Below are positions 1 through 64,000 of a DNA stretch of 64,000 nt, in pieces. Source of the DNA: Arthrobacter citreus (GTDB taxonomy: Bacteria > Bacillota > Bacilli > Bacillales > Bacillaceae_G); contig CP053688.1 of NCBI GenBank assembly GCA_013200995.1, forward strand, positions 1,240,001 through 1,304,000. The letters run 5' to 3'. A model generated the notes under the pieces. It searched no databases and had not been told where the DNA came from. It worked only from the letters and a program-made list of their open reading frames with translations. The stretch's first letter is position 1. Every line of letters begins with the position of its first letter. Position numbers and translations under genes: made by a program.

Positions 1-837
1 CTCATACGAGAATATGCAAGTGCTTCCAAACCATTTAGGGGGTCCCCTAGAATAAATTCTCCATCCACCTTTAACAGCAACTTTTCCATTCTTCAAACTT
101 GTAAATTGCTCTTGCGCTTCATAACGATTATTAAATTTACCATTGGAACTACTAAAATAAGTATTACTTTGGCGTTATTCAGCATTCGGAACTACTTCTT
201 TTAGATTAATAGGATTAATGACAGAAAGCGCGTGCCATACTTCATTTTCTTTCCCCAATTTAGCCATGGCTTCAATAACCCTGATATGTGCATGAACATA
301 TTGTAATCCGATTTCTCGTCCGAAGTTTGAAGCTTGCTCTGCACGTTTAAAGTTCTTACTCACACCACCAGCATAAGTTGCAGGTTTATTCATTAGACGG
401 ACACCATCTGGATGCTGTAAATGCTCTTTAATAATCTCATAATGATAATTTGCTTCTTCTAATATAAATAATTCTGCAATCATACTGCGCGTCATTGGCT
501 ATAATCGATATTGAATGCCAGTTTTTTGGTCTGATGGATGAATCATCATCTCTGCACTAATTGGATCCTCTAAATAGATAAAACCGGGAATCACTTCAGT
601 TTTTAATATAAATGTTTTAAAGTCCGCTGCGATTCCATTTACTAAATGAGCTATCTCTTCAAACTCTATTTCATCAATCTCTTTTATAACAGCTGCGAAC
701 TGTCTTAATGTTTGGTACGTAAGAGCAACGGTCCAGCTACTTACCATTTATTTTTTTATTGGGCGTTTGCTGGCTGTAGCGTATCATCCCCATCACCATA
801 TGAAGATAAGAATGTATCATGTAAGAAATGATTTTTT
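1..837 (-). pseudogene. Degenerate GH94-type glycoside phosphorylase, C-terminal part
   Basis: Conceptual translation of the minus strand gives a continuous family-like protein only if several lesions are ignored. Read from the right, the pieces are HDTFLSSYGDGDDTLQPANA (about 775-837), then a stop and a one-base shift before MVSSWTVALTYQ (about 747), then IQYRL-stop-PMTRSM near 496-498, then VVPNAE-stop-RQSNTYFSS near 172-174, and KGGWRIYSRGP followed by another shift near position 50. I recall these motifs from the C-terminal catalytic part of GH94-like phosphorylases, of the type acting on beta-1,2-gluco-oligosaccharides; that assignment is from memory. At least three in-frame stops and two shifts make it non-functional. 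The gene runs off the left edge. A GH3 remnant lies just upstream. Confidence 0.75.
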
Positions 838-968
838 ATATAGTTTATTTCTTTACATGTTCTAGTAAGCTAGTTTTTCTTTCAGTAACCTAAATGAATC
901 ACGTTCGGTAAATGAAATTTCTTCATTTAAAAAGCTGAAATCCTTATTTCAAAAAAACCTTTATCTCG

Positions 969-1180
969 TTAAAATTCTAAATTTGAATGATAGTAACGTA
1001 ATTGTTCTTCTTTTATAATAAACGTAACATTCTTGGTTTCACCTTGTTCTAGCCTTACTTTCTGGAAGCCTTTTAATTCTTTTACAGGACGAACAACATC
1101 ACCAAGAAAGATCACGTACGTAAAGTTGTACAGTCTCATTACCTGCAATTTCCCCTGTATTCTTTACATTCAAATTAGTC
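969..1180 (-). pseudogene. Remnant of GH3 beta-glucosidase, C-terminal Fn3-like domain
   Basis: The minus strand reads LNVKNTGEIAGNETVQLYVR, then a frameshift, then VVRPVKELKGFQKVRLEQGE and a stop at 969-971. This is the fibronectin type III-like end domain of GH3 beta-glucosidases (the VQLYVRD and RPVKELKGF motifs). Nothing of the catalytic domains remains between here and the next gene, so most of the gene is deleted. It lies directly upstream of the broken GH94-like gene; paired GH3 and GH94 genes occur in beta-glucan oligosaccharide utilisation loci, so this looks like a decayed locus of that kind. Confidence 0.7.
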
Positions 1181-1200
1181 AGTGATTACTATGAGAAAAT

Positions 1201-1249
1201 AAAAAAAGTAAACAACATGGAACAGTAAGCTCCACGTCATTTACTTTTT
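1201..1249 (-). terminator. Intrinsic terminator of the sugar operon
   Basis: On the minus strand a 16-bp stem (three G-U pairs, no mismatch) with a loop of about 8 nt runs directly into seven T. It lies 40 bases past the stop of the last gene of the Gfo/TIM-barrel/ThuA operon. Confidence 0.85.
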
Positions 1250-1289
1250 AATAAGTCTAATGATTAAATTTTTGGGGAAATTTAATCAT

Positions 1290-2318
1290 TTATAAATAAA
1301 TTCTCTCTTTTTTCTTACCTGAATCATATACAGCACAAATCATTTTCTGAGTCTTCATCGCTTCTTCACCAGTTATATGAATCTCACATTTATTTTCTAA
1401 TGCTTCGTAGAAATTATTAATCTGTTTAACATGGCTTACTCCCCAGTAGCCTTTTGCACCATTTCCGTAGTCAAAAGTTTCATTCGGGTTGTTATCAGCA
1501 ATAAACTCTCTACCATCATTTAAGGTAACAATACCACGGTCAGCGATCATTTTAGCTATGCCATTTTCACAATGAAGTTCGATCGTAACTGGTGCATCAT
1601 AAGAATAATAATTAATTGTATGGAATGCTGTTACTACTCCATTTCTATATTTAATAATGCCTTCAGCACAATCCTCCACTTCAATGATTTCATGCGCTCG
1701 ATTGCTTATCGTAGCGTCTACGTATTCAATTTCATCGTCAACAAACCAACGCATTAAATCCATCGTATGAATCGCCTGGTCGATGACTACACCGCCGCCT
1801 TCTTTTTCCCATGTACCTTTCCAATCACTTTTCAAATAGTACTCATCCGAACGGTCCCAAGTAACTGAAAGTTTTCCAGATTTCACTTTACCTAACGTAT
1901 CATTTTGTAGCATTTCTTTTATTAATACCGATCCTGGATTATACCTATTTTGAAAAATGACACCTAATGCTACTCCATTGTTTTTAGCCGTTTCCACCAT
2001 TTCTTGTGCATCAGAATAATGAATAGACATTGGCTTTTCAGTAAGAACATGTATTTTTCGTTTAGCCGCTTCGATTGCAACAGATGAATGTAAATAATGC
2101 GGTAAACAAATATGAATTACATCTAAATTTTCTTTCTCAAATAGTTCAAGATAATTCGTATAATAAGAGCAATTGAATTGTTCAGCCTTCTCTTTTGCTC
2201 TCTCTTCCTTTTTATCACAAACCGCAACCAATTCTACATTTTCTCTTATAAAAGCAGGTTGGGCGTGCATTAAGAAAATATTTCCACAGCCAATAATCGC
2301 AACTCTTAATTTCCTCAT
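1290..2318 (-). CDS. Gfo/Idh/MocA family NAD(P)-dependent oxidoreductase
   Basis: 342 aa, the usual length for this family. The N-terminus carries the Rossmann nucleotide-binding loop (IIGCGNIFLMHAQP, residues 8-21), and the conserved EKP motif that holds the catalytic lysine is in VLTEKPMS near residue 93; the rest is the alpha/beta domain that binds the sugar or polyol. The enzyme should oxidise or reduce a hydroxyl of a sugar, inositol or amino-sugar derivative in the cytosol; the substrate cannot be read. It is the last gene of a minus-strand operon with a TIM-barrel isomerase/epimerase-like protein 37 bases upstream, a ThuA-like protein, and a second dehydrogenase of the same family at 4873. 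Paired dehydrogenases with such partners suggest a 3-keto-sugar or inositol-like route (inference). Confidence 0.85.
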   Translation of the reverse strand: MRKLRVAIIGCGNIFLMHAQPAFIRENVELVAVCDKKEERAKEKAEQFNCSYYTNYLELFEKENLDVIHICLPHYLHSSVAIEAAKRKIHVLTEKPMSIHYSDAQEMVETAKNNGVALGVIFQNRYNPGSVLIKEMLQNDTLGKVKSGKLSVTWDRSDEYYLKSDWKGTWEKEGGGVVIDQAIHTMDLMRWFVDDEIEYVDATISNRAHEIIEVEDCAEGIIKYRNGVVTAFHTINYYSYDAPVTIELHCENGIAKMIADRGIVTLNDGREFIADNNPNETFDYGNGAKGYWGVSHVKQINNFYEALENKCEIHITGEEAMKTQKMICAVYDSGKKKERIYL

Positions 2319-2355
2319 TTTTACACCAACTTTATTTGGATTGTTTAGCTAACTA

Positions 2356-3324
2356 TTAAGTCCACCACATTTGCGATGGTTCTTCATTTATCAATACAGT
2401 CTGTAAATTCTTAACGGCACGTGTAAATCCTTCTTCAATTGACATGATTGGATCTTCATGCTCTATACTAACGACATAATCATATCCAAAAGTACGAAGT
2501 GCGCTCATCATATCTGACCACTCTTTTAAACTATGGCCACAACCTACAGAACGGAATGTCCACGCTCTAGTTTGAACTTCACCATATGGCTGCATATCGG
2601 TTAAACCATACATATTTACATTATCTTGATCGATATATGTATCCTTCGCATGGAAATGATGGATTGCATTTTCTTTACCAAGTATTTTAATAGCAGCTAC
2701 CGGATCGATACCTTGCCACCAAAGATGGCTAGGATCTAGGTTTGCACCGATTGCATCACATGTTTCATTGCGTAACTTTAATAATGTATAGGGTGTATGA
2801 ACTAAAAATCCTCCATGCAGCTCTAAGCCAATTTTTACTTGATGGTCTTTTGCAAATTTACCCATTTCTTTCCAAAAAGGTATTAGCTTCTCTTCCCATT
2901 GCCAGTTCAGTACATCTCCATATTCATTTGGCCAAGCAGTTACAGGCCAACTCGGGTATTTAGCGCCTTCATGGTCACCACTTGTACCAGAAAAGCAGTT
3001 TACAACTGGAACTTCTAATAGTGATGCCAGTTTAATTGTTTTAGCAAGAACATCATGAGATTCTTTAGCAAATGCTTTATCAGGTGAAATTGGGTTTCCA
3101 TGACAGCTAAACGCACTAATGATTAATCCACGTTTTTCAACTTTTTCAATATATTCTTTTCTAAGTTGCTCACTTTCTAATAAATCATCTAAAGGACAAT
3201 GAGCATTACCAGGGTAACAGCCTGTTCCAATTTCTATAGCCTTTAATCCTGCGTCTGCAACTCTATCAAGCATTTCTTCAAACGATTTTTCTGCAAATAA
3301 TACTGTGAATACGCCTAGTTTCAT
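2356..3324 (-). CDS. Sugar phosphate isomerase/epimerase-like TIM barrel (IolE/xylose isomerase-like)
   Basis: 322 aa, single AP-endonuclease-2-type TIM barrel. Metal-ligand strands typical of the family are visible: LELHGG (near 167), NLDPSHLWWQG (near 190), HFHAKD (near 222) and a final SIEHED (near 290). Members isomerise or epimerise sugars or dehydrate keto-inositol; recently characterised relatives cleave 3-keto-glycosides. It is encoded between a Gfo/Idh/MocA dehydrogenase and a ThuA-like protein, which supports a role on an oxidised sugar intermediate, but the substrate is unknown. The start ATG follows GGAGCG at a normal distance. A second, broken copy of a related barrel lies at 4108-4851. 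Confidence 0.85.
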   Translation of the reverse strand: MKLGVFTVLFAEKSFEEMLDRVADAGLKAIEIGTGCYPGNAHCPLDDLLESEQLRKEYIEKVEKRGLIISAFSCHGNPISPDKAFAKESHDVLAKTIKLASLLEVPVVNCFSGTSGDHEGAKYPSWPVTAWPNEYGDVLNWQWEEKLIPFWKEMGKFAKDHQVKIGLELHGGFLVHTPYTLLKLRNETCDAIGANLDPSHLWWQGIDPVAAIKILGKENAIHHFHAKDTYIDQDNVNMYGLTDMQPYGEVQTRAWTFRSVGCGHSLKEWSDMMSALRTFGYDYVVSIEHEDPIMSIEEGFTRAVKNLQTVLINEEPSQMWWT

Positions 3325-3344
3325 CGTTTTTTCGCTCCAATCTA

Positions 3345-4064
3345 TTAATCTTTTAATGACTCAATTGGCTCATGATGTCCATATGAAGGATAATTTCGCT
3401 TTGATCTGTTTGCCCAACTTACGGCATTAGTAATGATTTTTTGAACCTCTTTTTGATGATATGTTGGGTAAGTTTCATGGCCTGGTCTAAAGTAAAAGAT
3501 TTTTCCGTTTCCTCTTTTAAATGTGCACCCACTTCTAAATACTTCTCCACCTTTAAACCAACTTACAAGTACAAGTTCGTCTGGTGTTGGTATATCAAAA
3601 TGTTCACCATACATTTCTTCTTGATCAATCTCAAAATACTCACCAATTCCCTCTACTATTGGATGGGTTGGATCTACAACCCAAAGTCTCTCGGTTTCCG
3701 CTGCTTCACGCCATTTTAAATCGCAACTAGTGCCCATTAACTTTTTGAAAATCTTAGAAAAATGTCCGGAATGGAGAACAATTAACCCCATGCCTTGCAA
3801 TACTTTTTCATAAATTTTTTGAACAATTTCATCATCTACTTCGTTATGAGCAAGATGCCCCCACCAAATTAATACGTCGGTATTTTCTAACACTTCGTTT
3901 GTTAAACCATGTTCAGGTTGTTCTAATGTAGCCGTTAATGTGTCATAACCTGCTTCTTCTAAAAAACTCGCAATTGTTGAGTGTATACCGTTTGGATAAA
4001 TACTTTTTACAACTGGATTTTTTTGTTCATGTCTATTTTCATTCCAAACCGTTACTTTTACCAT
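3345..4064 (-). CDS. ThuA-like (trehalose utilisation) domain protein
   Basis: About 239 aa in the ThuA fold, a class-I glutamine-amidotransferase-like domain. Characteristic stretches are [25 protein letters not shown] (the strand-turn at the position of the nucleophile elbow, with Ser-Gly-His rather than Cys) and a C-terminal [18 protein letters not shown]. ThuA proteins accompany ThuB-type dehydrogenases in trehalose and other disaccharide catabolism through 3-keto intermediates; their chemistry is poorly defined. The ATG at 4064 follows GGGTGAG; a GTG nine bases upstream is an alternative start. Its neighbours in the same operon are TIM-barrel and Gfo/Idh/MocA enzymes, which matches the known context of the family. 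Confidence 0.82.
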
Positions 4065-4107
4065 ATGACTCACCCATCTCGATAAATTTTCTTATTTTAC
4101 TAGCAAC

Positions 4108-4851
4108 TTAAGCTTCAACTAATATTTCCTTTAAGTTATTCAATCCGATTTCAACACTTACCAAATGCGGTTTCGTAAACGCTTCTTGCTCAACAATTAA
4201 CCATTCGACTGCATTTAGCTTTGCCTGTTGTACGATGCCTTTTATATTCATGATTCCATTTCCTATTTCAGTACTTTTCTCTTTGGATTGAGCCATATCC
4301 TTCACATGAATTAATGGCGTTTTTCCTTTATACTTACTCATATATTCAACGGCATCAACTCCTGCAAATTTTAACCAATAAGTATCCAATTCTGCTTTTA
4401 AGAGATTACTGGGAACTGCATTTAACAGAATATCTAGCATTTACTCATTCTCTATAGCAACTAATTCATGAGCGTGATTGTGATAAACTAACGATAGTCC
4501 AGATTCCGAAAGTTTCTTACCAGAATGTTGTAATTGTTCTGCAAATTCCTTCCATTCTTCTAAACTATTATAATTTGCCCATGGACAGACAATATATTTA
4601 TTTCCTAATTCTGTTTCGAAAGCAATTACATCATCAATTTGATGAAGGATCTGATCTGCACTTACATGAGCTCCGGTAGCTTTTAATCCTAACTTATTTA
4701 ATACAGCTTTTATTTCAGATGCACTATTATCATAATATCCAGCTTCAACACCGTCTTATCCCATTTTTGCTACTTTTTCTAATGTACCGAAAAATTCTAA
4801 TTCTGCGTCCTCTTTCACACTCCATAGTTGTAGTGCAATTGGTAGAGTCAT
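4108..4851 (-). pseudogene. Broken second sugar isomerase/epimerase TIM barrel
   Basis: Read from the ATG at 4851, the minus strand encodes MTLPIALQLWSVKEDAELEF and continues as one IolE-like barrel of about 247 codons, but with two in-frame TAA stops: one at 4756-4758 (KMG-stop-DGVEAGYY, where relatives usually have a residue such as Tyr) and one at 4441-4443 (IENE-stop-MLDIL). No frameshift is needed. The rest keeps barrel motifs such as YHNHAHE and LIHVKDM, so the decay is recent. The gene is in the same operon, 21 bases from the dehydrogenase gene at 4873. The C-terminal 110 codons after the second stop could only be made by reinitiation. Confidence 0.88.
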
Positions 4852-4872
4852 TTATTTCATCTCCAATTCTAA

Positions 4873-5949
4873 TTAGTTAAAGAATACTGGTTTCTTTGAT
4901 TTTGAAGATTCATAGATTGCTTCTAAAATTTGAGTTACAACTAATGCTTGCTCAGGTTTAACTACCGGTTCCGTATCATTAATAATACAGTCAATCCATT
5001 GTCTTGCTTCCAGTATTTCAGCAGTATCTGTTGCGCCTTCATAAAAAGCTACGCCACCCGTATGTATATCAACTTTTTTATCATACAGTCTTCCATATGC
5101 TTCTCCATTAATTCGAAGACCATCTTTCATATCAGCTCCACCTTCAGTTCCACAAAGCGTTGCTTGGGCTTCTCCAACTTCAAGTGTATTTAAAGCCCAG
5201 CTAGATTCTAGGAAAACGGTTGCACCATTCTCCATCGTAATAAATCCAAAAGCAGAGTCTTCCACTTTAAACTCCTTTGGATCCCATGGTCCGAATGCAT
5301 TTGCAGCATTTTCATTTTGCGATAATTCATGGTAAACGTTTCCAACAACAAATTTAGGTTTATAATTATCCATTAACCACAACGTTAAATCTAATGCATG
5401 TGTACCAATATCAATTAAAGGACCTCCACCTTGTTCATCTTCATTTAAAAATACTCCCCAAGTTGGAACCGCTCTTCTTCTTATTGCGTGTGCTTTCGCA
5501 AAATATATTTCACCTAATTCATTATTTTGGCAAACTTGACTTAAATACTGTGAATCACTTCGAAAACGATTTTGATATCCAATCGTTAATTTTTTACCAG
5601 TGCGTTTTGAAGCTTCTACCATTGCCTTTGCTTCTGCAGAGGTTTTTGCCATCGGCTTTTCACACATGACATGTTTATCTGCTTCTAAAGAATCAATTGT
5701 AATAAAAGAATGAGATTTATTAGGTGTACAAACGTGAATGACATCAATCGATTGATCTTTTAATAATTCCTTATAATCTGTATATGTGTTAGCTTCTTCA
5801 GAACCAAATTGATTCTTCGCTTTAATAGCGCGTTCTTCAATAATGTCACAAAAAGCTACCATTTCTACATTATCTAATGCTGCTAAACTTGGCATATGTT
5901 TACCATTTGCAATTCCACCACAACCGATAATTCCAACTTTTAATTTCAT
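4873..5949 (-). CDS. Gfo/Idh/MocA family NAD(P)-dependent oxidoreductase
   Basis: 358 aa. The Rossmann loop is VGIIGCGGIANGKHMP (residues 5-20); VMCEKPMAKT near residue 95 holds the catalytic EKP lysine; GGGPLIDIGTHALDLTLWLM near 174-193 carries the conserved D-x-G-x-H of the substrate domain. It is the first enzyme gene downstream of the AraC-type regulator, starts at an ATG after GGAGGTTTTCATA, and is followed by the broken TIM barrel, ThuA, an intact TIM barrel and a second Gfo/Idh/MocA gene. The two dehydrogenases differ in length and sequence and so are probably not redundant; one may make the keto-sugar and the other reduce the product (inference). Confidence 0.86.
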   Translation of the reverse strand: MKLKVGIIGCGGIANGKHMPSLAALDNVEMVAFCDIIEERAIKAKNQFGSEEANTYTDYKELLKDQSIDVIHVCTPNKSHSFITIDSLEADKHVMCEKPMAKTSAEAKAMVEASKRTGKKLTIGYQNRFRSDSQYLSQVCQNNELGEIYFAKAHAIRRRAVPTWGVFLNEDEQGGGPLIDIGTHALDLTLWLMDNYKPKFVVGNVYHELSQNENAANAFGPWDPKEFKVEDSAFGFITMENGATVFLESSWALNTLEVGEAQATLCGTEGGADMKDGLRINGEAYGRLYDKKVDIHTGGVAFYEGATDTAEILEARQWIDCIINDTEPVVKPEQALVVTQILEAIYESSKSKKPVFFN

Positions 5950-6025
5950 TATGAAAACCTCCAGAAATGTTATTTACATTTCCAGTTTATAGAAAAATTT
6001 CGTTCGAATCTTCCATACTCCTTGC

Positions 6026-6889
6026 CTAAAACTTCTCAAATATTGTCTTTTTTTTATATTGAGTCGGAGATAAACCAACCTCATTTTTAAATAATCTGTT
6101 AAATGTTTTCACATTCATGAAACCAACATTATACGCAATTTCAGTGATTGGCAGATCTTCATTAAATAAATACCACTGAGCTTTCGTAATTCTATATTGA
6201 TTAACAAAATGACAAAAAGTCGAACCTGTGTATTTTTTAAAAAACTTAGCAAAATACGTATTCGTAAACCCAATATAATTTGCAATATCGTTTAGTGTAA
6301 TGTCATTCATATAATTTTCTTCTATATAATGAAATATTTTTTCTAATTTTAATAAACTAGCTTTCTTATTAGGATAGTTCAACTTATTATTTTCAGTATG
6401 AGGAAGTTCGCGATAGATTAGTAGTAAAATATCATAAAGTCTAGCTCTAATTGCTAATTCATAACCTTCATTTTTAGTGATAAATTCACTCTCAAGTTCA
6501 CTAAGATATGTAATCATTTTCTGTTTAACTTCTTCATTCCAAAGTACACTAGATTTTTGAATGCAATTAAACAGTTCAATTAATTCTAAATTATGTTTCT
6601 TTAAAAACTGTACATCTTCGAAAATTGTAAAATCAAATTGCACGACTAATCTCATACTATTTGGTGAAGATAAAAAATAATGAATGTCGCCACTATTAAT
6701 AATGTAAAATTCTCCTTCTTCTAAATGAAGCAACTCATCATTTACACCAATTTTTAAAATACCTTTTTGAACATAAATAATTTCTACCTCTTTATGCCAA
6801 TGATGACTGACTAAAGTAGCTCCGTCATTTGAAAATAAACAAAAAGGAAAATTCCGATCTAAACGTCGGATTTCAAGAGTAGCCCCCAT
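6026..6889 (-). CDS. AraC-family transcriptional regulator with cupin sensor domain
   Basis: 287 aa. The N-terminal half is a cupin-type ligand-binding domain (HHWHKEVEIIYVQKG around 30-44, then EGEFYIINSGDIHYF). The C-terminal hundred residues hold two helix-turn-helix units ending in ITEIAYNVGFMNVKTFNRLF and a typical AraC close, GLSPTQYKKK. It precedes the sugar operon on the same strand with a 76-base gap, so it is the likely local activator and sugar sensor. The ATG follows GGGGGAATAG. No operator could be assigned by eye. Confidence 0.88.
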   Translation of the reverse strand: MGATLEIRRLDRNFPFCLFSNDGATLVSHHWHKEVEIIYVQKGILKIGVNDELLHLEEGEFYIINSGDIHYFLSSPNSMRLVVQFDFTIFEDVQFLKKHNLELIELFNCIQKSSVLWNEEVKQKMITYLSELESEFITKNEGYELAIRARLYDILLLIYRELPHTENNKLNYPNKKASLLKLEKIFHYIEENYMNDITLNDIANYIGFTNTYFAKFFKKYTGSTFCHFVNQYRITKAQWYLFNEDLPITEIAYNVGFMNVKTFNRLFKNEVGLSPTQYKKKTIFEKF

Positions 6890-7006
6890 ATCTATTCCCC
6901 CAATACAACTAATAGTTCATTTGTACTTTATTTTACATTAACACTAATTTAAATTTTTTTCCTAGATTTAACATCTTCATGCATTCAATTCATATTGCTA
7001 TCGGCC

Positions 7007-7049
7007 AAAAAATAAAAGATGTTTATACTATTCTATTAGTACAAACATC
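7007..7049 (-). terminator. Intrinsic terminator
   Basis: Minus strand: stem GATGTTTGTACTA / TAGTATAAACATC with a 6-nt loop, followed by a T-rich run interrupted by one A. It closes the DUF1992 gene at 7078. Confidence 0.8.
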
Positions 7050-7077
7050 AAACATAATCGTTCATATTTTCACAATC

Positions 7078-7452
7078 TTAATTCCAAAAAATCAATTGTT
7101 TCTCTATATTATCCTTATTAATATAATTTTTTTGCATTGAAAAAGGACAGCCTAAGTTATATTTTTTAATATCATCATTTACTTCTGAGATCATTTTTGT
7201 GACTTCTTTACTTTTAGAATCTGTTTTTAACTTTTCTAAAATAGATTGTAGCTTCTGATAAATTTTCTTCTGCTGGTCTACCCAATCAGGTTTATAGCCC
7301 GACTTCTTAATGACTGTTGTTAATAAATCATCTTTTAGTAGCTCTTTAGGTAACGGCTTACCTAATCCAGGCAAATCTTCAAACCCACCTTCTTCTTCAT
7401 GACGTTTAACAATTTCGCTTAACCAATCTACATATTTTCCATTATTCGTCAT
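7078..7452 (-). CDS. DUF1992 (DnaJ homologue subfamily C28-like) protein
   Basis: 124 aa. The N-terminus holds the signature of the DUF1992 domain: I-x-R/K-H-E-E-x-G-x-F-x-D-L-P-G-x-G-K-P-L (EEGGFEDLPGLGKPLP, residues 20-35), followed by a helical region with YKPDWV. No J-domain HPD motif is present despite the name of the family. Function is unknown; such proteins are small, soluble and widespread in Bacillus. It has its own terminator, so it is probably monocistronic. Confidence 0.85.
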   Translation of the reverse strand: MTNNGKYVDWLSEIVKRHEEEGGFEDLPGLGKPLPKELLKDDLLTTVIKKSGYKPDWVDQQKKIYQKLQSILEKLKTDSKSKEVTKMISEVNDDIKKYNLGCPFSMQKNYINKDNIEKQLIFWN

Positions 7453-7605
7453 ATTTTTGCCACCTTTTTAGTTTGTCCTACACTACTTAATTCGTTATTT
7501 TTCAACTATTTCCTTTCTTTATCTTATGCATTGGAATGATTTATGTAAGAGTGTAACTTTAACTAAATTGTGAACATTTTTTAAATGATTTGTTCACTAT
7601 GGATA

Positions 7606-7645
7606 TAGAAAATAAACCTCGACCATATTATGGAAGAGGTTTATT
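7606..7645 (-). terminator. Intrinsic terminator
   Basis: A 10-bp stem AATAAACCTC / GAGGTTTATT with a run of T on the minus strand, 25 bases past the stop of the membrane protein gene at 7670. Confidence 0.8.
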
Positions 7646-7669
7646 TGAATTCGCTTATATGTAATGCGC

Positions 7670-8146
7670 TTAAATACTTAAGCTACCAAAAATCATAAGT
7701 GCGAAAATGAAATATGGAAAGAGTATTAAAAACCATATAAAAGGCTTTTTCCACCTATCGAACTTATCATAGAATCCTATAGTGATTAATAAGACAACTC
7801 CAAGTGGAATTAATAAGAAGCTGTATGTACCAGTGTAAGGAAATTTCTGTAATATAAAAGATAAAAACAACAGTCCTATACAGCTAATAAGCTTAAAGTT
7901 TGTACTTTTATTGATTATCACTCTTGTAATAATACAAGTAATCAGTAAGATCGCAACAAAATAGCCTAATAAATACATTGTAAAGTAAAAAGATCCTGAT
8001 AATTCTCCGCCAGCCCCGGTACCATCTGCGTCAGTAGACATCCCAAATAAAAAAAACAACATTGGAAAGATAATGGGACTTGTAACTAGAATTGTAAAAC
8101 CAATTGCAGCAGACACTTTCTTTAATAATACTTTCAAAATGAACAC
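7670..8146 (-). CDS. Small integral membrane protein of unknown function
   Basis: 158 aa with about five hydrophobic segments: roughly residues 12-33, 50-72, 83-100, 106-124 and 133-155. A Gly-rich, acidic loop (MSTDADGTGAGGELSG, residues 37-52) separates the first two segments. I do not recognise a family. It stands alone with its own terminator downstream and is preceded by a weak AGGAGTG-type ribosome site. Confidence 0.65.
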   Translation of the reverse strand: MFILKVLLKKVSAAIGFTILVTSPIIFPMLFFLFGMSTDADGTGAGGELSGSFYFTMYLLGYFVAILLITCIITRVIINKSTNFKLISCIGLLFLSFILQKFPYTGTYSFLLIPLGVVLLITIGFYDKFDRWKKPFIWFLILFPYFIFALMIFGSLSI

Positions 8147-8337
8147 TCCTAATTTAATTCTCTAGTTTTATCTTACGAGAAGGAACTAGAAAAATATATA
8201 GGAGAAAATGGTTGAATATCTGATATTATTAATTGTTTTCTAGGTATAGTTAAACCTTTATCCTTATGTAAAAATTATACTACTGGGAATACTCAATTCT
8301 CATTTATGTATGAAACCCTCTGTTAGAGATAAATTCT

Positions 8338-8400
8338 TCAATTAAATTCCATTATTTCTCCTTCAAATTCACCACATTTTGAACAAATGCATTCAGTCAT
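8338..8400 (-). CDS. Possible 20-residue zinc-ribbon-like small ORF
   Basis: It begins inside the last codons of the DUF2750 gene (ATGA-type overlap) and encodes MTECICSKCGEFEGEIMEFN. The C-x-C-x2-C cluster resembles a zinc-knuckle half. It has no clear ribosome site of its own beyond translational coupling, and could instead be the remaining head of a lost larger gene. Confidence 0.25.
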   Translation of the reverse strand: MTECICSKCGEFEGEIMEFN

Positions 8401-9186
8401 CATCAAGTTTAAATTGTATTTGTTCAAGCAACTCCTCAGGCGTCCAGTCATTCCCTACTAAACTTTCCCCACTTAAATTGGCTGCAATATATAATCCATC
8501 TTTATCAAGACGAGGTAACCAAACTTTTTTGAACGTTTCTAAAGACATCTCTAGAACTTGATAATCATGATATACGGGTACACTTTTAATAACATTCTCA
8601 GTTCTTAATTTTGACGACCAAAACGGCATTGATTCTTGTCTGTCACTTGTAGTGGTAGGAATGCCTTCATTATTTTTAATCGTCCATACTTTTTGCTGTT
8701 CAATTATCTCGTTTATGAAGTCATGACCATAAAACTCATCTACTAATTTTATACTACCGCTCTCAGCTTCAACTTCTGCCATTTCAACATCAAAGTTATG
8801 ATCTTTAAGCCATTGTAGATAGTGAATAATTTCGTGAGCCATACAATTTAGAATTGCATATATAGTATTCTCTTCTCCAATTTCAAAACTAGTTCTTCAT
8901 AGTCTCCTGTTGCAACTCTAATAAATGGTTCTTCATTTTTATCATACGGTCCAAAAAAAGTTGCACTAACCATTTCTTTATCAATTGCTTTTATTTGATA
9001 AGCTTTTTTCAGATAAACAACAACTCTAATTGGAAATTTCAATTTTAAACGTAGCCACGCAGCAAAATCTAAACAAGATTGTCTAACACTTGGTTCTACG
9101 CCTTTTTCGCATCTAACTCTTAAACCTGTACGCAGGGATTGTATATTTTTCATAGTATCCTTACTCTTTTTATTTTCTTGGTACAT
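8393..9186 (-). pseudogene. HExxH zincin-like domain joined to DUF2750, split by one frameshift
   Basis: Two minus-strand reading frames (8848-9186 and 8393-8842) read as one protein if one base is changed in the T-run at about 8885-8888: after GDYEELV the second frame continues EIGEENTIYAILNCMAHEII without a break. The first part (SLRTGLRVRCEKGVEPSVRQ onward) is a Bacillus family I recall that ends in AHEIIHYLQW, a zinc-metallopeptidase HExxH motif. The second part, from FINEIIEQQKVWTIKNN to the C-terminus, matches the DUF2750 pattern (PFWSS, then SLETFKKVWLPRLDKDGLYI). A sequencing error would give the same picture; with the shift real, the zincin is cut just before its active site. Confidence 0.7.
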
Positions 9187-9515
9187 TCGTTAATGTATTA
9201 CCTTAAACCTTCTTCTACTGTGACGAACGAAAAAAGAAGATTCATCATGTATTTATTTTACAACAAACGCAGGCATTAGCTGTACATCATGATCATCTAT
9301 AAAGTCGCGCATTTTTTTAAAAGTAAATGGCAGTTGAAGTGCATAAGTGATTGTTATAATAAGTGAAGCTGAATGTGATACCTGTTAAGATAAAAAGTAA
9401 AATATTGAAGGAATAGCGCTTCCATTATTAGAATTATAAAGTAAATAATAGTAGAAAGATTGTATCTATCTAACACAATTGAAAGCTTAATATAAAAAAA
9501 GAAGGTGATTCTAAA

Positions 9516-9983
9516 ATGGCAAATAAAGCAAAGATTAAAGATATTATTGAAGAAATGGAAATGCAAAATGATGGTTATCGTTCTTTCGTTAATATAAGAA
9601 CTGGAGAAGTAATTTCAGTATCTGAAGATGATCTTATAGATGCTGAAGATGAAAAACCAATAAATAATTTACATGATTGGCAAATAGAAAATATAGAAAT
9701 TGCGAATGAAATTGTTGAAAATTTTGAGGATTACAAGGAACTGCCAACAAAATATGAAATTAATGAATATCAAATAATAGAAGATTTTTGTTTGACGATT
9801 CCTAATGAGAAAATTCAAAGAATACTACTAAGAACAATCGGAGGAAAAGGAGCGTTTAGAAGATTTAAAGATACGATCAAAGATTTTGAAATTGAAATGG
9901 ATTGGTATAAATATCGTGACAAACGCTATAAAGAGTTAGCGATAGCGTGGTGTCAAAATAATGAACTTGAGTATATAGACTAG
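9516..9983 (+). CDS. UPF0158 family protein
   Basis: 155 aa, acidic, soluble. The pattern of UPF0158 proteins is visible: an N-terminal IKDIIEEMEMQNDGYRSFVN segment with TGEVISVSED, a middle FEDYKELPTKYEINEYQIIE, and a C-terminal RRFKDTIKDFEIEMDWYKYR with WC near the end. Function is unknown. The ATG follows AAGAAGGTGATTCTAAA. It is transcribed opposite to its left neighbour. Confidence 0.85.
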   Translation: MANKAKIKDIIEEMEMQNDGYRSFVNIRTGEVISVSEDDLIDAEDEKPINNLHDWQIENIEIANEIVENFEDYKELPTKYEINEYQIIEDFCLTIPNEKIQRILLRTIGGKGAFRRFKDTIKDFEIEMDWYKYRDKRYKELAIAWCQNNELEYID

Positions 9984-10110
9984 CTTGGGTTCGAGATGAA
10001 TAGTATATGGTTGTATTAAATTAATAGGACGATGGGATTACTGGAAAATAAGTTACTTTTAGTATTGGAGCTGTATTTTTTGAATTACTTTTTGAAACTT
10101 AACGTAGTGA

Positions 10111-10497
10111 GTGCTCTTTATGGGTTACTTGCGTGCCTATTTATTTATTCACTATTTTAGCAGCGAACAAATCCACGATTTAACAGGTTTGAATTCAAAT
10201 TTAATATGGAACATTTTATTAGGAGTAGCATTAATATTCTTGATTGCATCGTTTATTATTATTCCTTTGCTAACAAAAAAATGGTTAGAATCTAGACTTT
10301 CGTCTTTAATTTCTTCTGTTATATGGCTTCCATATTTCGTTTTGTTTAATATATTAACAGGTTTTTTATTTCCAAATAATGATCTAAATAATGATAATTT
10401 CGGAGCAGGATTAATACTGTTGTTCTTTTTAATTTTCTATCCAGTTTCTATATTCATCACAACGTTTATTGGAACTAGACTAAAAAAATCTACATGA
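10111..10497 (+). CDS. Small membrane protein of unknown function
   Basis: 128 aa from a GTG at 10111 (or 125 aa from the ATG at 10120), with four hydrophobic segments near residues 1-15, 33-55, 65-88 and 98-121. There is no recognisable family motif. The ribosome site is weak, so the start is uncertain. A terminator at 10541 follows on the same strand, which supports expression. Confidence 0.55.
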   Translation: MLFMGYLRAYLFIHYFSSEQIHDLTGLNSNLIWNILLGVALIFLIASFIIIPLLTKKWLESRLSSLISSVIWLPYFVLFNILTGFLFPNNDLNNDNFGAGLILLFFLIFYPVSIFITTFIGTRLKKST

Positions 10498-10540
10498 AAT
10501 TCTTATAGATTAAAACCATACTTTTGTTCTTTAAAATTAA

Positions 10541-10569
10541 GGGCTGTCTAATTTGATAGCCTCTTTTTT
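10541..10569 (+). terminator. Intrinsic terminator
   Basis: Stem GGCTGTC / GATAGCC with loop TAATTT, followed by TCTTTTTT, 44 bases past the stop of the membrane protein gene on the plus strand. Confidence 0.75.
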
Positions 10570-10676
10570 AATTTATAAATTAAAGAAAAGAGATACCGAT
10601 AAAACCACCAGTTTCTCTTTTCGATATTTCGATTATATAAATCAATATTGATCGTTGAAATATGTATGATTAATAT

Positions 10677-11360
10677 TTAAGCTCGGTGTCTTTGAATAAA
10701 CACATTCTCTTTATAATTTTTTAGCATTCCTCTTTCTCTCAAATACTCCTTAAAGTACAAGTTCGCTTCTTTTCGCTCATCATAAGGATTCTTAGATAAT
10801 ACAAACCCTAATTTATCTTCCTTTTGAAGTTCCACACCAGACAAATATAAATGAATTTTATGTTGATGATAAATTTCTTTTAACGGCTCCATGAAATTTA
10901 TAGCGAACGCAGAAAGCATTTTCATTTCTGTATCAAATGTAAACCTTGTAACATAAGATAAATCCACGAATATTACCCCAATAAATCCTGTATTAGAAAT
11001 TTCGGCCCTAACTGTTTTTTCATTTTTTAAATGGCCAATTTCACGAAGATATTCAATAAAATAACGAATGCCCTCTTCTTTCTCGAATGGCTTTTTTGAT
11101 AAAATTAATCCGATTTTCTTTTCCGTACGTAAATATTCACAAGTTATATATGCTGGAATATTTTGCTTTTGAAACATTGTACACGCTGCTTGTAATAGGC
11201 CGTTTAATACTTCATGTATAATTAATGGATGTTTCCTTGTGAAATAATATGTATTTTCTTGCAATTCTTCCGTATCAATGAAACTTGCCCCGATAAAACC
11301 TGTATTGGATATAATAGGCGTTTTAGAATTCCTTTTAGTTGCTCCAGTTTTTTTCATCAT
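10677..11360 (-). CDS. Unknown protein made of two tandem copies of one module
   Basis: 227 aa from the ATG at 11360, which follows GGAACTTGC; a longer reading from 11399 is less likely. The protein is an internal duplication: each half begins ISNTGFIG (residues about 16 and 124), continues with F-x-D, and closes with a conserved block (GLILSKKPFEKEE and GFVLSKNPYDERK) and YLRE-x-G-x-LKN. No known domain could be named; there are no membrane segments or signal peptide. The near identity of the anchor motifs, with strongly divergent text between them, suggests an old duplication kept for structural reasons. It stands alone. Confidence 0.65.
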   Translation of the reverse strand: MMKKTGATKRNSKTPIISNTGFIGASFIDTEELQENTYYFTRKHPLIIHEVLNGLLQAACTMFQKQNIPAYITCEYLRTEKKIGLILSKKPFEKEEGIRYFIEYLREIGHLKNEKTVRAEISNTGFIGVIFVDLSYVTRFTFDTEMKMLSAFAINFMEPLKEIYHQHKIHLYLSGVELQKEDKLGFVLSKNPYDERKEANLYFKEYLRERGMLKNYKENVFIQRHRA

Positions 11361-11461
11361 GCAAGTTCCTTTCATTCTAAAATATATATAGTAGAACATT
11401 AGTTCGTGTTTTATATTTTAATCATACACAATATAATTTAAAATGTAAATCTTAAAAATGA

Positions 11462-11491
11462 AAAAAGGATACGAAATTTTTCGCATCCTTG
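11462..11491 (-). terminator. Intrinsic terminator of the 30-residue gene
   Basis: Minus strand: GGATGCGAAA / TTTCGTATCC stem followed by TTTTTT, 26 bases past the stop of the small ORF at 11517-11609. Confidence 0.85.
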
Positions 11492-11516
11492 AAATTACGC
11501 TTATTTGATCGATTTC

Positions 11517-11609
11517 TTAAGAAACAGTTTCTTCCTCAACATCTACATAACAATCCATTGTATGTACTTCTTTATCTTCATGATTCCCAAAGTAAATAGT
11601 GAAATTCAT
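11517..11609 (-). CDS. Small acidic protein, 30 residues, unknown
   Basis: It encodes MNFTIYFGNHEDKEVHTMDC followed by YVDVEEETVS. The case for a gene rests on complete signals: a sigma-A-like promoter at 11660-11688, a ribosome site AAAGGGTG seven bases before the ATG, and an intrinsic terminator 26 bases past the stop. The peptide is acidic with one Cys and one His; no signal peptide or membrane segment. I do not recognise it. Confidence 0.6.
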   Translation of the reverse strand: MNFTIYFGNHEDKEVHTMDCYVDVEEETVS

Positions 11610-11659
11610 TGTTTAACACCCTTTCACAAAGGATCTAAGTTTAATTATTATTTAATATA

Positions 11660-11688
11660 ATTATATTATTTTTTCCAAGAAATAACAA
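11660..11688 (-). promoter_or_regulatory. Sigma-A-type promoter for the 30-residue gene
   Basis: Minus strand: TTGTTA (11683-11688), 17 bases, TATAAT (11660-11665). The -10 element is perfect and the spacing ideal; it lies about 50 bases before the small ORF. Confidence 0.6.
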
Positions 11689-11781
11689 CAGTTAGCATGT
11701 TATTGAGGAAGATGGTTAGGTTAGTAGAAAATTATTTTAGTTAATTCCTATTTTTTTTAATTAACTTCAACAACAAACACA

Positions 11782-11965
11782 TTACTTCCTCAAAATCATT
11801 AACTCTCGGCTAAACTTTTTATAGTTAGCAATCATAATTTCAATAAATTTGTATTGAGCAAACCGCTCAAAGAATGAAATGTGTAAATTTACACCTGATC
11901 CATAAGAACTATTAAATGGCTCTGTTAAACCAAAATGTTGATTTTCGCATATTAATACAATGCTT
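11782..11965 (-). pseudogene. C-terminal fragment of an unknown gene
   Basis: An open minus-strand stretch ends at TAA 11782-11784 and includes CENQHFGLTEPFNSSYGSGV and IEIMIANYKKFSRELMILRK, which has normal amino-acid composition. It has no start; its 5' end is cut off exactly where a copy of the dispersed repeat (TTTAGTTGCATA, about 11963) begins, so the repeat seems to have truncated a gene. The family is unknown. Confidence 0.4.
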
Positions 11966-11998
11966 TAGTTGCATATGGAAATTTTATCAAAACTTTTG

Positions 11999-12239
11999 CT
12001 ATTTCCTTTTAACATAAATATCGTATTGGGTATTATCATTAAATCGATCACTGCGAGCATTAACTGGTAATTCCGTTTTATTTTACACCTTCATCTTTCA
12101 ATTTAGAAATGATCTTAAAATAATCTTCATATCCGTATGTTGTATATATTAATTCCCATTTTCTATTTAATATTAATTGAACTATTGAAATAAGCCCTAT
12201 AAATAATAATAATAATAATAAAAGGCCACCTACCCACAT
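11999..12239 (-). pseudogene. Frameshifted small membrane-anchored protein
   Basis: The ATG at 12239 follows a strong GGGGGAG site. It encodes an N-terminal membrane segment with a run of seven Leu from an (AAT)n-like tract, then NRKWELIYTTYGYEDYFKII and SKLKDEGVK-stop. One frame over, the text continues TELPVNARSDRFNDNTQYDI and YVKRK-stop. I recall this continuation (EGVKYKT..R..NDNTQYDIYV) from a small Bacillus family, so one base near 12090 is probably lost or gained. The slippery AT-rich sequence there makes either mutation or sequencing error possible. Confidence 0.6.
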
Positions 12240-12309
12240 GGTTTCTCCCCCATATCAAAATCTATAACTAATTATATTCGTATTACTATGAGGGATTCCC
12301 TTACACATA

Positions 12310-12402
12310 CTTTTATTTAACTATCTGCCATTTAGTCGAATAAGAAAAAGCCACATGAATTGGAGCTTATTTTTAACTCATGCATGCTTTAGTTGAACAA
12401 GT
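12310..12402. repeat. Dispersed CAACTAA/TTAGTTG repeat, two half-copies
   Basis: Contains ATTTAACTATCTGCCATT then TTAGTCGAATAAGAAAAA, and 40 bases on TGCTTTAGTTGAACAAG. It is the imperfectly palindromic repeat seen again at 12668, 14424, 15181 and 16864. Confidence 0.5.
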
Positions 12403-12424
12403 AAATAACTTTAAATAGTTATTT

Positions 12425-12625
12425 TTAAAGAAATATCAAAGCATACAAAAATCCTAGAAATCCTACATAGAATAGCATTGCCCATGGTTCTAACGGTTCA
12501 AAAAAGAAACCAAATAACATCCCAATTCTTTCATTTATTTTTTTCGCTTCTTTTAGTTCCATAAATAATAATCTTAGAGGAATTAAAATACATACTGAAC
12601 TAATAATGATTACTATAATTCTCAT
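12425..12625 (-). CDS. Small membrane protein, 66 residues
   Basis: Two hydrophobic segments (about residues 3-22 and 45-65) joined by a short amphipathic stretch rich in Lys and Glu (ELKEAKKINERIG). The ATG follows AGGGGGAATAT, a strong site. No family recognised. It lies in the accessory patch between copies of the dispersed repeat. Confidence 0.6.
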   Translation of the reverse strand: MRIIVIIISSVCILIPLRLLFMELKEAKKINERIGMLFGFFFEPLEPWAMLFYVGFLGFLYALIFL

Positions 12626-12667
12626 ATATTCCCCCTAAAAATACTTCTTTGTTTCTAGAATGCACTT

Positions 12668-12705
12668 TACTATTGAACTAAAGCAGTGCCTTAGTTGTAT
12701 AACGA
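12668..12705. repeat. Dispersed CAACTAA/TTAGTTG repeat copy
   Basis: TATTGAACTAAAGCAGTGCC followed by TTAGTTGTATAACG; the two arms GAACTAA and TTAGTTG are an imperfect inverted repeat around GCAGTGCC. Confidence 0.55.
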
Positions 12706-12720
12706 ATCTATTAATGACCT

Positions 12721-13020
12721 CTATGTTAAAGGATTAAAAATTACAGATACACCTAATTCAATTTGAACTTTTTTTGCCAATAATACTCCCTTTTCATTAT
12801 GTTTAACTTTCTTATCCTCTGGTAGTGAAGGTGCTTTAAACAAATCTACTGAATTTTGATAATCATGTACCCATGATATTAAATCTCTGTATAACTCTTC
12901 AGAGATTTGGAAGTCATCGATATCAAAATTCAAATTACACTTAGCACACCAAATAGGATCAGCAAAATCTGCCTCTACCCTATATAATTCATCATGACTA
13001 CATTTATTTTTAAAAATAAT
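12721..13020 (-). CDS. Small zinc-binding-type protein with a probable AUU start
   Basis: The open frame reads IIFKNKCSHDELYRVEADFA, DPIWCAKCNLNFDIDDFQIS and on to a C-terminal VSVIFNPLT. The Cys-x2-His ... Cys-x2-Cys arrangement suggests a bound zinc. I recall relatives in Bacillus that begin one or two codons before the same FKNKC motif. Here that position is occupied by ATT ATC ATT ATT with AAAAGGGG just upstream, so no ATG, GTG or TTG is available before a TTG 30 codons inside. Either translation starts at AUU (13018-13020) or the start codon has been lost. Confidence 0.6.
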   Translation of the reverse strand: MIFKNKCSHDELYRVEADFADPIWCAKCNLNFDIDDFQISEELYRDLISWVHDYQNSVDLFKAPSLPEDKKVKHNEKGVLLAKKVQIELGVSVIFNPLT

Positions 13021-13100
13021 GATAATCCCCTTTTCTCATTAATTATATTATTCTTCTACTTTTATAATAGCTAAAGTAATTCATCTCTTAAAATAGTCGA

Positions 13101-13768
13101 GTAGAAAGGAGTCTTTTTACCTTACGGTAAATCGAACTCCATCCCCTCCCAGAACCGTGCTTGCGCTATTAACGCACACGGCTCCTCCAACTTATCATTC
13201 ACAGAACTCAGCTAATTTCTATAAGACTTTTATTCTGTTATCCTTAATAGTTTTGTTTCCATTTATTCTACCTCTGTGTGTAGTAAATGTGTCCTTATTA
13301 AGGGTGATACTTTGGTAGCAGTCTTTCCTCCATCGGCATTACCCAACTTCATAGGTACTACACTGCTATCCGACTCCCTACATCGGCATTTGGTTTCCTT
13401 ACTTGTTATCGCTTGTACACCATACTCTTCTATTAAATGAAAAGACCGGTAGGGTCTCCCGAGTTGCCGTATCATATCAATGTGTTACGTGCCAAGGTCT
13501 CTGACTCCGGAGAGGCTTTACCTTTCTTGCCTTAACGAAAGGTAAAATGTTGCTTTCTGCTATGCGTAAGGCATCAGCCCTCTCGATTTACTAACATTTC
13601 GAAGCTCAATCCCTTCAACCATTTGGCTTTCGGCCCGCAACCTAACTGTCTACGCTTAAAGATTAAAGTTACCTTTAATCCTCCAAGACTCGCTACGAGT
13701 GAATGGCTAGTTCTTTCTCGACGGGAATCCCACCCGCTATATGATACGACCTAGGCTCGGCCGCACAC
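13101..13768 (-). mobile_element. Degenerate group II intron, reverse transcriptase deleted
   Basis: The minus strand begins with a GUGYG-type 5' end (GTGTGCGGCCGAG; an earlier GTGCG at 13772 is an alternative) and carries typical domain I text (AGCCTAGGTCGTATCA, GGCAACTCGGGAGACCCTAC). Domain V lies near 13149-13183: GAGCCGTGTGCGTTAA with GCAAGCACGGTTC. Domain VI follows as a GGAGT...ACTCC stem with a TTCTAC end. In domain IV the intron ORF starts at ATG 13262 with METKLLRITE, the usual opening of LtrA-type reverse transcriptases, and stops after 10 codons at 13230; about 1.2 kb of RT/maturase is missing. The ribozyme core may still fold, but mobility would need a maturase in trans. The 5' flank is a CAACTAACGG repeat copy. 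Confidence 0.85.
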
Positions 13769-13804
13769 GCACCCGTTAGTTGAAGAAGAACCGTTAAAAA
13801 CTTG

Positions 13805-14356
13805 TTAATTACTTTTGGAATGTACCTTTAATAATTCGTTAAATTCATCCCAAAATCTTTTATACATTTCCTTATCGAAATCATCATCTATTCGTTTTTC
13901 TTGAGAATCTTCGAATAGTTTCTTGGCTTGTATAGCGAACGAAACAATAAGTTCTTTATATTCTTTACTGCTTATTGTAACTTGTAGCCCTCGGTAATAA
14001 ATACTTCCAGTCAGAGGGTTAGTTGTAGTAACTTTAACAAAATTCGATAATAATACTTGGTCTCCAAGATGCTGTACTGTCCAATGAATTGAAATGGGGC
14101 AACTATTCATTAAAATTGTGCCACAGCCGTGAAGGATAAGACCTTCTTCATTATTGGGGTCACAAATATAATCTTTATTTAAGGTTCTTAATAAAGCTAA
14201 CGCAGACTCACTAATTCCCCATTCTTCCTCTAAACCAGGTTGTGTAATAATAGTTCCATTTACATTTAAGTATATTTCTCCGTGTGAACATAAATCTTCT
14301 TCCTGTGAACACACCCAATATTGTTTTGAAACTTTAATTTCAAAATGTTCTTTCAT
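13805..14356 (-). CDS. Protein of unknown function
   Basis: 183 aa from the ATG at 14356, nine bases after AAGGTG; an upstream ATG adds a few residues. Features: HFEIKVSKQYWVCSQEEDLC at the N-terminus, a middle with LILHGCGTILMNSCPISIHW, and a helical, charged C-terminus (KRFWDEFNELLKVHSKSN). No signal peptide or membrane segment. The layout recalls small immunity-type proteins, but nothing in the context supports that and no toxin gene is adjacent. Confidence 0.6.
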   Translation of the reverse strand: MKEHFEIKVSKQYWVCSQEEDLCSHGEIYLNVNGTIITQPGLEEEWGISESALALLRTLNKDYICDPNNEEGLILHGCGTILMNSCPISIHWTVQHLGDQVLLSNFVKVTTTNPLTGSIYYRGLQVTISSKEYKELIVSFAIQAKKLFEDSQEKRIDDDFDKEMYKRFWDEFNELLKVHSKSN

Positions 14357-14423
14357 GACAGGCATCACCTTATCCGTTAATTATTTCCTTTGAGAATAAC
14401 ATGAATTTTGATATTTTTGTACA

Positions 14424-14518
14424 ACTAAACTGCCATATAGTGCAATAAACTCTTTCGTTAGTTGCATAAGAAAAACAATCCTTCGTTATTGAAGAATCGC
14501 ACCCGTTAGTTGCATAAC
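14424..14518. repeat. Dispersed CAACTAA/TTAGTTG repeat, double copy
   Basis: TACAACTAAACTGCCATATA then GTGCAATAAACTC, TTTCGTTAGTTGCATAAG and, 40 bases on, CGCACCCGTTAGTTGCATAA. The last block is shared with the 5' flank of the group II intron at 13768-13783 (CGCACCCGTTAGTTG). Confidence 0.55.
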
Positions 14519-14643
14519 TTTTTAAAATTATAGAATCACGCTAAGTGTTAATACTACCTGTTAAGCTAACGGGGAGGATAACAGGTTAATATGACGAATT
14601 ATAGTAGAAATAGACAAAGTTAACGTTATAGGAGGTAACAACA

Positions 14644-15123
14644 ATGTTGAAACTATTCGAATATAACTGGCAAGTCCGCAATGACTGGTTCGACTGGTGT
14701 GAAACTGTGAGCGTGGAAGAGTTGATGAAAAGACGCAATGGTGGTGTAGGTTACATCCTTCCAACGCTCTATCACATTGTGGCAGTCGAGTATGGTTGGA
14801 TATGTGGTGGGATTCTAGAAAAATCGATTAATATCCCTTTGTTCGAGGAAGTGGCCAGCCTACAAAAAATAAAGGATTTTTCCAACAGTTGTCACGTGGA
14901 ACTTGCTCCATTTGTCTACGGTTGGAACGATGGCCTTGAAGATCACATAATGATTGATAACTTGGATGATGGAAAACAGGAAGCACATAGATACGGTGAA
15001 GTAATGCGGCATGTTATCGTCCATGAGATCCACCACATTGGTCAATTATCAATATGGTCACGAGAAATTGCAAAAAAGCCAGTTACTGCAAACTTGATTG
15101 GTAGGAGTTTATTTGATACTTAA
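14644..15123 (+). CDS. DinB/YfiT-like four-helix protein
   Basis: 159 aa. The helical DinB-like pattern is clear: MLKLFEYNWQVRNDWFDWCE at the N-terminus, LPTLYHIVAVEYGWICGG with the first metal-ligand His (about 44), and a final HEIHHIGQLSIWSREIAKKP with the paired His ligands. These proteins bind a divalent metal and often act as thiol-dependent transferases; the substrate is unknown. A perfect AGGAGG precedes the ATG and a terminator follows. Confidence 0.85.
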   Translation: MLKLFEYNWQVRNDWFDWCETVSVEELMKRRNGGVGYILPTLYHIVAVEYGWICGGILEKSINIPLFEEVASLQKIKDFSNSCHVELAPFVYGWNDGLEDHIMIDNLDDGKQEAHRYGEVMRHVIVHEIHHIGQLSIWSREIAKKPVTANLIGRSLFDT

Positions 15124-15147
15124 CAATTGGACTTTCAGAGGAATTTT

Positions 15148-15180
15148 AACCACATTTAAAAGAGGTGGTTTTCTTTTTTT
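15148..15180 (+). terminator. Intrinsic terminator
   Basis: Stem AACCAC / GTGGTT with a 10-nt loop, then TTCTTTTTTT, 25 bases past the DinB stop on the plus strand. Confidence 0.8.
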
Positions 15181-15213
15181 ATTCAACTAAAGCATTAGTT
15201 AATTGAACAAGAA
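15181..15213. repeat. Dispersed CAACTAA/TTAGTTG repeat copy
   Basis: TTCAACTAAAGCATTAGTTA then ATTGAACAAGAAAA, an imperfect palindrome directly after the DinB terminator. Confidence 0.55.
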
Positions 15214-15260
15214 AATTCCTTTATTTGCTATACGAACCTAAAATTCGTTACAAGAAACTC

Positions 15261-15293
15261 AAAAAGGCAACTTCTTTAAGGAAGTTACCTTTT
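15261..15293 (-). terminator. Intrinsic terminator, probably of kynA
   Basis: Minus strand: AAGGTAACTTC / GAAGTTGCCTT stem with a 6-nt loop, then TTTTT. It is about 200 bases past the kynA stop, leaving a long 3' region without a clear gene. Confidence 0.75.
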
Positions 15294-15489
15294 GCTAGAA
15301 ATTGTTTTGATAAACACTTTACACGTTCTACATATGCCCTTCCAATTTTTAGATTCACATCAAATTTAATTACTTTCTTTTCAATGTAATTAAATTCGAA
15401 AGAAGCATAAATTTGGTGCCAGTATTATTAAAAATTTATATTTAATTACTTTGATCCATCTTCAGTTCCCCTGAGTCAGCCTCTTTTTA

Positions 15490-16329
15490 CTAAAGCTTTG
15501 TACGCAAACTCAAAAGCTCCGGAAAAAATTGTTGATCTAGAACTCTTTTTAAATAACTAACTCCTGAAGATCCGCCTGTTCCCATCTTATTGCCGATAAT
15601 TCTTTCAACCGTCGACATGTGATTAAAGCGCCATAGCTGCTGCTGGTTGCCAATATCGACTAGCTTCTCTGCCAACTCATATAGATCCCAATATTGTTCG
15701 GGATTGCGATAGACTGTCAGCCATGCATTTTCAACACTCTCATTTGGTTCATAGCTTTGTGACCAGTCACGTTCAAGAGCTTCTTTATCAACCGATAAAC
15801 CATGCGCCACAAGTGCAGATATGGCAGCATCATAAATACTCGGGTCATGAAGAGCATTTAGCAACATCGAATGTAACTCCTTCTGATGTTGATAAACAGC
15901 CAGCGTATGTGCATTTTTGTTTCCTAGCGCAAATTCAATCAAGCGATTCTGATAGGATTGGAATCCAGAGGAATGGCCCAGTTTGTCACGGAATTGCATA
16001 TATTCAGATGGTGTCAACGTCGAAAGGACGCTCCATGACTGGATTAACTGTTGTTGAATGCGGGAAACACGTGCCAGCATTTTAATTGATGGTTCTAAAT
16101 CATTGCGGCGAATACAAGCAATCGCCGAATTCATTTCATGTAAAATTAGCTTCATCCAAAGCTCACTTGTTTGATGAATGATGATAAAAAGCATTTCATC
16201 ATGGTGGTTCGAAAGTCGATGCTGGCTTGATAAAATCTGATCAAGACTGAGATAATCACCGTAAGACATTTCTTTTTGAAAGTCTAATTGAATACTATTT
16301 TCGAGATTTTTATTATCTATGTTTCCCAT
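15490..16329 (-). CDS. kynA: Tryptophan 2,3-dioxygenase
   Basis: 279 aa, the normal bacterial length. The haem enzyme opens the indole ring of tryptophan to N-formylkynurenine in the cytosol, the first step of the kynurenine route. Family motifs: [20 protein letters not shown] (residues 20-39), [16 protein letters not shown] with the substrate-pocket His, [17 protein letters not shown], and the C-terminal [13 protein letters not shown] loop. The ATG follows GAGGGGGC. The usual partners kynB and kynU are not next to it: after the stop there is only a GGGG site and a five-codon ATG ORF before the terminator, so the operon is either shortened here or the partners lie elsewhere. Confidence 0.92.
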
Positions 16330-16513
16330 TATATAAGCCCCCTCATAATCAATCTATTTTATTTTAATACATTTTCTTATTGATTAGTTACAATAAATCA
16401 CTTTTTTTAAAAATAGTATGTACAAAACGGCAACTCAATTATTAATTTTATGGATCTCAAATCTGTTTTTAAAGCCTCTTTTATTTTTACAAATTTATAG
16501 CAGAAAAGTGGCT

Positions 16514-16739
16514 TTATATTAGTGATAATAAAAATGATGTCCAACTGACGCATCCGCTAGAAATAGTTGGGTTTATCTTTTCTATTATAAATATAGTTAA
16601 TCCCGCCAAAACACCGAGAATTATAGGATAGAATACATTTTCGGATTGGAAATGATAATGCAATTTAATCTTTAATAATTCCTTCAATTTCAACTAACAG
16701 GATTGTTAGGCTTATACCAATAAGTCTACCTAATTTCAA
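16514..16739 (-). pseudogene. Frameshifted small membrane protein
   Basis: A strong GGAGGGGG precedes a TTG start at 16739 (MKLGRLIGISLTILLVEIEG), but the frame stops after 24 codons. One frame over, the text continues IKLHYHFQSENVFYPIILGV and LAGLTIFIIEKINPT, with a second membrane segment, to a stop at 16514. A single base change near 16665 would join them. The family is not recognised. Confidence 0.45.
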
Positions 16740-16863
16740 AATCCCCCTCCTAAATAAAATCTTTTTCTTATTGAAGAGCTGAAATGTAAACTCTTAATTA
16801 TTATTATATGGTAAATTGATATGATTCTAATTTTGCAAAAATATATCATTTTTTATTTTTCAC

Positions 16864-16899
16864 CTTATTCAACTATACTGCCGGCTAGTTGCATAAGAA
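16864..16899. repeat. Dispersed CAACTAA/TTAGTTG repeat copy
   Basis: TTATTCAACTATACTGCCGG followed by CTAGTTGCATAAGAAAT. The best-preserved palindrome of the family: CAACTA and TAGTTG around a CTGCCGGC core. Confidence 0.6.
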
Positions 16900-16941
16900 A
16901 TTAAAAATATACATTAAAAGTACAAAAAAACCCGTTTAGCT

Positions 16942-16980
16942 AAAAAAAATAAAACCTTTGCTCTAAATTTAGAACAAATG
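16942..16980 (-). terminator. Intrinsic terminator of the permease operon
   Basis: Minus strand: TTTGTTCTAAA / TTTAGAGCAAA stem, then GGTTTTATTTTTTTT. It lies just past the stop of the OppC-like gene. Confidence 0.75.
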
Positions 16981-16995
16981 CTCACTACAGATAAA

Positions 16996-18048
16996 TCATC
17001 TACTTACAAGTTGTCCACTTTGAGGTACTTCCTCTTTTAAATCAGTTGCTCCAGTTAATTTTTCCTTATTCACAAAATCAAAATCATCTAATTCAGGATA
17101 GAATAATTTTTCTTCAATTGATTGATTCTTTTTAATAGTAGGTCCCTGGTCCTCCATTAATCGTTCAATCCCCAATTTAATTAGGTTAAAGGCAAAAATT
17201 GAGACGATAAATGCTATACTTGGTCCAACAATTACCCATGTGTCTATCGATAATTCTATATAATTGGCACCAATCATTGCTGACCATTCGTTTGCTTTTG
17301 ACATCGGTCGGTCGACTCCAATATCTATGGAAAGAATTTTCACACCACCAATAAATAGTTTAAAAACAGCTAATTGAGTTAGTAAAAATAAAGTTTGAAT
17401 TGTCTGTTGGACAAATAATAATAAAACACGACTTCGAAGATATGGAATGACATGTTTTCTTCTAATCCATCTATTTCTTGCTCCAATTATTTTAGAACTC
17501 GTTATAAAATCGTTTTTTAAATAGTCTCTTACTTCTTCACCAATTGAATTCATCAATACTGGTATTGAAATTATAATCAATAAAGATAGTTGGATCGCAA
17601 TTGTTTTTTCCTTTGTTACTTCTGAAACATCATTTAACAATACAAAAAATGGAAATAAAATGATGACTGCAGGAACAAAACGGAAAGCGTTTATAATTGG
17701 TTCTATAATTTTTAACCATTTACCATTTACAAAGCCAAAAAAAGCCCCTAATATTCCTCCAAATACTACTCTCATTAATCCTACTATAATTGCAATGGTT
17801 AAAGTGTATTTAGCACCATCAATTACCATCCAAAATACATCTCTTCCAAATCTATCTACTCCGAAAATATATTTTAAACTTGGAGGATAACCAGTTGTAT
17901 CGATTAATCTTCCTTTAGCATTGTATAACAGTGAAGGGGGTGGCTTTAATGTATCTTTTATAAAGTACGTATAAATAAAACTAAAGATAATTAAACCTAA
18001 TATAATAAAGCTTCCTATTAATATAGGTAAATACTTCTTTATCTTCAT
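16996..18048 (-). CDS. OppC/DppC-like ABC transporter permease
   Basis: 350 aa with an N-terminal anchor (residues 8-30) and about five further membrane segments in the BPD_transp_1 region (80-310). The OppC hallmark G-x-D-x-x-G-R-D-V-F is present as GVDRFGRDVF (residues 63-72), and the EAA loop that contacts the ATPase is SSKIIGARNRWIRRKHVIP near 187. It has an unusual 45-residue charged C-terminal tail. It overlaps the OppB-like gene by four bases (ATGA), so the two should form a heterodimer. No ATPase or binding-protein gene is in the operon. Confidence 0.85.
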   Translation of the reverse strand: MKIKKYLPILIGSFIILGLIIFSFIYTYFIKDTLKPPPSLLYNAKGRLIDTTGYPPSLKYIFGVDRFGRDVFWMVIDGAKYTLTIAIIVGLMRVVFGGILGAFFGFVNGKWLKIIEPIINAFRFVPAVIILFPFFVLLNDVSEVTKEKTIAIQLSLLIIISIPVLMNSIGEEVRDYLKNDFITSSKIIGARNRWIRRKHVIPYLRSRVLLLFVQQTIQTLFLLTQLAVFKLFIGGVKILSIDIGVDRPMSKANEWSAMIGANYIELSIDTWVIVGPSIAFIVSIFAFNLIKLGIERLMEDQGPTIKKNQSIEEKLFYPELDDFDFVNKEKLTGATDLKEEVPQSGQLVSR

Positions 18049-18923
18049 ATTGCTTCTCCCCCTTTCATTTTATTAACAATTTGTTTAAAGATAATTTCTA
18101 ATAGAAAGAAAGGGATAAATAGTAAAACTAGCGCCATAAAAAAGATTTCAGGTGAACCAGTATTATTAAATAAAAATGTAAAATAACCTTGCATATTAAA
18201 GAATTTTTCTACTATTAATAAATTCGAAATCATTAACCAAAATATTAACTTACTATTACTTAATAATGTAATCGTTACATTTCGTAAAATATGACGAATC
18301 ATGATCCAAGAATTTGAGAGCCCCTTCGCTTTTGCATATTCTACGTAGTCTTTAATTTTTTCGTCTTGAATTGCCAGACATAACATTTGGAATAGTTGGA
18401 TTGTTGGAATGATTGATACAAGAAAAATCGGTAATACATAGGCTTTTGATTCAAAACCGTTTACTGGGTCTACAATTTTAACCCCTGTTTTATTAAAGAT
18501 CCATAGAAAGAAAATTTGTAATCCACAAATCATGATAACATCTGGTATTGATTGCATGAAAAATAGTACACTATTTATTATTTTTCTAACTGATTTTGGT
18601 CCAATATTAACAGCATAAGATAAAATTAAAGCTGCGATGATGGAAATTAAAAACGCAAAAAAAAGGATCGTAAATGAATACATATAAGGTTCTAAAAATA
18701 CGGAAGAAAAAGGAACGTATTGAAAATCTTTTAAGTATACTTCTAAATGACTGAAATAAAAAAAACTCCAAAAAAAGATTTGTAGTTGGTTCCAAAACTC
18801 CACTAAGCGCTCTCCTTTTGGTAACAATAAAGTAAAAGAAGTCGCGGTAATTAAACCAATTCCAAATATCGTTAAACAAAATTGAAGAAGGTATTTAGAA
18901 ATAATTCTACTTGTTTGTATCAT
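18045..18923 (-). CDS. OppB/DppB-like ABC transporter permease
   Basis: 292 aa. An N-terminal segment (14-34) is followed by a periplasm-side loop and about five helices. The EAA-type loop is VEYAKAKGLSNSWIMIRHIL near residue 189. The sequence is shorter and more diverged than the usual 310-residue OppB. The start overlaps the stop of the lipoprotein gene (TAATG) and the stop overlaps the next permease (ATGA), a tight three-gene operon. Confidence 0.8.
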   Translation of the reverse strand: MIQTSRIISKYLLQFCLTIFGIGLITATSFTLLLPKGERLVEFWNQLQIFFWSFFYFSHLEVYLKDFQYVPFSSVFLEPYMYSFTILFFAFLISIIAALILSYAVNIGPKSVRKIINSVLFFMQSIPDVIMICGLQIFFLWIFNKTGVKIVDPVNGFESKAYVLPIFLVSIIPTIQLFQMLCLAIQDEKIKDYVEYAKAKGLSNSWIMIRHILRNVTITLLSNSKLIFWLMISNLLIVEKFFNMQGYFTFLFNNTGSPEIFFMALVLLFIPFFLLEIIFKQIVNKMKGGEAI

Positions 18924-19444
18924 TATTTTCCCTCCTTTACAGGCTTTATCTTTTCTTTGTAATAAATAATATTTCCTGAATTTCTCAACTTACCAAATTT
19001 CAAGAACGTTCCATATTGCTTAATATACATATACTTTTCGTTATTCTTTTTCCCTACTGAATAACCAATTGCATTCGATCTAATGTTTTCACCATATTTA
19101 CCAAATTTATCTTGGATTGCTTTCGGTTGTTCTTCAGGCTTAAAAAATAATAAACCTGTTAAGTTTTTATTGTTTATGTCTAATAAAATTTTCTTATATG
19201 CAGAACCCTTATCGTCTGTTTTAACAATAGTTTTATAGACTATACTCATAGAATCATCATCTTGAAAAATGAGATGAAGTTTTGCGTCTTTTGGAAGTGA
19301 CGAATCCACTTTAATTCCGATACTTTTTGTATCAAAGCTACCATCTGCATGGATTGCCAAATTTTGTGGAGGCTTTTTAATTGTACAGGCTGATAGCGCG
19401 ACAGTTGCCAAGGCTAGAAAACAAATCATTTTAAATTTTTTCAT
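18923..19444 (-). CDS. Lipoprotein associated with the two permeases
   Basis: 173 aa with a lipoprotein signal peptide: MKKFKMICFLALATVALSAC, the Cys at residue 20 being the lipidation site (lipobox LSAC). The mature part is small, with YMYIKQYGTFLKFGKLRNSG near the end, and far too short for a peptide-binding protein. It is the first gene of the operon and touches the OppB-like gene. It may be an accessory or regulatory subunit of the transporter; this is inference. Confidence 0.75.
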   Translation of the reverse strand: MKKFKMICFLALATVALSACTIKKPPQNLAIHADGSFDTKSIGIKVDSSLPKDAKLHLIFQDDDSMSIVYKTIVKTDDKGSAYKKILLDINNKNLTGLLFFKPEEQPKAIQDKFGKYGENIRSNAIGYSVGKKNNEKYMYIKQYGTFLKFGKLRNSGNIIYYKEKIKPVKEGK

Positions 19445-19664
19445 CAGTTCTTAAAAAACCCCTTTCCTAACATATAAAATTTCTTTCCAATTATTTTTAC
19501 AAATATTAAAATTTTCAACCAAATTCAATTAATTTTATCAAAATAATGTCATCTTGTGCACTTTAATTGTTATAATTTTCAATTTTATCGAACAATTTCA
19601 CCCTTATTTTGTTTTTATGCAGTATAATAAACTCGTACCAACTACTATTAAAGGAGGCAATTTG

Positions 19665-21476
19665 ATGGAAAAAATGTTAGTAAAGCGATTAAATCGTTTT
19701 GAAGTACCAACTGAAATGACATGGAAATTAGAGGATTTATACCCAACTCGTGCAGAATGGTTAGATGCTTTAGAGCTTATTGAAAATGATTTAGTTGAGG
19801 CAAAGTCATTAAAAGGTTCTGTTTTAAAATCCGCGGAATGTTTAAAAAAGACATTATTAACTTATGAATCAATTATGCTTCAATTAATTCGTTGCGGTAG
19901 TTATGTAAGCTTACGTCAGTCTGGAGATGGGTCTGATCCACAAAACCAATCTGATAGTTTACAGTTCTCAAGCTTAAGTACGAAAGCGAATACAATTTTA
20001 ACATTTATACAGTCTGAGCTATTAAACTTAAATAATGAAATGTTAGAAGCGTTTATAAAAGAAGAAAAAGAAATTCAAGTATTTAAATTATTATTAGAAG
20101 ACATTATTGCATCTAAGCAACATAAATTACTTCCTGAAACTGAAGAGGCTTTAGCAGCACTTGGTGAAGTCACTTCTGCCCCATATCGAATTTACCAAAC
20201 AAGTAAATCCGCTGATTTAAAATTCGAAACATTCGAAGATGATAACGGAAAAGAATTAGAAAATTCGTTCGCTATGTTTGAAAATTTATATGAATTCTCT
20301 CCAAATCATACAGTCCGTAAAGAAGCTTATGAATCGTTTACTAAAACTCTTAACCAATACAAAAATACATATGCTGCTGTTTATGCAACTCAAGTAAATA
20401 AAGAAGTTGCTTTAAGTAAATTACGTAAATATGATTCAGTAACTCACATGCTATTAGAAAATCATAAAGTTTCGTTAGAAATGTATCATAATCAATTAAA
20501 CATTATTTATAAGGAACTTGCTCCACATATGCGTAAACTAGCAAACTTAAAGAAAAAACAACTTGGACTTAAAACGCTTCATTTCTACGATTTAAAAGCA
20601 CCTTTAGATCCAGATTTCAATCCAAGTACAACATATGAAGAAGCTAAAGAAACTATTTTAAAATCACTAGAAGTCATGGGACCTGATTACATTTCAGTCA
20701 TGGAAAAAGCTTTTGATGAGCGCTGGATTGATTATTGCGATAATGTAGGAAAATCAACGGGTGCTTTCTGTTCTAGTCCTTATGGCGTACATCCATACAT
20801 TTTAATAAGCTGGCAGGATACGATGCGAAATGCATTTGTACTTGCACATGAGCTTGGTCATGCTGGCCATTTTTACTATGCAAATAAATACCAACGTGTA
20901 GTCAATACACGTCCTTCAATGTATTTCGTTGAAGCCCCTTCAACATTTAATGAGATGTTATTAGGACAATATTTACTAAAACAGACAAATGATCCACAAA
21001 TGCAGCGCTGGGTAATCCTTCAATTATTAGGTACTTATTATCATAATTTTGTAACTCATTTACTTGAAGGTGAATTCCAACGAAGAGTTTATGAGCTTGC
21101 TGAAAAAGGTACTCCTCTTACAGCGTCAACATTCTGTGAGGTTAAAGGCAATGTTCTGAAGGAATTCTGGGGAGATTCAGTCGAAATCGATGAAGGTGCA
21201 AGCTTAACTTGGATGCGCCAGCCACACTATTATATGGGTCTTTATCCATATACTTACTCTGCTGGTTTAACTGCATCTACTGCTATTTCGCGAAGAGTTG
21301 CTACAGAGGGACAACCAGTTATCGACGCTTGGATCGATGTTTTAAAAACAGGCGGATCTAAAAAACCAGTTGAACTTTTAAAAATGGCTGGGGTTGATCT
21401 AACGACGAGTGCACCGATTAAAGAAGCTGTAGACTATGTTGGTTCATTAGTAACTGAATTAGAGTCTCTTTTCTAA
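19665..21476 (+). CDS. pepF: Oligoendopeptidase F (M3 metallopeptidase)
   Basis: 603 aa from the ATG at 19665, which follows AAAGGAGGCAATTTG; a longer reading from 19554 lacks a site. It degrades short peptides (about 7-17 residues) in the cytosol. The thermolysin-like zinc motif is AHELGHAGHF (near residue 387), with the third ligand in the EAPSTFNEMLLGQYLL segment. The N-terminal domain PTEMTWKLEDLYPTRAEW is typical of PepF. A second M3 peptidase is at 27891. A bidirectional terminator follows. Confidence 0.92.
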   Translation: MEKMLVKRLNRFEVPTEMTWKLEDLYPTRAEWLDALELIENDLVEAKSLKGSVLKSAECLKKTLLTYESIMLQLIRCGSYVSLRQSGDGSDPQNQSDSLQFSSLSTKANTILTFIQSELLNLNNEMLEAFIKEEKEIQVFKLLLEDIIASKQHKLLPETEEALAALGEVTSAPYRIYQTSKSADLKFETFEDDNGKELENSFAMFENLYEFSPNHTVRKEAYESFTKTLNQYKNTYAAVYATQVNKEVALSKLRKYDSVTHMLLENHKVSLEMYHNQLNIIYKELAPHMRKLANLKKKQLGLKTLHFYDLKAPLDPDFNPSTTYEEAKETILKSLEVMGPDYISVMEKAFDERWIDYCDNVGKSTGAFCSSPYGVHPYILISWQDTMRNAFVLAHELGHAGHFYYANKYQRVVNTRPSMYFVEAPSTFNEMLLGQYLLKQTNDPQMQRWVILQLLGTYYHNFVTHLLEGEFQRRVYELAEKGTPLTASTFCEVKGNVLKEFWGDSVEIDEGASLTWMRQPHYYMGLYPYTYSAGLTASTAISRRVATEGQPVIDAWIDVLKTGGSKKPVELLKMAGVDLTTSAPIKEAVDYVGSLVTELESLF

Positions 21477-21483
21477 AGAAATT

Positions 21484-21527
21484 AAAAAAACACCTAAATT
21501 ATTTTTTAAATAATTTAGGTGTTTTTT
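21484..21527. terminator. Bidirectional intrinsic terminator
   Basis: AAAAAAACACCTAAATTATT pairs with its complement to give a long stem with T runs on both strands, between the convergent pepF and permease genes. Confidence 0.9.
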
Positions 21528-21528
21528 A

Positions 21529-22917
21529 TTAGTTTTTCATTCGGTCTTTCTTACCTTTTGTTCCGTTAGCATATAGTATAAATCCGATACATCCGAATAA
21601 AATCGGCCCTAGTACAATTGGTAAATACTCTAATAAAGTTGTATCTGGTGCAGGAATTAGTGTTAATCCGATTGTACCAACTACTGAAATCATCCCTACT
21701 ACCGCAACAAATATTGCAACTGAAGTTTTTTTAATTTTAAATGGTCTTTCAATTTCTTTGTCAGTCATGCGAAGTTTAATATATGCACTAATTAAAAATA
21801 CATAAGGGATAAAAAACGCTAATGTCGACATTAAAATCAACATATTCAATGCTTTAGACACACTTGGTACAAAAGCTGAAAGAATTAAAATTAAAGTAAC
21901 CGCACCCGCTTGACCTAAAACTAAAATTGATGGCATTCCATCTTTATTTTCTTTTAGTAAATTTTTAGGAAGTACATCCTTTGCACTTTCAGCAATCATT
22001 ACACTTGGATTCAAAATTAAAAATGACAGAGATCCAACAAATGCTAATAGAAAGCAGATTCCTAAAATTTGTGAAAGTGAAAAATTCAATCCGAATTGAG
22101 ATGTTATTTTATCTGCAAACAAGTAAAGTGCTGTCGCTGTTTGATCAGATGAAATTGTAATAACAAATTGAAATGCTACTGTTGCAAGGATATATACTGC
22201 TGCAATAATGATTGAAGTTATAAAAATTGCCCTTGGAAATGTTTTTTGAGGATTTCTTACATTCCCTGCAATTGTTCCAAGCATTTCTGCGCCTGAAAAA
22301 CCAAACATTAATGTCGATAAAAACATAATTGTTCCAAACGATAGATTGTTTGGCATGATTGTACTTTGAGTAAAGTGTGTTGCACTTGGCTCGCCACTAA
22401 ACATACTATAAAATCCAAAACCAAAGATTAAAATTGCTGGCACTAATACGCCAAGTGGTGCGCCAATTGATGCAAGCCTTCCACTCATTTTTGTGCCTTT
22501 TAATGTTAATAAAGTAACAATCCAAAATATCACACTAGAAATAATTGCCGTTTTCATCGGATGACTAGCCATTTGTGGCTGGTTAATTCCATATGCAATA
22601 GCAATAGTTGTTGTTAATAAAAGCGATGGATAATAGGTAAAATTAGCAATCCAGAAAAACCAAGAGCATAAAAATGAAGCTTTCTCCCCAAATGCTTTTC
22701 GAACCCAAACGCCCATGCCGCCTTGATTAGGATAGGTAGTAGATAATTCAGCTACAATTAATCCAATTGGAATAAAATATATTAACGCTGCAACAATCCA
22801 ATAAAATAATGCAGATGGACCGATTGTTGAAGCAAAAGCAATATTACGTAATCCTAAAATTGCATTAATACTTAAAAATGATAAACCCATTACACCTAAT
22901 TTTTTTGATGAATCCAT
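21529..22917 (-). CDS. APC-superfamily amino acid permease (GadC-like)
   Basis: 462 aa with about 12 membrane segments. The first helix carries a family opening (LGVMGLSFLSINAILGLRNI), followed by ALIYFIPIGLIVAELSTTYP and NQGGMGVWVRKAFG, as in glutamate/GABA antiporter-type members. It should exchange or import an amino acid at the cytoplasmic membrane; the substrate cannot be read. No decarboxylase is adjacent. It is transcribed alone, and its upstream region holds the two 21-bp arrays at 23.1-23.4 kb. Confidence 0.85.
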   Translation of the reverse strand: MDSSKKLGVMGLSFLSINAILGLRNIAFASTIGPSALFYWIVAALIYFIPIGLIVAELSTTYPNQGGMGVWVRKAFGEKASFLCSWFFWIANFTYYPSLLLTTTIAIAYGINQPQMASHPMKTAIISSVIFWIVTLLTLKGTKMSGRLASIGAPLGVLVPAILIFGFGFYSMFSGEPSATHFTQSTIMPNNLSFGTIMFLSTLMFGFSGAEMLGTIAGNVRNPQKTFPRAIFITSIIIAAVYILATVAFQFVITISSDQTATALYLFADKITSQFGLNFSLSQILGICFLLAFVGSLSFLILNPSVMIAESAKDVLPKNLLKENKDGMPSILVLGQAGAVTLILILSAFVPSVSKALNMLILMSTLAFFIPYVFLISAYIKLRMTDKEIERPFKIKKTSVAIFVAVVGMISVVGTIGLTLIPAPDTTLLEYLPIVLGPILFGCIGFILYANGTKGKKDRMKN

Positions 22918-23101
22918 GATGATACTACACCTTTCAATATAAAAAATCTTCTACTTTTTAGTCACTTGAGTAATTATACAGATATACTTATATAAATTCA
23001 AACGTTATTTTATACTAGTATAATTTTTGGAATAGAAGTAAAATTGCATAATTTAATGTGGAAGTACGGTCATGAAATAAGAACAAATTATGTACTTTGA
23101 T

Positions 23102-23206
23102 CATAAAGTTGTTAACTTCGTGCATAAAGTAGCGGGATTTGTGCATAAATTGCTTGTTTTTATTCATATTTCCTCACTTTTTGTTCATAAGACGCTCGAC
23201 CATATT
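23102..23206 (+). repeat. 21-bp periodic array A1, CATAAA class
   Basis: CATA starts at 23102, 23123, 23144, 23165 and 23186, every step exactly 21 bases. The first unit is CATAAAGTTGTTAACTTCGT, almost the same as the first unit of the TTGATA arrays (ATAAAGTTGTGAACTTCGT), and is preceded by GAACA, also found before those arrays. The variable part of each unit (about 12 bases) differs. It is intergenic, in the same gap as array A2. Confidence 0.85.
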
Positions 23207-23266
23207 TAATGCAGCTACCTGACAAAGGAGACGCTTTTAAAAACCACGAACACTAAGTGAACTATA

Positions 23267-23372
23267 TTGATAAAGTTGTGAACTTCGTTGATATATTACT
23301 GAAAGTCGTTGATAAAGTATTAAAACAGGTTGATATATCACTAGTTCCCGTTGATATATTCATAATTTCACA
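23267..23372 (+). repeat. 21-bp periodic array A2, TTGATA class
   Basis: TTGATA starts at 23267, 23288, 23309, 23330 and 23351, exact 21-base steps, each unit ending CG, GG or AC. The leader unit TTGATAAAGTTGTGAACTTC and the upstream GAACACTAAGTGAAC are shared with arrays C and D. It lies 115 bases below the nitroreductase terminator. Weaker units with TTAATATTTC continue to about 23440. Confidence 0.9.
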
Positions 23373-23487
23373 TTATTCTTTACGAATTCTCTTTAATATT
23401 TCCTAATTTCATACTGTTAATCGCTAATTCTCGTTAATATTTCGTTATTCCCCACCCTCTTCTTCTTCAAATTGACGAAAAAACAAC

Positions 23488-23525
23488 AAAAAAACCCACA
23501 AGGAAATGTATTTCCCTTGTGGGTT
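23488..23525 (-). terminator. Intrinsic terminator of the nitroreductase gene
   Basis: Minus strand: AACCCACAAGGGAAA / TTTCCTTGTGGGTT stem with a short loop and seven T. Confidence 0.9.
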
Positions 23526-23534
23526 GATCATTAA

Positions 23535-24182
23535 TTAGTCAACGTAGCGGATAATTTCTGCTACATCCTTACGTGCAAGTTTTTTTGCTGGCTCAGATGG
23601 ATAGCCAAGCGAGATTACCATGTTGATTTCACGGTTTTCTTGTATATCTAGGTAAGTTCTTAGTTTATCTTGAGCAAGTAGGACTGGACCTGTCATTGGG
23701 CAAGTTCCTAATCCTAGTGCATGTGCTGCTAACATTAAGTTTTGTGATGCTAGACAGCTACTTTTAATTCCTTCTTCTTTCCAAACTTCATTTTCGACAA
23801 ATCCGATTGGATCAAAGATTTTTGTTCTGAATTTTGATTCGTAAGGTGTTGCTAAACAAATGATTAAGACTGGTGCTTCTCTAAATGCAGTTGCGTATGG
23901 ACCAAAAGAACGAACTAATAATTTCCCTTCTTTTTCTAAGCCTTTTTCTTTAGCTTTTTCAGCAACTTCATGTAATGAATCCCATGTCATTTCTTCAATT
24001 TTTTTAATTTTGTCTGTGTTTTTAATAATGATAAATTCCCAAGTTTGTGAGTTTGTATCACTTGGAGCATAACGAGCGCAGTCGATGATTTCTTCAATCA
24101 CTTCATTTGAAACTGCTTGGTCAGTAAATTTTCGAATACTTCTTCTTCCGTGAATAATTTCTTTAAACGAATTGTAATCCAT
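23535..24182 (-). CDS. Nitroreductase family flavoprotein
   Basis: 215 aa. FMN-binding motifs are clear: IHGRRSIRKFTDQAV (residues 9-23), RYAPSDTNSQTWEFIII, and a C-terminal HALGLGTCPMTGP and SLGYPSEPAKKLARK. Such enzymes reduce nitro compounds, quinones or other electron acceptors with NAD(P)H. The gene ends in its own terminator and starts 11 bases past the stop of an ABC exporter gene, so it may be transcribed with the exporter. Confidence 0.88.
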   Translation of the reverse strand: MDYNSFKEIIHGRRSIRKFTDQAVSNEVIEEIIDCARYAPSDTNSQTWEFIIIKNTDKIKKIEEMTWDSLHEVAEKAKEKGLEKEGKLLVRSFGPYATAFREAPVLIICLATPYESKFRTKIFDPIGFVENEVWKEEGIKSSCLASQNLMLAAHALGLGTCPMTGPVLLAQDKLRTYLDIQENREINMVISLGYPSEPAKKLARKDVAEIIRYVD

Positions 24183-24193
24183 GCTTCCACCCT

Positions 24194-26020
24194 TTATTGT
24201 ATATGCTCTTCATTCATCCCTTGATGTTTTACTAATTCATAGTAAAAGCCTTGTTTATCGATTAATTCTTCATGCGAACCTCTCTCAATACACATTCCAT
24301 TTTTCAAAACAAGTATTTGATTAGCATTTTTGATTGTATTTAGTCGATGCGCAATAACAAAGCTTGTTCGGCCTTGCATTAGTCTTTGTAAAGCTTCTTG
24401 AATTTTAATTTCTGTGATTGTATCGATGCTACTAGTTGCTTCATCTAAAATTAAAATTGCTGGATTTGCTAGAATTGCTCTAGCAATTGAGAGAAGTTGC
24501 TTTTGACCTTGACTAATTTGCTGATCATCTTGTTGTAAAATTGTATCATATCCTGTCGGAGATTTCATAATAAAACTATGTGCATTAGCTAGTTTAGCCG
24601 CTTCTTCTACTTCTTCATCTGTTGCATCTAAACGACCATATCGTATATTTTCTCGAATAGTTCCTTTAAATAAAAATGAATCTTGTAAAACAAATGCCAT
24701 TTGTTGTCTTAAGTTTTTTCTAGAATATTGATCAATACTTACACCATCTATGAGTATATCACCACTATTGATTTGATAAAAGCGTGAAAGTAAATTTACT
24801 ACTGTCGTTTTACCCGCTCCTGTAGGTCCAATTAATGCTATAGTCTCACCTGGTGACGCTTTGAATGAAACATTTGATAAAGTATTTGAATCTTTGCCGT
24901 ATGAGAAACCAACATTTTTATATTCAACTTCACCTAAAATTACTTTTTGATCATTTACGATGTGAGATTCGTCGATTGCTTCAATATCTTCATCAATAAT
25001 TGAAAATACTCGTTCTGCCCCAGCTATAGCTGAAAGTAATGTATTAAATTGATTTGACAAATCATTTAGTGGGCGTGTAAATTGTCTTGAATACTCCGTA
25101 AATACAACAATTGTACCGATTGAAATATGACCTTTATACGCAAAGTATCCACCAATACCTGCAATAATCGCAAAGCTTACATTATTTAAAACGTTCATGA
25201 ACTTTGGAATCATTCCGGCGAAAATAAATGCCCAAAATCCAGAGTTTTTCAGTTTTTCATTTTTATTTAAAAAATCTCGAATCATTTTATCTTCTTGTGA
25301 AAAAGTTTTAATAATTCTTTGCCCAGATACTGTTTCTTCTATAAAACCATTTAACTCTCCTAAATTTCGCTGTTGGATTTTATAAAGCTGACCTGTACGA
25401 TTTGTAATCCATCTAATCCCGACAATTAATACCGGTACAATTGATAATGTCAATAAAGTTAAGATTGGACTATACCAAAGCATAACTGAAACGGTACCAA
25501 CTAAAGTTAACACACTTGAAAATACTTGAATAACTGATGTATTCAATGTTGAGCTTACATTTTCTAAATCATTCGTTACACGACTCATTAATTCACCATG
25601 TTGTCTCTTTTCAAAAAATGACATCGGCAACTTGTGAAACATATTAAATAATTCTGTTCTCATTTTAGTTACTGTATTTTGAGCAATGTCAATCATCCAA
25701 AAATTTTGTAAAAATAATGATGCAGAATAACCTACATAAATGAATACTAAAGCAAGAATTAGCCAAGATAAACCACTTAAATTATTTTTTAAAATATAAT
25801 GGTCGATTGAATATCCAACTAATACAGGTCCTAATAATCCAAGACCAGCACTTGCTAAAACTAAAAAAAGTACGACAACTAGTTTTCCCTTCATTAGCGC
25901 TAAATAATTCCAAATTCTTTTGACTGTTGATGAAACGTTATTTGCACGTTCCTTTTGTTTCTTATTTTTGGTGAGTGCTAATTGTTTATATCGGAAAGGT
26001 TTAGTTAGCTCCTTTAACAT
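24194..26020 (-). CDS. ABC exporter half-transporter, second subunit (YfiC/YheH type)
   Basis: 608 aa: an N-terminal six-helix exporter domain (about 45-330) and a C-terminal ATPase. Walker A is GPTGAGKTT, the Q-loop FVLQDSFLFKGT, the signature ISQGQ instead of the canonical LSGGQ, and Walker B ILILDEATSSID with a catalytic Glu. The gene overlaps the partner half-transporter by 20 bases. The altered signature here and the missing catalytic Glu in the partner predict one degenerate ATP site, as in heterodimeric exporters of the BmrC/BmrD and TM287/288 type. Substrate unknown; likely drug or lipid export. Confidence 0.9.
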   Translation of the reverse strand: MLKELTKPFRYKQLALTKNKKQKERANNVSSTVKRIWNYLALMKGKLVVVLFLVLASAGLGLLGPVLVGYSIDHYILKNNLSGLSWLILALVFIYVGYSASLFLQNFWMIDIAQNTVTKMRTELFNMFHKLPMSFFEKRQHGELMSRVTNDLENVSSTLNTSVIQVFSSVLTLVGTVSVMLWYSPILTLLTLSIVPVLIVGIRWITNRTGQLYKIQQRNLGELNGFIEETVSGQRIIKTFSQEDKMIRDFLNKNEKLKNSGFWAFIFAGMIPKFMNVLNNVSFAIIAGIGGYFAYKGHISIGTIVVFTEYSRQFTRPLNDLSNQFNTLLSAIAGAERVFSIIDEDIEAIDESHIVNDQKVILGEVEYKNVGFSYGKDSNTLSNVSFKASPGETIALIGPTGAGKTTVVNLLSRFYQINSGDILIDGVSIDQYSRKNLRQQMAFVLQDSFLFKGTIRENIRYGRLDATDEEVEEAAKLANAHSFIMKSPTGYDTILQQDDQQISQGQKQLLSIARAILANPAILILDEATSSIDTITEIKIQEALQRLMQGRTSFVIAHRLNTIKNANQILVLKNGMCIERGSHEELIDKQGFYYELVKHQGMNEEHIQ

Positions 26021-27740
26021 TTTGAATTTCCTCCTTTCCGTATTGTGAATAGTAAATTGCTTTATAAAGTTTGGAACTTTTTAATAAAGATTCATGAGTT
26101 CCTTCTTCTACTAGTTCACCTTCGTCAATAATTAAAATTTTATCTGCCTTTTTAGCCGTGCTAATTTTTTGAGTAATAATTAAAGTTGTACATTGGTATT
26201 CTTTTAAAGCTTCGAGTAAACTAGCTTCAGTTTTTAAATCTAATGCGCTTGTGCTATCGTCGAGTAATAAAATACTTGGCTTTCTAATAATTGCCCTTGC
26301 AATTGCAAGTCTTTGTTTTTGACCGCCTGAAAGATTTACACCTTTTTGCCCGATTAAACTCTCATATCCATTTGGGAAAGACAAAATTGTATCATGAATT
26401 TGAGCATGCATTGCAGCTGAATAAACTTCTTCATCTGTTGCAGTCTCTCTACCCATTAATAAATTCTCTTTAATCGTCCCAGTAAATAACAATGCTTCTT
26501 GAGGTACATACCCTATTTGTCCTCTTAACTGCTTACTATTTATTTTTCTACTATCTTGATCATCAATTAAAATAGTACCAGAGTTAACATCATATAAACG
26601 AGGGATTAATTGAAATAATGATGTTTTCCCGGATCCTGTTGAACCTAATATAGCAATTGTTTGCTCTGGATAAGCAACAAATGAGATATTTTTTAAAACA
26701 CTCGTTTCATCATTTGGATAACTGAAAGAAACTTGATGAAATTGAATTTTACCTTCTAAACGATTTTCGATTTTGTTTCCTTCGTTCTTTTCTACAAAGT
26801 CTTCTTCAATCGTTAATATTTCATCAATTCGTTCTGAAGAGGCTCTCATTCTTGAAAACGCACTAATAATAAAAGAGAAAACCGAAAAAGATGAAGTGAT
26901 ACGAGAAATATAATTCACGATTGCAACGATATTTCCAATATTTGTTTGATGTGAATGTACTTTACTATTACCAAACCATAATACAATTAAAATACATGCA
27001 TTCATAAACAGAAGCATAACCGGCATCGTTATTTCCATCGTTCTTAATGCAACAGATGTTTTTTGTTTTAAATTTTGATTTATATGTTGAAAACGATTAT
27101 TTTCATAGTTATTTCTTACGAATGCTTTAATTAATTTCATTCCAACTAAATTTTCTCTAAGGACGCTATTTACAACATCTACATTATCTTGAACATTTTT
27201 AAATAGTCTTCTACCTTTTTTTACCATCCAGTTTAGAAAGATAAATAAGAACGGCAAAATTAATGAAATTACTAATGATAGTTTCCAATCCAAAATTAAT
27301 GCCATAACAACACTACCAACTACGATTAGTGGTGCTCTTAAAATGATCCTTAAACTCATAAATACTGCACTTTGTAATTGTGAAACGTCATTTGTAAGAC
27401 GAGTAATAATTGACGAAGTAGGTAAATAACTGAAAGTCGTAAATGAAAATGATTGTACTTTCTCAAAAAGCGTCTTTCGTAATTTAAAAGAGTAGCTCTG
27501 TGCTATATGAGTAGCATAGAAAGTATTTAATACACCACCAATGAAGGCTACGATTGATAACACAATCATGACTATTCCCCATTTAGTAACATAAGACATG
27601 TCTTTTTGGACAATCCCGTTGTTGATGATATTCGATAAAATATAAGGTTGAAATAATTCAACAACTAACTCCAAAAATAAAAAAACGATTGCTGCAAAAA
27701 TTGTAATTTTGTATGGTTTTAAAAACTTAAAACTATTCAA
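26001..27740 (-). CDS. ABC exporter half-transporter, first subunit (YfiB/YheI type)
   Basis: About 580 aa from a TTG at 27740, eight bases after AGGGGAG; a reading from 27881 would add 47 residues and overlap an upstream terminator. Exporter domain about 10-310, then the ATPase: Walker A GSTGSGKTS, canonical signature LSGGQKQRLAIARA, and Walker B ILLLDDSTSALD with Asp in place of the catalytic Glu. The Asp marks it as the degenerate-site subunit. It pairs with the next gene. Confidence 0.88.
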   Translation of the reverse strand: MNSFKFLKPYKITIFAAIVFLFLELVVELFQPYILSNIINNGIVQKDMSYVTKWGIVMIVLSIVAFIGGVLNTFYATHIAQSYSFKLRKTLFEKVQSFSFTTFSYLPTSSIITRLTNDVSQLQSAVFMSLRIILRAPLIVVGSVVMALILDWKLSLVISLILPFLFIFLNWMVKKGRRLFKNVQDNVDVVNSVLRENLVGMKLIKAFVRNNYENNRFQHINQNLKQKTSVALRTMEITMPVMLLFMNACILIVLWFGNSKVHSHQTNIGNIVAIVNYISRITSSFSVFSFIISAFSRMRASSERIDEILTIEEDFVEKNEGNKIENRLEGKIQFHQVSFSYPNDETSVLKNISFVAYPEQTIAILGSTGSGKTSLFQLIPRLYDVNSGTILIDDQDSRKINSKQLRGQIGYVPQEALLFTGTIKENLLMGRETATDEEVYSAAMHAQIHDTILSFPNGYESLIGQKGVNLSGGQKQRLAIARAIIRKPSILLLDDSTSALDLKTEASLLEALKEYQCTTLIITQKISTAKKADKILIIDEGELVEEGTHESLLKSSKLYKAIYYSQYGKEEIQNVKGAN

Positions 27741-27845
27741 TTTAGTCACTCCCCTGACTAAAGAGGTAATGATTAAAAAACCCCTCCGTATTTTCTTATC
27801 TCTTTTTAATAAATCTACAAAAATCTTAATAAAAGTACATAAAAC

Positions 27846-27876
27846 AGGAAAAGAACTCGTATTTAAACGAGTCCTC
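27846..27876 (-). terminator. Intrinsic terminator
   Basis: Minus strand: GGACTCGT / ACGAGTTC stem with loop TTAAAT, then TTTTCC. It sits directly past the stop of the M3 peptidase gene at 27891 and separates it from the exporter. Confidence 0.7.
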
Positions 27877-27890
27877 TTCATAAAAAGCTA

Positions 27891-29672
27891 TCATTCAGTG
27901 ATCGATAAAAATTCTTCTACGTCTTTAAGAGATAGTTTTACAGCTTTCTCCCAGAAATCACGTTTCGTTAAATCAACACCTAAATGTTTTTGAGCTAATT
28001 CTTCTACTGTCATTGAAGCAGTTTCTTTTAATAGTGCAATATATTTCTGTTCATAAGATTTTCCTTCTTCCAACGCTTTTGCATAAATACCTAAAGAGAA
28101 TAAGTATCCAAATGTGTATGGGAAGTTATAGAACGGTACACCCGTAATATAGAAATGTAATTTTGATGACCAGAAATGTGGATGATACTCATCCAATGCG
28201 CCACAATATGCCTCTTTTTGAGCTTCTTCCATTAGTTCATTTATTCGATTTTTACTTACAACACCATTTTTACGCTCTTCATAAAAACGAGTTTCAAATA
28301 AGAAGCGAGCATGAATATTCATATAAAATGCAACACTTCGTTGGATTTTGTCTTCTAAAAGAGCAAGACGTTCGTCATCTGAATTCGCATTTTTAACGGC
28401 TGCATCTGCAACAATCATTTCTGCAAAAGTTGAAGCTGTTTCAGCAACATTCATTGCGTAATGTTTATTAAGTGTATGAACATCCTTCATCGCAAAAGAA
28501 TGGAAAGCATGCCCTAATTCATGAGCTAATGTTGAAACATTCGATGGTGTTCCTGAATATGTCATAAAAATTCGAGATTGACCACTCTCAGAAAATCCTG
28601 TGCAGAATCCACCAGGACGTTTACCAGGGCGATCTTCTGCTTCAATCCAAGAATCTTCAAATGCCATCTTAGTAAAATCTGTTAATTCGTCTCCAAATTG
28701 CTTGAACTGATCTAAGATAAATTCTGCACCTTCAGAATATGAAATTGCAGAGTCAGTATCTGCAACAGGTGCATCTAAATCATACCAGCTTAATTTCTCA
28801 ACGCCTAATAATTTAGCTTTTCTTTGTAGATATTCAACAAACGGAGCTTTATTGTCAATTATTGCTCCCCACATTGAATCAAGTGTCTCTTGGCTCATAC
28901 GATTAATTGATAACGGTTCTTTTAATACATTATTCCATCCGCGTTGTCCATATACGCTCAAACGGAAACCAGCAAGATGATTTAATATTTTTGCGAAGTA
29001 ATCTGACTCATTTCCCCACGTTTCTTCCCATTTCTCAAAAATCTCTTTTCGAACATTTCGGTCTTTAGAAGAAAATAGATTTGATGCTTGACCAACTGAT
29101 AGAATTTTATCATCGTGTTCAATTTGCATTTTTCCTACTACAGTGTCATACATTTGACCCCATCCGTGATAGCCATCAACAGAAAGTGCTGTAATTAATG
29201 CTTCTTGATCTACAGATAATAATTCGCTTGATTTTTGACGTCGCTCATTTAATACAAACGAAATCTCTTTAAACTCATCGCTTTCTAAAATAGTATTCCA
29301 AACAGAATCTTCTATTTTAGTTAATTCACTATGAAATTTTGTTAAAGAGGTAGAGAATTTTGCATGTAACTGAGTTAATGTACCTCTTAATAAATTAGCT
29401 TTTTGATCAGCCATGTTTTGAGCTTGTAGGCAACCTACAAATGCACTAGCTTGAGATAGTTTCTTTCCTATTATTTCAATATTACTAATGATAGCATTTA
29501 ATTCCTCAATATCATCACAGCTTTTTGGAGCAGTAAACATTGAAACTTGTCTCTCTAATCTTTCTACTAAACTAGTTACTTCTATTATGTATGTTGCAAA
29601 TTCAGGAGACTCACTTCCTCCTTTAAAGAAAACATCTAAATCCCACGTAAGTGAATATGTATTCGTTGACAT
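27891..29672 (-). CDS. M3 family oligoendopeptidase
   Basis: 593 aa. The zinc site is STLAHELGHAFHSF (near residue 385), with the downstream ligand in NVAETASTFAEMIVADAAV. The N-terminus (YSLTWDLDVFFKGGSESPEF) is that of the second PepF-like subfamily of Bacillus, distinct from the gene at 19665. It should hydrolyse short peptides in the cytosol. A terminator follows the stop, and the long AT-rich gap upstream holds its promoter. Confidence 0.9.
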   Translation of the reverse strand: MSTNTYSLTWDLDVFFKGGSESPEFATYIIEVTSLVERLERQVSMFTAPKSCDDIEELNAIISNIEIIGKKLSQASAFVGCLQAQNMADQKANLLRGTLTQLHAKFSTSLTKFHSELTKIEDSVWNTILESDEFKEISFVLNERRQKSSELLSVDQEALITALSVDGYHGWGQMYDTVVGKMQIEHDDKILSVGQASNLFSSKDRNVRKEIFEKWEETWGNESDYFAKILNHLAGFRLSVYGQRGWNNVLKEPLSINRMSQETLDSMWGAIIDNKAPFVEYLQRKAKLLGVEKLSWYDLDAPVADTDSAISYSEGAEFILDQFKQFGDELTDFTKMAFEDSWIEAEDRPGKRPGGFCTGFSESGQSRIFMTYSGTPSNVSTLAHELGHAFHSFAMKDVHTLNKHYAMNVAETASTFAEMIVADAAVKNANSDDERLALLEDKIQRSVAFYMNIHARFLFETRFYEERKNGVVSKNRINELMEEAQKEAYCGALDEYHPHFWSSKLHFYITGVPFYNFPYTFGYLFSLGIYAKALEEGKSYEQKYIALLKETASMTVEELAQKHLGVDLTKRDFWEKAVKLSLKDVEEFLSITE

Positions 29673-30300
29673 ACGACCCCACCTTTTGGTTTGTTAAGTA
29701 CATTAGTTATTATACATTATTCGAAATATTTAGTCTAATCATACTACTTTTTACCAAAATGATTTGGGACACAAGCTTGATGAAATAATGTTCAATCAAA
29801 CATTTTATGCATTTTTTTTAATAAACTTCCGTTTTAATATTAATTTTTTATGTCCATAAATATAGAAAAAATAGAAATGAAATTTAATAAACTTTAGACG
29901 AAAATGATCGTCAAATATTACAAAACTCCACTAATTGTTACAATCGTTTTAATTGAACGTTAATAAAAGTGCTCTTTTTTGCTTCCTTAACAATAGTTTA
30001 TCGGTAAAAATAACGATTTTATTAATAAAAAACACTATTAATCCAATTAATTTAAGGCATTATCAGCCGCTTAATATGACAAAATTACACAAAATGGAGC
30101 GAAGTACTTAAGCCTGCACCCCTTACTATTACTGGTTTTATGAGCATTTTCTGTCGAATTTAACTGTAGTAAATAGATAGAATTGATAGAATATTATAAA
30201 AAAAGGTAATATATTTGTAACATAAAATAAAGTTACTGAAATCTTACTGTCATATTTCCATGGTAAAGTAGACACATAGAAATCGACAGGAGAGAGAAAT
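29673..30300. other. Intergenic region between divergent genes
   Basis: About 630 bases, strongly AT-rich, with no credible ORF. It holds the promoters of the M3 peptidase (left) and the LysM-3D gene (right). A TTACTG-N17-TAAAGT pair just before the latter is a weak promoter candidate, and TGTAACATAAAATAAAG nearby only half-matches a WalR box. Confidence 0.5.
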
Positions 30301-30855
30301 ATGAAAAAACTAATAACATGTTTTGTTACTACTGTTGTTCTAACAATGGGAATCACGACAAATACATATGCAGCAACTTACAAAGTAAAATCTGGAGATA
30401 CTTTATCTGCAATTGCAAAAAAGCAAAAGGTAACAGTTTCTCAAATTAAAGTTTGGAATCATTTAAAATCAGATCTTATAAAAGTAAATCAAGTATTACA
30501 AATTAAACCTACAACTAAGAAAAAAACAACTAAAAAAACAACAGCTAAATCTGCTACTCCATACAAAGTAATTAAAATGAAAGCTACTGCTTACACTGGT
30601 AGCTGTAAAGGATGTAGTGGAAAAACAGCTACTGGAATAGATTTAAAAAAGAATCCTAAAGTAAAAGTTATCTCGGTTGACCCAAAAGTTATTCCTTTAG
30701 GATCTAAAGTATACGTAGAAGGCTATGGTTATGCTATTGCTGGTGATACTGGCGGATCACTAAAAGGTAAGAAAATTGATGTATTTATCCCAAATAAGAA
30801 TAATGCCCTAAAATGGGGAGTTAAAACAGTTACTGTAAAAGTTTATAAGAAATAA
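30301..30855 (+). CDS. Secreted LysM and 3D domain protein, YocH-like cell-wall enzyme
   Basis: 184 aa. A Sec signal peptide (cleavage near AYA-AT, residues 24-26) is followed by one LysM domain (YKVKSGDTLSAIAKKQKVTV, residues 27-70), a Lys/Thr-rich linker, and a C-terminal 3D domain ending in AIAGDTGGSLKGKKIDVF with the three Asp. This is the layout of YocH, a peptidoglycan-binding, lytic-transglycosylase-like protein acting outside the cell. It has one LysM where B. subtilis YocH has two. The ATG follows GGAGAGAAAT. Confidence 0.88.
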   Translation: MKKLITCFVTTVVLTMGITTNTYAATYKVKSGDTLSAIAKKQKVTVSQIKVWNHLKSDLIKVNQVLQIKPTTKKKTTKKTTAKSATPYKVIKMKATAYTGSCKGCSGKTATGIDLKKNPKVKVISVDPKVIPLGSKVYVEGYGYAIAGDTGGSLKGKKIDVFIPNKNNALKWGVKTVTVKVYKK

Positions 30856-30886
30856 AAAAAACGAGCCTTAATTGAGGCTCGTTTTT
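30854..30886. terminator. Bidirectional terminator overlapping two gene ends
   Basis: ACGAGCCT / AGGCTCGT stem with A and T runs on either side. It begins in the stop codon of the LysM-3D gene and includes the stop of the convergent gene at 30868. Confidence 0.85.
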
Positions 30887-31230
30887 CGATTTGAATTTAA
30901 ATCAAATATTCGACGATCTAATTCATTTAAAAATTCAATTCTTTTTTCTTCTCTTGATAATATTTCAAGCATATTTGCTTTTAAAATTAACTTTTGAATA
31001 CTTTTTCTTTGTGATATTTCAAGTAAATAAACTTCGTATGGTTTAAACCACTTTTCTTCCTTCAATACTCCAATTCTCTCTTGAATTAATTCAGTTTCTT
31101 TCTCATAAAAAGAATAGCCAAAAAACTTTTGTGGCAAATATTCGATAAAAAAGTCAACGATTACTTCAGTAACGAGCCATGACAATATCCGAAAAACAAA
31201 ACCTAATAGTCCAAATACGATTTCATGCAT
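30868..31230 (-). CDS. Small membrane-associated protein of unknown function
   Basis: 120 aa from the ATG at 31230, which follows AGGAGAAAAAACA. An N-terminal hydrophobic helix (residues 4-25, IVFGLLGFVFRILSWLVTEV) is followed by a charged, helical cytosolic part with no family motif. Its stop lies inside the shared terminator. Confidence 0.6.
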   Translation of the reverse strand: MHEIVFGLLGFVFRILSWLVTEVIVDFFIEYLPQKFFGYSFYEKETELIQERIGVLKEEKWFKPYEVYLLEISQRKSIQKLILKANMLEILSREEKRIEFLNELDRRIFDLNSNRKTSLN

Positions 31231-31366
31231 TGTTTTTTCTCCTACCCTTTTTATTACCATTTAATTTAACATTTCTTGGATACTAATTTATAGTTCTTTA
31301 AGAGCATATTTTCCATTTAACTAATAAACAATATTATTAAATATATTATTTTGGAGATGAAAACAA

Positions 31367-31504
31367 ATGAAAGATAAACGATTTACAATAACAGGTACTG
31401 ATATTACTGAAGTAAAGAGAAAAAATGCAGATTCTGGGTTAACTTATAATCAAGTTAAGCAATTGCTTGCAGAGAAATATATGAAGGAAAAAAGAAATAG
31501 ATAA
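31367..31504 (+). CDS. Small protein of 45 residues, possibly spore-related
   Basis: It encodes MKDKRFTITGTDITEVKRKN, ADSGLTYNQVKQLLAEKYMK and a short basic end. The ATG follows TTTGGAGATGA at a good distance. The T-D-I-x-E-V-K-R-x-N-A-x-S-G stretch has the flavour of gamma-type small acid-soluble spore proteins, but the protein is too short and lacks their Gln/Ala-rich repeats, so the name is only a suggestion. Confidence 0.5.
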   Translation: MKDKRFTITGTDITEVKRKNADSGLTYNQVKQLLAEKYMKEKRNR

Positions 31505-31772
31505 ACTTAACGTTATTGTTACGATGAAGCTTGATCAATTTTAGTCTCAACTATAATTGAGATGGTATTCTCAAGATTTTTTTCAAAGTAAAGGAAGCTG
31601 TATGATGTTGATTTCCACTCCAGGACTCTCGCTTAGTAACATGTTAATAATTTACTATTTTATATTTCAGCACTCCGTAAAAAAGTAATTTTTTTCTTTG
31701 AACTGTCTGACACTACTCATTTTTTGTTATTTCTTACGATTTCCACTTAATTTATTCATGATTAAATGACTT

Positions 31773-31925
31773 ATTTACAGTTTCACTGAATTTAATTGCA
31801 GGTTGGAAAATTTTAATTGCAGTTTTGCTATTTTCATTTGAGGTTTTAGTCATTTTATTTGCACTTTTACCTTTTTTACTCGCACTGATTTATTTGCAGT
31901 TTTAGTCTTATTAGTTCCACGAATT
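31773..31925 (+). repeat. 21-bp periodic array B, TTGCA class
   Basis: Units begin ATT(T)GCAG or close variants. The G of the core falls at 31777 (A there), 31798, 31819, 31840, 31861, 31882, 31896 and 31917: all steps are 21 except one of 14. It has the same period as arrays A, C and D but an unrelated core, and lacks their leader unit. It lies within 20 bases of the thrB terminator. Confidence 0.75.
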
Positions 31926-31943
31926 TAAACATTCTATCTGTAC

Positions 31944-31984
31944 AAAAAAGAACCACTCAATCTTCAAAAAGAGTTGAGTGGTTT
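31944..31984 (-). terminator. Intrinsic terminator of hom-thrC-thrB
   Basis: Minus strand: AACCACTCAA / TTGAGTGGTT stem, then CTTTTTTG, five bases past the thrB stop. Confidence 0.9.
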
Positions 31985-31988
31985 TCTT

Positions 31989-32897
31989 CTAATTAGAGTG
32001 AATTGAGTGTTTAACTTTTGCACCCTCATTTTCAATTTTAATCTCACTTACTTCACAATTTGGAAATAAGTTTTTGAAATATGTAGTGGCAACTGAGCAA
32101 CTTTCTATGGAAACAAAAGCTAGTACAGTAGGACCAGCACCGCTAAGCACAAAACCGTGTACAAATTCAGGTAATTTCAGTTTCTTTAAAGTATCTAATT
32201 CGTTTACGATTTTGCTGCGATATGGTTCATGAAATAAGTCTCTTTTCATCATATCGCCTGCTAATTTCCAGTCTTCCTTTAGTAGTGCTGTAATCAATAG
32301 ATTGCTAAAACTACTAGATAGAATAGCATCCTTATACGTAATTGTTGCGGGCAAAATATTTCTTGCATGAATCGTTTCTAGTTCGTATGTAGGGATTATT
32401 GCTACTACTGATACTTTATTTAAAGTTGATTGTTGAATATAAGCTTTTCCGTCGATATAAGTCCCTATAACTAGCCCACCATAAAGTGAGGCACCAACAT
32501 TGTCCATATGACCTTCTAATGCGGTTGCTATTTGTAGTTGTTCTTCTAATGATAAATTTAAATGGCAAAGTTCATTTGCTAATATAATGCCTCCGACTAT
32601 TGCAGAAGCACTACTTCCTAAACCTCTTGTAAGCGGAATATCACTTTCAAGCTTTAGATGACAAGTTGGCAATGTTTTGTTATTTGCTTTGGCAACTTCA
32701 ATAGCTGTTTGAAAGATTAAATTTGTTTGATCTAGCGGTATATTTTTCAAATAATCACTAAATCCCTCGCAGCTGTATTTATCATTTTCGAATACTTCAA
32801 TTGTTAAATACCGATTAAATGCAATACCAATTGAATCAAATCCTGGCCCTACATTTGCAGTGCTTGCAGGAACAGTTATTTGGAAAAGCTTTTTCAT
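31989..32897 (-). CDS. thrB: Homoserine kinase
   Basis: 302 aa GHMP-family kinase. It phosphorylates homoserine with ATP in the threonine branch. Motifs: the N-terminal [17 protein letters not shown], the GHMP nucleotide loop [16 protein letters not shown] (residues 89-104) and the C-terminal [12 protein letters not shown]. The start overlaps the thrC stop by four bases (ATGA), indicating translational coupling in hom-thrC-thrB. Confidence 0.93.
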
Positions 32898-33952
32898 ATA
32901 GAAACCACACCTTGTAAATGTTCTAATACAATCTTTTCTTCATTTGGTAATAAAATGGGTTCGATCTTACTTGACTCAATTGCGATATCAGGATCTTTTA
33001 ATCCATTGCCTGTTAAAATGGCTACTATTTTAGTGCCTTTTTTAATTACACCAGACTGAACTTGTTTATAGACTCCGGCAATACTTGCACATGAACCTGG
33101 TTCTGCAAATACTCCCTCTTTTGATGCGATCCATTTATAAGCTTGTAAAATTTCGTCATCTGTTACACTATCGATTGCACCATTTGATTCCTGAATGGCA
33201 TTTACTGCATATTCCCAGCTTGCAGGATTTCCGATTCGAATAGCTGTTGCAATTGTTTCTGGATTTTCAATCTTTTTATTATTTACAATCGGAGCCGCAC
33301 CCGCTGCTTGGAAACCATGCATTTTAGGTAATTTAATACCATGTTTTAAATGATATTCATTAAACCCTTTCCAATAAGCTGTAATATTTCCAGCATTACC
33401 AACCGGGATTGCTAGTATTTCAGGTGCTTCCTCCAATTGTTCACATATTTCAAAAGCAGCTGTTTTCTGGCCTTCAATTCGATATGGATTAACTGAATTT
33501 ACTAACGTAATTGGTTCAGATTCACTAATTTTTCTTACCATTTGAAGCGCGTGATCAAAATTCCCATCAATACTTATGATATGTGCGCCATACATTACAG
33601 CCTGCGCGAGTTTGCCGTATGCAATTTTTCCGTTTGGAATAATCACGAAACATTTCATACCAGCTCTTGCTGCGTAAGCGGCAGCCGCAGCAGAAGTATT
33701 TCCCGTCGATGCACAAATAATTGCTGTACTGCCCTCTTCTTTAGCTTTAGCAACTGCCATAACCATACCACGATCTTTAAATGAACCAGTTGGATTTAAA
33801 CCCTCTAGTTTCACATATAATTCGATACCCCACTCCTGTGACAAACGCGATAAATAAAGTAAAGGAGTATTCCCTTCATTTAACGTTAATTGTGGTGTTT
33901 CTTCATTAATAGGTAAGTACGTTGAGTATTTTTCAATTAATCCCTTATACAT
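32894..33952 (-). CDS. thrC: Threonine synthase
   Basis: 352 aa PLP enzyme turning phosphohomoserine into threonine. The PLP lysine is in [14 protein letters not shown] (near residue 47), with the phosphate-binding [18 protein letters not shown] next. The ATG at 33952 (MYKGLIEKY) lies one base past the hom stop, with GGTGAAG as ribosome site; a longer in-frame reading to 33994 would overlap hom by 41 bases and is unlikely. Confidence 0.93.
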
Positions 33953-33953
33953 C

Positions 33954-35249
33954 TCAATCTTCACCTGCAATTCGATAATAGCTACGAACTTCATCGACTA
34001 CATCAGATGTTTCTAAACTTTCAGTTACTTTTTTATAAGACGAGTATGAGGCATTGTGAGTTACTAAGATAATTTCAGCTAGCCCTTTATGCTTTAAAGG
34101 AACTTGAATAATTTTCTCAAAACTAATATCTGACTCTGTAAATAGGGAAGTAATTTTTGCAAACGATCCTAATTGATCTTTTACAGTAAATCGGAAGAAT
34201 GACTTGAAATAAATTTCATCATCTTCTTTTAATTCTTTTGGATACTGAGGTAAAATAGCACTTGTTCCGTTTACACCTAAACGCATATTTTTCATCACTG
34301 CAACTAAGTCAGACACGATTGCAGTTGCTGTTGGTAAACTGCCTGCACCTGGTCCATAAAACATCGTTTCACCTACAGCTTCACCATAAACATATACTGC
34401 ATTAAATTCATTGCTAACAGATGCTAATGGATGATTGTGCGCAATTAAAGTCGGTCCAACACTAACTTCAATACGATTATTATTTCTTTTTGCATAGCCG
34501 ATTAATTTCATTGTATATCCAAAGTATTTAGCGTAATCTATGTCCTCAGAAGAAACTGAACTGATCCCACGTACTTGAACGTCTTCAAGTTCAACATCCA
34601 TTGAGAATCCTAATTTTGCTAAAATCGTCATTTTTCTAGCAGCATCTAATCCTTCAACATCAGATGTTGGGTCTGCTTCAGCAAATCCTAACTCTTGTGC
34701 TTCTTTTAAGACATCGTCATAAGCTTTTCCTTCATTGCTCATCTTTGTAAGGATGAAATTTGTCGTTCCATTGACAATTCCCATCAGCTTGTTCACACGA
34801 TCAGATGCTAAACCATCTACTAAACTACGAATAATCGGTATTCCACCAGCAACGCTAGCTTCGTAGAATAAATCGCATTTATTTTCATTTGCTACACGGA
34901 GTAATTCTGTACCATATAATGCCATTAAATCTTTATTTGCTGTTACGACATGTTTTTTATTTCGAAGAGCATGTAGTATATAATGTCTTGCATCTTCAAT
35001 TCCACCCATTACCTCTACTACAACATCTATTTCAGCATCATCTAATATTTCGTATGCTTCTGTTGTTAGTAAATCCTTCTGAATCGAAACAGAACGCTCC
35101 TTTTCAAGGTCTTTTACTAAAACCTTTTTTACTTTTACAGAACAACCGATTTGATGAGCTAGTCTGTCTTGATGATCTTCAACAATTTTTACAACACCAC
35201 TTCCAACAGTTCCAAGTCCTAATAGGCCAATTGAAATACAGTCCTTCAT
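33954..35249 (-). CDS. hom: Homoserine dehydrogenase
   Basis: 431 aa from the ATG at 35249, which follows GGAGGAGATCAT. It reduces aspartate semialdehyde to homoserine, the branch point to threonine and methionine. The Rossmann loop is [17 protein letters not shown] (residues 5-21); the catalytic domain follows with [14 protein letters not shown] and [17 protein letters not shown]; the C-terminal hundred residues form an ACT domain ([19 protein letters not shown]) for feedback control. First gene of hom-thrC-thrB. No riboswitch was seen in its 130-base leader. Confidence 0.94.
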
Positions 35250-35381
35250 ATGATCTCCTCCGTTAAAATTTGATATTATTTCCATTATGGGAATAGTTTA
35301 TGGAAATAGCAAACATTTTTTTAAATTTTCCAATTATTATTATTTAAAATATTACAAAATTATGAACCTAAAATGATAAAA

Positions 35382-36287
35382 TCATAAATTGTAAGGGGTT
35401 TCTTGGTAAACATAGTAATTTAACCAATTCGAAAATAATAGATTTCCATGACTTCTCCAGCGTACAATCGGTGACTTTTCTGGGTTATCATTTTTGAAAT
35501 AGTTTTTTGGTATATCAATTTCCACTCCTCTTTGTACATCTCTTTCGTATTCAGATTTTAACGTATCGATACAATATTCATGATGTCCTGTCGCAAAAAT
35601 CTGTTTTCCGTCCTCACTCATAACAAGATGGACGCCTGCATCTTCAGATAAACTTAAAATCTTTAATTCACCTACACTTTCAATATCTTCTTTTCGAACT
35701 TCAGTATGTCTCGAATGTGGTACATAGTACTCATCATCAAATCCACGAACTAGGTTTACAAATCGATCCTCTACTGTATGAGGAAATACACCGAACATTT
35801 TTTTAGTTAATGGATATTTAGGAACACCATAATGATGGAAAAGTCCAGCTTGTGCCCCCCAACAAATATGAAGTGTAGACGTTACATTTTCTTTTGTGAA
35901 TTCCATAATCTCTTTTAACTCTGACCAATATTCAACTTCCTCAAACTCTAATGTTTCTACTGGAGCACCCGTTATAATAAAGCCATCATATTTTGTATCT
36001 TGAATTTGTGAAATTGTTTTATAAAAGTTGGAAACATGTTCTTCAGACACATTTTTAGGCTTGTATGATTCAGTACCAATTAAATCAATATCCACTTGTA
36101 ATGGAGAGTTTGCAATTAAACGTAATATTTGCGTTTCAGTTTCAATTTTAGTAGGCATTAAGTTTAAAATACCTATTTGAAGCGGCCGAATATCTTGAGT
36201 CTCCGCTCGTTCTTTCGTCATATAAAAAACGTTTTCATTCGTTAATATTTCCGTAGCAGGTAGATCTTTGTTGATAATTACTGGCAT
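35382..36287 (-). CDS. metA: Homoserine O-acyltransferase (MetA, acetyl type likely)
   Basis: 301 aa. It activates homoserine for methionine synthesis. The catalytic Cys is in [14 protein letters not shown] (near residue 142); the His-Glu partners lie in VPHSRHTEV and [10 protein letters not shown]. MetA proteins of Bacillus use acetyl-CoA more often than succinyl-CoA; that residue choice was not checked. It follows metH, with an intrinsic terminator between them whose T-run ends only about 27 bases before the ATG, so expression depends on read-through or an unseen promoter. Confidence 0.92.
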
Positions 36288-36314
36288 TTTAATTCCACTC
36301 CTCTTTCTTCTTAG

Positions 36315-36359
36315 AAAAAAGGCAGTAGAATGATAAATTAATTAATTACTACTACCTTA
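36315..36359 (-). terminator. Terminator or attenuator between metH and metA
   Basis: Minus strand: AAGGTAGTAG / CTACTGCCTT stem with a long AT loop, then TTTTTT. Placed tightly between metH and metA, it would set the level of metA. Confidence 0.85.
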
Positions 36360-36419
36360 TTAATTTTTAAAAACTAAAATTTAGTTTTATTGATAACAAT
36401 GAATAATTATTCTTTCTTT

Positions 36420-39400
36420 TTAAACTGAAAAATATCTTCCATCTTTATGCGAGAATACCATTGCAGTTACAGATGCTTCAGGAAGCATCATGAAACCTTC
36501 TGTCAATTTAATTCCAATATCGTTTGGGTTAATTAACTTAAATAGTTTTTCTTGGTCCTCGAGATTTGGACACGCTGGATAACCAAATGATACCCTGACG
36601 CCTTGGTATTTAGCTTTAAATCGTTCAGACATTGTAAAATCTGGTTGATCTGGAAATCCCCATTTTTCTCTCATTAACATGTGAGTTTTTTCAGCTAAAC
36701 CTTCTGCTAATTCTAACGCTAGTGAGAATAGTACATGACTCTTTAAATATTCCCCTTCTTCTTTCAATCTTTCAGCAATATTTCTAACTCGTGGACCTGA
36801 AGTTACTGAAAAGAATCCGACATAATCCATTTCTTCACCAACTGGATTTAAGAAGTCGCTAATACATAGATTTGGTTCCTTTCTTTGTCTAGGAAATTGA
36901 AAGCGTTCAATCGGTTTAAGAGTTTCATGGTCATAGATAATAACATCATTTCCATCACTTTGAGCTGGGAAAAAGTGATAGATAACTTGGCAATCAAAAT
37001 ATTCATTTCCGTCTTTTAAGAATTCTTGAACTAACTCGTATAATTCTTGACCTCGCTCTTGGTTTTCCCATTTACCCTTTACACCCAAATGATGCCCGAT
37101 TAACATTTGATAATTAATAAAAGGTGCCACTTGAGCTACTGGTATATTCTTTAAGACAGTTTTAGTTAATGAAGCAGGTACTAGACAATCTGACTTTTGA
37201 ATTGCAGATCTAGTAGTATTAATTTCAGGAACGGGCAATTCGATGACGTTATCAACTTTTTTTATTGCTTTTTTCTTTTCTTGTAGCACTTGTAATTCAT
37301 TCGGATTAACTATTTTATTCGCTAAATCTAAACCCGTCATCGCATCATTTGAATAAGCAACTAGCCCGTCATATATTGGCTGAATGCGATTTTCTGTAAA
37401 CTTTCTAGTTAATGCTGCTCCACCTACTAAAATTGGTGTATCGATCCCGGCATTTTTTAAATCACCAGCAGTAATTACCATTTGTTGTGCTGATTTTACT
37501 AGTAAGCCTGATAGTCCGATAATGTCTGGTTTATTTTCACGAATTTTTGTAATTAAATCGTCTGGACGAATATTAATGCCTAAATTTACAACATCAAATC
37601 CATTATTCGTTAAAATAATATCAACTAAGTTCTTACCAATATCATGAACATCACCTTTTACAGTCGCCAATATGACTTTTCCTTTTCGAGAGCTCTCAGT
37701 TTTCTCCATAAATTGTTCTAAAAAGGTTACAGATGCTTTCATTACTTCTGCGCTTTGCAATACTTCAGCAACAATTAGTTCATTATTATTGAAAAGTCTT
37801 CCAACTTCATCCATACCTGTCATAAGAGGACCATTTATAATATTTAAAGGTATGTCTCCACGATCGATACAAGTTTGTAAGTCTTCTATTAGTCCTTGTT
37901 TCGAGCCTTCAATCACACATGCTGCTAATCTTTCTTCAATTGGAAGCTGTTCTTTAGGTTTTTCTTCTTTTTTTACTGAATTTCTAAAATGCTCTACAAA
38001 CTTATCTAATGTTTCTTGTGAAGTATGGAATAATAATTCCTCAGCAAGCTCACGTTCTTTTGCTGGGATAGAAGCAAATCGTTCTAGTTTCTCAGTATTT
38101 ACGATTGCGTAATCTAGACCCGCCTTTGTTGAATGGTATAAGAAAACTGCATTTAACACTTCGCGACCAGTATTTGGTAAACCAAACGAAATATTACTTA
38201 AGCCTAAAATCGTTAAACACTCTGGAAATTGATCTTTTATTAATTTAATGCCATCAATTGTTGCTTTTGCAGATCCAATATATTGTGTATCACCTGTTCC
38301 GACAGGAAAAACTAATGGATCAAAGATGATGTCAGTAGCACGAATTTTATATTTTTCTGTTAATAATTGATAACTTCTTTTTGCAATTTCTAATTTTCGT
38401 TCAGCTGATACAGCCATTCCGTCTTCATCAATCGTTCCAACTACTACGGCAGCACCATATTTATGGATGAATGGTAAGATTTTCTCAAATCGCTCTTCCC
38501 CATCTTCAAGATTGATTGAATTAATGATCGCTTTCCCTTGAATATAAGTAAGTGCTAATTCAATTACATTTTCATCAGTAGAATCAATCATGATTGGTAC
38601 TTTCACTTTATTAACTAATTGCTTTACGAAGTTCTCCATGTCTTCAACTTCTTCACGGTCTGGATCGGCCATACATACGTCGATTACATGCGCACCTTTT
38701 TTCACTTGAGCTCTAGCGATTTCTGAAGCTTCCTCAAATTTTCCGTCGGCTATTAATTTTTTAAATTTGCGGGATCCGATTACGTTTGTTCTTTCACCTA
38801 CAAATAGCGGTCTCATACTATCGTCATATTGAAGTGACTCTAATCCACTAACTGCGTGGTCCAATCTTTTTTTAGGCTGACGAGGGCTAATTCCAGATAC
38901 TGCCTCTTTCATTGCTCTAATATGCTCAGGAGTCGTACCACAACAACCACCAATAATATTAATCCAACCTTGCTCAGCAAAATCACGTACTTTTTTCGCT
39001 AATGATTCAGGAGATTCATGATAATGTCCATCTTCATCTGGTAAGCCAGCATTTGGATAACAAGATACATATGTCTCAGAAAGATCCGATAATGAGCGTA
39101 CATGATCCCTCATAAACTCAGGTCCTGTTGCACAGTTTAATCCAACTGAAATCGGAGAAATATGCTCAATTGCTAAATAAAAAGCATCAATTGTTTGACC
39201 TGCTAAAGTCGTCCCCATCGGTTCGATTGTTCCTGAGATCATAACTGGTAACTTTATATTTAATTCTGTAAAGGCATTACTAATTCCAATGCAAGCAGCT
39301 TTAACATTTCGCATATCTTGACAAGTTTCAACTAGTAAAACATCTACGCCACCATTAATTAATCCAGTAGCTTGACGATTGTATGCGGTAATTAGTTCAT

Positions 39401-39797
39401 CAAATGTTACGCCACCTGTAACACTAATTGCTTTAGTTGTAGGCCCCATCGCACCTGCTACAAAAACATCTTTACCAGATGCTACAACTGCTTGCTTTGC
39501 AATTTTTGCTGCTATTTCATTCAATTCAATATCTAAATGCTGTAAATTATAATCAGATAAAACAATATTTGTTGCCCCAAAAGTATTCGTTTCGATAATG
39601 TCAGATCCTGCGTTTATATACTCCTCATGAATCTCTTGAATAACATCTGGTCTAGTTACAACTAAATATTCATTACAGCCTTCATAATCTTCCCCACCAA
39701 AATCATCTGCAGTTAAATCACGTTGCTGAATCATCGTTCCCATTGCACCATCAAGAAGTAATATTTTCTCTTTTAAAGCTATATCTAATTGTTTCAT
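36420..39797 (-). CDS. metH: Cobalamin-dependent methionine synthase
   Basis: 1125 aa with all four modules. The homocysteine domain (1-310) has zinc ligands in GLNCATG and IGGCCGTTPEHI; the pterin domain follows (FVGERTNVIGSRKFKKL, near 335). The B12 domain (about 640-880) carries DVHDIGKNLV with the axial His, and GLSGLLVKSAQQM. The reactivation domain (about 900-1125) ends FGYPACPNLEDQEKLF. It is about 100 residues shorter than the E. coli enzyme, mostly in the reactivation domain, which is usual for Bacillus. It overlaps the upstream YitJ-type gene by four bases and shares its SAM riboswitch. Confidence 0.95.
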   Translation of the reverse strand: MKQLDIALKEKILLLDGAMGTMIQQRDLTADDFGGEDYEGCNEYLVVTRPDVIQEIHEEYINAGSDIIETNTFGATNIVLSDYNLQHLDIELNEIAAKIAKQAVVASGKDVFVAGAMGPTTKAISVTGGVTFDELITAYNRQATGLINGGVDVLLVETCQDMRNVKAACIGISNAFTELNIKLPVMISGTIEPMGTTLAGQTIDAFYLAIEHISPISVGLNCATGPEFMRDHVRSLSDLSETYVSCYPNAGLPDEDGHYHESPESLAKKVRDFAEQGWINIIGGCCGTTPEHIRAMKEAVSGISPRQPKKRLDHAVSGLESLQYDDSMRPLFVGERTNVIGSRKFKKLIADGKFEEASEIARAQVKKGAHVIDVCMADPDREEVEDMENFVKQLVNKVKVPIMIDSTDENVIELALTYIQGKAIINSINLEDGEERFEKILPFIHKYGAAVVVGTIDEDGMAVSAERKLEIAKRSYQLLTEKYKIRATDIIFDPLVFPVGTGDTQYIGSAKATIDGIKLIKDQFPECLTILGLSNISFGLPNTGREVLNAVFLYHSTKAGLDYAIVNTEKLERFASIPAKERELAEELLFHTSQETLDKFVEHFRNSVKKEEKPKEQLPIEERLAACVIEGSKQGLIEDLQTCIDRGDIPLNIINGPLMTGMDEVGRLFNNNELIVAEVLQSAEVMKASVTFLEQFMEKTESSRKGKVILATVKGDVHDIGKNLVDIILTNNGFDVVNLGINIRPDDLITKIRENKPDIIGLSGLLVKSAQQMVITAGDLKNAGIDTPILVGGAALTRKFTENRIQPIYDGLVAYSNDAMTGLDLANKIVNPNELQVLQEKKKAIKKVDNVIELPVPEINTTRSAIQKSDCLVPASLTKTVLKNIPVAQVAPFINYQMLIGHHLGVKGKWENQERGQELYELVQEFLKDGNEYFDCQVIYHFFPAQSDGNDVIIYDHETLKPIERFQFPRQRKEPNLCISDFLNPVGEEMDYVGFFSVTSGPRVRNIAERLKEEGEYLKSHVLFSLALELAEGLAEKTHMLMREKWGFPDQPDFTMSERFKAKYQGVRVSFGYPACPNLEDQEKLFKLINPNDIGIKLTEGFMMLPEASVTAMVFSHKDGRYFSV

Positions 39798-41620
39798 AGT
39801 TGTATCCCCTCTTTATTGCTGCTTTTAGTAAAATGAATTAAGTCTTCTGTTATTTCATACTTCAAAAATGGTGTAATTAAATAAATGCCATTAAATTTAT
39901 CTTTTGCATAATTAATAAGTTCTTTTGCAATTTTCTTCCCTTCATCGATTGCCTTTTCTGGTTCAACTGATGAAATTCGGTTCCGTACTTCATCTGATAA
40001 AGTAATTCCAGGAACTTCATAATGAATAAAGTCTGCATTTCTCTTACTAACTAATGGCATAACGCCAATAAAAATTGGTTGCTTTATATGACGTGTCGCT
40101 TCGTATAACTTATCAATTGTTTCAAAATCATATATAGGCTGAGTTAAGAAATAATCCGCTCCTGCTTCAACCTTTTTCTCAAGTCTTTTGATTGCCGCAT
40201 CAAATTTTCGAATATTTGGGTTAAAAGCAGCGGCAACTGAAAATCTCGTTCCATTTCCTAAACTTTTACCTGAATAAAGTCTGCCTTCATTCATTTCTTT
40301 AATCATTCGAATAAGATCAAGTGATGCTACATCATAAACTGAAGTTGCACCAGGAAAATCTCCGACTCTAGCTGGGTCTCCTGTTATCGCAAGAATTTCA
40401 TTTAAACCTAAAGTCGATAACCCCATTAAATGAGATTGAAGTCCAATCATATTGCGATCACGACAAGTCAAATGCGTTAAGACTGGAACGTCTAATCTCT
40501 GTAACAGAGAAGCCATTGCCACATTCGAGATTCTCGGTGAAGCTAGTGGATTATCTGCTAACGTAATCGCATCAGCTCCTGCAGAATGTAACGCTCTTGC
40601 TCCTTCAAAAAACTTTCTCGTTTGTAAAGTTTTCGGAGGATCAAGTTCAGCTATAATCGTCGTTTTCTGTTTTGCTTTTTCTGGCAAAGTCTCATCCTTT
40701 TGCTCTACTTGCTTTGGGATTGTAATTTTAATCGTTCTGCTCTTCACTTCTTTTTTTGTAACGGGTTTTAAAGTATCAATCTTTTTTCGTAAAGCCGCAA
40801 TATGTGCTGGTGTAGTACCACAGCACCCACCAATTAATCTTACACCTTGTTCGATAAATGGTTTAGCCATATCTTCAAAATATTCTGGATTCGATTTGTA
40901 TTCGTATTTCCCTTCAGCATACAATGGTAAGCCTGAATTTGGAAATGCAGATAAGTAACCATTTGTTGGTAATGATACTGTATTTAGCGATTCTAGCATA
41001 TGTAGTGGTCCTAAATGACAATTGATACCGACTACATCCGCCCCCAAATCAACTAATCTAGGAAGTATTTTCTCAATATATTGGCCACTTTGCATAATCC
41101 CAATTTCTTGTAGGGTTACTTGAGAAATAATCGGTAAATCCGTTCTTCCTCTTAGTAGATTTACAGCATCGTATAATTCATTTTCATCGTAAAATGTTTC
41201 AAGCATGATTCCATCTACGCCTTCTTCTAGAAGTGCTGAAGCTTGCTCAAGCAACATCATTTCTCGTTCTAAAGGAGTTGTAAACGTAGATCCAACATAT
41301 TTCATTCCACCAATACCACCAATAACTAATGCTCTTCCCTTCGAAGCAGCTCTAGCATTTCTTACAGCCATTTGGTTGATTTGTTTTACCAACTTCTCTA
41401 ACCCATATTGTCTTAGCTTTCCAGCATTTGCACCGTACGAATTTGTTTGAATTACTTCTGCACCAGCATCTATATATTGTTCATGAATATGAATGATTCG
41501 ATCCCGTTCAGTAATATTTAGTTCTTCAAAGCAACTGTGTAGCCCTCCTGAATACAAAAGTGTACCCATTGCACCATCACCTAAAACAATTCCATTACTT
41601 AACTTTTCCAACAAGCCCAT
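39794..41620 (-). CDS. yitJ: Bifunctional homocysteine S-methyltransferase / methylenetetrahydrofolate reductase
   Basis: 608 aa fusion. Residues 1-290 are a homocysteine methyltransferase domain with zinc ligands in GINCHLGPL and LIGGCCGTTPAHI; residues 310-600 are an FAD-dependent MTHFR domain (IIAELDPPKTLQT, THLTCRDRN, ILAITGDPARVGD, YFLTQPIYD). It supplies 5-methyl-THF to metH, which starts inside its stop codon. This matches YitJ of B. subtilis, also under S-box control. The ATG follows CAGGAAGTG. Confidence 0.94.
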   Translation of the reverse strand: MGLLEKLSNGIVLGDGAMGTLLYSGGLHSCFEELNITERDRIIHIHEQYIDAGAEVIQTNSYGANAGKLRQYGLEKLVKQINQMAVRNARAASKGRALVIGGIGGMKYVGSTFTTPLEREMMLLEQASALLEEGVDGIMLETFYDENELYDAVNLLRGRTDLPIISQVTLQEIGIMQSGQYIEKILPRLVDLGADVVGINCHLGPLHMLESLNTVSLPTNGYLSAFPNSGLPLYAEGKYEYKSNPEYFEDMAKPFIEQGVRLIGGCCGTTPAHIAALRKKIDTLKPVTKKEVKSRTIKITIPKQVEQKDETLPEKAKQKTTIIAELDPPKTLQTRKFFEGARALHSAGADAITLADNPLASPRISNVAMASLLQRLDVPVLTHLTCRDRNMIGLQSHLMGLSTLGLNEILAITGDPARVGDFPGATSVYDVASLDLIRMIKEMNEGRLYSGKSLGNGTRFSVAAAFNPNIRKFDAAIKRLEKKVEAGADYFLTQPIYDFETIDKLYEATRHIKQPIFIGVMPLVSKRNADFIHYEVPGITLSDEVRNRISSVEPEKAIDEGKKIAKELINYAKDKFNGIYLITPFLKYEITEDLIHFTKSSNKEGIQL

Positions 41621-41645
41621 TTCATCACTTCCTGTTTATATAAAA

Positions 41646-41686
41646 TAAAAAACGCCATTCTCTCAAAAAATGAAAGAATGACGTTA
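41646..41686 (-). terminator. Terminator of the SAM riboswitch expression platform
   Basis: Minus strand: AACGTCATTCTTTC / GAGAGAATGGCGTT stem with an AT loop and TTTTTT. It directly follows the aptamer and precedes the yitJ start by 26 bases, so it is the off-state hairpin. Confidence 0.9.
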
Positions 41687-41699
41687 ACGTTTAATTTAC

Positions 41700-41806
41700 G
41701 CCTTATCTCTCATGTTTTAAACATGCTGGATTTAGCACTTTTTAGCATAAGCTAAAGTTGCCGGGTTTCAAAGGGCCAGTCCCTCCACCACTCTCGATAA
41801 GGATTA
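41700..41806 (-). promoter_or_regulatory. SAM-I (S-box) riboswitch
   Basis: The minus strand carries the conserved core CTTATCGAGAGTGGTGGAGG, then GACTGGCCC, TGAAACCCGGCAACT, a variable P3/P4 region and the closing GAGATAAG that pairs with CTTATC. With SAM bound, the downstream terminator forms and the yitJ-metH operon is off. It is the only S-box seen in the window; metA and hom lack one. Confidence 0.96.
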
Positions 41807-41917
41807 TTTAGTTTTTTTATTCAATGAAGTAAGTTTACTATATTTATATGATAAAAGAAAGCCATTTATTGAAAAATTTCCAAAAATAAATTTATTCACT
41901 TTACATAATGTTATTAT

Positions 41918-43783
41918 TTAACTATTTTTAAAGTGTGCTAATGCTAGTAAAGGGTAGATTTCATTATAGCTATGATAATTAATATAAAACTGACCTGGTA
42001 GTCCAAGTCCTGTAGGATATGATAGCGCCTTATTAGAAATTTCATTTTGAGAAACTAAATAGTTAATCCCTCTTTTAATCACTTCATCATCTTTATTTCG
42101 AATTGTCAGTAAGGCATCAATTGCCCAGCCAGTTTGACTAGGTGTACTATACTTTAATGGAATATAAGAACCTTTAACCGTTGAAAATCCTGATTCTCCC
42201 CAACCTCCGTCCACATTTTGAATCGAAACTAACCATTTCTCAGCTTTTTTAATTGCTTCATGATTTTTAGAAACCCCCACAGCTCTTAAACCAGTAATTG
42301 CTGCCCACGTACCATATAAATAACAAATTCCCCATCTACCATACCAACTACCATTTGATTTCTGGTTTTTAAACAACCAATCAGCTGCTTTTTTAACAAT
42401 TGGGTCATCATTAGAAATTGATGTATAGTTGCCAATAAACTCCAATATACGCCCTGTTAAATCAGGAGTAGAAGGATCAATAATCGCATCTTTTGCATTT
42501 TCAATCGGTAAATGAGTTAGCCACTTATTCGTTACGTTTTTTTCGAATGCTCCCCAACCACCATCGCCATTTTGCAATCCAAGTAAAAAATGAACGCCTT
42601 TTAACCAACTTTCTTGAAAGTTTGGTTGATCCATTGCACTTCTTGATAGTGCCCTCAAAACGGCACCCGTATCATCATTATCTGGTATAAATGAATTCAC
42701 ATCAGAAAATCCCCAGCCACCAGGGCTTAAATTTTTAGCGTGTACTGACCAGTCACCAATCAAATCTTGTTGTTTAGAAATTAAGTAATGAATAGACTTT
42801 GAAACACTGGGATCATTACTTGAATAACCAGCTTCTTGAATTGCATATGACAATAAAGCAGTATCCCAAACTTTTGATCGTGAATTTTGAATATGAAGTC
42901 CAGCATCTGTATTCGTCGCATATGAAAGGAGTCCTTGTAGTGCATTTTGAATGACGGAAGATGAAACTTCATATCCTAAAGCCATCAAAGCATAAACCAT
43001 ATAAAATGTAGAACTAGCATAGCTATAAAAGGTTCCATTTGTTTCAATCCGATCTAAAATAAATCGTTCAGCCTTTTCATAGCCTTTTTGATGAAAATAT
43101 AAAGGATAGGAAGCAAGCTTCTTCCCTTCTTCAAGAATAAATTGATAAAATGTCCCCCGCTCTTCGTTAAACCATTCCATTTCACTGTCTTCTAAAAGAT
43201 TATCAATATTTAGATCATCTTCTAATTTCACTTTAAACCGTTTATTAATACATAGAATCATAGGCACTAAATGAACCCTAGCATAATTACTTAAATCAAA
43301 TAAACTTAATGGCATTTTATCAGGTAATAAAAAATAGCTCATTGGAAAGTAAAACAACTTTGGATAGTCAATTAAACCGTGAATGGCAAGAATCATTTTA
43401 AGCATAAAATGTGTTTTTTTTATTCCACCATTTTCTCGAATGAATTTTTCAGCTTTCTTCATACTCGTATGGTCTTTTGTATACTTTTTTGAGACTAATA
43501 AAGCGATGTAAGCTTGTACGGTTGCAGTTAAGTTGCCATTTTTTTCATCCTCATATAATTTCCACGCCCCATTCGGATGTTGAAGATTGATAATACGATC
43601 AATAATTCCATCAATTAACTGATTGTTTTCGTAACCTAGATCCTTCATAAGTAAAATCATAAAGCTATCTGTTAATAAAGCTCCTTCAAACACAAATTCC
43701 CATGATCCATTTTCTTCTTGTCTATTTCTCAAACGTTTGATCCGCTCTTCAATATTTTGAATAACAATATTATCGAGGTCCAT
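41918..43783 (-). CDS. sqhC: Sporulenol synthase / squalene-hopene cyclase family
   Basis: 621 aa, close in length and text to SqhC of B. subtilis (632 aa). It cyclises a long isoprenoid (tetraprenyl-beta-curcumene or squalene) at the membrane. Several QW repeats are visible (QEENGSWEF, QHPNGAWKLY, QNGDGGWGAFEKN, QKSNGSWYGRWG, QNVDGGWGESG). The acid D-x-D-D motif is PDNDDTGAVL (near residue 370). It begins 14 bases past the stop of a small membrane protein gene, with which it probably forms an operon. No terpene-supplying gene is adjacent. Confidence 0.9.
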   Translation of the reverse strand: MDLDNIVIQNIEERIKRLRNRQEENGSWEFVFEGALLTDSFMILLMKDLGYENNQLIDGIIDRIINLQHPNGAWKLYEDEKNGNLTATVQAYIALLVSKKYTKDHTSMKKAEKFIRENGGIKKTHFMLKMILAIHGLIDYPKLFYFPMSYFLLPDKMPLSLFDLSNYARVHLVPMILCINKRFKVKLEDDLNIDNLLEDSEMEWFNEERGTFYQFILEEGKKLASYPLYFHQKGYEKAERFILDRIETNGTFYSYASSTFYMVYALMALGYEVSSSVIQNALQGLLSYATNTDAGLHIQNSRSKVWDTALLSYAIQEAGYSSNDPSVSKSIHYLISKQQDLIGDWSVHAKNLSPGGWGFSDVNSFIPDNDDTGAVLRALSRSAMDQPNFQESWLKGVHFLLGLQNGDGGWGAFEKNVTNKWLTHLPIENAKDAIIDPSTPDLTGRILEFIGNYTSISNDDPIVKKAADWLFKNQKSNGSWYGRWGICYLYGTWAAITGLRAVGVSKNHEAIKKAEKWLVSIQNVDGGWGESGFSTVKGSYIPLKYSTPSQTGWAIDALLTIRNKDDEVIKRGINYLVSQNEISNKALSYPTGLGLPGQFYINYHSYNEIYPLLALAHFKNS

Positions 43784-43797
43784 TAAACCACCTCAGT

Positions 43798-44085
43798 TCA
43801 ATTATTTTCTGGCTGATGATATTTTTCCATTCTTGATGAATGCTCACTATTTATTTCTTCTACAAGTTCCAGTACATCTTCTTCCTCTTTTTTACTAAAA
43901 TAAACAATCGAAATTACAAAAGCCAAGATGCTAAATGGTAAAACAATAATTTGAAATCCAAACCAAGTAAACGAATGCAAAACTTGAAAAATACTACCCA
44001 TTACTAAACAAAATGTAAGTAAAAACAAGTCAAGGACAATCGTGCCAATAAATGATTTTAAAATTTTAATTAAAAAATGTTTCAA
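43798..44085 (-). CDS. Small membrane protein upstream of sqhC
   Basis: 95 aa. Two membrane helices (about 12-35 and 42-65), then an acidic, soluble C-terminus (KKEEEDVLELVEEINSEHSS). It is directly upstream of sqhC on the same strand with a 14-base gap, so co-expression is likely. No family recognised; a helper for the membrane cyclase is only a guess from position. Confidence 0.65.
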   Translation of the reverse strand: MKHFLIKILKSFIGTIVLDLFLLTFCLVMGSIFQVLHSFTWFGFQIIVLPFSILAFVISIVYFSKKEEEDVLELVEEINSEHSSRMEKYHQPENN

Positions 44086-44316
44086 CTATATCACACTCCA
44101 TTACTAATCTATGATTTAAATATGAAATAATGAATATTCGATGTGATTAGTTATGTTTCAAAAAAAGAATTCTACAATTATGAAGATTAGTTCCATTAGA
44201 TTAAATGCGCATTTTTACCATTTTTCTGTAAAATTTCTTTAAACTATTAAAAGTCTAATCAGAATCTACTAAATATGAATATAGTGAAAGTATAAATATG
44301 AAAGGGGCTTTAAAAT

Positions 44317-44772
44317 ATGGCAGCAGATTTTGAAGATTTCAAAGCTTTAAAAGATGAAATTCAAGAATTAATAGCAAGTAGATCAAATGACTCAATCAAC
44401 TTCAACTTTATCAATATTGAAATTAAAGAGAACCGCATCCAAGTTGAACAAAGAGCAGAAGGTGGCGGTCAGATTAATAGAAATGTTGGTATGAACGCAA
44501 ACCAAGGCGGTCAAAATGCTAAAAACAATAGCCATACTGCAAATACAAAATCACAATTTGCAGATGGAAATGGCAGAAGTGGTATTGCTGGAAAAGATAA
44601 CGATGAATTAGGTGGACAACAAGGTATTAAAATCAGAGACAGTAAAATAAAAGAAAGTAAAATCAGAACAGATTCTGAACACAACGAAGGCGCACAAGTA
44701 GACGAAGAAAACGCTGAACAATTCCAATTACCAAGATTAAATAGACTTAATAGAACGGATATAACTGAATAA
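44317..44772 (+). CDS. Hydrophilic low-complexity protein of unknown function
   Basis: 151 aa, no signal peptide or membrane helix. A short N-terminal helix (FEDFKALKDEIQELIASR) is followed by NSINFNFINIEIKENRIQVE-like beta text and a long disordered stretch rich in Asn, Gly, Gln and Lys (GGQINRNVGMNANQGGQNAK, DSKIKESKIRTDSE). The ATG follows AAAGGGGCTTTAAAAT. I do not know a family. Its 3' end faces array C. Confidence 0.6.
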   Translation: MAADFEDFKALKDEIQELIASRSNDSINFNFINIEIKENRIQVEQRAEGGGQINRNVGMNANQGGQNAKNNSHTANTKSQFADGNGRSGIAGKDNDELGGQQGIKIRDSKIKESKIRTDSEHNEGAQVDEENAEQFQLPRLNRLNRTDITE

Positions 44773-44901
44773 TCCATTAACCATTCACGTTCTAGTCTAT
44801 GAGTCAAGTATCTTTTTTAAATGTGGACAAGTTTTTGAAAGTTTTTAAAAAGTGGATGACTCACTCTATTATTAAAAAATGCGAACAAAAAGTGAACTAT
44901 A

Positions 44902-45008
44902 TTGATAAAGTTGTGAACTTCGTTGATATATCGCTATTCTTCGTTGATAAAATACGAATTCTCGTTGATATATTACTATTCTTCGTTGATATAATAATAA
45001 TTGTTCGT
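44902..45008 (+). repeat. 21-bp periodic array C, TTGATA class
   Basis: TTGATA starts at 44902, 44923, 44944, 44965 and 44986, exact 21-base steps. Preceded by GAACAAAAAGTGAAC and starting with the leader unit TTGATAAAGTTGTGAACTTC shared with arrays A2 and D. One frame is open through the array (VDI or VDK every seven residues), but no start with a ribosome site was found. It ends ten bases before the terminator of the convergent DUF3892 gene. Confidence 0.9.
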
Positions 45009-45016
45009 ACCAAACA

Positions 45017-45056
45017 AAAAAATCCACAAGGAACATTAACTTCCGAGTGGATTTTC
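45017..45056 (-). terminator. Intrinsic terminator of the DUF3892 gene
   Basis: Minus strand: AATCCAC / GTGGATT outer stem with CGGAAG / CTTCC-like inner pairing, then TTTTTTTG. Confidence 0.8.
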
Positions 45057-45076
45057 TTCATTATATTACCTTTAAT

Positions 45077-45388
45077 TTAAAATTCCGGTAGATTGCTTAA
45101 ATTGTTTTCTGCAATGCCGTCTGGTTCACTTCTAAGAATGTCTCGGCCATATTTATGGATTACATCTACATGTGCTAAATTTCCATTTTTTGCTTCGTTT
45201 AATGCTTGAATATAATCTAATTCTCGGTTAAGACTTGTTCTGAAACCAATTAAATCGCCATCATCATTTTTACGAACGGCAACAATATGCTCCTTATCTT
45301 GATTTACAGTATCATCTTCCCTACCTCGTTGAATTTCACTTTGATTTCTATACTGATCATAGGCTTCCTCAAATCGATCTTGTGTCAT
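45077..45388 (-). CDS. DUF3892 domain protein
   Basis: 103 aa. The DUF3892 core covers residues 33-95: HIVAVRKNDDGDLIGFRTSL, LDYIQALNEAKNGNLAHVDV and a final RSEPDGIAENNLSNLPEF. The N-terminal 30 residues are acidic and probably disordered. The ATG follows AAAGGAGGAGATTAAA. Function unknown; common in spore-forming Bacillaceae. Confidence 0.85.
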   Translation of the reverse strand: MTQDRFEEAYDQYRNQSEIQRGREDDTVNQDKEHIVAVRKNDDGDLIGFRTSLNRELDYIQALNEAKNGNLAHVDVIHKYGRDILRSEPDGIAENNLSNLPEF

Positions 45389-46061
45389 TTTAATCTCCTC
45401 CTTTTTTATCTAGTTTTTCCATTGATGGAATATGTATAACTATTTGGACTTAGGTGTATGAAAACGTAAATCTATCATTAATATGTCTTTTCTGTTTTTA
45501 ATGTAAGATTTTCTGTACTAGTTAAATCACTAAAATTTTCTAATTTATTTTAGTTTCCAATTTCTTATCTGCCATGACATATCATAAGTTAGGGCTTTAA
45601 TAAAATGAACGATTACAAAATACATTAATCCACCCTAATTTACAAAGATGCACATGAAAATCGTACTTGTGCCTCTTTTCTTATTTCATGTGTTATTTAT
45701 TATTCCAATGAATTGACCGTTACATCAACTTCGATTAAAGTGATATTTTTTTAATTTGGGTAATTTATTTGTACATATTCCTTCATTACCCCATGTTTAA
45801 TGCTAAATATTTTTTTCAAATCTTTGTATTAGTTTTCTACTTATACCTTATTCCAATAAAATACAACTTTCCTTTCAAAATAATAAATTTTGATAACAAA
45901 TCTACCATTTATGCAAAAAAACGAGAAGCATTCAACTCAATTTCTATAACTAAAGTAATACATTACTAATTGATAGAATTGTTATATAGCCTTATTGAAG
46001 AGAAATTAAGTGTATTTTAAAATGAATATTATAATAGTAAGCATGTAAAGGGGAATATATT
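45389..46061. other. Intergenic region between divergent genes
   Basis: About 670 AT-rich bases. A 66-codon plus-strand ORF at 45769 has no ribosome site and poor composition. A GCACA / TGTGC hairpin near 45650-45682 followed by CTCTTTTCTT is a weak terminator candidate. Nothing else could be assigned. Confidence 0.45.
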
Positions 46062-46511
46062 ATGAAAAATATCTTTTATCTCTTGAATACTGAGGAAATT
46101 TTAAACCGTATAGACAACTTAACCCCAAATTCACAACCGCAATGGGGAAAAATGGATGTTGCCCAAATGCTAGCTCATTGCTCAGCATTCCAAGATATAG
46201 CAATGGGAAATTCTTTTCCAAAAAGAAGTTTGTTAGGTCGATTAGTAGGTAGATTTGCTAAACCAATTTTTTCAAATGAAAAACAAGTCCCTCGTAATAT
46301 GTCCACTATTCCTACTATTTTGATTACTGATCAAAAAGAATTCGAATTAGAAAAAGAGAAACTAAAGCAAAAAATTATTACTTTTCAAAAAGATGGTCCA
46401 GAGAAATGTACAACTCATCCACATCCTTTTTTCGGTAAATTTAGCTCTGAGGAATGGGGAATTGGAATTTACAAACATCTTGAACATCATTTAAGGCAGT
46501 TTGGGGTTTAG
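46062..46511 (+). CDS. DUF1569 (DinB-like) protein
   Basis: 149 aa. Typical DUF1569 text: EEILNRIDNLTPNSQPQWGK, MDVAQMLAHCSAFQDIAMGN with the conserved His, then KRSLLGRLVGRFAKPIF, and a C-terminal HPFFGKFSSEEWGIGIYKHL with HHLRQFGV. The arrangement of His residues suggests a metal-binding four-helix bundle. The ATG follows AAAGGGGAATATATT. Terminator at 46614. Confidence 0.87.
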   Translation: MKNIFYLLNTEEILNRIDNLTPNSQPQWGKMDVAQMLAHCSAFQDIAMGNSFPKRSLLGRLVGRFAKPIFSNEKQVPRNMSTIPTILITDQKEFELEKEKLKQKIITFQKDGPEKCTTHPHPFFGKFSSEEWGIGIYKHLEHHLRQFGV

Positions 46512-46613
46512 TAGTCTATATCTTAATTTTTTTATTGAAACTTAATTCCATATTAAATAAGGTTCTCCAAAAAAGGTACAATTGTTTACTAACGCGCTAA
46601 TCTGATAGAAACC

Positions 46614-46643
46614 AAAAGGAGTCATTCATCGACTCCTTTTTTT
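46614..46643 (+). terminator. Intrinsic terminator
   Basis: AAGGAGTC / GACTCCTT stem with loop ATTCATC and seven T, about 100 bases past the DUF1569 stop. Confidence 0.88.
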
Positions 46644-46724
46644 GTTCAACTAGATATGTTTCATTTTGCATATTTCATAACTTATGGCCTTCAGCAATTC
46701 AATACCTTATTTTGTTAAGAGCTT

Positions 46725-48287
46725 TTACTGATGATCCTTAATTGTTCTTTTCTCTTTTATTAGTAAAGCAGCTGCTAGTGACCCAATAAGCAAAAGGATA
46801 GCTATGGACAAATTCACTTCTTTTATTCCTGAGTTAAAAGCACTAAAAACAATCTTTTTAATGTTTTCAAAAGCTGGAATTTGTTTGAATACTTCAGCCT
46901 GTTTGCTATCAAAAATTAGAGAGCCTGCAAAAGCTCCTGCTTGATGAAAAACATTGAGCATTTGACTTTTAAATTCAGTATTAATAGATTGTATTTTCAT
47001 AATATGATTATTCAATGAATTGTTATAGCCTTCTGTCAACTTAATCCCTAGTATTACCACACCAAATGAAATGCCTACTTGACGGAATACATTTAAAATA
47101 CCTGAAGCCATACCAACCTGTTTTTTATCAACAGAACTCATAGCTGCATTAGCGATTGGTGGATTTACCAAAGCATTACTAATTCCTAAAAGAACAAAAC
47201 CAGGCATTAGATAGCTCCATTCAAAAGGAACTTTAATCATATGGCGAATAAGCATGATTCCAATTGCACCAATAAATAATGCACCACTAATTAACCAGCG
47301 ATTACCTATTTTCCCAGAAATAATCCCCGCTAATGGGCCCAATATTATCGTAAACCCACTTATTAGTAGCATTTTAACGCCAGTTTCAAAAGCAGTATAT
47401 CCCATATAATTTTGCATTAGGATTGTTAAATATGTGAATCCACCATATAAACCTGCTCCTAAAACAAACGCCGAAATATTAGCACCATTAAATGACCAAT
47501 TTCTAAATATTGATAATTCGATCATAGGTTGTTTTACAATTCTTTCAGTTATAATAAATGCAACTAATAATAAGATCGATAAAACTAATAGACTCAAAAT
47601 ATGCCAATCAGTCCACAAATAATTTTCATGTATTTCTTTTTGAATTAAAGCTAATACCATTGTAAAAATGAATGATGTACTTAAAACAAACCCTAAAAAA
47701 TCGATTTTTTCATCACTTTTTCTTTCGCTTTCCTGAATGAAGAAAATTCCTAATAGTATTGCCACTATGCCAATAGGGATATTAACCAAAAAGATTGATC
47801 GCCATCCAAAACTGTCAACTAAGACACCGCCAATAAGTGGACCAGCAGAAATAGCAAGCCCAACTACACTACTCCAAATTCCTAATGCTAGCCCTCTTTG
47901 TTTTTCAGGAAATGAAGCTGTAACAATTGTTAATGATAATGACATCATTGCTGCTCCACCAATTCCTTGGAAACCTCTAAAAATGTTCAACCAAAGATCA
48001 CTACTTGATATACCACTTGTTAGTGAGCCAATGACAAAAAATCCTAACCCGAATAGAAACACCTTTTTACGGCCGATGATATCTCCTAATTTAGAAACTG
48101 GCAATAACATAGCAGCATAAACTAAAGTATAAGCATTCAATACCCATTGTAAATTTGAAAAATTAGATGAAAAATCTTTTTGAATCTTAGGTAGTGCTAC
48201 ATTAACAATCGTAATATCAAGCATTGCCATAAATACAGCTAAACTAACTGTGATTAAAACCCACCATTTTCTATTTGTATTTTCCAA
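46725..48287 (-). CDS. DHA2-type (14-helix) MFS multidrug exporter
   Basis: About 520 aa from a TTG at 48287 that follows GAGAGGGGATATTATT; a reading to 48350 would run through the operator. EmrB/QacA-type motifs: MLDITIVNVALPKIQKDF (helix 1), the LGDIIGRKKVFLFGL loop between helices 2 and 3, and helix-5 motif WSSVVGLAISAGPLIGGVLV. About 14 membrane helices. It lies 67 bases below an ArsR-family gene and shares with it a TGCATTTGTGCGCAC motif, so the repressor probably controls it. Substrate unknown. Confidence 0.88.
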   Translation of the reverse strand: MENTNRKWWVLITVSLAVFMAMLDITIVNVALPKIQKDFSSNFSNLQWVLNAYTLVYAAMLLPVSKLGDIIGRKKVFLFGLGFFVIGSLTSGISSSDLWLNIFRGFQGIGGAAMMSLSLTIVTASFPEKQRGLALGIWSSVVGLAISAGPLIGGVLVDSFGWRSIFLVNIPIGIVAILLGIFFIQESERKSDEKIDFLGFVLSTSFIFTMVLALIQKEIHENYLWTDWHILSLLVLSILLLVAFIITERIVKQPMIELSIFRNWSFNGANISAFVLGAGLYGGFTYLTILMQNYMGYTAFETGVKMLLISGFTIILGPLAGIISGKIGNRWLISGALFIGAIGIMLIRHMIKVPFEWSYLMPGFVLLGISNALVNPPIANAAMSSVDKKQVGMASGILNVFRQVGISFGVVILGIKLTEGYNNSLNNHIMKIQSINTEFKSQMLNVFHQAGAFAGSLIFDSKQAEVFKQIPAFENIKKIVFSAFNSGIKEVNLSIAILLLIGSLAAALLIKEKRTIKDHQ

Positions 48288-48310
48288 AATAATATCCCCT
48301 CTCATGTTTA

Positions 48311-48327
48311 CGTGCGCACAAATGCAC
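48311..48327 (-). promoter_or_regulatory. Probable ArsR-type operator before the MFS gene
   Basis: Minus strand TGCATTTGTGCGCACG, whose GTGCGCAC core is a palindrome. The same 15-base word is upstream of the ArsR-family gene at 48711. Confidence 0.7.
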
Positions 48328-48354
48328 ATATTATATAAAATGAAAAGCACCCTT

Positions 48355-48687
48355 CTATTCCAAACTCATGAGTGCTTTCATATTATTTGCTGTCTCTTCA
48401 AAGATATCGACAATAAATTTTTTATTTGCTTTGTAATAAATTCCCCGACCTTCTTTTCTTCTTTGTACTATATTAAATCGATTCATAAAATCCAGATGAC
48501 GAGAAATCACTGAGCGATTTTGAGGAAAATTCTCTGCTATCTCTCCAATAGTCATTTCCCCATTAATAGCAAGGAAGATCAACAGTTCAGTTCGAACTGG
48601 GTCTAAAATCGCTCTAAAAAATTCAATATTAATATTATCTTCAATCATTTGTTTACATTTATTTGGATCATGATTAATACCCATCAT
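48355..48687 (-). CDS. ArsR-family winged-helix repressor
   Basis: 110 aa. Winged helix: EFFRAILDPVRTELLIFLAI, GEMTIGEIAENFPQNRSVIS (recognition helix RSVISRHLDFM) and the wing VQRRKEGRGIYYKANKKF. No CxC metal site is visible, so it probably does not sense metal through the classical alpha-3 site. It lies upstream of the MFS exporter on the same strand and carries the same operator motif before its start, a self-regulated efflux pair. Confidence 0.86.
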   Translation of the reverse strand: MMGINHDPNKCKQMIEDNINIEFFRAILDPVRTELLIFLAINGEMTIGEIAENFPQNRSVISRHLDFMNRFNIVQRRKEGRGIYYKANKKFIVDIFEETANNMKALMSLE

Positions 48688-48710
48688 CTCACCGCCTAAT
48701 TTCTATTATA

Positions 48711-48727
48711 TGCATTTGTGCGCACAT
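48711..48727 (+). promoter_or_regulatory. Probable operator before the arsR-type gene
   Basis: TGCATTTGTGCGCACATG; TGTGCGCACA is a perfect 10-bp palindrome. It repeats, in inverted orientation, the word at 48312-48326. Confidence 0.7.
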
Positions 48728-48907
48728 GTCAACGAATTAATTTTCTGCTCTAAGGGATTTTACTAATACTATCAAAAAGCCATTTTGCATTAAATATAAT
48801 TTACTATATAAGAGAATTTTTTATCATAATATAAATAACTCAATTATTTTCTACTAGAAATAATGAAACTATGTACTACTTTCGATCAAAAAAATAATCA
48901 AATTTAC

Positions 48908-49474
48908 TTAAGATCCCCTTTGATAAATCACTTGTACAACGCCAGAAGAAAATGTTTTTGTGTTAATCAAATTTAAATTGATTCTCTGTTTTAAATCTAT
49001 AAACAAAGGTTTACCTTCACCTAAAATGACAGGATGAATAGATAATCTAAATTCATCAACTAACCCCAAATTGATAAATGATGTAATAAGACTTGCACCA
49101 CCGTATAACCAGATATATTTACCCGTCTGCACTTTTAATTTATTTACTACTTCTGTTATATTTTCATTTATATAAATTGCATTATGCTCTTCATTAGCTT
49201 GCGTTCTGGAAAATACATATTTTTCTTTACTATGTACTAATTTCCACAATTCCTTATCGGCTACAGATTCATCTATTCCTGGCGTATAATTTCCCCATAA
49301 ATCGTAGCTTTTTCGACCATATAGAATAGTATCTATTTGATTAAGGAAATTAGTGAAATCCATTTCAGGATCCATAATACACCAATCAATTTCCCCGTTC
49401 TTTCCTTCAATAAAGCCATCTAAAGTAACTGCTAAATCTAAAATTACTTTTCTCTTCATATCGACTTTGGACAA
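48908..49474 (-). CDS. Dihydrofolate reductase-like (RibD C-terminal domain) protein
   Basis: 188 aa, YyaP/YwjB-type. It begins at a TTG seven bases after AGGAGG. Motifs: RKVILDLAVTLDGFIEGKNG (residues 8-27), DTILYGRKSYDLWGNYTPG, IWLYGGASLITSFINLGLVD (NADPH loop) and RLSIHPVILGEGKPLF. The reaction is unknown; the fold binds NADPH and a pteridine-like or uracil-like ligand. Confidence 0.87.
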   Translation of the reverse strand: MSKVDMKRKVILDLAVTLDGFIEGKNGEIDWCIMDPEMDFTNFLNQIDTILYGRKSYDLWGNYTPGIDESVADKELWKLVHSKEKYVFSRTQANEEHNAIYINENITEVVNKLKVQTGKYIWLYGGASLITSFINLGLVDEFRLSIHPVILGEGKPLFIDLKQRINLNLINTKTFSSGVVQVIYQRGS

Positions 49475-49607
49475 AACACTTCCTCCTTTTTTTAAAAATC
49501 ATCACTAATCGAATGTTTGTTCTTATTTTTATTATAACAAGCTCTCTTGGCGTTATCAAATACATATTGAGCGTAACTAGAACTATACGAACAGTATGTG
49601 AACTTTA

Positions 49608-50207
49608 TTGATAAAGTTGTGAACTTCGTTGATATAATGCCTATTTTCGTTGATAAACAGTCAAATCTCGTTGATAAATCGTCGATCATCGTAATATCTC
49701 CCTCAATTTCGTTGATTAGCAGCCTATTATCTTTGATATATCGTCGATCATCGTTATATTTCCCTCAATTTCGTTGATTAACAGTCCATTCTCCTTGATA
49801 TATCGTCGATCCTAGTTATATCTCCCTCAATTTCGTTGATTAACAGCCTATTATCTTTGATATATCGTCGATCATCGTAATATCTCCCTCAATTTCGTTG
49901 ATTAACAGTCCATTCTCCTTGATATATCGTCGATCCTAGTTATATTTCCCTCAATTTCGTTGACTAACAGCCTATTATCTTTGATATATCGTCGATCATC
50001 GTAATATTTCCCTCAATTTCGTTGATTAACAGTCCATTCTCGTTGATATATCGTCGATCCTCGTTATATCTCCCTCAATTTCGTTGATTAACAGTCCATT
50101 CTCCTTGATATATCGTCGATCATCGTAATATCTCCCTCAATTTCGTTGATTAACAGCCTATTATCTTTGATAAATCGTCGATCATCGTTATATATCCCCC
50201 AATTTTC
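49608..50207 (+). repeat. Large 21/62-bp periodic array D
   Basis: The array opens with 21-base units at 49608, 49629, 49650 and 49671, the first being the shared leader unit. From 49671 it becomes a 62-base unit made of three monomers (TTGATATATCGTCGATCATC plus G; TTATATTTCCCTCAATTTCG; TTGATTAACAGTCCATTCTC plus C). Units begin at 49671, 49733, 49795, 49857, 49919, 49981, 50043, 50105 and 50167 with no length drift; the last is partial. Two third-monomer variants (AGCCTATTATCT and AGTCCATTCTCC) mostly alternate, which points to a 124-bp duplication unit. Intergenic, 125 bases below the hutG terminator. Confidence 0.95.
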
Positions 50208-50331
50208 CTAAATCTGCATTTTTTATTTATACTTTGACCAATTTGGTTACGCTAAGGCATTATTATTTGAACTCCGACACTAATTTGACGATTCATCATC
50301 TTCCAACTCACCATACACCGCTCATCAAAAC

Positions 50332-50366
50332 AAAAAAACTCGCAAACAATTAAGTTTACGAGTTTT
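50332..50366 (-). terminator. Intrinsic terminator of the hut operon
   Basis: Minus strand: AACTCGTAAAC / GTTTGCGAGTT stem with a 6-nt loop and seven T, just past the hutG stop. Confidence 0.9.
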
Positions 50367-50371
50367 CCAAT

Positions 50372-52589
<2,218 letters not shown>

Positions 52590-54248
52590 CTACTTCATCA
52601 TTGGGATGTTAACGCCTTTTGCTTTCGCAGTTTCAACAGCTAAATCATAACCTGCGTCAACGTGACGAACAACACCCATTCCTGGATCTGAAGTTAATAC
52701 TCTTTCAATACGTTTTGCAGCTGCATCTGTACCGTCAGCAACGATAACCATACCAGCATGTAAAGAGTAACCCATTCCAACTCCACCACCGTGGTGTACA
52801 CTTACCCAGCTTGCGCCATTTACACCATTAATAAGTGCATTTAGAATTGGCCAGTCAGCTACTGCATCACTACCGTCTTTCATGCTTTCTGTTTCACGGT
52901 TTGGAGATGCTACAGAACCGCAGTCTAAGTGGTCACGACCAATTACGATTGGAGCTTTTAATTCGCCATTTTTAACCATTTCGTTAATGATTTTACCGAA
53001 TTTAGCACGCTCACCATAACCTAACCAACAAATACGTGATGGTAACCCTTGGAATGCAACCTTTTCACGAGCCATACGAATCCAGTTACATAAATGCTCA
53101 TTATCAGCAAATTCACGTAAAATTACTTCGTCTGTTTTGTAGATATCCTCTGGATCACCAGAAAGTGCTACCCAACGGAAAGGACCTTTACCTTCACAGA
53201 ATAATGGGCGAATAAATGCTGGTACGAAACCTGGGAAATCAAATGCATTTTTTACACCTTCATCTAATGCCACTTGACGAATGTTATTACCGTAGTCAAA
53301 TGCAAGTGCTCCACGTTGTTGCATCGCTAAAATTGCTTCAACATGTACAGCCATACTATGTTTTGCACGTTTAATTACTTCATCAGGATTTTCTACACGA
53401 AGTTTCTTTCCTTCTTCCATTGTCATTCCGATTGGTAAATAACCATTTAATGGATCATGAGCTGAAGTTTGGTCAGTAATTAAGTCTGGTACAAAATTAC
53501 GTTCTACTAATTGCGGTAAGATTTCAGCTGCATTACCTACTAATCCGATTGCTAAAGCTCTATCTTCGTTTTTAGCTTCAGTTGCAAGTTTTAATGCTTC
53601 TTCTAAATCGTGCGTTAATACGTCACAATATCTAGTGTCAATACGACGTTGAATTCTTGTTTCATCTACGTCAATTCCGATTACAACTCCACCATTCATT
53701 GTTACAGCTAATGGTTGAGCTCCACCCATACCGCCAAGACCTGCAGTGATTGTGATTGTACCTTTTAAGCTTCCACCGAAATGTTGCTTAGCTGCTTCTC
53801 CAAATGTTTCATAAGTACCTTGTAAAATACCTTGTGTACCAATGTAAATCCAGCTACCAGCTGTCATTTGACCGTACATCATTAAGCCTTTTTCATCTAA
53901 TTCACGGAAGTGCTCCCAAGTTGCCCATTTTGGAACTAAGTTAGAGTTAGCTAATAAAACGCGTGGTGCATCTTCATGAGACTTAAATACCGCTACAGGC
54001 TTACCTGATTGAACTAATAATGTTTCATCGCTCTCTAATTTCTTTAATGATTCAATAATTGCATCAAAGCTTTCCCAGTTTCTTGCAGCTTTACCGATTC
54101 CACCATAAACGACTAAGTCTTCTGGTCTTTCTGCTACTTCTTCATCTAAGTTGTTTAATAACATACGAAGTGCTGCTTCTTGAATCCAACCTTTTGTATT
54201 TAACTCAGTACCTCTTGGAGCTTTTAATGATCCTTTTGTGATTTCCAT
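52590..54248 (-). CDS. hutU: Urocanate hydratase
   Basis: 552 aa, full length. It hydrates urocanate to imidazolonepropionate with NAD as a tightly bound electrophile. Motifs: [20 protein letters not shown], the NAD-binding [20 protein letters not shown] (near 170), [15 protein letters not shown] with the catalytic Cys, and [18 protein letters not shown]. It begins 17 bases past the hutH stop. Confidence 0.96.
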
Positions 54249-54265
54249 TTTAATTCCACCTCTAC

Positions 54266-55774
54266 TTAAATTTGTGTTTGTTTTGTATAGTTTCTAGCTA
54301 TGAAATTTTCTTTTAAATAAGTAGTTAATTTTTCAATGTCTTTAGAGAACACGCGATCCCTAGTAATTGATGGAACAGTTTTACGTGCATCTTCCATAAA
54401 TTTTCTAGTTGTTTCAGACATTTTTTCAATTCCTTTATATTCAACACCTTGCATTGCACAAATACATTCAATAGCTAAAACTCGTCTAGCATTTTGTAGA
54501 ATTTGGTATGCGTGACGTGCACCGATTGTTCCCATACTTACATGGTCTTCTTGGTTTGCAGAAGACGGAATTGAGTCAACGCTCGCTGGATGTGCTAATG
54601 TTTTGTTTTCAGAAACTAAAGCCGCTGCCACATATTGCATAATCATTGCCCCAGATTGTAATCCTGGTTCTGGACTTAAAAATGGTGGTAAATCATTTAA
54701 TTGTGGGTTTACTAATCGCTCGATACGTCTTTCTGAAATATTTGCTAGCTCAGCAACTCCTAATTTAAAGAAGTCCATCGCAAATGCAATTGGTTGACCA
54801 TGGAAGTTTCCACCAGAGAATACATCATCGCCAAATAATAATGGATTATCAGTTGCTGCGTTCATTTCAATTTCTAATTTCTCTTTTGCGTAGTTCAGAA
54901 CTTGCCAGCTAGCACCGTGAACTTGAGGAATACATCTTAATGTATAAGCATCTTGTACTCTGATTTCACCTTGTCTAGTTGTTAATTGACTTGTTGCTAA
55001 AATATTGCGGTAACGCTCAGCTACTTCAATTTGTTCTTTATATCCACGAGCAATATGAATTCTTTCATCAAATACATCTGTAATACCATTTAATGCTTCA
55101 AATGTAATAGAAGAAATTAATTCACTTTGATAAGCTAGCTCTTCACCTTCAAGATAAGTAAGAATACCCATTGCAGTCATTGCTTGAGTACCATTAATTA
55201 AAGCTAGGCCTTCTTTTGCTTCTAGAGTGATTGGTAAAATTCCTTCTTTTGCTAAAGCTTCAGCAGTTTCCATACGTTTTCCTTTATAGTAAACTTCACC
55301 TTCACCAAGTAAAACTAGAGCTAAGTGAGATAATGGAGCTAAGTCTCCACTTGCACCTAATGAACCTTGAGATGGGATCACTGGGTGAATTTGAGCATTT
55401 ATTAATGATAGTAATTTTTCAACGACTACTAAACGCACACCAGAGTGACCTTTTAACATCGTATTTGCACGAAGTACTAACATTGCTCTTGAAACTAATT
55501 CAGGGAATGGTTCACCAACGCCACATGCATGAGAAGCAATTAAGTTATATTGAAGTGTTGAAACATTTTCTTTTTCAATTAATACATCACTAAATTTTCC
55601 GAATCCTGTAGTAATACCATAAACAACTTTGCCATTATTTACGATTTCTTCTACCTTTTCTCTACATGCTTTTACTGCAACTAAGCTATCTTCACTTGCT
55701 TTTACATATGCCATTTCGAATAAAATACTTTTCATTTGTTCCATTGTTAAGCTATTACCAGTTAAAGTTACCAT
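54266..55774 (-). CDS. hutH: Histidine ammonia-lyase
   Basis: 502 aa from the ATG at 55774, which follows GGAGGTGTTTTATTA. It removes ammonia from histidine to give urocanate. The MIO cofactor arises from ASG in [17 protein letters not shown] (near 142). Other motifs: [13 protein letters not shown] and [18 protein letters not shown]. Expression depends on HutP-mediated antitermination at the hairpin just upstream. Confidence 0.96.
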
Positions 55775-55798
55775 TAATAAAACACCTCCGAATTTTGT

Positions 55799-55876
55799 CA
55801 AAAAACACAGAAGGAGGCTATGAGACGTAAAAATTTAATCTTACGAATCATAGCCCCCTATCATCTAATAAACTAT
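55799..55876 (-). promoter_or_regulatory. HutP-dependent attenuator between hutP and hutH
   Basis: Minus strand: UAG triplets in ATAGTTTATTAGATGATAGG (spaced four to five bases), then the terminator stem GGGGGCTATGA / TCATAGCCTCC and a T-rich tail (GTGTTTTTT). This matches the HutP system of B. subtilis: HutP with histidine and Mg binds the UAG repeats and keeps the terminator from forming. Confidence 0.9.
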
Positions 55877-55882
55877 GGGCAA

Positions 55883-56314
55883 TTATATGTGATTAATACC
55901 TAGTCCTGCCGATTCATGCTCTGATCCTTTAATAGGAGCACCAATCGTACCGTAGAGTGCAACTGCAATCCAGTCACCCTCGTTCACGTTTTTATACGGT
56001 TTACCTCTAACAACAGCAAATCTAAGTCCTACTGTTCTAAGAACATCACCTAATTGAACGTGACCTCTTGTTACGCCTTGAATTGCTTCAAGAGTTGCAT
56101 GATATAAAGAATGAACTTCTCTATAAAGAGCTCCATTAATTACACCATTCTGTTTGGCAGCGGTTTCAATCGCAGCAACAACTTTTTGTGAATCCATTGT
56201 ACCGACTTTACCTACACACCAAACTAGGTTTTCATTTTTCATTAATTCTTCTTCATGTTCAGTCAACGCAAGCATCATTGCTGTTCGACCAATTCGTTGA
56301 TTTTGCTCTGCCAT
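55883..56314 (-). CDS. hutP: Hut operon positive regulatory (antitermination) protein
   Basis: 143 aa, close to HutP of B. subtilis (about 148 aa). Conserved: [76 protein letters not shown] and the C-terminal [20 protein letters not shown] with the metal and histidine-binding His cluster. First gene of the operon. Confidence 0.96.
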
Positions 56315-56362
56315 ACGCTAATACCTCTTAGTTAATTCTCTAATAAACTAGTATCTGTTTAC

Positions 56363-56391
56363 ATTATATGCCAACAATTAGTAAACTTCAA
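56363..56391 (-). promoter_or_regulatory. Sigma-A promoter of the hut operon
   Basis: Minus strand TTGAAG (56386-56391), 17 bases, TATAAT (56363-56368), about 50 bases before the hutP ATG. Confidence 0.8.
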
Positions 56392-56406
56392 TATTTTCAG
56401 ATTATT
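56392..56406. promoter_or_regulatory. Possible CodY box next to the hut promoter
   Basis: TATTTTCAGATTATT matches the CodY consensus AATTTTCWGAAAATT at 12 of 15 positions and adjoins the -35 element. CodY represses hut in B. subtilis, which makes the match plausible; in such AT-rich DNA it may be chance. Confidence 0.4.
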
Positions 56407-56564
56407 ATTTTTAAAAAATATTTTCCAGTGAATTTTGTTAGAATATTCAATATATTCATCGGGAAATTATTATTTATGAAACCTTGTCCATTTTTCTTCT
56501 ATTATCAATAAAATTATTTGGTTATTAACCAAAATAGGTACTTAAATAACTTATCGCCGATTGT

Positions 56565-56999
56565 TTAAGACTTTTTTCTTAACACTAGCTGCCAAGTAAC
56601 ACCAAAACAATCAGTAACCCAGGTAACCTTACTAAAGTCATTCATTTCTACTGGTCCCATAAGTACTTTCCCATCACTCTTCAAGCCGTCAAAAATTAAA
56701 TCGAATTCTGCATCGTCATTACATTCTAAATAAAAGGAAACAGCCCAAGTAAAATCTGGGCAAGATTCTTTATCCATATCCAAGACCATAAAAGTCTGCC
56801 CTAAAATTTCAATGATGCCATTCATGATTTTCCCCTCTACACCACGGTCTTCTTTTGTAAATCTTCGAAGAGAAACGAGTTTTGAATCCGGAAAAGTACG
56901 AATATAATAATTCATCGCTTCCTCCGCATTGCCACTAAACGTAAGAAATGGAATAACCCTTTGCCCTGATACAGTCGGTATTATTTTTTCCTGTGTCAT
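56565..56999 (-). CDS. PhnB-like VOC family protein
   Basis: 144 aa. Glyoxalase/VOC fold of the PhnB (3-demethylubiquinone methyltransferase-like) type: RVIPFLTFSGNAEEAMNYYI, FMVLDMDKESCPDFTWAVSF and the C-terminal WVTDCFGVTWQLVLRKK. Substrate unknown. The ATG follows GGAGGGTTTCAAAG. Confidence 0.88.
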   Translation of the reverse strand: MTQEKIIPTVSGQRVIPFLTFSGNAEEAMNYYIRTFPDSKLVSLRRFTKEDRGVEGKIMNGIIEILGQTFMVLDMDKESCPDFTWAVSFYLECNDDAEFDLIFDGLKSDGKVLMGPVEMNDFSKVTWVTDCFGVTWQLVLRKKS

Positions 57000-57355
57000 C
57001 TTTGAAACCCTCCAAACAATTTGTAATTACCTTATTTTAGAACTACTAAAACAAACCAGTTCGAAATTTTCTTATTCTGCTGGTGAAAAGTCTTTATAAA
57101 ATGTAAATAATAAATAGATTGTACCATATTTTAACATATCAAAAAACTTCGCAGTTAATTGAAATAAAAACGAAGCTAAAATAGGCTGATCAAACGATTA
57201 ATGAATTATTTTTCTGCCTAATGAATTTCTTTCCCATAAACTGATTTTATGCAACCTTTCTTAATATCCACAGTATTTCCTTATCTTAACAATTTTCTTC
57301 TCTTGTTTATTTTTTAATATATAATTGTATTAAAAATAGATTAAAGGAGGTTAAT
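57000..57355. other. Intergenic region between divergent genes
   Basis: About 355 AT-rich bases without a supported ORF or strong hairpin. It must hold the promoters of both flanking genes. Confidence 0.5.
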
Positions 57356-58336
57356 ATGAAAAAATTTTTCGGAAGATTTTTTAAAAAGAATTTAAAAAAT
57401 GATAATGCATTTTATAACAATCTTAATGATCAGTTTTATACAAGCAACTTAATGTTAAATTCGAGCTTTGCTAATTTATCGTTAGTTTCTAGACTTGAGA
57501 ACGCATGGAAAATGGAATTCCTAGCTAATGTTAAAGAAAGAGTTATGGAAAAAGAAGATTGGAGCAATGCAAAGTATACCTTTGTTGAGGCAGAATTAAA
57601 ACGCTTTTTCTTAATGGCGGCAATCTTTGAAAACGTTCCAATGTATAGTCAGGATGTTGATAAAATCTGGCATGAAATGATTTTATTTACAAAAAGTTAT
57701 CAAAGCTTTTGCAAGTCTTTTTGTGGTGAAATGATACACCATGAACCAAATGTTATTAAAGATCAAGTAGCTATTACTGATGGCACTGATGTAAGAGCTG
57801 TTTACAATTTGTTATATAATACTTTGTTTGAACCAACCTCTGTAAATACCTATATTTTAGGAAATTTAGTTGTTAATTATAAAAATGCTAGTGTTATAGA
57901 ATATTTATCGAGCAAAACAGTTCAAACCTTAAGTTTCGTTTCTCATATTAGCTCAGAAACTAAATATAATTTTTTAAATGAGTTTGCTAGAATTCAAAAA
58001 AATTTAGTTGATAAAGAAAAGGAAGAAGCAAGAACTAAAGCACTTAGAAAAACAGAAGAAATCACTAAATACCACTCACAAAAATCTAGCCCAAGTTCAG
58101 CTACTCGTTCAACCTCTAGCAAAAAATCAGATGAAGGGCATATTAATTCATCAATTTTAACTACAAGTTCTTTGTTTGCATTAAATGAAAGTTCAAATGA
58201 TTGTTCAAGCAAGGGTGATAGTCATCATCAAAACTCGCACTCTTCATGCTCTAGTTCATCACATACTACATGTTCTAGTAGTTCTCACTCTTCGTGTTCT
58301 AGTTCAAGCTGCTCAAGTTCAAGTTGTTCAAGTTGA
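57356..58336 (+). CDS. Glycine-rich-domain-like helical protein with a Cys/Ser-rich tail
   Basis: 326 aa. The basic N-terminus (KKFFGRFFKKNLKN) is followed by a helical domain with VDKIWHEMILFTKSYQSFCK (near 104-123) and MIHHEP, a pattern seen in glycine-rich-domain/DUF1399-like proteins. After residue 235 the protein is low in complexity: Ser/Thr/Lys-rich, then a His/Ser stretch, and finally about 45 residues of Ser with regularly spaced Cys (SSCSSSSHTTCSSSSHSSCS and so on). The tail looks able to bind metal or be modified at Cys. No signal peptide or membrane helix. The ATG follows AAAGGAGGTTAAT. Confidence 0.6.
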   Translation: MKKFFGRFFKKNLKNDNAFYNNLNDQFYTSNLMLNSSFANLSLVSRLENAWKMEFLANVKERVMEKEDWSNAKYTFVEAELKRFFLMAAIFENVPMYSQDVDKIWHEMILFTKSYQSFCKSFCGEMIHHEPNVIKDQVAITDGTDVRAVYNLLYNTLFEPTSVNTYILGNLVVNYKNASVIEYLSSKTVQTLSFVSHISSETKYNFLNEFARIQKNLVDKEKEEARTKALRKTEEITKYHSQKSSPSSATRSTSSKKSDEGHINSSILTTSSLFALNESSNDCSSKGDSHHQNSHSSCSSSSHTTCSSSSHSSCSSSSCSSSSCSS

Positions 58337-58375
58337 TCTATTACTATTAATACTGTCATACAAGTATAATTACAT

Positions 58376-58401
58376 TAACTCAACCTTAGGTTGGGTTAAT
58401 A
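58376..58401. terminator. Hairpin after the Cys/Ser-tail gene, weak terminator
   Basis: TTAACTCAACC / GGTTGGGTTAA stem (one wobble) with a 3-nt loop, 40 bases past the stop. There is no U-tract, so terminator function is doubtful. Confidence 0.35.
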
Positions 58402-58463
58402 TCCAGTTTATAATCTACTGCTTTATTAAAAATAAGATTTTTCTGCTCTTAAATAAGTCAATT

Positions 58464-58865
58464 TCAACCATTTCTCGTTTCCCCAAATGGTAAAATGATA
58501 TAACTTATTGTCAGTACTAAAATAATAATTGCTAACCAAAAATTATGGGCCGATTCTCCATTATTTACAATAATAAAACGAATAGTAGCTGTTATCCCAA
58601 TATAAAGAAGATATCGTATTGGAAAATGATAGTTTTCTTTGAAATATTGAACAATAATTGAAATGAATCCAAAATATAAGAAAAAGATCAGAACCTTCCC
58701 AAAAATTTGATGAACATTTTTATTTCCTAATAAAACATCATTAAAGATATAATAAAGCTCTCTAAAAAGAAAAAATGCAAGAATCAAGCTAAGTAGTAGT
58801 AATGATATATTTAACAAAGTTTGATGAAGCATGATTAGCATTTTTCTATTTTTTAACCAACTCAT
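58464..58865 (-). CDS. psiE: PsiE-family membrane protein
   Basis: 133 aa with four membrane helices (about 13-34, 48-66, 81-100 and 107-127). The family pattern is clear: FFLFRELYYIFNDVLLGNKN, FGKVLIFFLYFGFISIIVQY, NYHFPIRYLLYIGITATIRF. It is related to the phosphate-starvation-inducible PsiE; its role is unknown. No Pho box was identified. Confidence 0.85.
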   Translation of the reverse strand: MSWLKNRKMLIMLHQTLLNISLLLLSLILAFFLFRELYYIFNDVLLGNKNVHQIFGKVLIFFLYFGFISIIVQYFKENYHFPIRYLLYIGITATIRFIIVNNGESAHNFWLAIIILVLTISYIILPFGETRNG

Positions 58866-58917
58866 TCAATCATTTCACTCCTCTATTTTTCCCTGAAAAC
58901 TTCTAACCCTACTATTT

Positions 58918-59262
58918 CTATATAATATTTCTGTCAAATACAAAAACGGAAATGGCTATATTCTCCTCAACTTTCATATCTGAAAATAAATGAACTAATT
59001 TCGCTCCGACAAGTTCTTCTAAACCTTCTGGTGGCTGATTTAAGTATAGATCCTGAATCATTTTTGTTCGTGCAGAATGAACCATTTCAGCACCGTTCAT
59101 TGTACCGGAAATAAACTTTTCAGTAGGAGTCAAATTACCATACAATGTTGAAACGGCCATATTTTCAACAAAAACAGTATGAATTCGTTCCGGACCTTTA
59201 CCAAACAAATCCTTTCGAAGTTTCCTCATTAAATCATTAAATTCATGTACCTTTTTTGTCAT
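58918..59262 (-). CDS. DUF2294 family protein
   Basis: 114 aa. Typical text: LMRKLRKDLFGKGPERIHTV, NMAVSTLYGNLTPTEKFISG and GAEMVHSARTKMIQDLYLNQ. Small soluble protein of unknown function, common in Bacillus. An adequate ribosome site (GGGGGAATAAG) lies before the ATG. Confidence 0.85.
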   Translation of the reverse strand: MTKKVHEFNDLMRKLRKDLFGKGPERIHTVFVENMAVSTLYGNLTPTEKFISGTMNGAEMVHSARTKMIQDLYLNQPPEGLEELVGAKLVHLFSDMKVEENIAISVFVFDRNII

Positions 59263-59400
59263 TTCTTATTCCCCCATTTTCAATTTAAAAATGCTATACC
59301 CATATCCTTGCACTGATCTCAACAACCTATTTACATTTCTGTGAAGAAAATGTAAGTACTATTCCATTAATTAACTTACAACCCTCTTTCCATTTTTTGA

Positions 59401-59465
59401 AAAAAAAAATTCCACCAAGGCGACAATTAGCCAAACTGGTGGCTTTAAAGTCATCTTAGTGGAAT
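59401..59465 (-). terminator. Large branched hairpin with U-tract, possible end of an ncRNA
   Basis: On the minus strand, TTCCACTAAGATGAC pairs with GTCGCCTTGGTGGAA (two wobbles, one mismatch) around an inner hairpin AGCCA / TGGCT, followed by nine T. It lies 280 bases past the SIMPL gene stop, too far for a normal terminator of that gene. Confidence 0.6.
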
Positions 59466-59743
59466 AGTTAATTAGCAAAAATTTACTAAAATACCAATCC
59501 AATTTAATTTAAATGAAAATAATAGACACATAACAATTACATTATTATGCTTCCATATCTTTCGAATTCATTATATCTCTAACTTTTTAATTAAACAAAC
59601 ATAATGTTAATATTAAATATTTCTAAATATTGATGCATTTAACGATTAGACTAATTAACAATCATAACCACAACTCAGGTGGCCTCTTAATCTAAATAAA
59701 AATCACCCTTTAATCTATTTCTTCAAACTAAATGTTAATTCAA
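59466..59743 (-). other. Long 3' region or ncRNA candidate after the SIMPL gene
   Basis: 280 AT-rich bases with no supported ORF lie between the SIMPL stop and the large terminator. Either a long 3' UTR or a separate small RNA ending at 59401. No promoter could be assigned with confidence. Confidence 0.35.
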
Positions 59744-60475
59744 TTAATAACCTACATAATTAAACATCGCCTGTACAGATGCAGTTATTTTTATTTGACC
59801 CTCTTGGATTGGCGTAGTTGGTCCGCTGAATGCTGCAGCAGTCATTGTTAGAGAGGATAGTGGACGAACGATTTGAATCCCTTCTTCAGCAATCCAAATC
59901 GGAATTCTATTGATTGATAAACCTAGTGATTTCGCTATATTTTCAGCATTAGTTTTCGCATTCAAAGTAGCCTTTTGTAATGCCTCTTGATAATATGGAT
60001 CAGGGTTTGACAGTTCAAAACTAAGATTTCTTACTTCATTTGCTCCATTTTCAACAGCAACATCAATAACTTTACCAACATTTGCAAGTTCTTTTACGAT
60101 TACTTTAAAAATATGACTTACACGATATCCTTTAAAAATTTGCTGTGAATCATGATATTCAACAATTCGGTCTATTGTATATGAATTCGTTTCAATTTCG
60201 TCTTGTTTAATGCCTATGCTTTTTAATGAATCGATCATTTTATTCGAAATAATCGCGTTCTGTGACTGTGCGTTTTGTACTCTCAAATCTTCAACTACAG
60301 CACCTAGTAAGACAGACGATTGGTCTGGCTTTACAGATACCTCTCCTTTACCTGTTGCTTTAATCGTAAAATTAGGATTACTATTTCTTGTCATGAATCC
60401 ACTTTGATATTGAGGAGCTGTATAATCAGTTCGAATACCCGATAAGTTAGTACTATATAATGGATAAATCTCCAT
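59744..60475 (-). CDS. SIMPL (DUF541) domain protein
   Basis: 243 aa from the ATG at 60475, preceded by AAAAGGATGTG. The SIMPL domain covers residues 35-240: FTIKATGKGEVSVKPDQSSV, IKQDEIETNSYTIDRIVEYH, AKSLGLSINRIPIWIAEEG. There is no signal peptide here, unlike the periplasmic E. coli relatives, so it is probably cytosolic. Function unknown. Confidence 0.87.
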   Translation of the reverse strand: MEIYPLYSTNLSGIRTDYTAPQYQSGFMTRNSNPNFTIKATGKGEVSVKPDQSSVLLGAVVEDLRVQNAQSQNAIISNKMIDSLKSIGIKQDEIETNSYTIDRIVEYHDSQQIFKGYRVSHIFKVIVKELANVGKVIDVAVENGANEVRNLSFELSNPDPYYQEALQKATLNAKTNAENIAKSLGLSINRIPIWIAEEGIQIVRPLSSLTMTAAAFSGPTTPIQEGQIKITASVQAMFNYVGY

Positions 60476-60610
60476 CACATCCTTTTAAGATGAAAAAATT
60501 TTGTATTAGTGCCCATTTATTGTATGTATTAGGACCTCTTATCGTGAAAGAATCTATATTAGCTCGTATTACGAAAGATTCAATTTTGAATAATCCAATT
60601 TTTCCAGTCA

Positions 60611-60651
60611 AAAAAAGCCTGTAAACTAACATACACTAGTCTACAAGCTTT
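60611..60651 (-). terminator. Intrinsic terminator of the 33-residue gene
   Basis: Minus strand: AGCTTGTAGACTA / TAGTTTACAGGCT stem (13 bp with wobbles), loop of 8, then seven T. Confidence 0.88.
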
Positions 60652-60690
60652 AACAAACTAAATTTATTCAAAAATGTTTTTTCTCGTCAA

Positions 60691-60792
60691 TCATTTAAAT
60701 TCTTCTTCATCAAAGTTTTCGTCAATTTGGTCAGCTTGCTTCCCAATTTCTAAAGGTACTTCGTATTCTGGTGCACTACAATTGTTTTGCAT
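60691..60792 (-). CDS. Small acidic protein, 33 residues, unknown
   Basis: It encodes MQNNCSAPEYEVPLEIGKQA then DQIDENFDEEEFK. An AAAAGGGG site lies six bases before the ATG and a strong terminator lies 40 bases past the stop, so it is a complete small transcription unit. Strongly acidic C-terminus, a single Cys near the start, no membrane segment. I do not recognise it. Confidence 0.6.
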   Translation of the reverse strand: MQNNCSAPEYEVPLEIGKQADQIDENFDEEEFK

Positions 60793-61085
60793 ATAATTCC
60801 CCTTTTAAAAAATAAGTTTGTAAGTTACTAATTACTATAATTAAACTAGATAATTTATCTATTTACTATTGGGGGAATTTCATTAATTTCAGCTTGAAAA
60901 GCATATTACTTTTAACAATCTTTGGTTCTTTTTAGTCAAAATTACCTTTCAAATCAAGTAAATATACGCTGAATGTATTGGGGGAATTTTGTATAAAAAA
61001 TAAATAATATGTTATTAAAATAGTAATTAAGAGCCAATAACTTTTAAAGGCAAAAGGGAAATTCGGTAAATGAAATTGTCTATAT

Positions 61086-61115
61086 AAAAAAAGAATGGAT
61101 TTGTCCATTCTTTTT
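61086..61115 (-). terminator. Intrinsic terminator of the lipoprotein operon
   Basis: Minus strand: AAGAATGGA / TCCATTCTT stem with loop CAAA and seven T, 13 bases past the DUF4822 stop. Confidence 0.9.
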
Positions 61116-61127
61116 GATGACTCGTTA

Positions 61128-62096
61128 TTAGAAGCTAAACATTGGTTTAAAATCACCTTTATAAGGTTCATGTTCTACGAATACTGTTATATCCTTACCA
61201 TCTTTGTCCTTACCTGTTCTTTTATAAGTAAATTTATTATTATTAAGTTCAGTTAGCTCAAGTACAGCACCATATTTATTTGTTCCAATCGAAACATGTG
61301 CTCTAATTTTATTTTCGTGGGCAATATCGAAGTAACCATAATCCCCGCGGCTTACGCCTGTATCAAGATTGAAAAACTCATATTTATTCGTTTTTTCATC
61401 AAATTTTGCTAAGCTAATAAAATTCGTATTATATTTAGTCACATCATTACCTTGTTCATCAACTACTTTTGTACCATTCCAAAGTGTTCTACCTAAAATT
61501 TTATCTCCATCAACTTTTTTTACAATATCGCCTGTTGTTGAATTTAACTGCTTATCTGGATCGGTAAAGGCAAGCTTCTTTCCTTTAAATGGAACATGTT
61601 CTACGAATACTTCTACATCGTTACCTTTAGCATCTTTACCCATTCTTTTATAAGTAAATACATTTTTATTTAGTTTAACCATATCGACTACAGCTTGGTA
61701 ATTCATTGATTCTGAAATAAGAATTCTCTTTTTACCATCATTCGTAATAAAAAATGTCCCTTTATCCCCACGACTTTGTCCCGTTTTAGCATCAAAAAAT
61801 TCATATCTACCAGATTTCGCATCGTATTTAGCAAGTCCAATAAAATTTGCATTCTCTTTCGTTAAATCGTGATGATTCTTATCATAAACCCTTGTACCTT
61901 GCCAATCTGTGCTGCTTAAAATAGCAGACATTTCTTGTCCTTTAGTTAATTTATTTACTTTTTTAGGTATTTTATATGATTTTTCGTGCTTCTGTTTGTT
62001 CTGTTCAACTTGTGCATTTGCTGCTGTATTGCAACCTGTTAATACTAATGTGACTCCAAGTAGTACTGATGAAATTTTTTTTGTTTTTTTGTTCAT
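61128..62096 (-). CDS. Lipoprotein with two DUF4822 domains
   Basis: 322 aa. Lipoprotein signal peptide with lipobox LTGC (Cys 22). Two copies of one module follow (about 58-178 and 195-318): each has a TxWxGT-R/K-V-x-D opening (DWQGTRVYDKN and LWNGTKVVDEQ), ANFIGLAKYD / TNFISLAKFD, YEFF-x-x-x-T-G-x-SRGD, and closes FTYKR-x-GKD-x-x-G-x-D then VFVEH-x-P-x-KG. It is anchored outside the cell. DUF4822 function is unknown. An ankyrin lipoprotein gene is 55 bases upstream, probably the same operon. Confidence 0.88.
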   Translation of the reverse strand: MNKKTKKISSVLLGVTLVLTGCNTAANAQVEQNKQKHEKSYKIPKKVNKLTKGQEMSAILSSTDWQGTRVYDKNHHDLTKENANFIGLAKYDAKSGRYEFFDAKTGQSRGDKGTFFITNDGKKRILISESMNYQAVVDMVKLNKNVFTYKRMGKDAKGNDVEVFVEHVPFKGKKLAFTDPDKQLNSTTGDIVKKVDGDKILGRTLWNGTKVVDEQGNDVTKYNTNFISLAKFDEKTNKYEFFNLDTGVSRGDYGYFDIAHENKIRAHVSIGTNKYGAVLELTELNNNKFTYKRTGKDKDGKDITVFVEHEPYKGDFKPMFSF

Positions 62097-62151
62097 ATTA
62101 TTATTCTCCTTCTTTTTAGTTCACCTATTTAATGGGGCTATTGAACTTTGT

Positions 62152-62826
62152 TTATTTTGCTCCAGCTTTTATTAAAATCGCTTCAATCTCTTTAAATCCT
62201 TTTTCACGTGCATGTTGTAAAGGTGTGACATTTTCATGATCAGTTATATTTAAATCTGCTCCGTAATCAATTAAGGTTTGTACTGTTTGCTGTTGTGTTT
62301 GATTTCCATTGTTTAAAATGATCGCTTCTAAAAGGGCCGTCCAGCCAAGATTATTAACGTGATTAATATTAATCTTAGTATTTGTAAGAAGTTCTTTTAC
62401 GACATTTACATACCCATGTTCTGAAGCGGGAATCAATGCAGTTCCACCATAGCGGTTTGTAATTGTTGGATCTGCACCTGCTTTAATTGTAAGCTTTAGA
62501 ATATCGATTAATCCTTCTGCACCAGCATATAAAAAGGGATTGTTTTTCATATTGTCTTGAATATTGACATCTGCACCTGCCTCAATTAGTACTTTTGCAG
62601 TTTTAACGTCATTTTTATAAGTTGCAATCATTGTGGCAGTTCGACCATTTGAATCCTGTGCATTAATGTTCGCACCATCCTCAATAAGTTTTCTAACAGT
62701 ATCTGCTTCTCCTAACTTTGCTGCTTGAAATAGTTGCTCATTCAATGTTTTTTCCCCCTTTTCAAATAAGGCACAACCTTGTAGCAAAAGTGTACAGCCT
62801 ATTACAACTGCGATTAACTTCCACAT
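62152..62826 (-). CDS. Ankyrin-repeat lipoprotein
   Basis: About 224 aa from the ATG at 62826 (MWKLIAVVIGCTLLLQGC); GGAGG lies 12 bases upstream, slightly far. Lipobox LLQGC with Cys 18. Six ankyrin-like repeats fill the mature part, e.g. LIEDGANINAQDSNGRTATM, LIEAGADVNIQDNMKNNPFL, LIDYGADLNITDHENVTPLQ. It should bind another protein at the outer face of the membrane; the DUF4822 lipoprotein encoded next is the obvious candidate. Confidence 0.87.
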   Translation of the reverse strand: MWKLIAVVIGCTLLLQGCALFEKGEKTLNEQLFQAAKLGEADTVRKLIEDGANINAQDSNGRTATMIATYKNDVKTAKVLIEAGADVNIQDNMKNNPFLYAGAEGLIDILKLTIKAGADPTITNRYGGTALIPASEHGYVNVVKELLTNTKININHVNNLGWTALLEAIILNNGNQTQQQTVQTLIDYGADLNITDHENVTPLQHAREKGFKEIEAILIKAGAK

Positions 62827-63051
62827 AAAGTACAGTGTCCTCCTTTTGCAATTACATACCATCATGTAAAATTATCATTTATTCCTGGGAAATTTCACTC
62901 CATTCAATTTTCATTTTTTAGACCTTCGTTCGTCTGAATCCTATATTAAACCTCAAATAGAAACTCCTACTAAACAAATTCTTAACAAAGTATAAATTTT
63001 TTAATAATATTTATTTATACTTAGATTTTGCTTAAATTGTTGTTTATGAAC

Positions 63052-63083
63052 AAAAAAATCGACTGTCTAATTAGACAGCCGAG
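63052..63083 (-). terminator. Intrinsic terminator of the oppA-like gene
   Basis: Minus strand: CGGCTGTCTAA / TTAGACAGTCG stem followed by seven T. Confidence 0.9.
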
Positions 63084-63129
63084 ATGAACTCAAAGACAAC
63101 TAAAGCATTCTTTCCTTCAATTAAAGCAT

Positions 63130-64000
63130 TTATTTTTTTATGTAAGCCCATTTATAGGAATTTTTCACTCCATATGGGTGATTGTATACATTTTTCACAT
63201 AAGATTTTTCCAAATATGCCACACCATTCTGATACATAGGTGAAATAGCTGCATCCTTTCCTAGCAATTGCTCTTCAGCCTCTGCTAAAGCTTTCCATCG
63301 TGACTTTGGATCCTGAAGAAGAGTCGTTTTTGCTTTTGTGATCAATTCGTCATACTTAGGATTTGAATACGCTATGTTATTGTTTGTTACCCATTTATCC
63401 AAAAATGTCATCGGATCTGGATAATCAGGTCCCCATCCTGCAAGAGACATATCGTACTGAAGATTATCTTCGAGTGCAAATTTAGGTTGTGCAGGTTGCA
63501 ACTTGATGTTCACTGTTAAACCAGGAAGATTTTTTTCAAGTTCAAACTTCAAATATTGAGAGATTTTCTTATTACTATCATCTTCTGCGATCAAAAGCTC
63601 TAAAGCAACAGTTTGTTTACCAAGCTCCTGTTTTGCCTTTTCCCAATATTCCTTTGCTTTTTCAATATTCGTTTTATTGAAATCTCCTGTTGTATCGTCG
63701 AAATCTTGACCATCCGGACCAAATGCCAAATTTTTAGCGACAAAGTAGTAAGCTGGTGTTGAACCGTTATTTAAGAGTACGTCTGTAATCTCTTTTTTGT
63801 TGTAGCCCATATCAATTGCTTTACGCGCATTCACATTTTTTAAAATAGGATTTTGGTTATTTAACTTTAAATATATAAGTCTTCCTTCTTGCGCTGTTTT
63901 AAATTCTTTATCGCTTTTATATTTGTCCACAAATTCAGCAGTTAGACTTACCCGATCAATTGCTCCTGTCTGATATAGATTGATAGCTGTGGCACTATCC
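63130..64000 (-). CDS. OppA-like peptide ABC transporter binding protein, C-terminal part
   Basis: The open frame continues to the right edge (DSATAINLYQTGAIDRVSLT just inside it), so the N-terminal half with the signal peptide lies outside. SBP_bac_5 text: GRLIYLKLNNQNPILKNVNA, RKAIDMGYNKKEITDVLLNN, DMSLAGWGPDYPDPMTFLDK and the C-terminal NHPYGVKNSYKWAYIKK. It binds oligopeptides outside the cell for an Opp-type importer. No permease or ATPase gene follows; the terminator is 50 bases past the stop, so it may be an orphan binding protein. Confidence 0.9.
   Translation of the reverse strand, partial: DSATAINLYQTGAIDRVSLTAEFVDKYKSDKEFKTAQEGRLIYLKLNNQNPILKNVNARKAIDMGYNKKEITDVLLNNGSTPAYYFVAKNLAFGPDGQDFDDTTGDFNKTNIEKAKEYWEKAKQELGKQTVALELLIAEDDSNKKISQYLKFELEKNLPGLTVNIKLQPAQPKFALEDNLQYDMSLAGWGPDYPDPMTFLDKWVTNNNIAYSNPKYDELITKAKTTLLQDPKSRWKALAEAEEQLLGKDAAISPMYQNGVAYLEKSYVKNVYNHPYGVKNSYKWAYIKK

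What the first reader, a model, noticed from the sequence alone, without database searches (positions are those of the whole stretch)
49608..50207. Intergenic array with a rigid 62-bp unit built from three 21/20/21-bp monomers
Eight full 62-base units plus a partial one follow each other without one base of length drift, although bases vary inside them. Each unit is three monomers of 21, 20 and 21 bases, close to two DNA helical turns each, so the same face of the helix would be presented again and again. The monomers contain TTGATATATCG, TTATATTTCCC and TTGATTAACAG. Alternating third-monomer variants suggest growth by 124-bp duplication. It is not a CRISPR (period too short, no distinct spacers), not a known terminator or riboswitch, and no reading frame stays open through it. 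A multivalent DNA-binding platform (nucleoid protein, segregation, replication pausing) or a structured RNA are possible roles.
Basis: seen in the sequence. Interest (0 to 1): 0.88.

Follow-up and report, generated by a model that had tools for sequence, protein, structure and literature searches.

The report
Dispersed two-turn DNA repeat arrays
The repeat array next to hutG is a recently lengthened copy of a repeat element found at about 70 places in this Bacillus-like bacterium; a short motif recurs every 21 bases (two turns of the DNA helix), and motif and spacing are kept while the letters between drift, which suggests a row of docking sites for a protein not yet identified.

Summary
In detail: 49645-50205 is nine 62-bp units without an indel. 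But the 62-bp unit is not the basic feature. The array is the expanded, partly degenerate tail of one element of a dispersed Gottfriedia family: a conserved head (AAAnnCGAACA-N4-TGTGAACTTTATTGATAAAGTTGTGAACTTCGTTGATA) followed by 21-bp monomers with core GTTGATAWA. G000 has 73 head matches, reversed control 0. In 7 ortholog pairs of G000 and G007, cores are 98% identical, spacers 71%, upstream DNA 50%. Spacers diverge freely, yet 371 of 397 chained steps are exactly 21 bp. Related arrays in other families of the order mix 19/20/21-bp steps, keeping helical phase and breaking frame (loci picked by a 20-21-bp pattern). Elements are enriched between convergent genes (31 of 68 against 18 of 113 gaps) and rare in divergent gaps (4 against 30). 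Coding and RNA folding are not supported. Best reading: oriented, helically phased binding sites at gene ends for an unidentified DNA-binding protein; protein and role are not shown. The run of 62-bp units is a lineage-specific higher-order expansion, absent from the G007 ortholog.

The parts
49588..49593 (+). 5' box CGAACA of the element head
   Evidence: information content 1.6-2.0 bits per position over 70 heads
49598..49634 (+). head: GTGAACTTTATTGATAAAGTTGTGAACTTCGTTGATA
   Evidence: its last 27 bases match 73 times with <=3 mismatches in G000, reversed control 0; 196 of 203 compared positions identical in 7 G000/G007 ortholog pairs
49628..49690 (+). three regular 21-bp monomers (GTTGATATA.., GTTGATAAA.., GTTGATAAA..) next to the head
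   Evidence: sequence; same anatomy at other loci
49645..50205 (+). 62-bp higher-order array, 9 copies of a 21+20+21 trimer; overlaps the last regular monomers
   Evidence: TRF, unit comparison
48911..49474 (-). flanking gene, RibD C-terminal domain (dihydrofolate-reductase-like, by recall); its start faces the head
   Evidence: Pfam PF01872 E 7.3e-24
   Evidence: Pfam PF00491 E 2.2e-76; sequence
44902..44990 (+). second element of the same family in the window
   Evidence: C1:1284902; L038
23267..23356 (+). third element of the same family in the window
   Evidence: C1:1263267; L056

Best explanation
The array is a DNA-level element: a head followed by direct repeats of a 9-base core (GTTGATAWA) set two helical turns apart, so that all cores face the same side of the helix and point the same way. 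I infer that an unidentified sequence-specific DNA-binding protein is nucleated at the head and binds cooperatively, head to tail, along the cores. Places lie mostly at gene 3' ends, above all between convergent genes, so a role as boundary or anchor at the ends of transcription units (against read-through or supercoiling) is the likeliest use. Shown: anatomy, dispersal, conservation of core and spacing, location bias. Inferred: the protein, the cooperativity, the role. The 62-bp run itself arose by local duplication of a degenerate trimer in the G000 lineage and need not add function.
For: 73 head matches, control 0, all on the main contig. Core against spacer in 7 ortholog pairs: 96/98 against 60/84 identical, Fisher p 1.6e-7; upstream 70/140, ungapped. 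Spacers of neighbouring monomers differ by 0.80 substitutions per site. Intergenic G000/G007 alignments show 6.9 substitutions per indel (483/70), or 6.1 (300/49) when repeats and paralogous hits are left out, so about 1.3-1.4 indels per step are expected if length were free; observed 371 of 397 steps at 21 bp, 23 at 20, 3 at 22 (chains accept only 20-22 bp). Without that limit 225 of 235 adjacent GTTGATA pairs up to 30 bp apart are 21 apart. Core conservation falls with distance from the head: fraction with >=6/7 matches 1.00, 0.99, 0.93, 0.83, then 0.36 over 70 heads (the first monomer is part of the search pattern). GTTGATAAAN{11,12}GTTGATAAA occurs in 15 of 199 genomes of the order (G000 and G007 included; 6 of the 15 have one hit only), reversed control 0 in all 199. 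In loci of other families 92 of 92 steps up to 30 bp are 19-21 bp (the loci were picked by a 20-21-bp pattern, so at least one step in each is by choice). A second, headless core in the genus (TGCAAWTAA) also prefers 21 bp: 55 of 69 steps up to 30 bp (most loci picked by a 21-bp pattern). Convergent 31 of 68 against 18 of 113 gaps >=200 bp, p 2.5e-5; divergent 4 of 68 against 30 of 113, p 3.7e-4.
Against: No protein was identified and no binding data exist. Monomer number varies between species, and at three further places no array of the family was seen in the other relatives, so elements are dispensable or young; at two of the three the DNA next to the anchor gene differs in most relatives, so these are not clean empty sites. 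The window array has degenerate cores in its middle monomer. Arrays of other genera mix 20 and 21 bp, so exact length is not needed everywhere. The TGCAAWTAA family has 6 of 69 steps at 18 bp, not in helical phase. A looser pattern had a few control hits (7 over 60 genomes against 240 real hits in G000 alone). Location bias alone would also fit harmless insertions that avoid promoters; it rests on naive ORFs, with ORFs overlapping the element set aside at 23 of 68 places and no such step in the baseline.
Confidence: 0.55

Rival explanations
1. Selfish or neutral minisatellite family: a small repeat seed spread long ago, arrays grow and shrink by slippage and recombination, and core similarity reflects common descent and conversion, not function.
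For: Sporadic distribution (15 of 199 genomes); no array of the family in the other relatives at three places examined; recent 62-bp expansion in one lineage; some very regular arrays such as C1:2035249-2035464.
Against: Spacers differ between loci and between neighbours while core and step length stay; in orthologs the core is far more conserved than spacer and flank; bias towards convergent gaps.
Confidence: 0.27
2. Arrays of DnaA-box-like sites that titrate the initiator DnaA.
For: TTTATCAAC is one base from the DnaA box TTATCCACA, and the sister core TTATGCACA fits TTATNCACA (both consensus forms recalled).
Against: The region around dnaA in this genome carries four exact TTATCCACA boxes, while 98% of monomers have T where the box needs G (this position was part of the search anchor with <=2 mismatches). 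No head lies within a 545-kb stretch that contains dnaA.
Confidence: 0.06
3. Transcribed structured RNA or RNA-binding array.
For: Slightly low folding energy: mean z -0.79, 12 of 68 below -2 in sense and 10 of 68 in antisense.
Against: The mean shift is small; no Rfam match overlaps an array in 14 loci; a fixed two-turn step has no obvious use in RNA. Covariation was not tested.
Confidence: 0.06
4. Coding heptad repeats (frame GTT GAT A.. = VD[IK]).
For: 21 bp = 7 codons; 25 of 52 all-21 arrays are open in the best frame.
Against: 38 stops in that frame, 27 of 52 arrays interrupted; 20-bp steps in G000 and mixed 19/20/21 steps elsewhere; no Pfam match for a 93-aa window ORF that runs through one array.
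Confidence: 0.03

Closest known systems
Plasmid iterons
   Same: Short origin sequences of 17-22 bp, direct repeats, bound cooperatively; separation by half a helical turn abolishes cooperativity (passages of PMC4980987)
   Different: Here about 70 chromosomal places, none in the 545-kb stretch with dnaA; no match in the plasmid, phage or viral collections searched; no Rep protein known
BldC operators (MerR-like, head-to-tail on direct repeats)
   Same: Oriented, variable number of direct repeats with one-turn spacing, bound as cooperative multimers (passages of PMC5859096)
   Different: BldC repeat is 9 bp and described at promoters; here 21 bp, mostly at gene ends; protein unknown
REP/BIME and BOX elements (recalled)
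   Same: Dispersed, intergenic, gene-end bias, modular copy number
   Different: Those are palindromic or stem-loop forming; these are direct repeats without strong folding
bcr1 of the Bacillus cereus group (named in passages of PMC2267715)
   Same: Dispersed Bacillus repeat
   Different: Listed there among stem-loop-containing families; iterated core not mentioned in the passages seen

Membership tests
Plasmid-type iterons | tandem direct repeats of 17-22 bp in one orientation | tested here: met
   21-bp monomers, 374 of 400 chained steps
Plasmid-type iterons | located in a replication origin | tested here: not met
   73 of 73 heads on the main contig, none in the 545-kb stretch containing dnaA; no plasmid match to head plus monomers
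Plasmid-type iterons | bound by a Rep initiator | not testable with these tools
   needs binding experiment
CRISPR array | repeats separated by unique spacers of repeat-like length | tested here: not met
   9-base core, about 12 bases between cores
CRISPR array | cas genes nearby | not tested
   not searched
DnaA-box cluster | TTATCCACA-type boxes | tested here: not met
   T instead of G in 98% of monomers, exact boxes present around dnaA
REP/BIME | palindromic, stem-loop forming unit | tested here: not met
   mean fold z -0.79/-0.50 over 68 elements
REP/BIME | intergenic, gene-end location | tested here: met
   31 convergent, 33 co-directional, 4 divergent of 68
Known RNA family | Rfam covariance match | tested here: not met
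   no match overlapping an array in 14 loci, E up to 1
Coding tandem repeat | one open frame with length steps in multiples of 3 | tested here: not met
   27 of 52 arrays interrupted in the best frame; 20-bp steps; window array closed in six frames

The most novel reading that the evidence does not exclude
A conserved but uncharacterised DNA-binding protein of the order reads GTYGATAAA every two helical turns; different lineages independently build dispersed arrays of it, each with its own spacer style and head, to mark the ends of transcription units: a chromosomal iteron-like architecture system.
Probability: 0.3. Interest if true: 0.82.

Novelty: new variant of a known kind. Interest (0 to 1): 0.6.

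Why it matters
The better-known bacterial intergenic repeats are palindromes or mobile elements (recalled). Here step length and a short core are kept while everything between drifts, the signature of a phased row of protein sites on the chromosome. If a protein is found, it would give a handle on how bacteria organise gene ends or convergent transcription. The family also offers a record of how higher-order repeats, like those of eukaryotic satellites, arise in a bacterium.

Tried and rejected
Rejected: CRISPR layout, coding repeat, Rfam RNA, strong RNA fold, DnaA titration. Head plus first monomers had no match in the plasmid and phage collections (blastn, E 0.01), and the exact 27-base head none in viral contigs. 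The idea that one place switches between repeat types came from the hutG site, where 6 of 10 relatives (L062-L066, L068) hold TGCAAWTAA cores instead (L066 only two). It was not borne out at three further places: in the 530 bp shown per genome there was no array of a second family, only single core hits (12, 13 and 9 genomes shown; G003 was left out at the first place, where its match was weak). So it is one case. At the first place several relatives keep a TGTTCG box without an array (read by eye). A link with distance from the origin is weak (chi-square p 0.016; KS p 0.03; orientation 25 with the fork, 43 against). The palindrome in the head (AACTTTATTGATAAAGTT) varies in its left half without the right (listing, by eye) and was not pursued.

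Literature: eight searches of the held open-access library. I saw listings only, up to 20 per search, plus passages of three papers. None listed describes this family. The search by letters of the core found 80 papers with such strings, 15 listed, none on this subject by title.

Limits: gene context uses naive ORFs of 70 aa or more. Of 73 head matches 70 were in fetched DNA (three, at C1:4291562, 4677851 and 5109988, were not); two more lie inside one array and were dropped, leaving 68. The ortholog profile uses 7 of the 9 pairs aligned (both L226 rows dropped, since two G007 heads matched one G000 head); it is ungapped, which lowers upstream identity, and L227 has a 1-base shift. Of 9 G007 stretches (L222-L230), 8 matched a G000 element place; L225, with two heads, did not match any fetched G000 element. 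The script did not leave out the arrays when counting indels; one search repeats the count without them.

Full report
What is there. The interval holds nine 62-bp units in register with no indel. Each is a 21+20+21 trimer. Units two apart are more alike (0.938) than neighbours (0.885), so growth by 124-bp steps is likely.

A dispersed family. The 27-base head pattern (up to 3 mismatches) occurs 73 times in this 5.47-Mb genome, all on the main contig, with 0 matches to the reversed pattern. Two of the 73 lie inside one array, so there are about 71 elements. Of 60 genomes searched, this one included, 9 have a match, all of one genus. hutG relatives at 93-95% identity, several of them named Gottfriedia, place the genome in or next to that genus; G007 is probably Bacillus sp. 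AFS041924, judged by a contig of the same length, 39,129 bases. The head alignment starts at AAAnnCGAACA, with little conservation further upstream. After the head, cores are nearly intact in four monomers and then decay. In 72 arrays and 444 monomers (identical ones within an array counted once) the core is [AG]TTGATAWA, while seven spacer positions carry only 0.14-0.35 bits (core positions 0-6 were the search anchor, with up to two mismatches).

Selection on core and step. In 7 ortholog pairs between G000 and G007 the compared part of the head is 196/203 identical, the two cores 96/98, the spacer between them 60/84 and 20 bases further upstream 70/140, without gaps. Neighbouring monomers differ in their spacers by 0.80 substitutions per site. 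Intergenic G000/G007 alignments show 6.9 substitutions per indel with all aligned DNA and 6.1 with repeats left out, so about 1.3-1.4 length changes per step would be expected; with a ratio of 15 it would still be 0.6. Yet 371 of 397 steps are 21 bp. The chains accept only 20-22 bp; without that limit 225 of 235 adjacent pairs up to 30 bp apart are 21 apart. The estimate is rough: it rests on 49-70 indel events, some divergence may predate duplication, and many loci were fetched through patterns with a 20-22-bp step.

Helical phase, not reading frame. 27 of 52 arrays with 21-bp steps only have stops in their best frame. In loci from other families of the order, 92 of 92 steps up to 30 bp are 19 (4), 20 (31) or 21 (57) bp; since these loci were picked by a 20-21-bp pattern, part of this is by choice, but the mixing of lengths within arrays is not. 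Mixed 20/21 steps break the frame and keep the helical face. In the order survey the exact pattern occurs in 15 of 199 genomes from nine families, this genome and G007 included, with 0 control matches in all 199; 6 of the 15 have a single hit. Arrays were read in L279-L284, L294 and L351-L366. The genus also holds TGCAAWTAA arrays with the same preferred step, 55 of 69 (18 bp in 6 of 69), and arrays with core GTKCATAAA, an example of which shares the head. The looser patterns had a few control hits (3 over 60 genomes; 7; more, up to 4 in a genome, so that its hits outside G000, G007 and G026 say little).

Where they sit. Of 68 heads, 31 lie between convergent genes, 33 between co-directional and 4 between divergent genes. 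In 113 gaps of at least 200 bp from the 400-kb sample the numbers are 18, 65 and 30. Elements thus avoid promoter regions and prefer gene ends. At 23 of the 68 places an ORF overlapping the element was set aside; the baseline had no such step. Orientation within co-directional gaps is even (17 and 16). The longest stretch without a head, 545 kb, contains dnaA (confirmed with all 73 positions); simulated chance of such a gap at that point 0.007, of any gap so long 0.05.

History. Of 9 G007 stretches with heads, 8 match a G000 element place. At three places examined across the genus from one flanking gene, arrays of the family are in G000 only (two) or in G000 and G007 only (one); at the two former the DNA beyond the anchor gene differs in most relatives. 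The G007 ortholog of the window array has the head, regular monomers and two 41-bp steps, but not the run of 62-bp units. So the 62-bp run is young and built from a trimer whose middle core is already degraded; gain in G000 fits better than loss in G007, but loss was not excluded.

Mechanism. Shown are a conserved core, conserved spacing, one orientation, a head and gene-end location. The simplest cause is a protein that binds cores cooperatively on one face of DNA. Iteron-binding Rep proteins lose cooperativity when sites are moved by half a turn (PMC4980987, passages), and BldC binds direct repeats head to tail (PMC5859096, passages); both show that such binding exists, and neither is claimed as the protein here. 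Which protein, and what the complex does, remain open.

Novelty. Eight searches of the held open-access library listed no description of the family; only listings were seen, and most subscription literature is not held.

Noticed in passing
L062-L066, L068, downstream of hutG: The orthologous place carries TGCAA[AT]TAA repeats, often at 21-bp steps, instead of the window's family; L066 has only two such cores and also a tandem repeat of about 48 bp, read by eye.
   Followed up: partly
window 23120-23149: Pair of GTGCATAAA cores 21 bp apart, a sister core (GTKCATAAA), near the element at 23267; one example elsewhere shares the CGAACA head.
   Followed up: partly
L235, L237, L239, L242: TGCAAWTAA arrays are followed by an inverted repeat like ACCTATAC-GTATAGGT, perhaps an operator of the next gene.
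   Followed up: no
L283, L351-L355, L360-L362: In genomes of three other families arrays read AAAGTGGTTGATAAA or close; in f11 genomes another conserved stretch, (C)CGAATGG followed by TTTA, precedes them (by eye).
   Followed up: partly
G000 C1:3627863-4173165: 545 kb without a head, containing dnaA.
   Followed up: partly
L039 2471-2575: TPP riboswitch near one element.
   Followed up: no
window about 31780-31900, minus strand: A TGCAAWTAA array lies in the window too.
   Followed up: no
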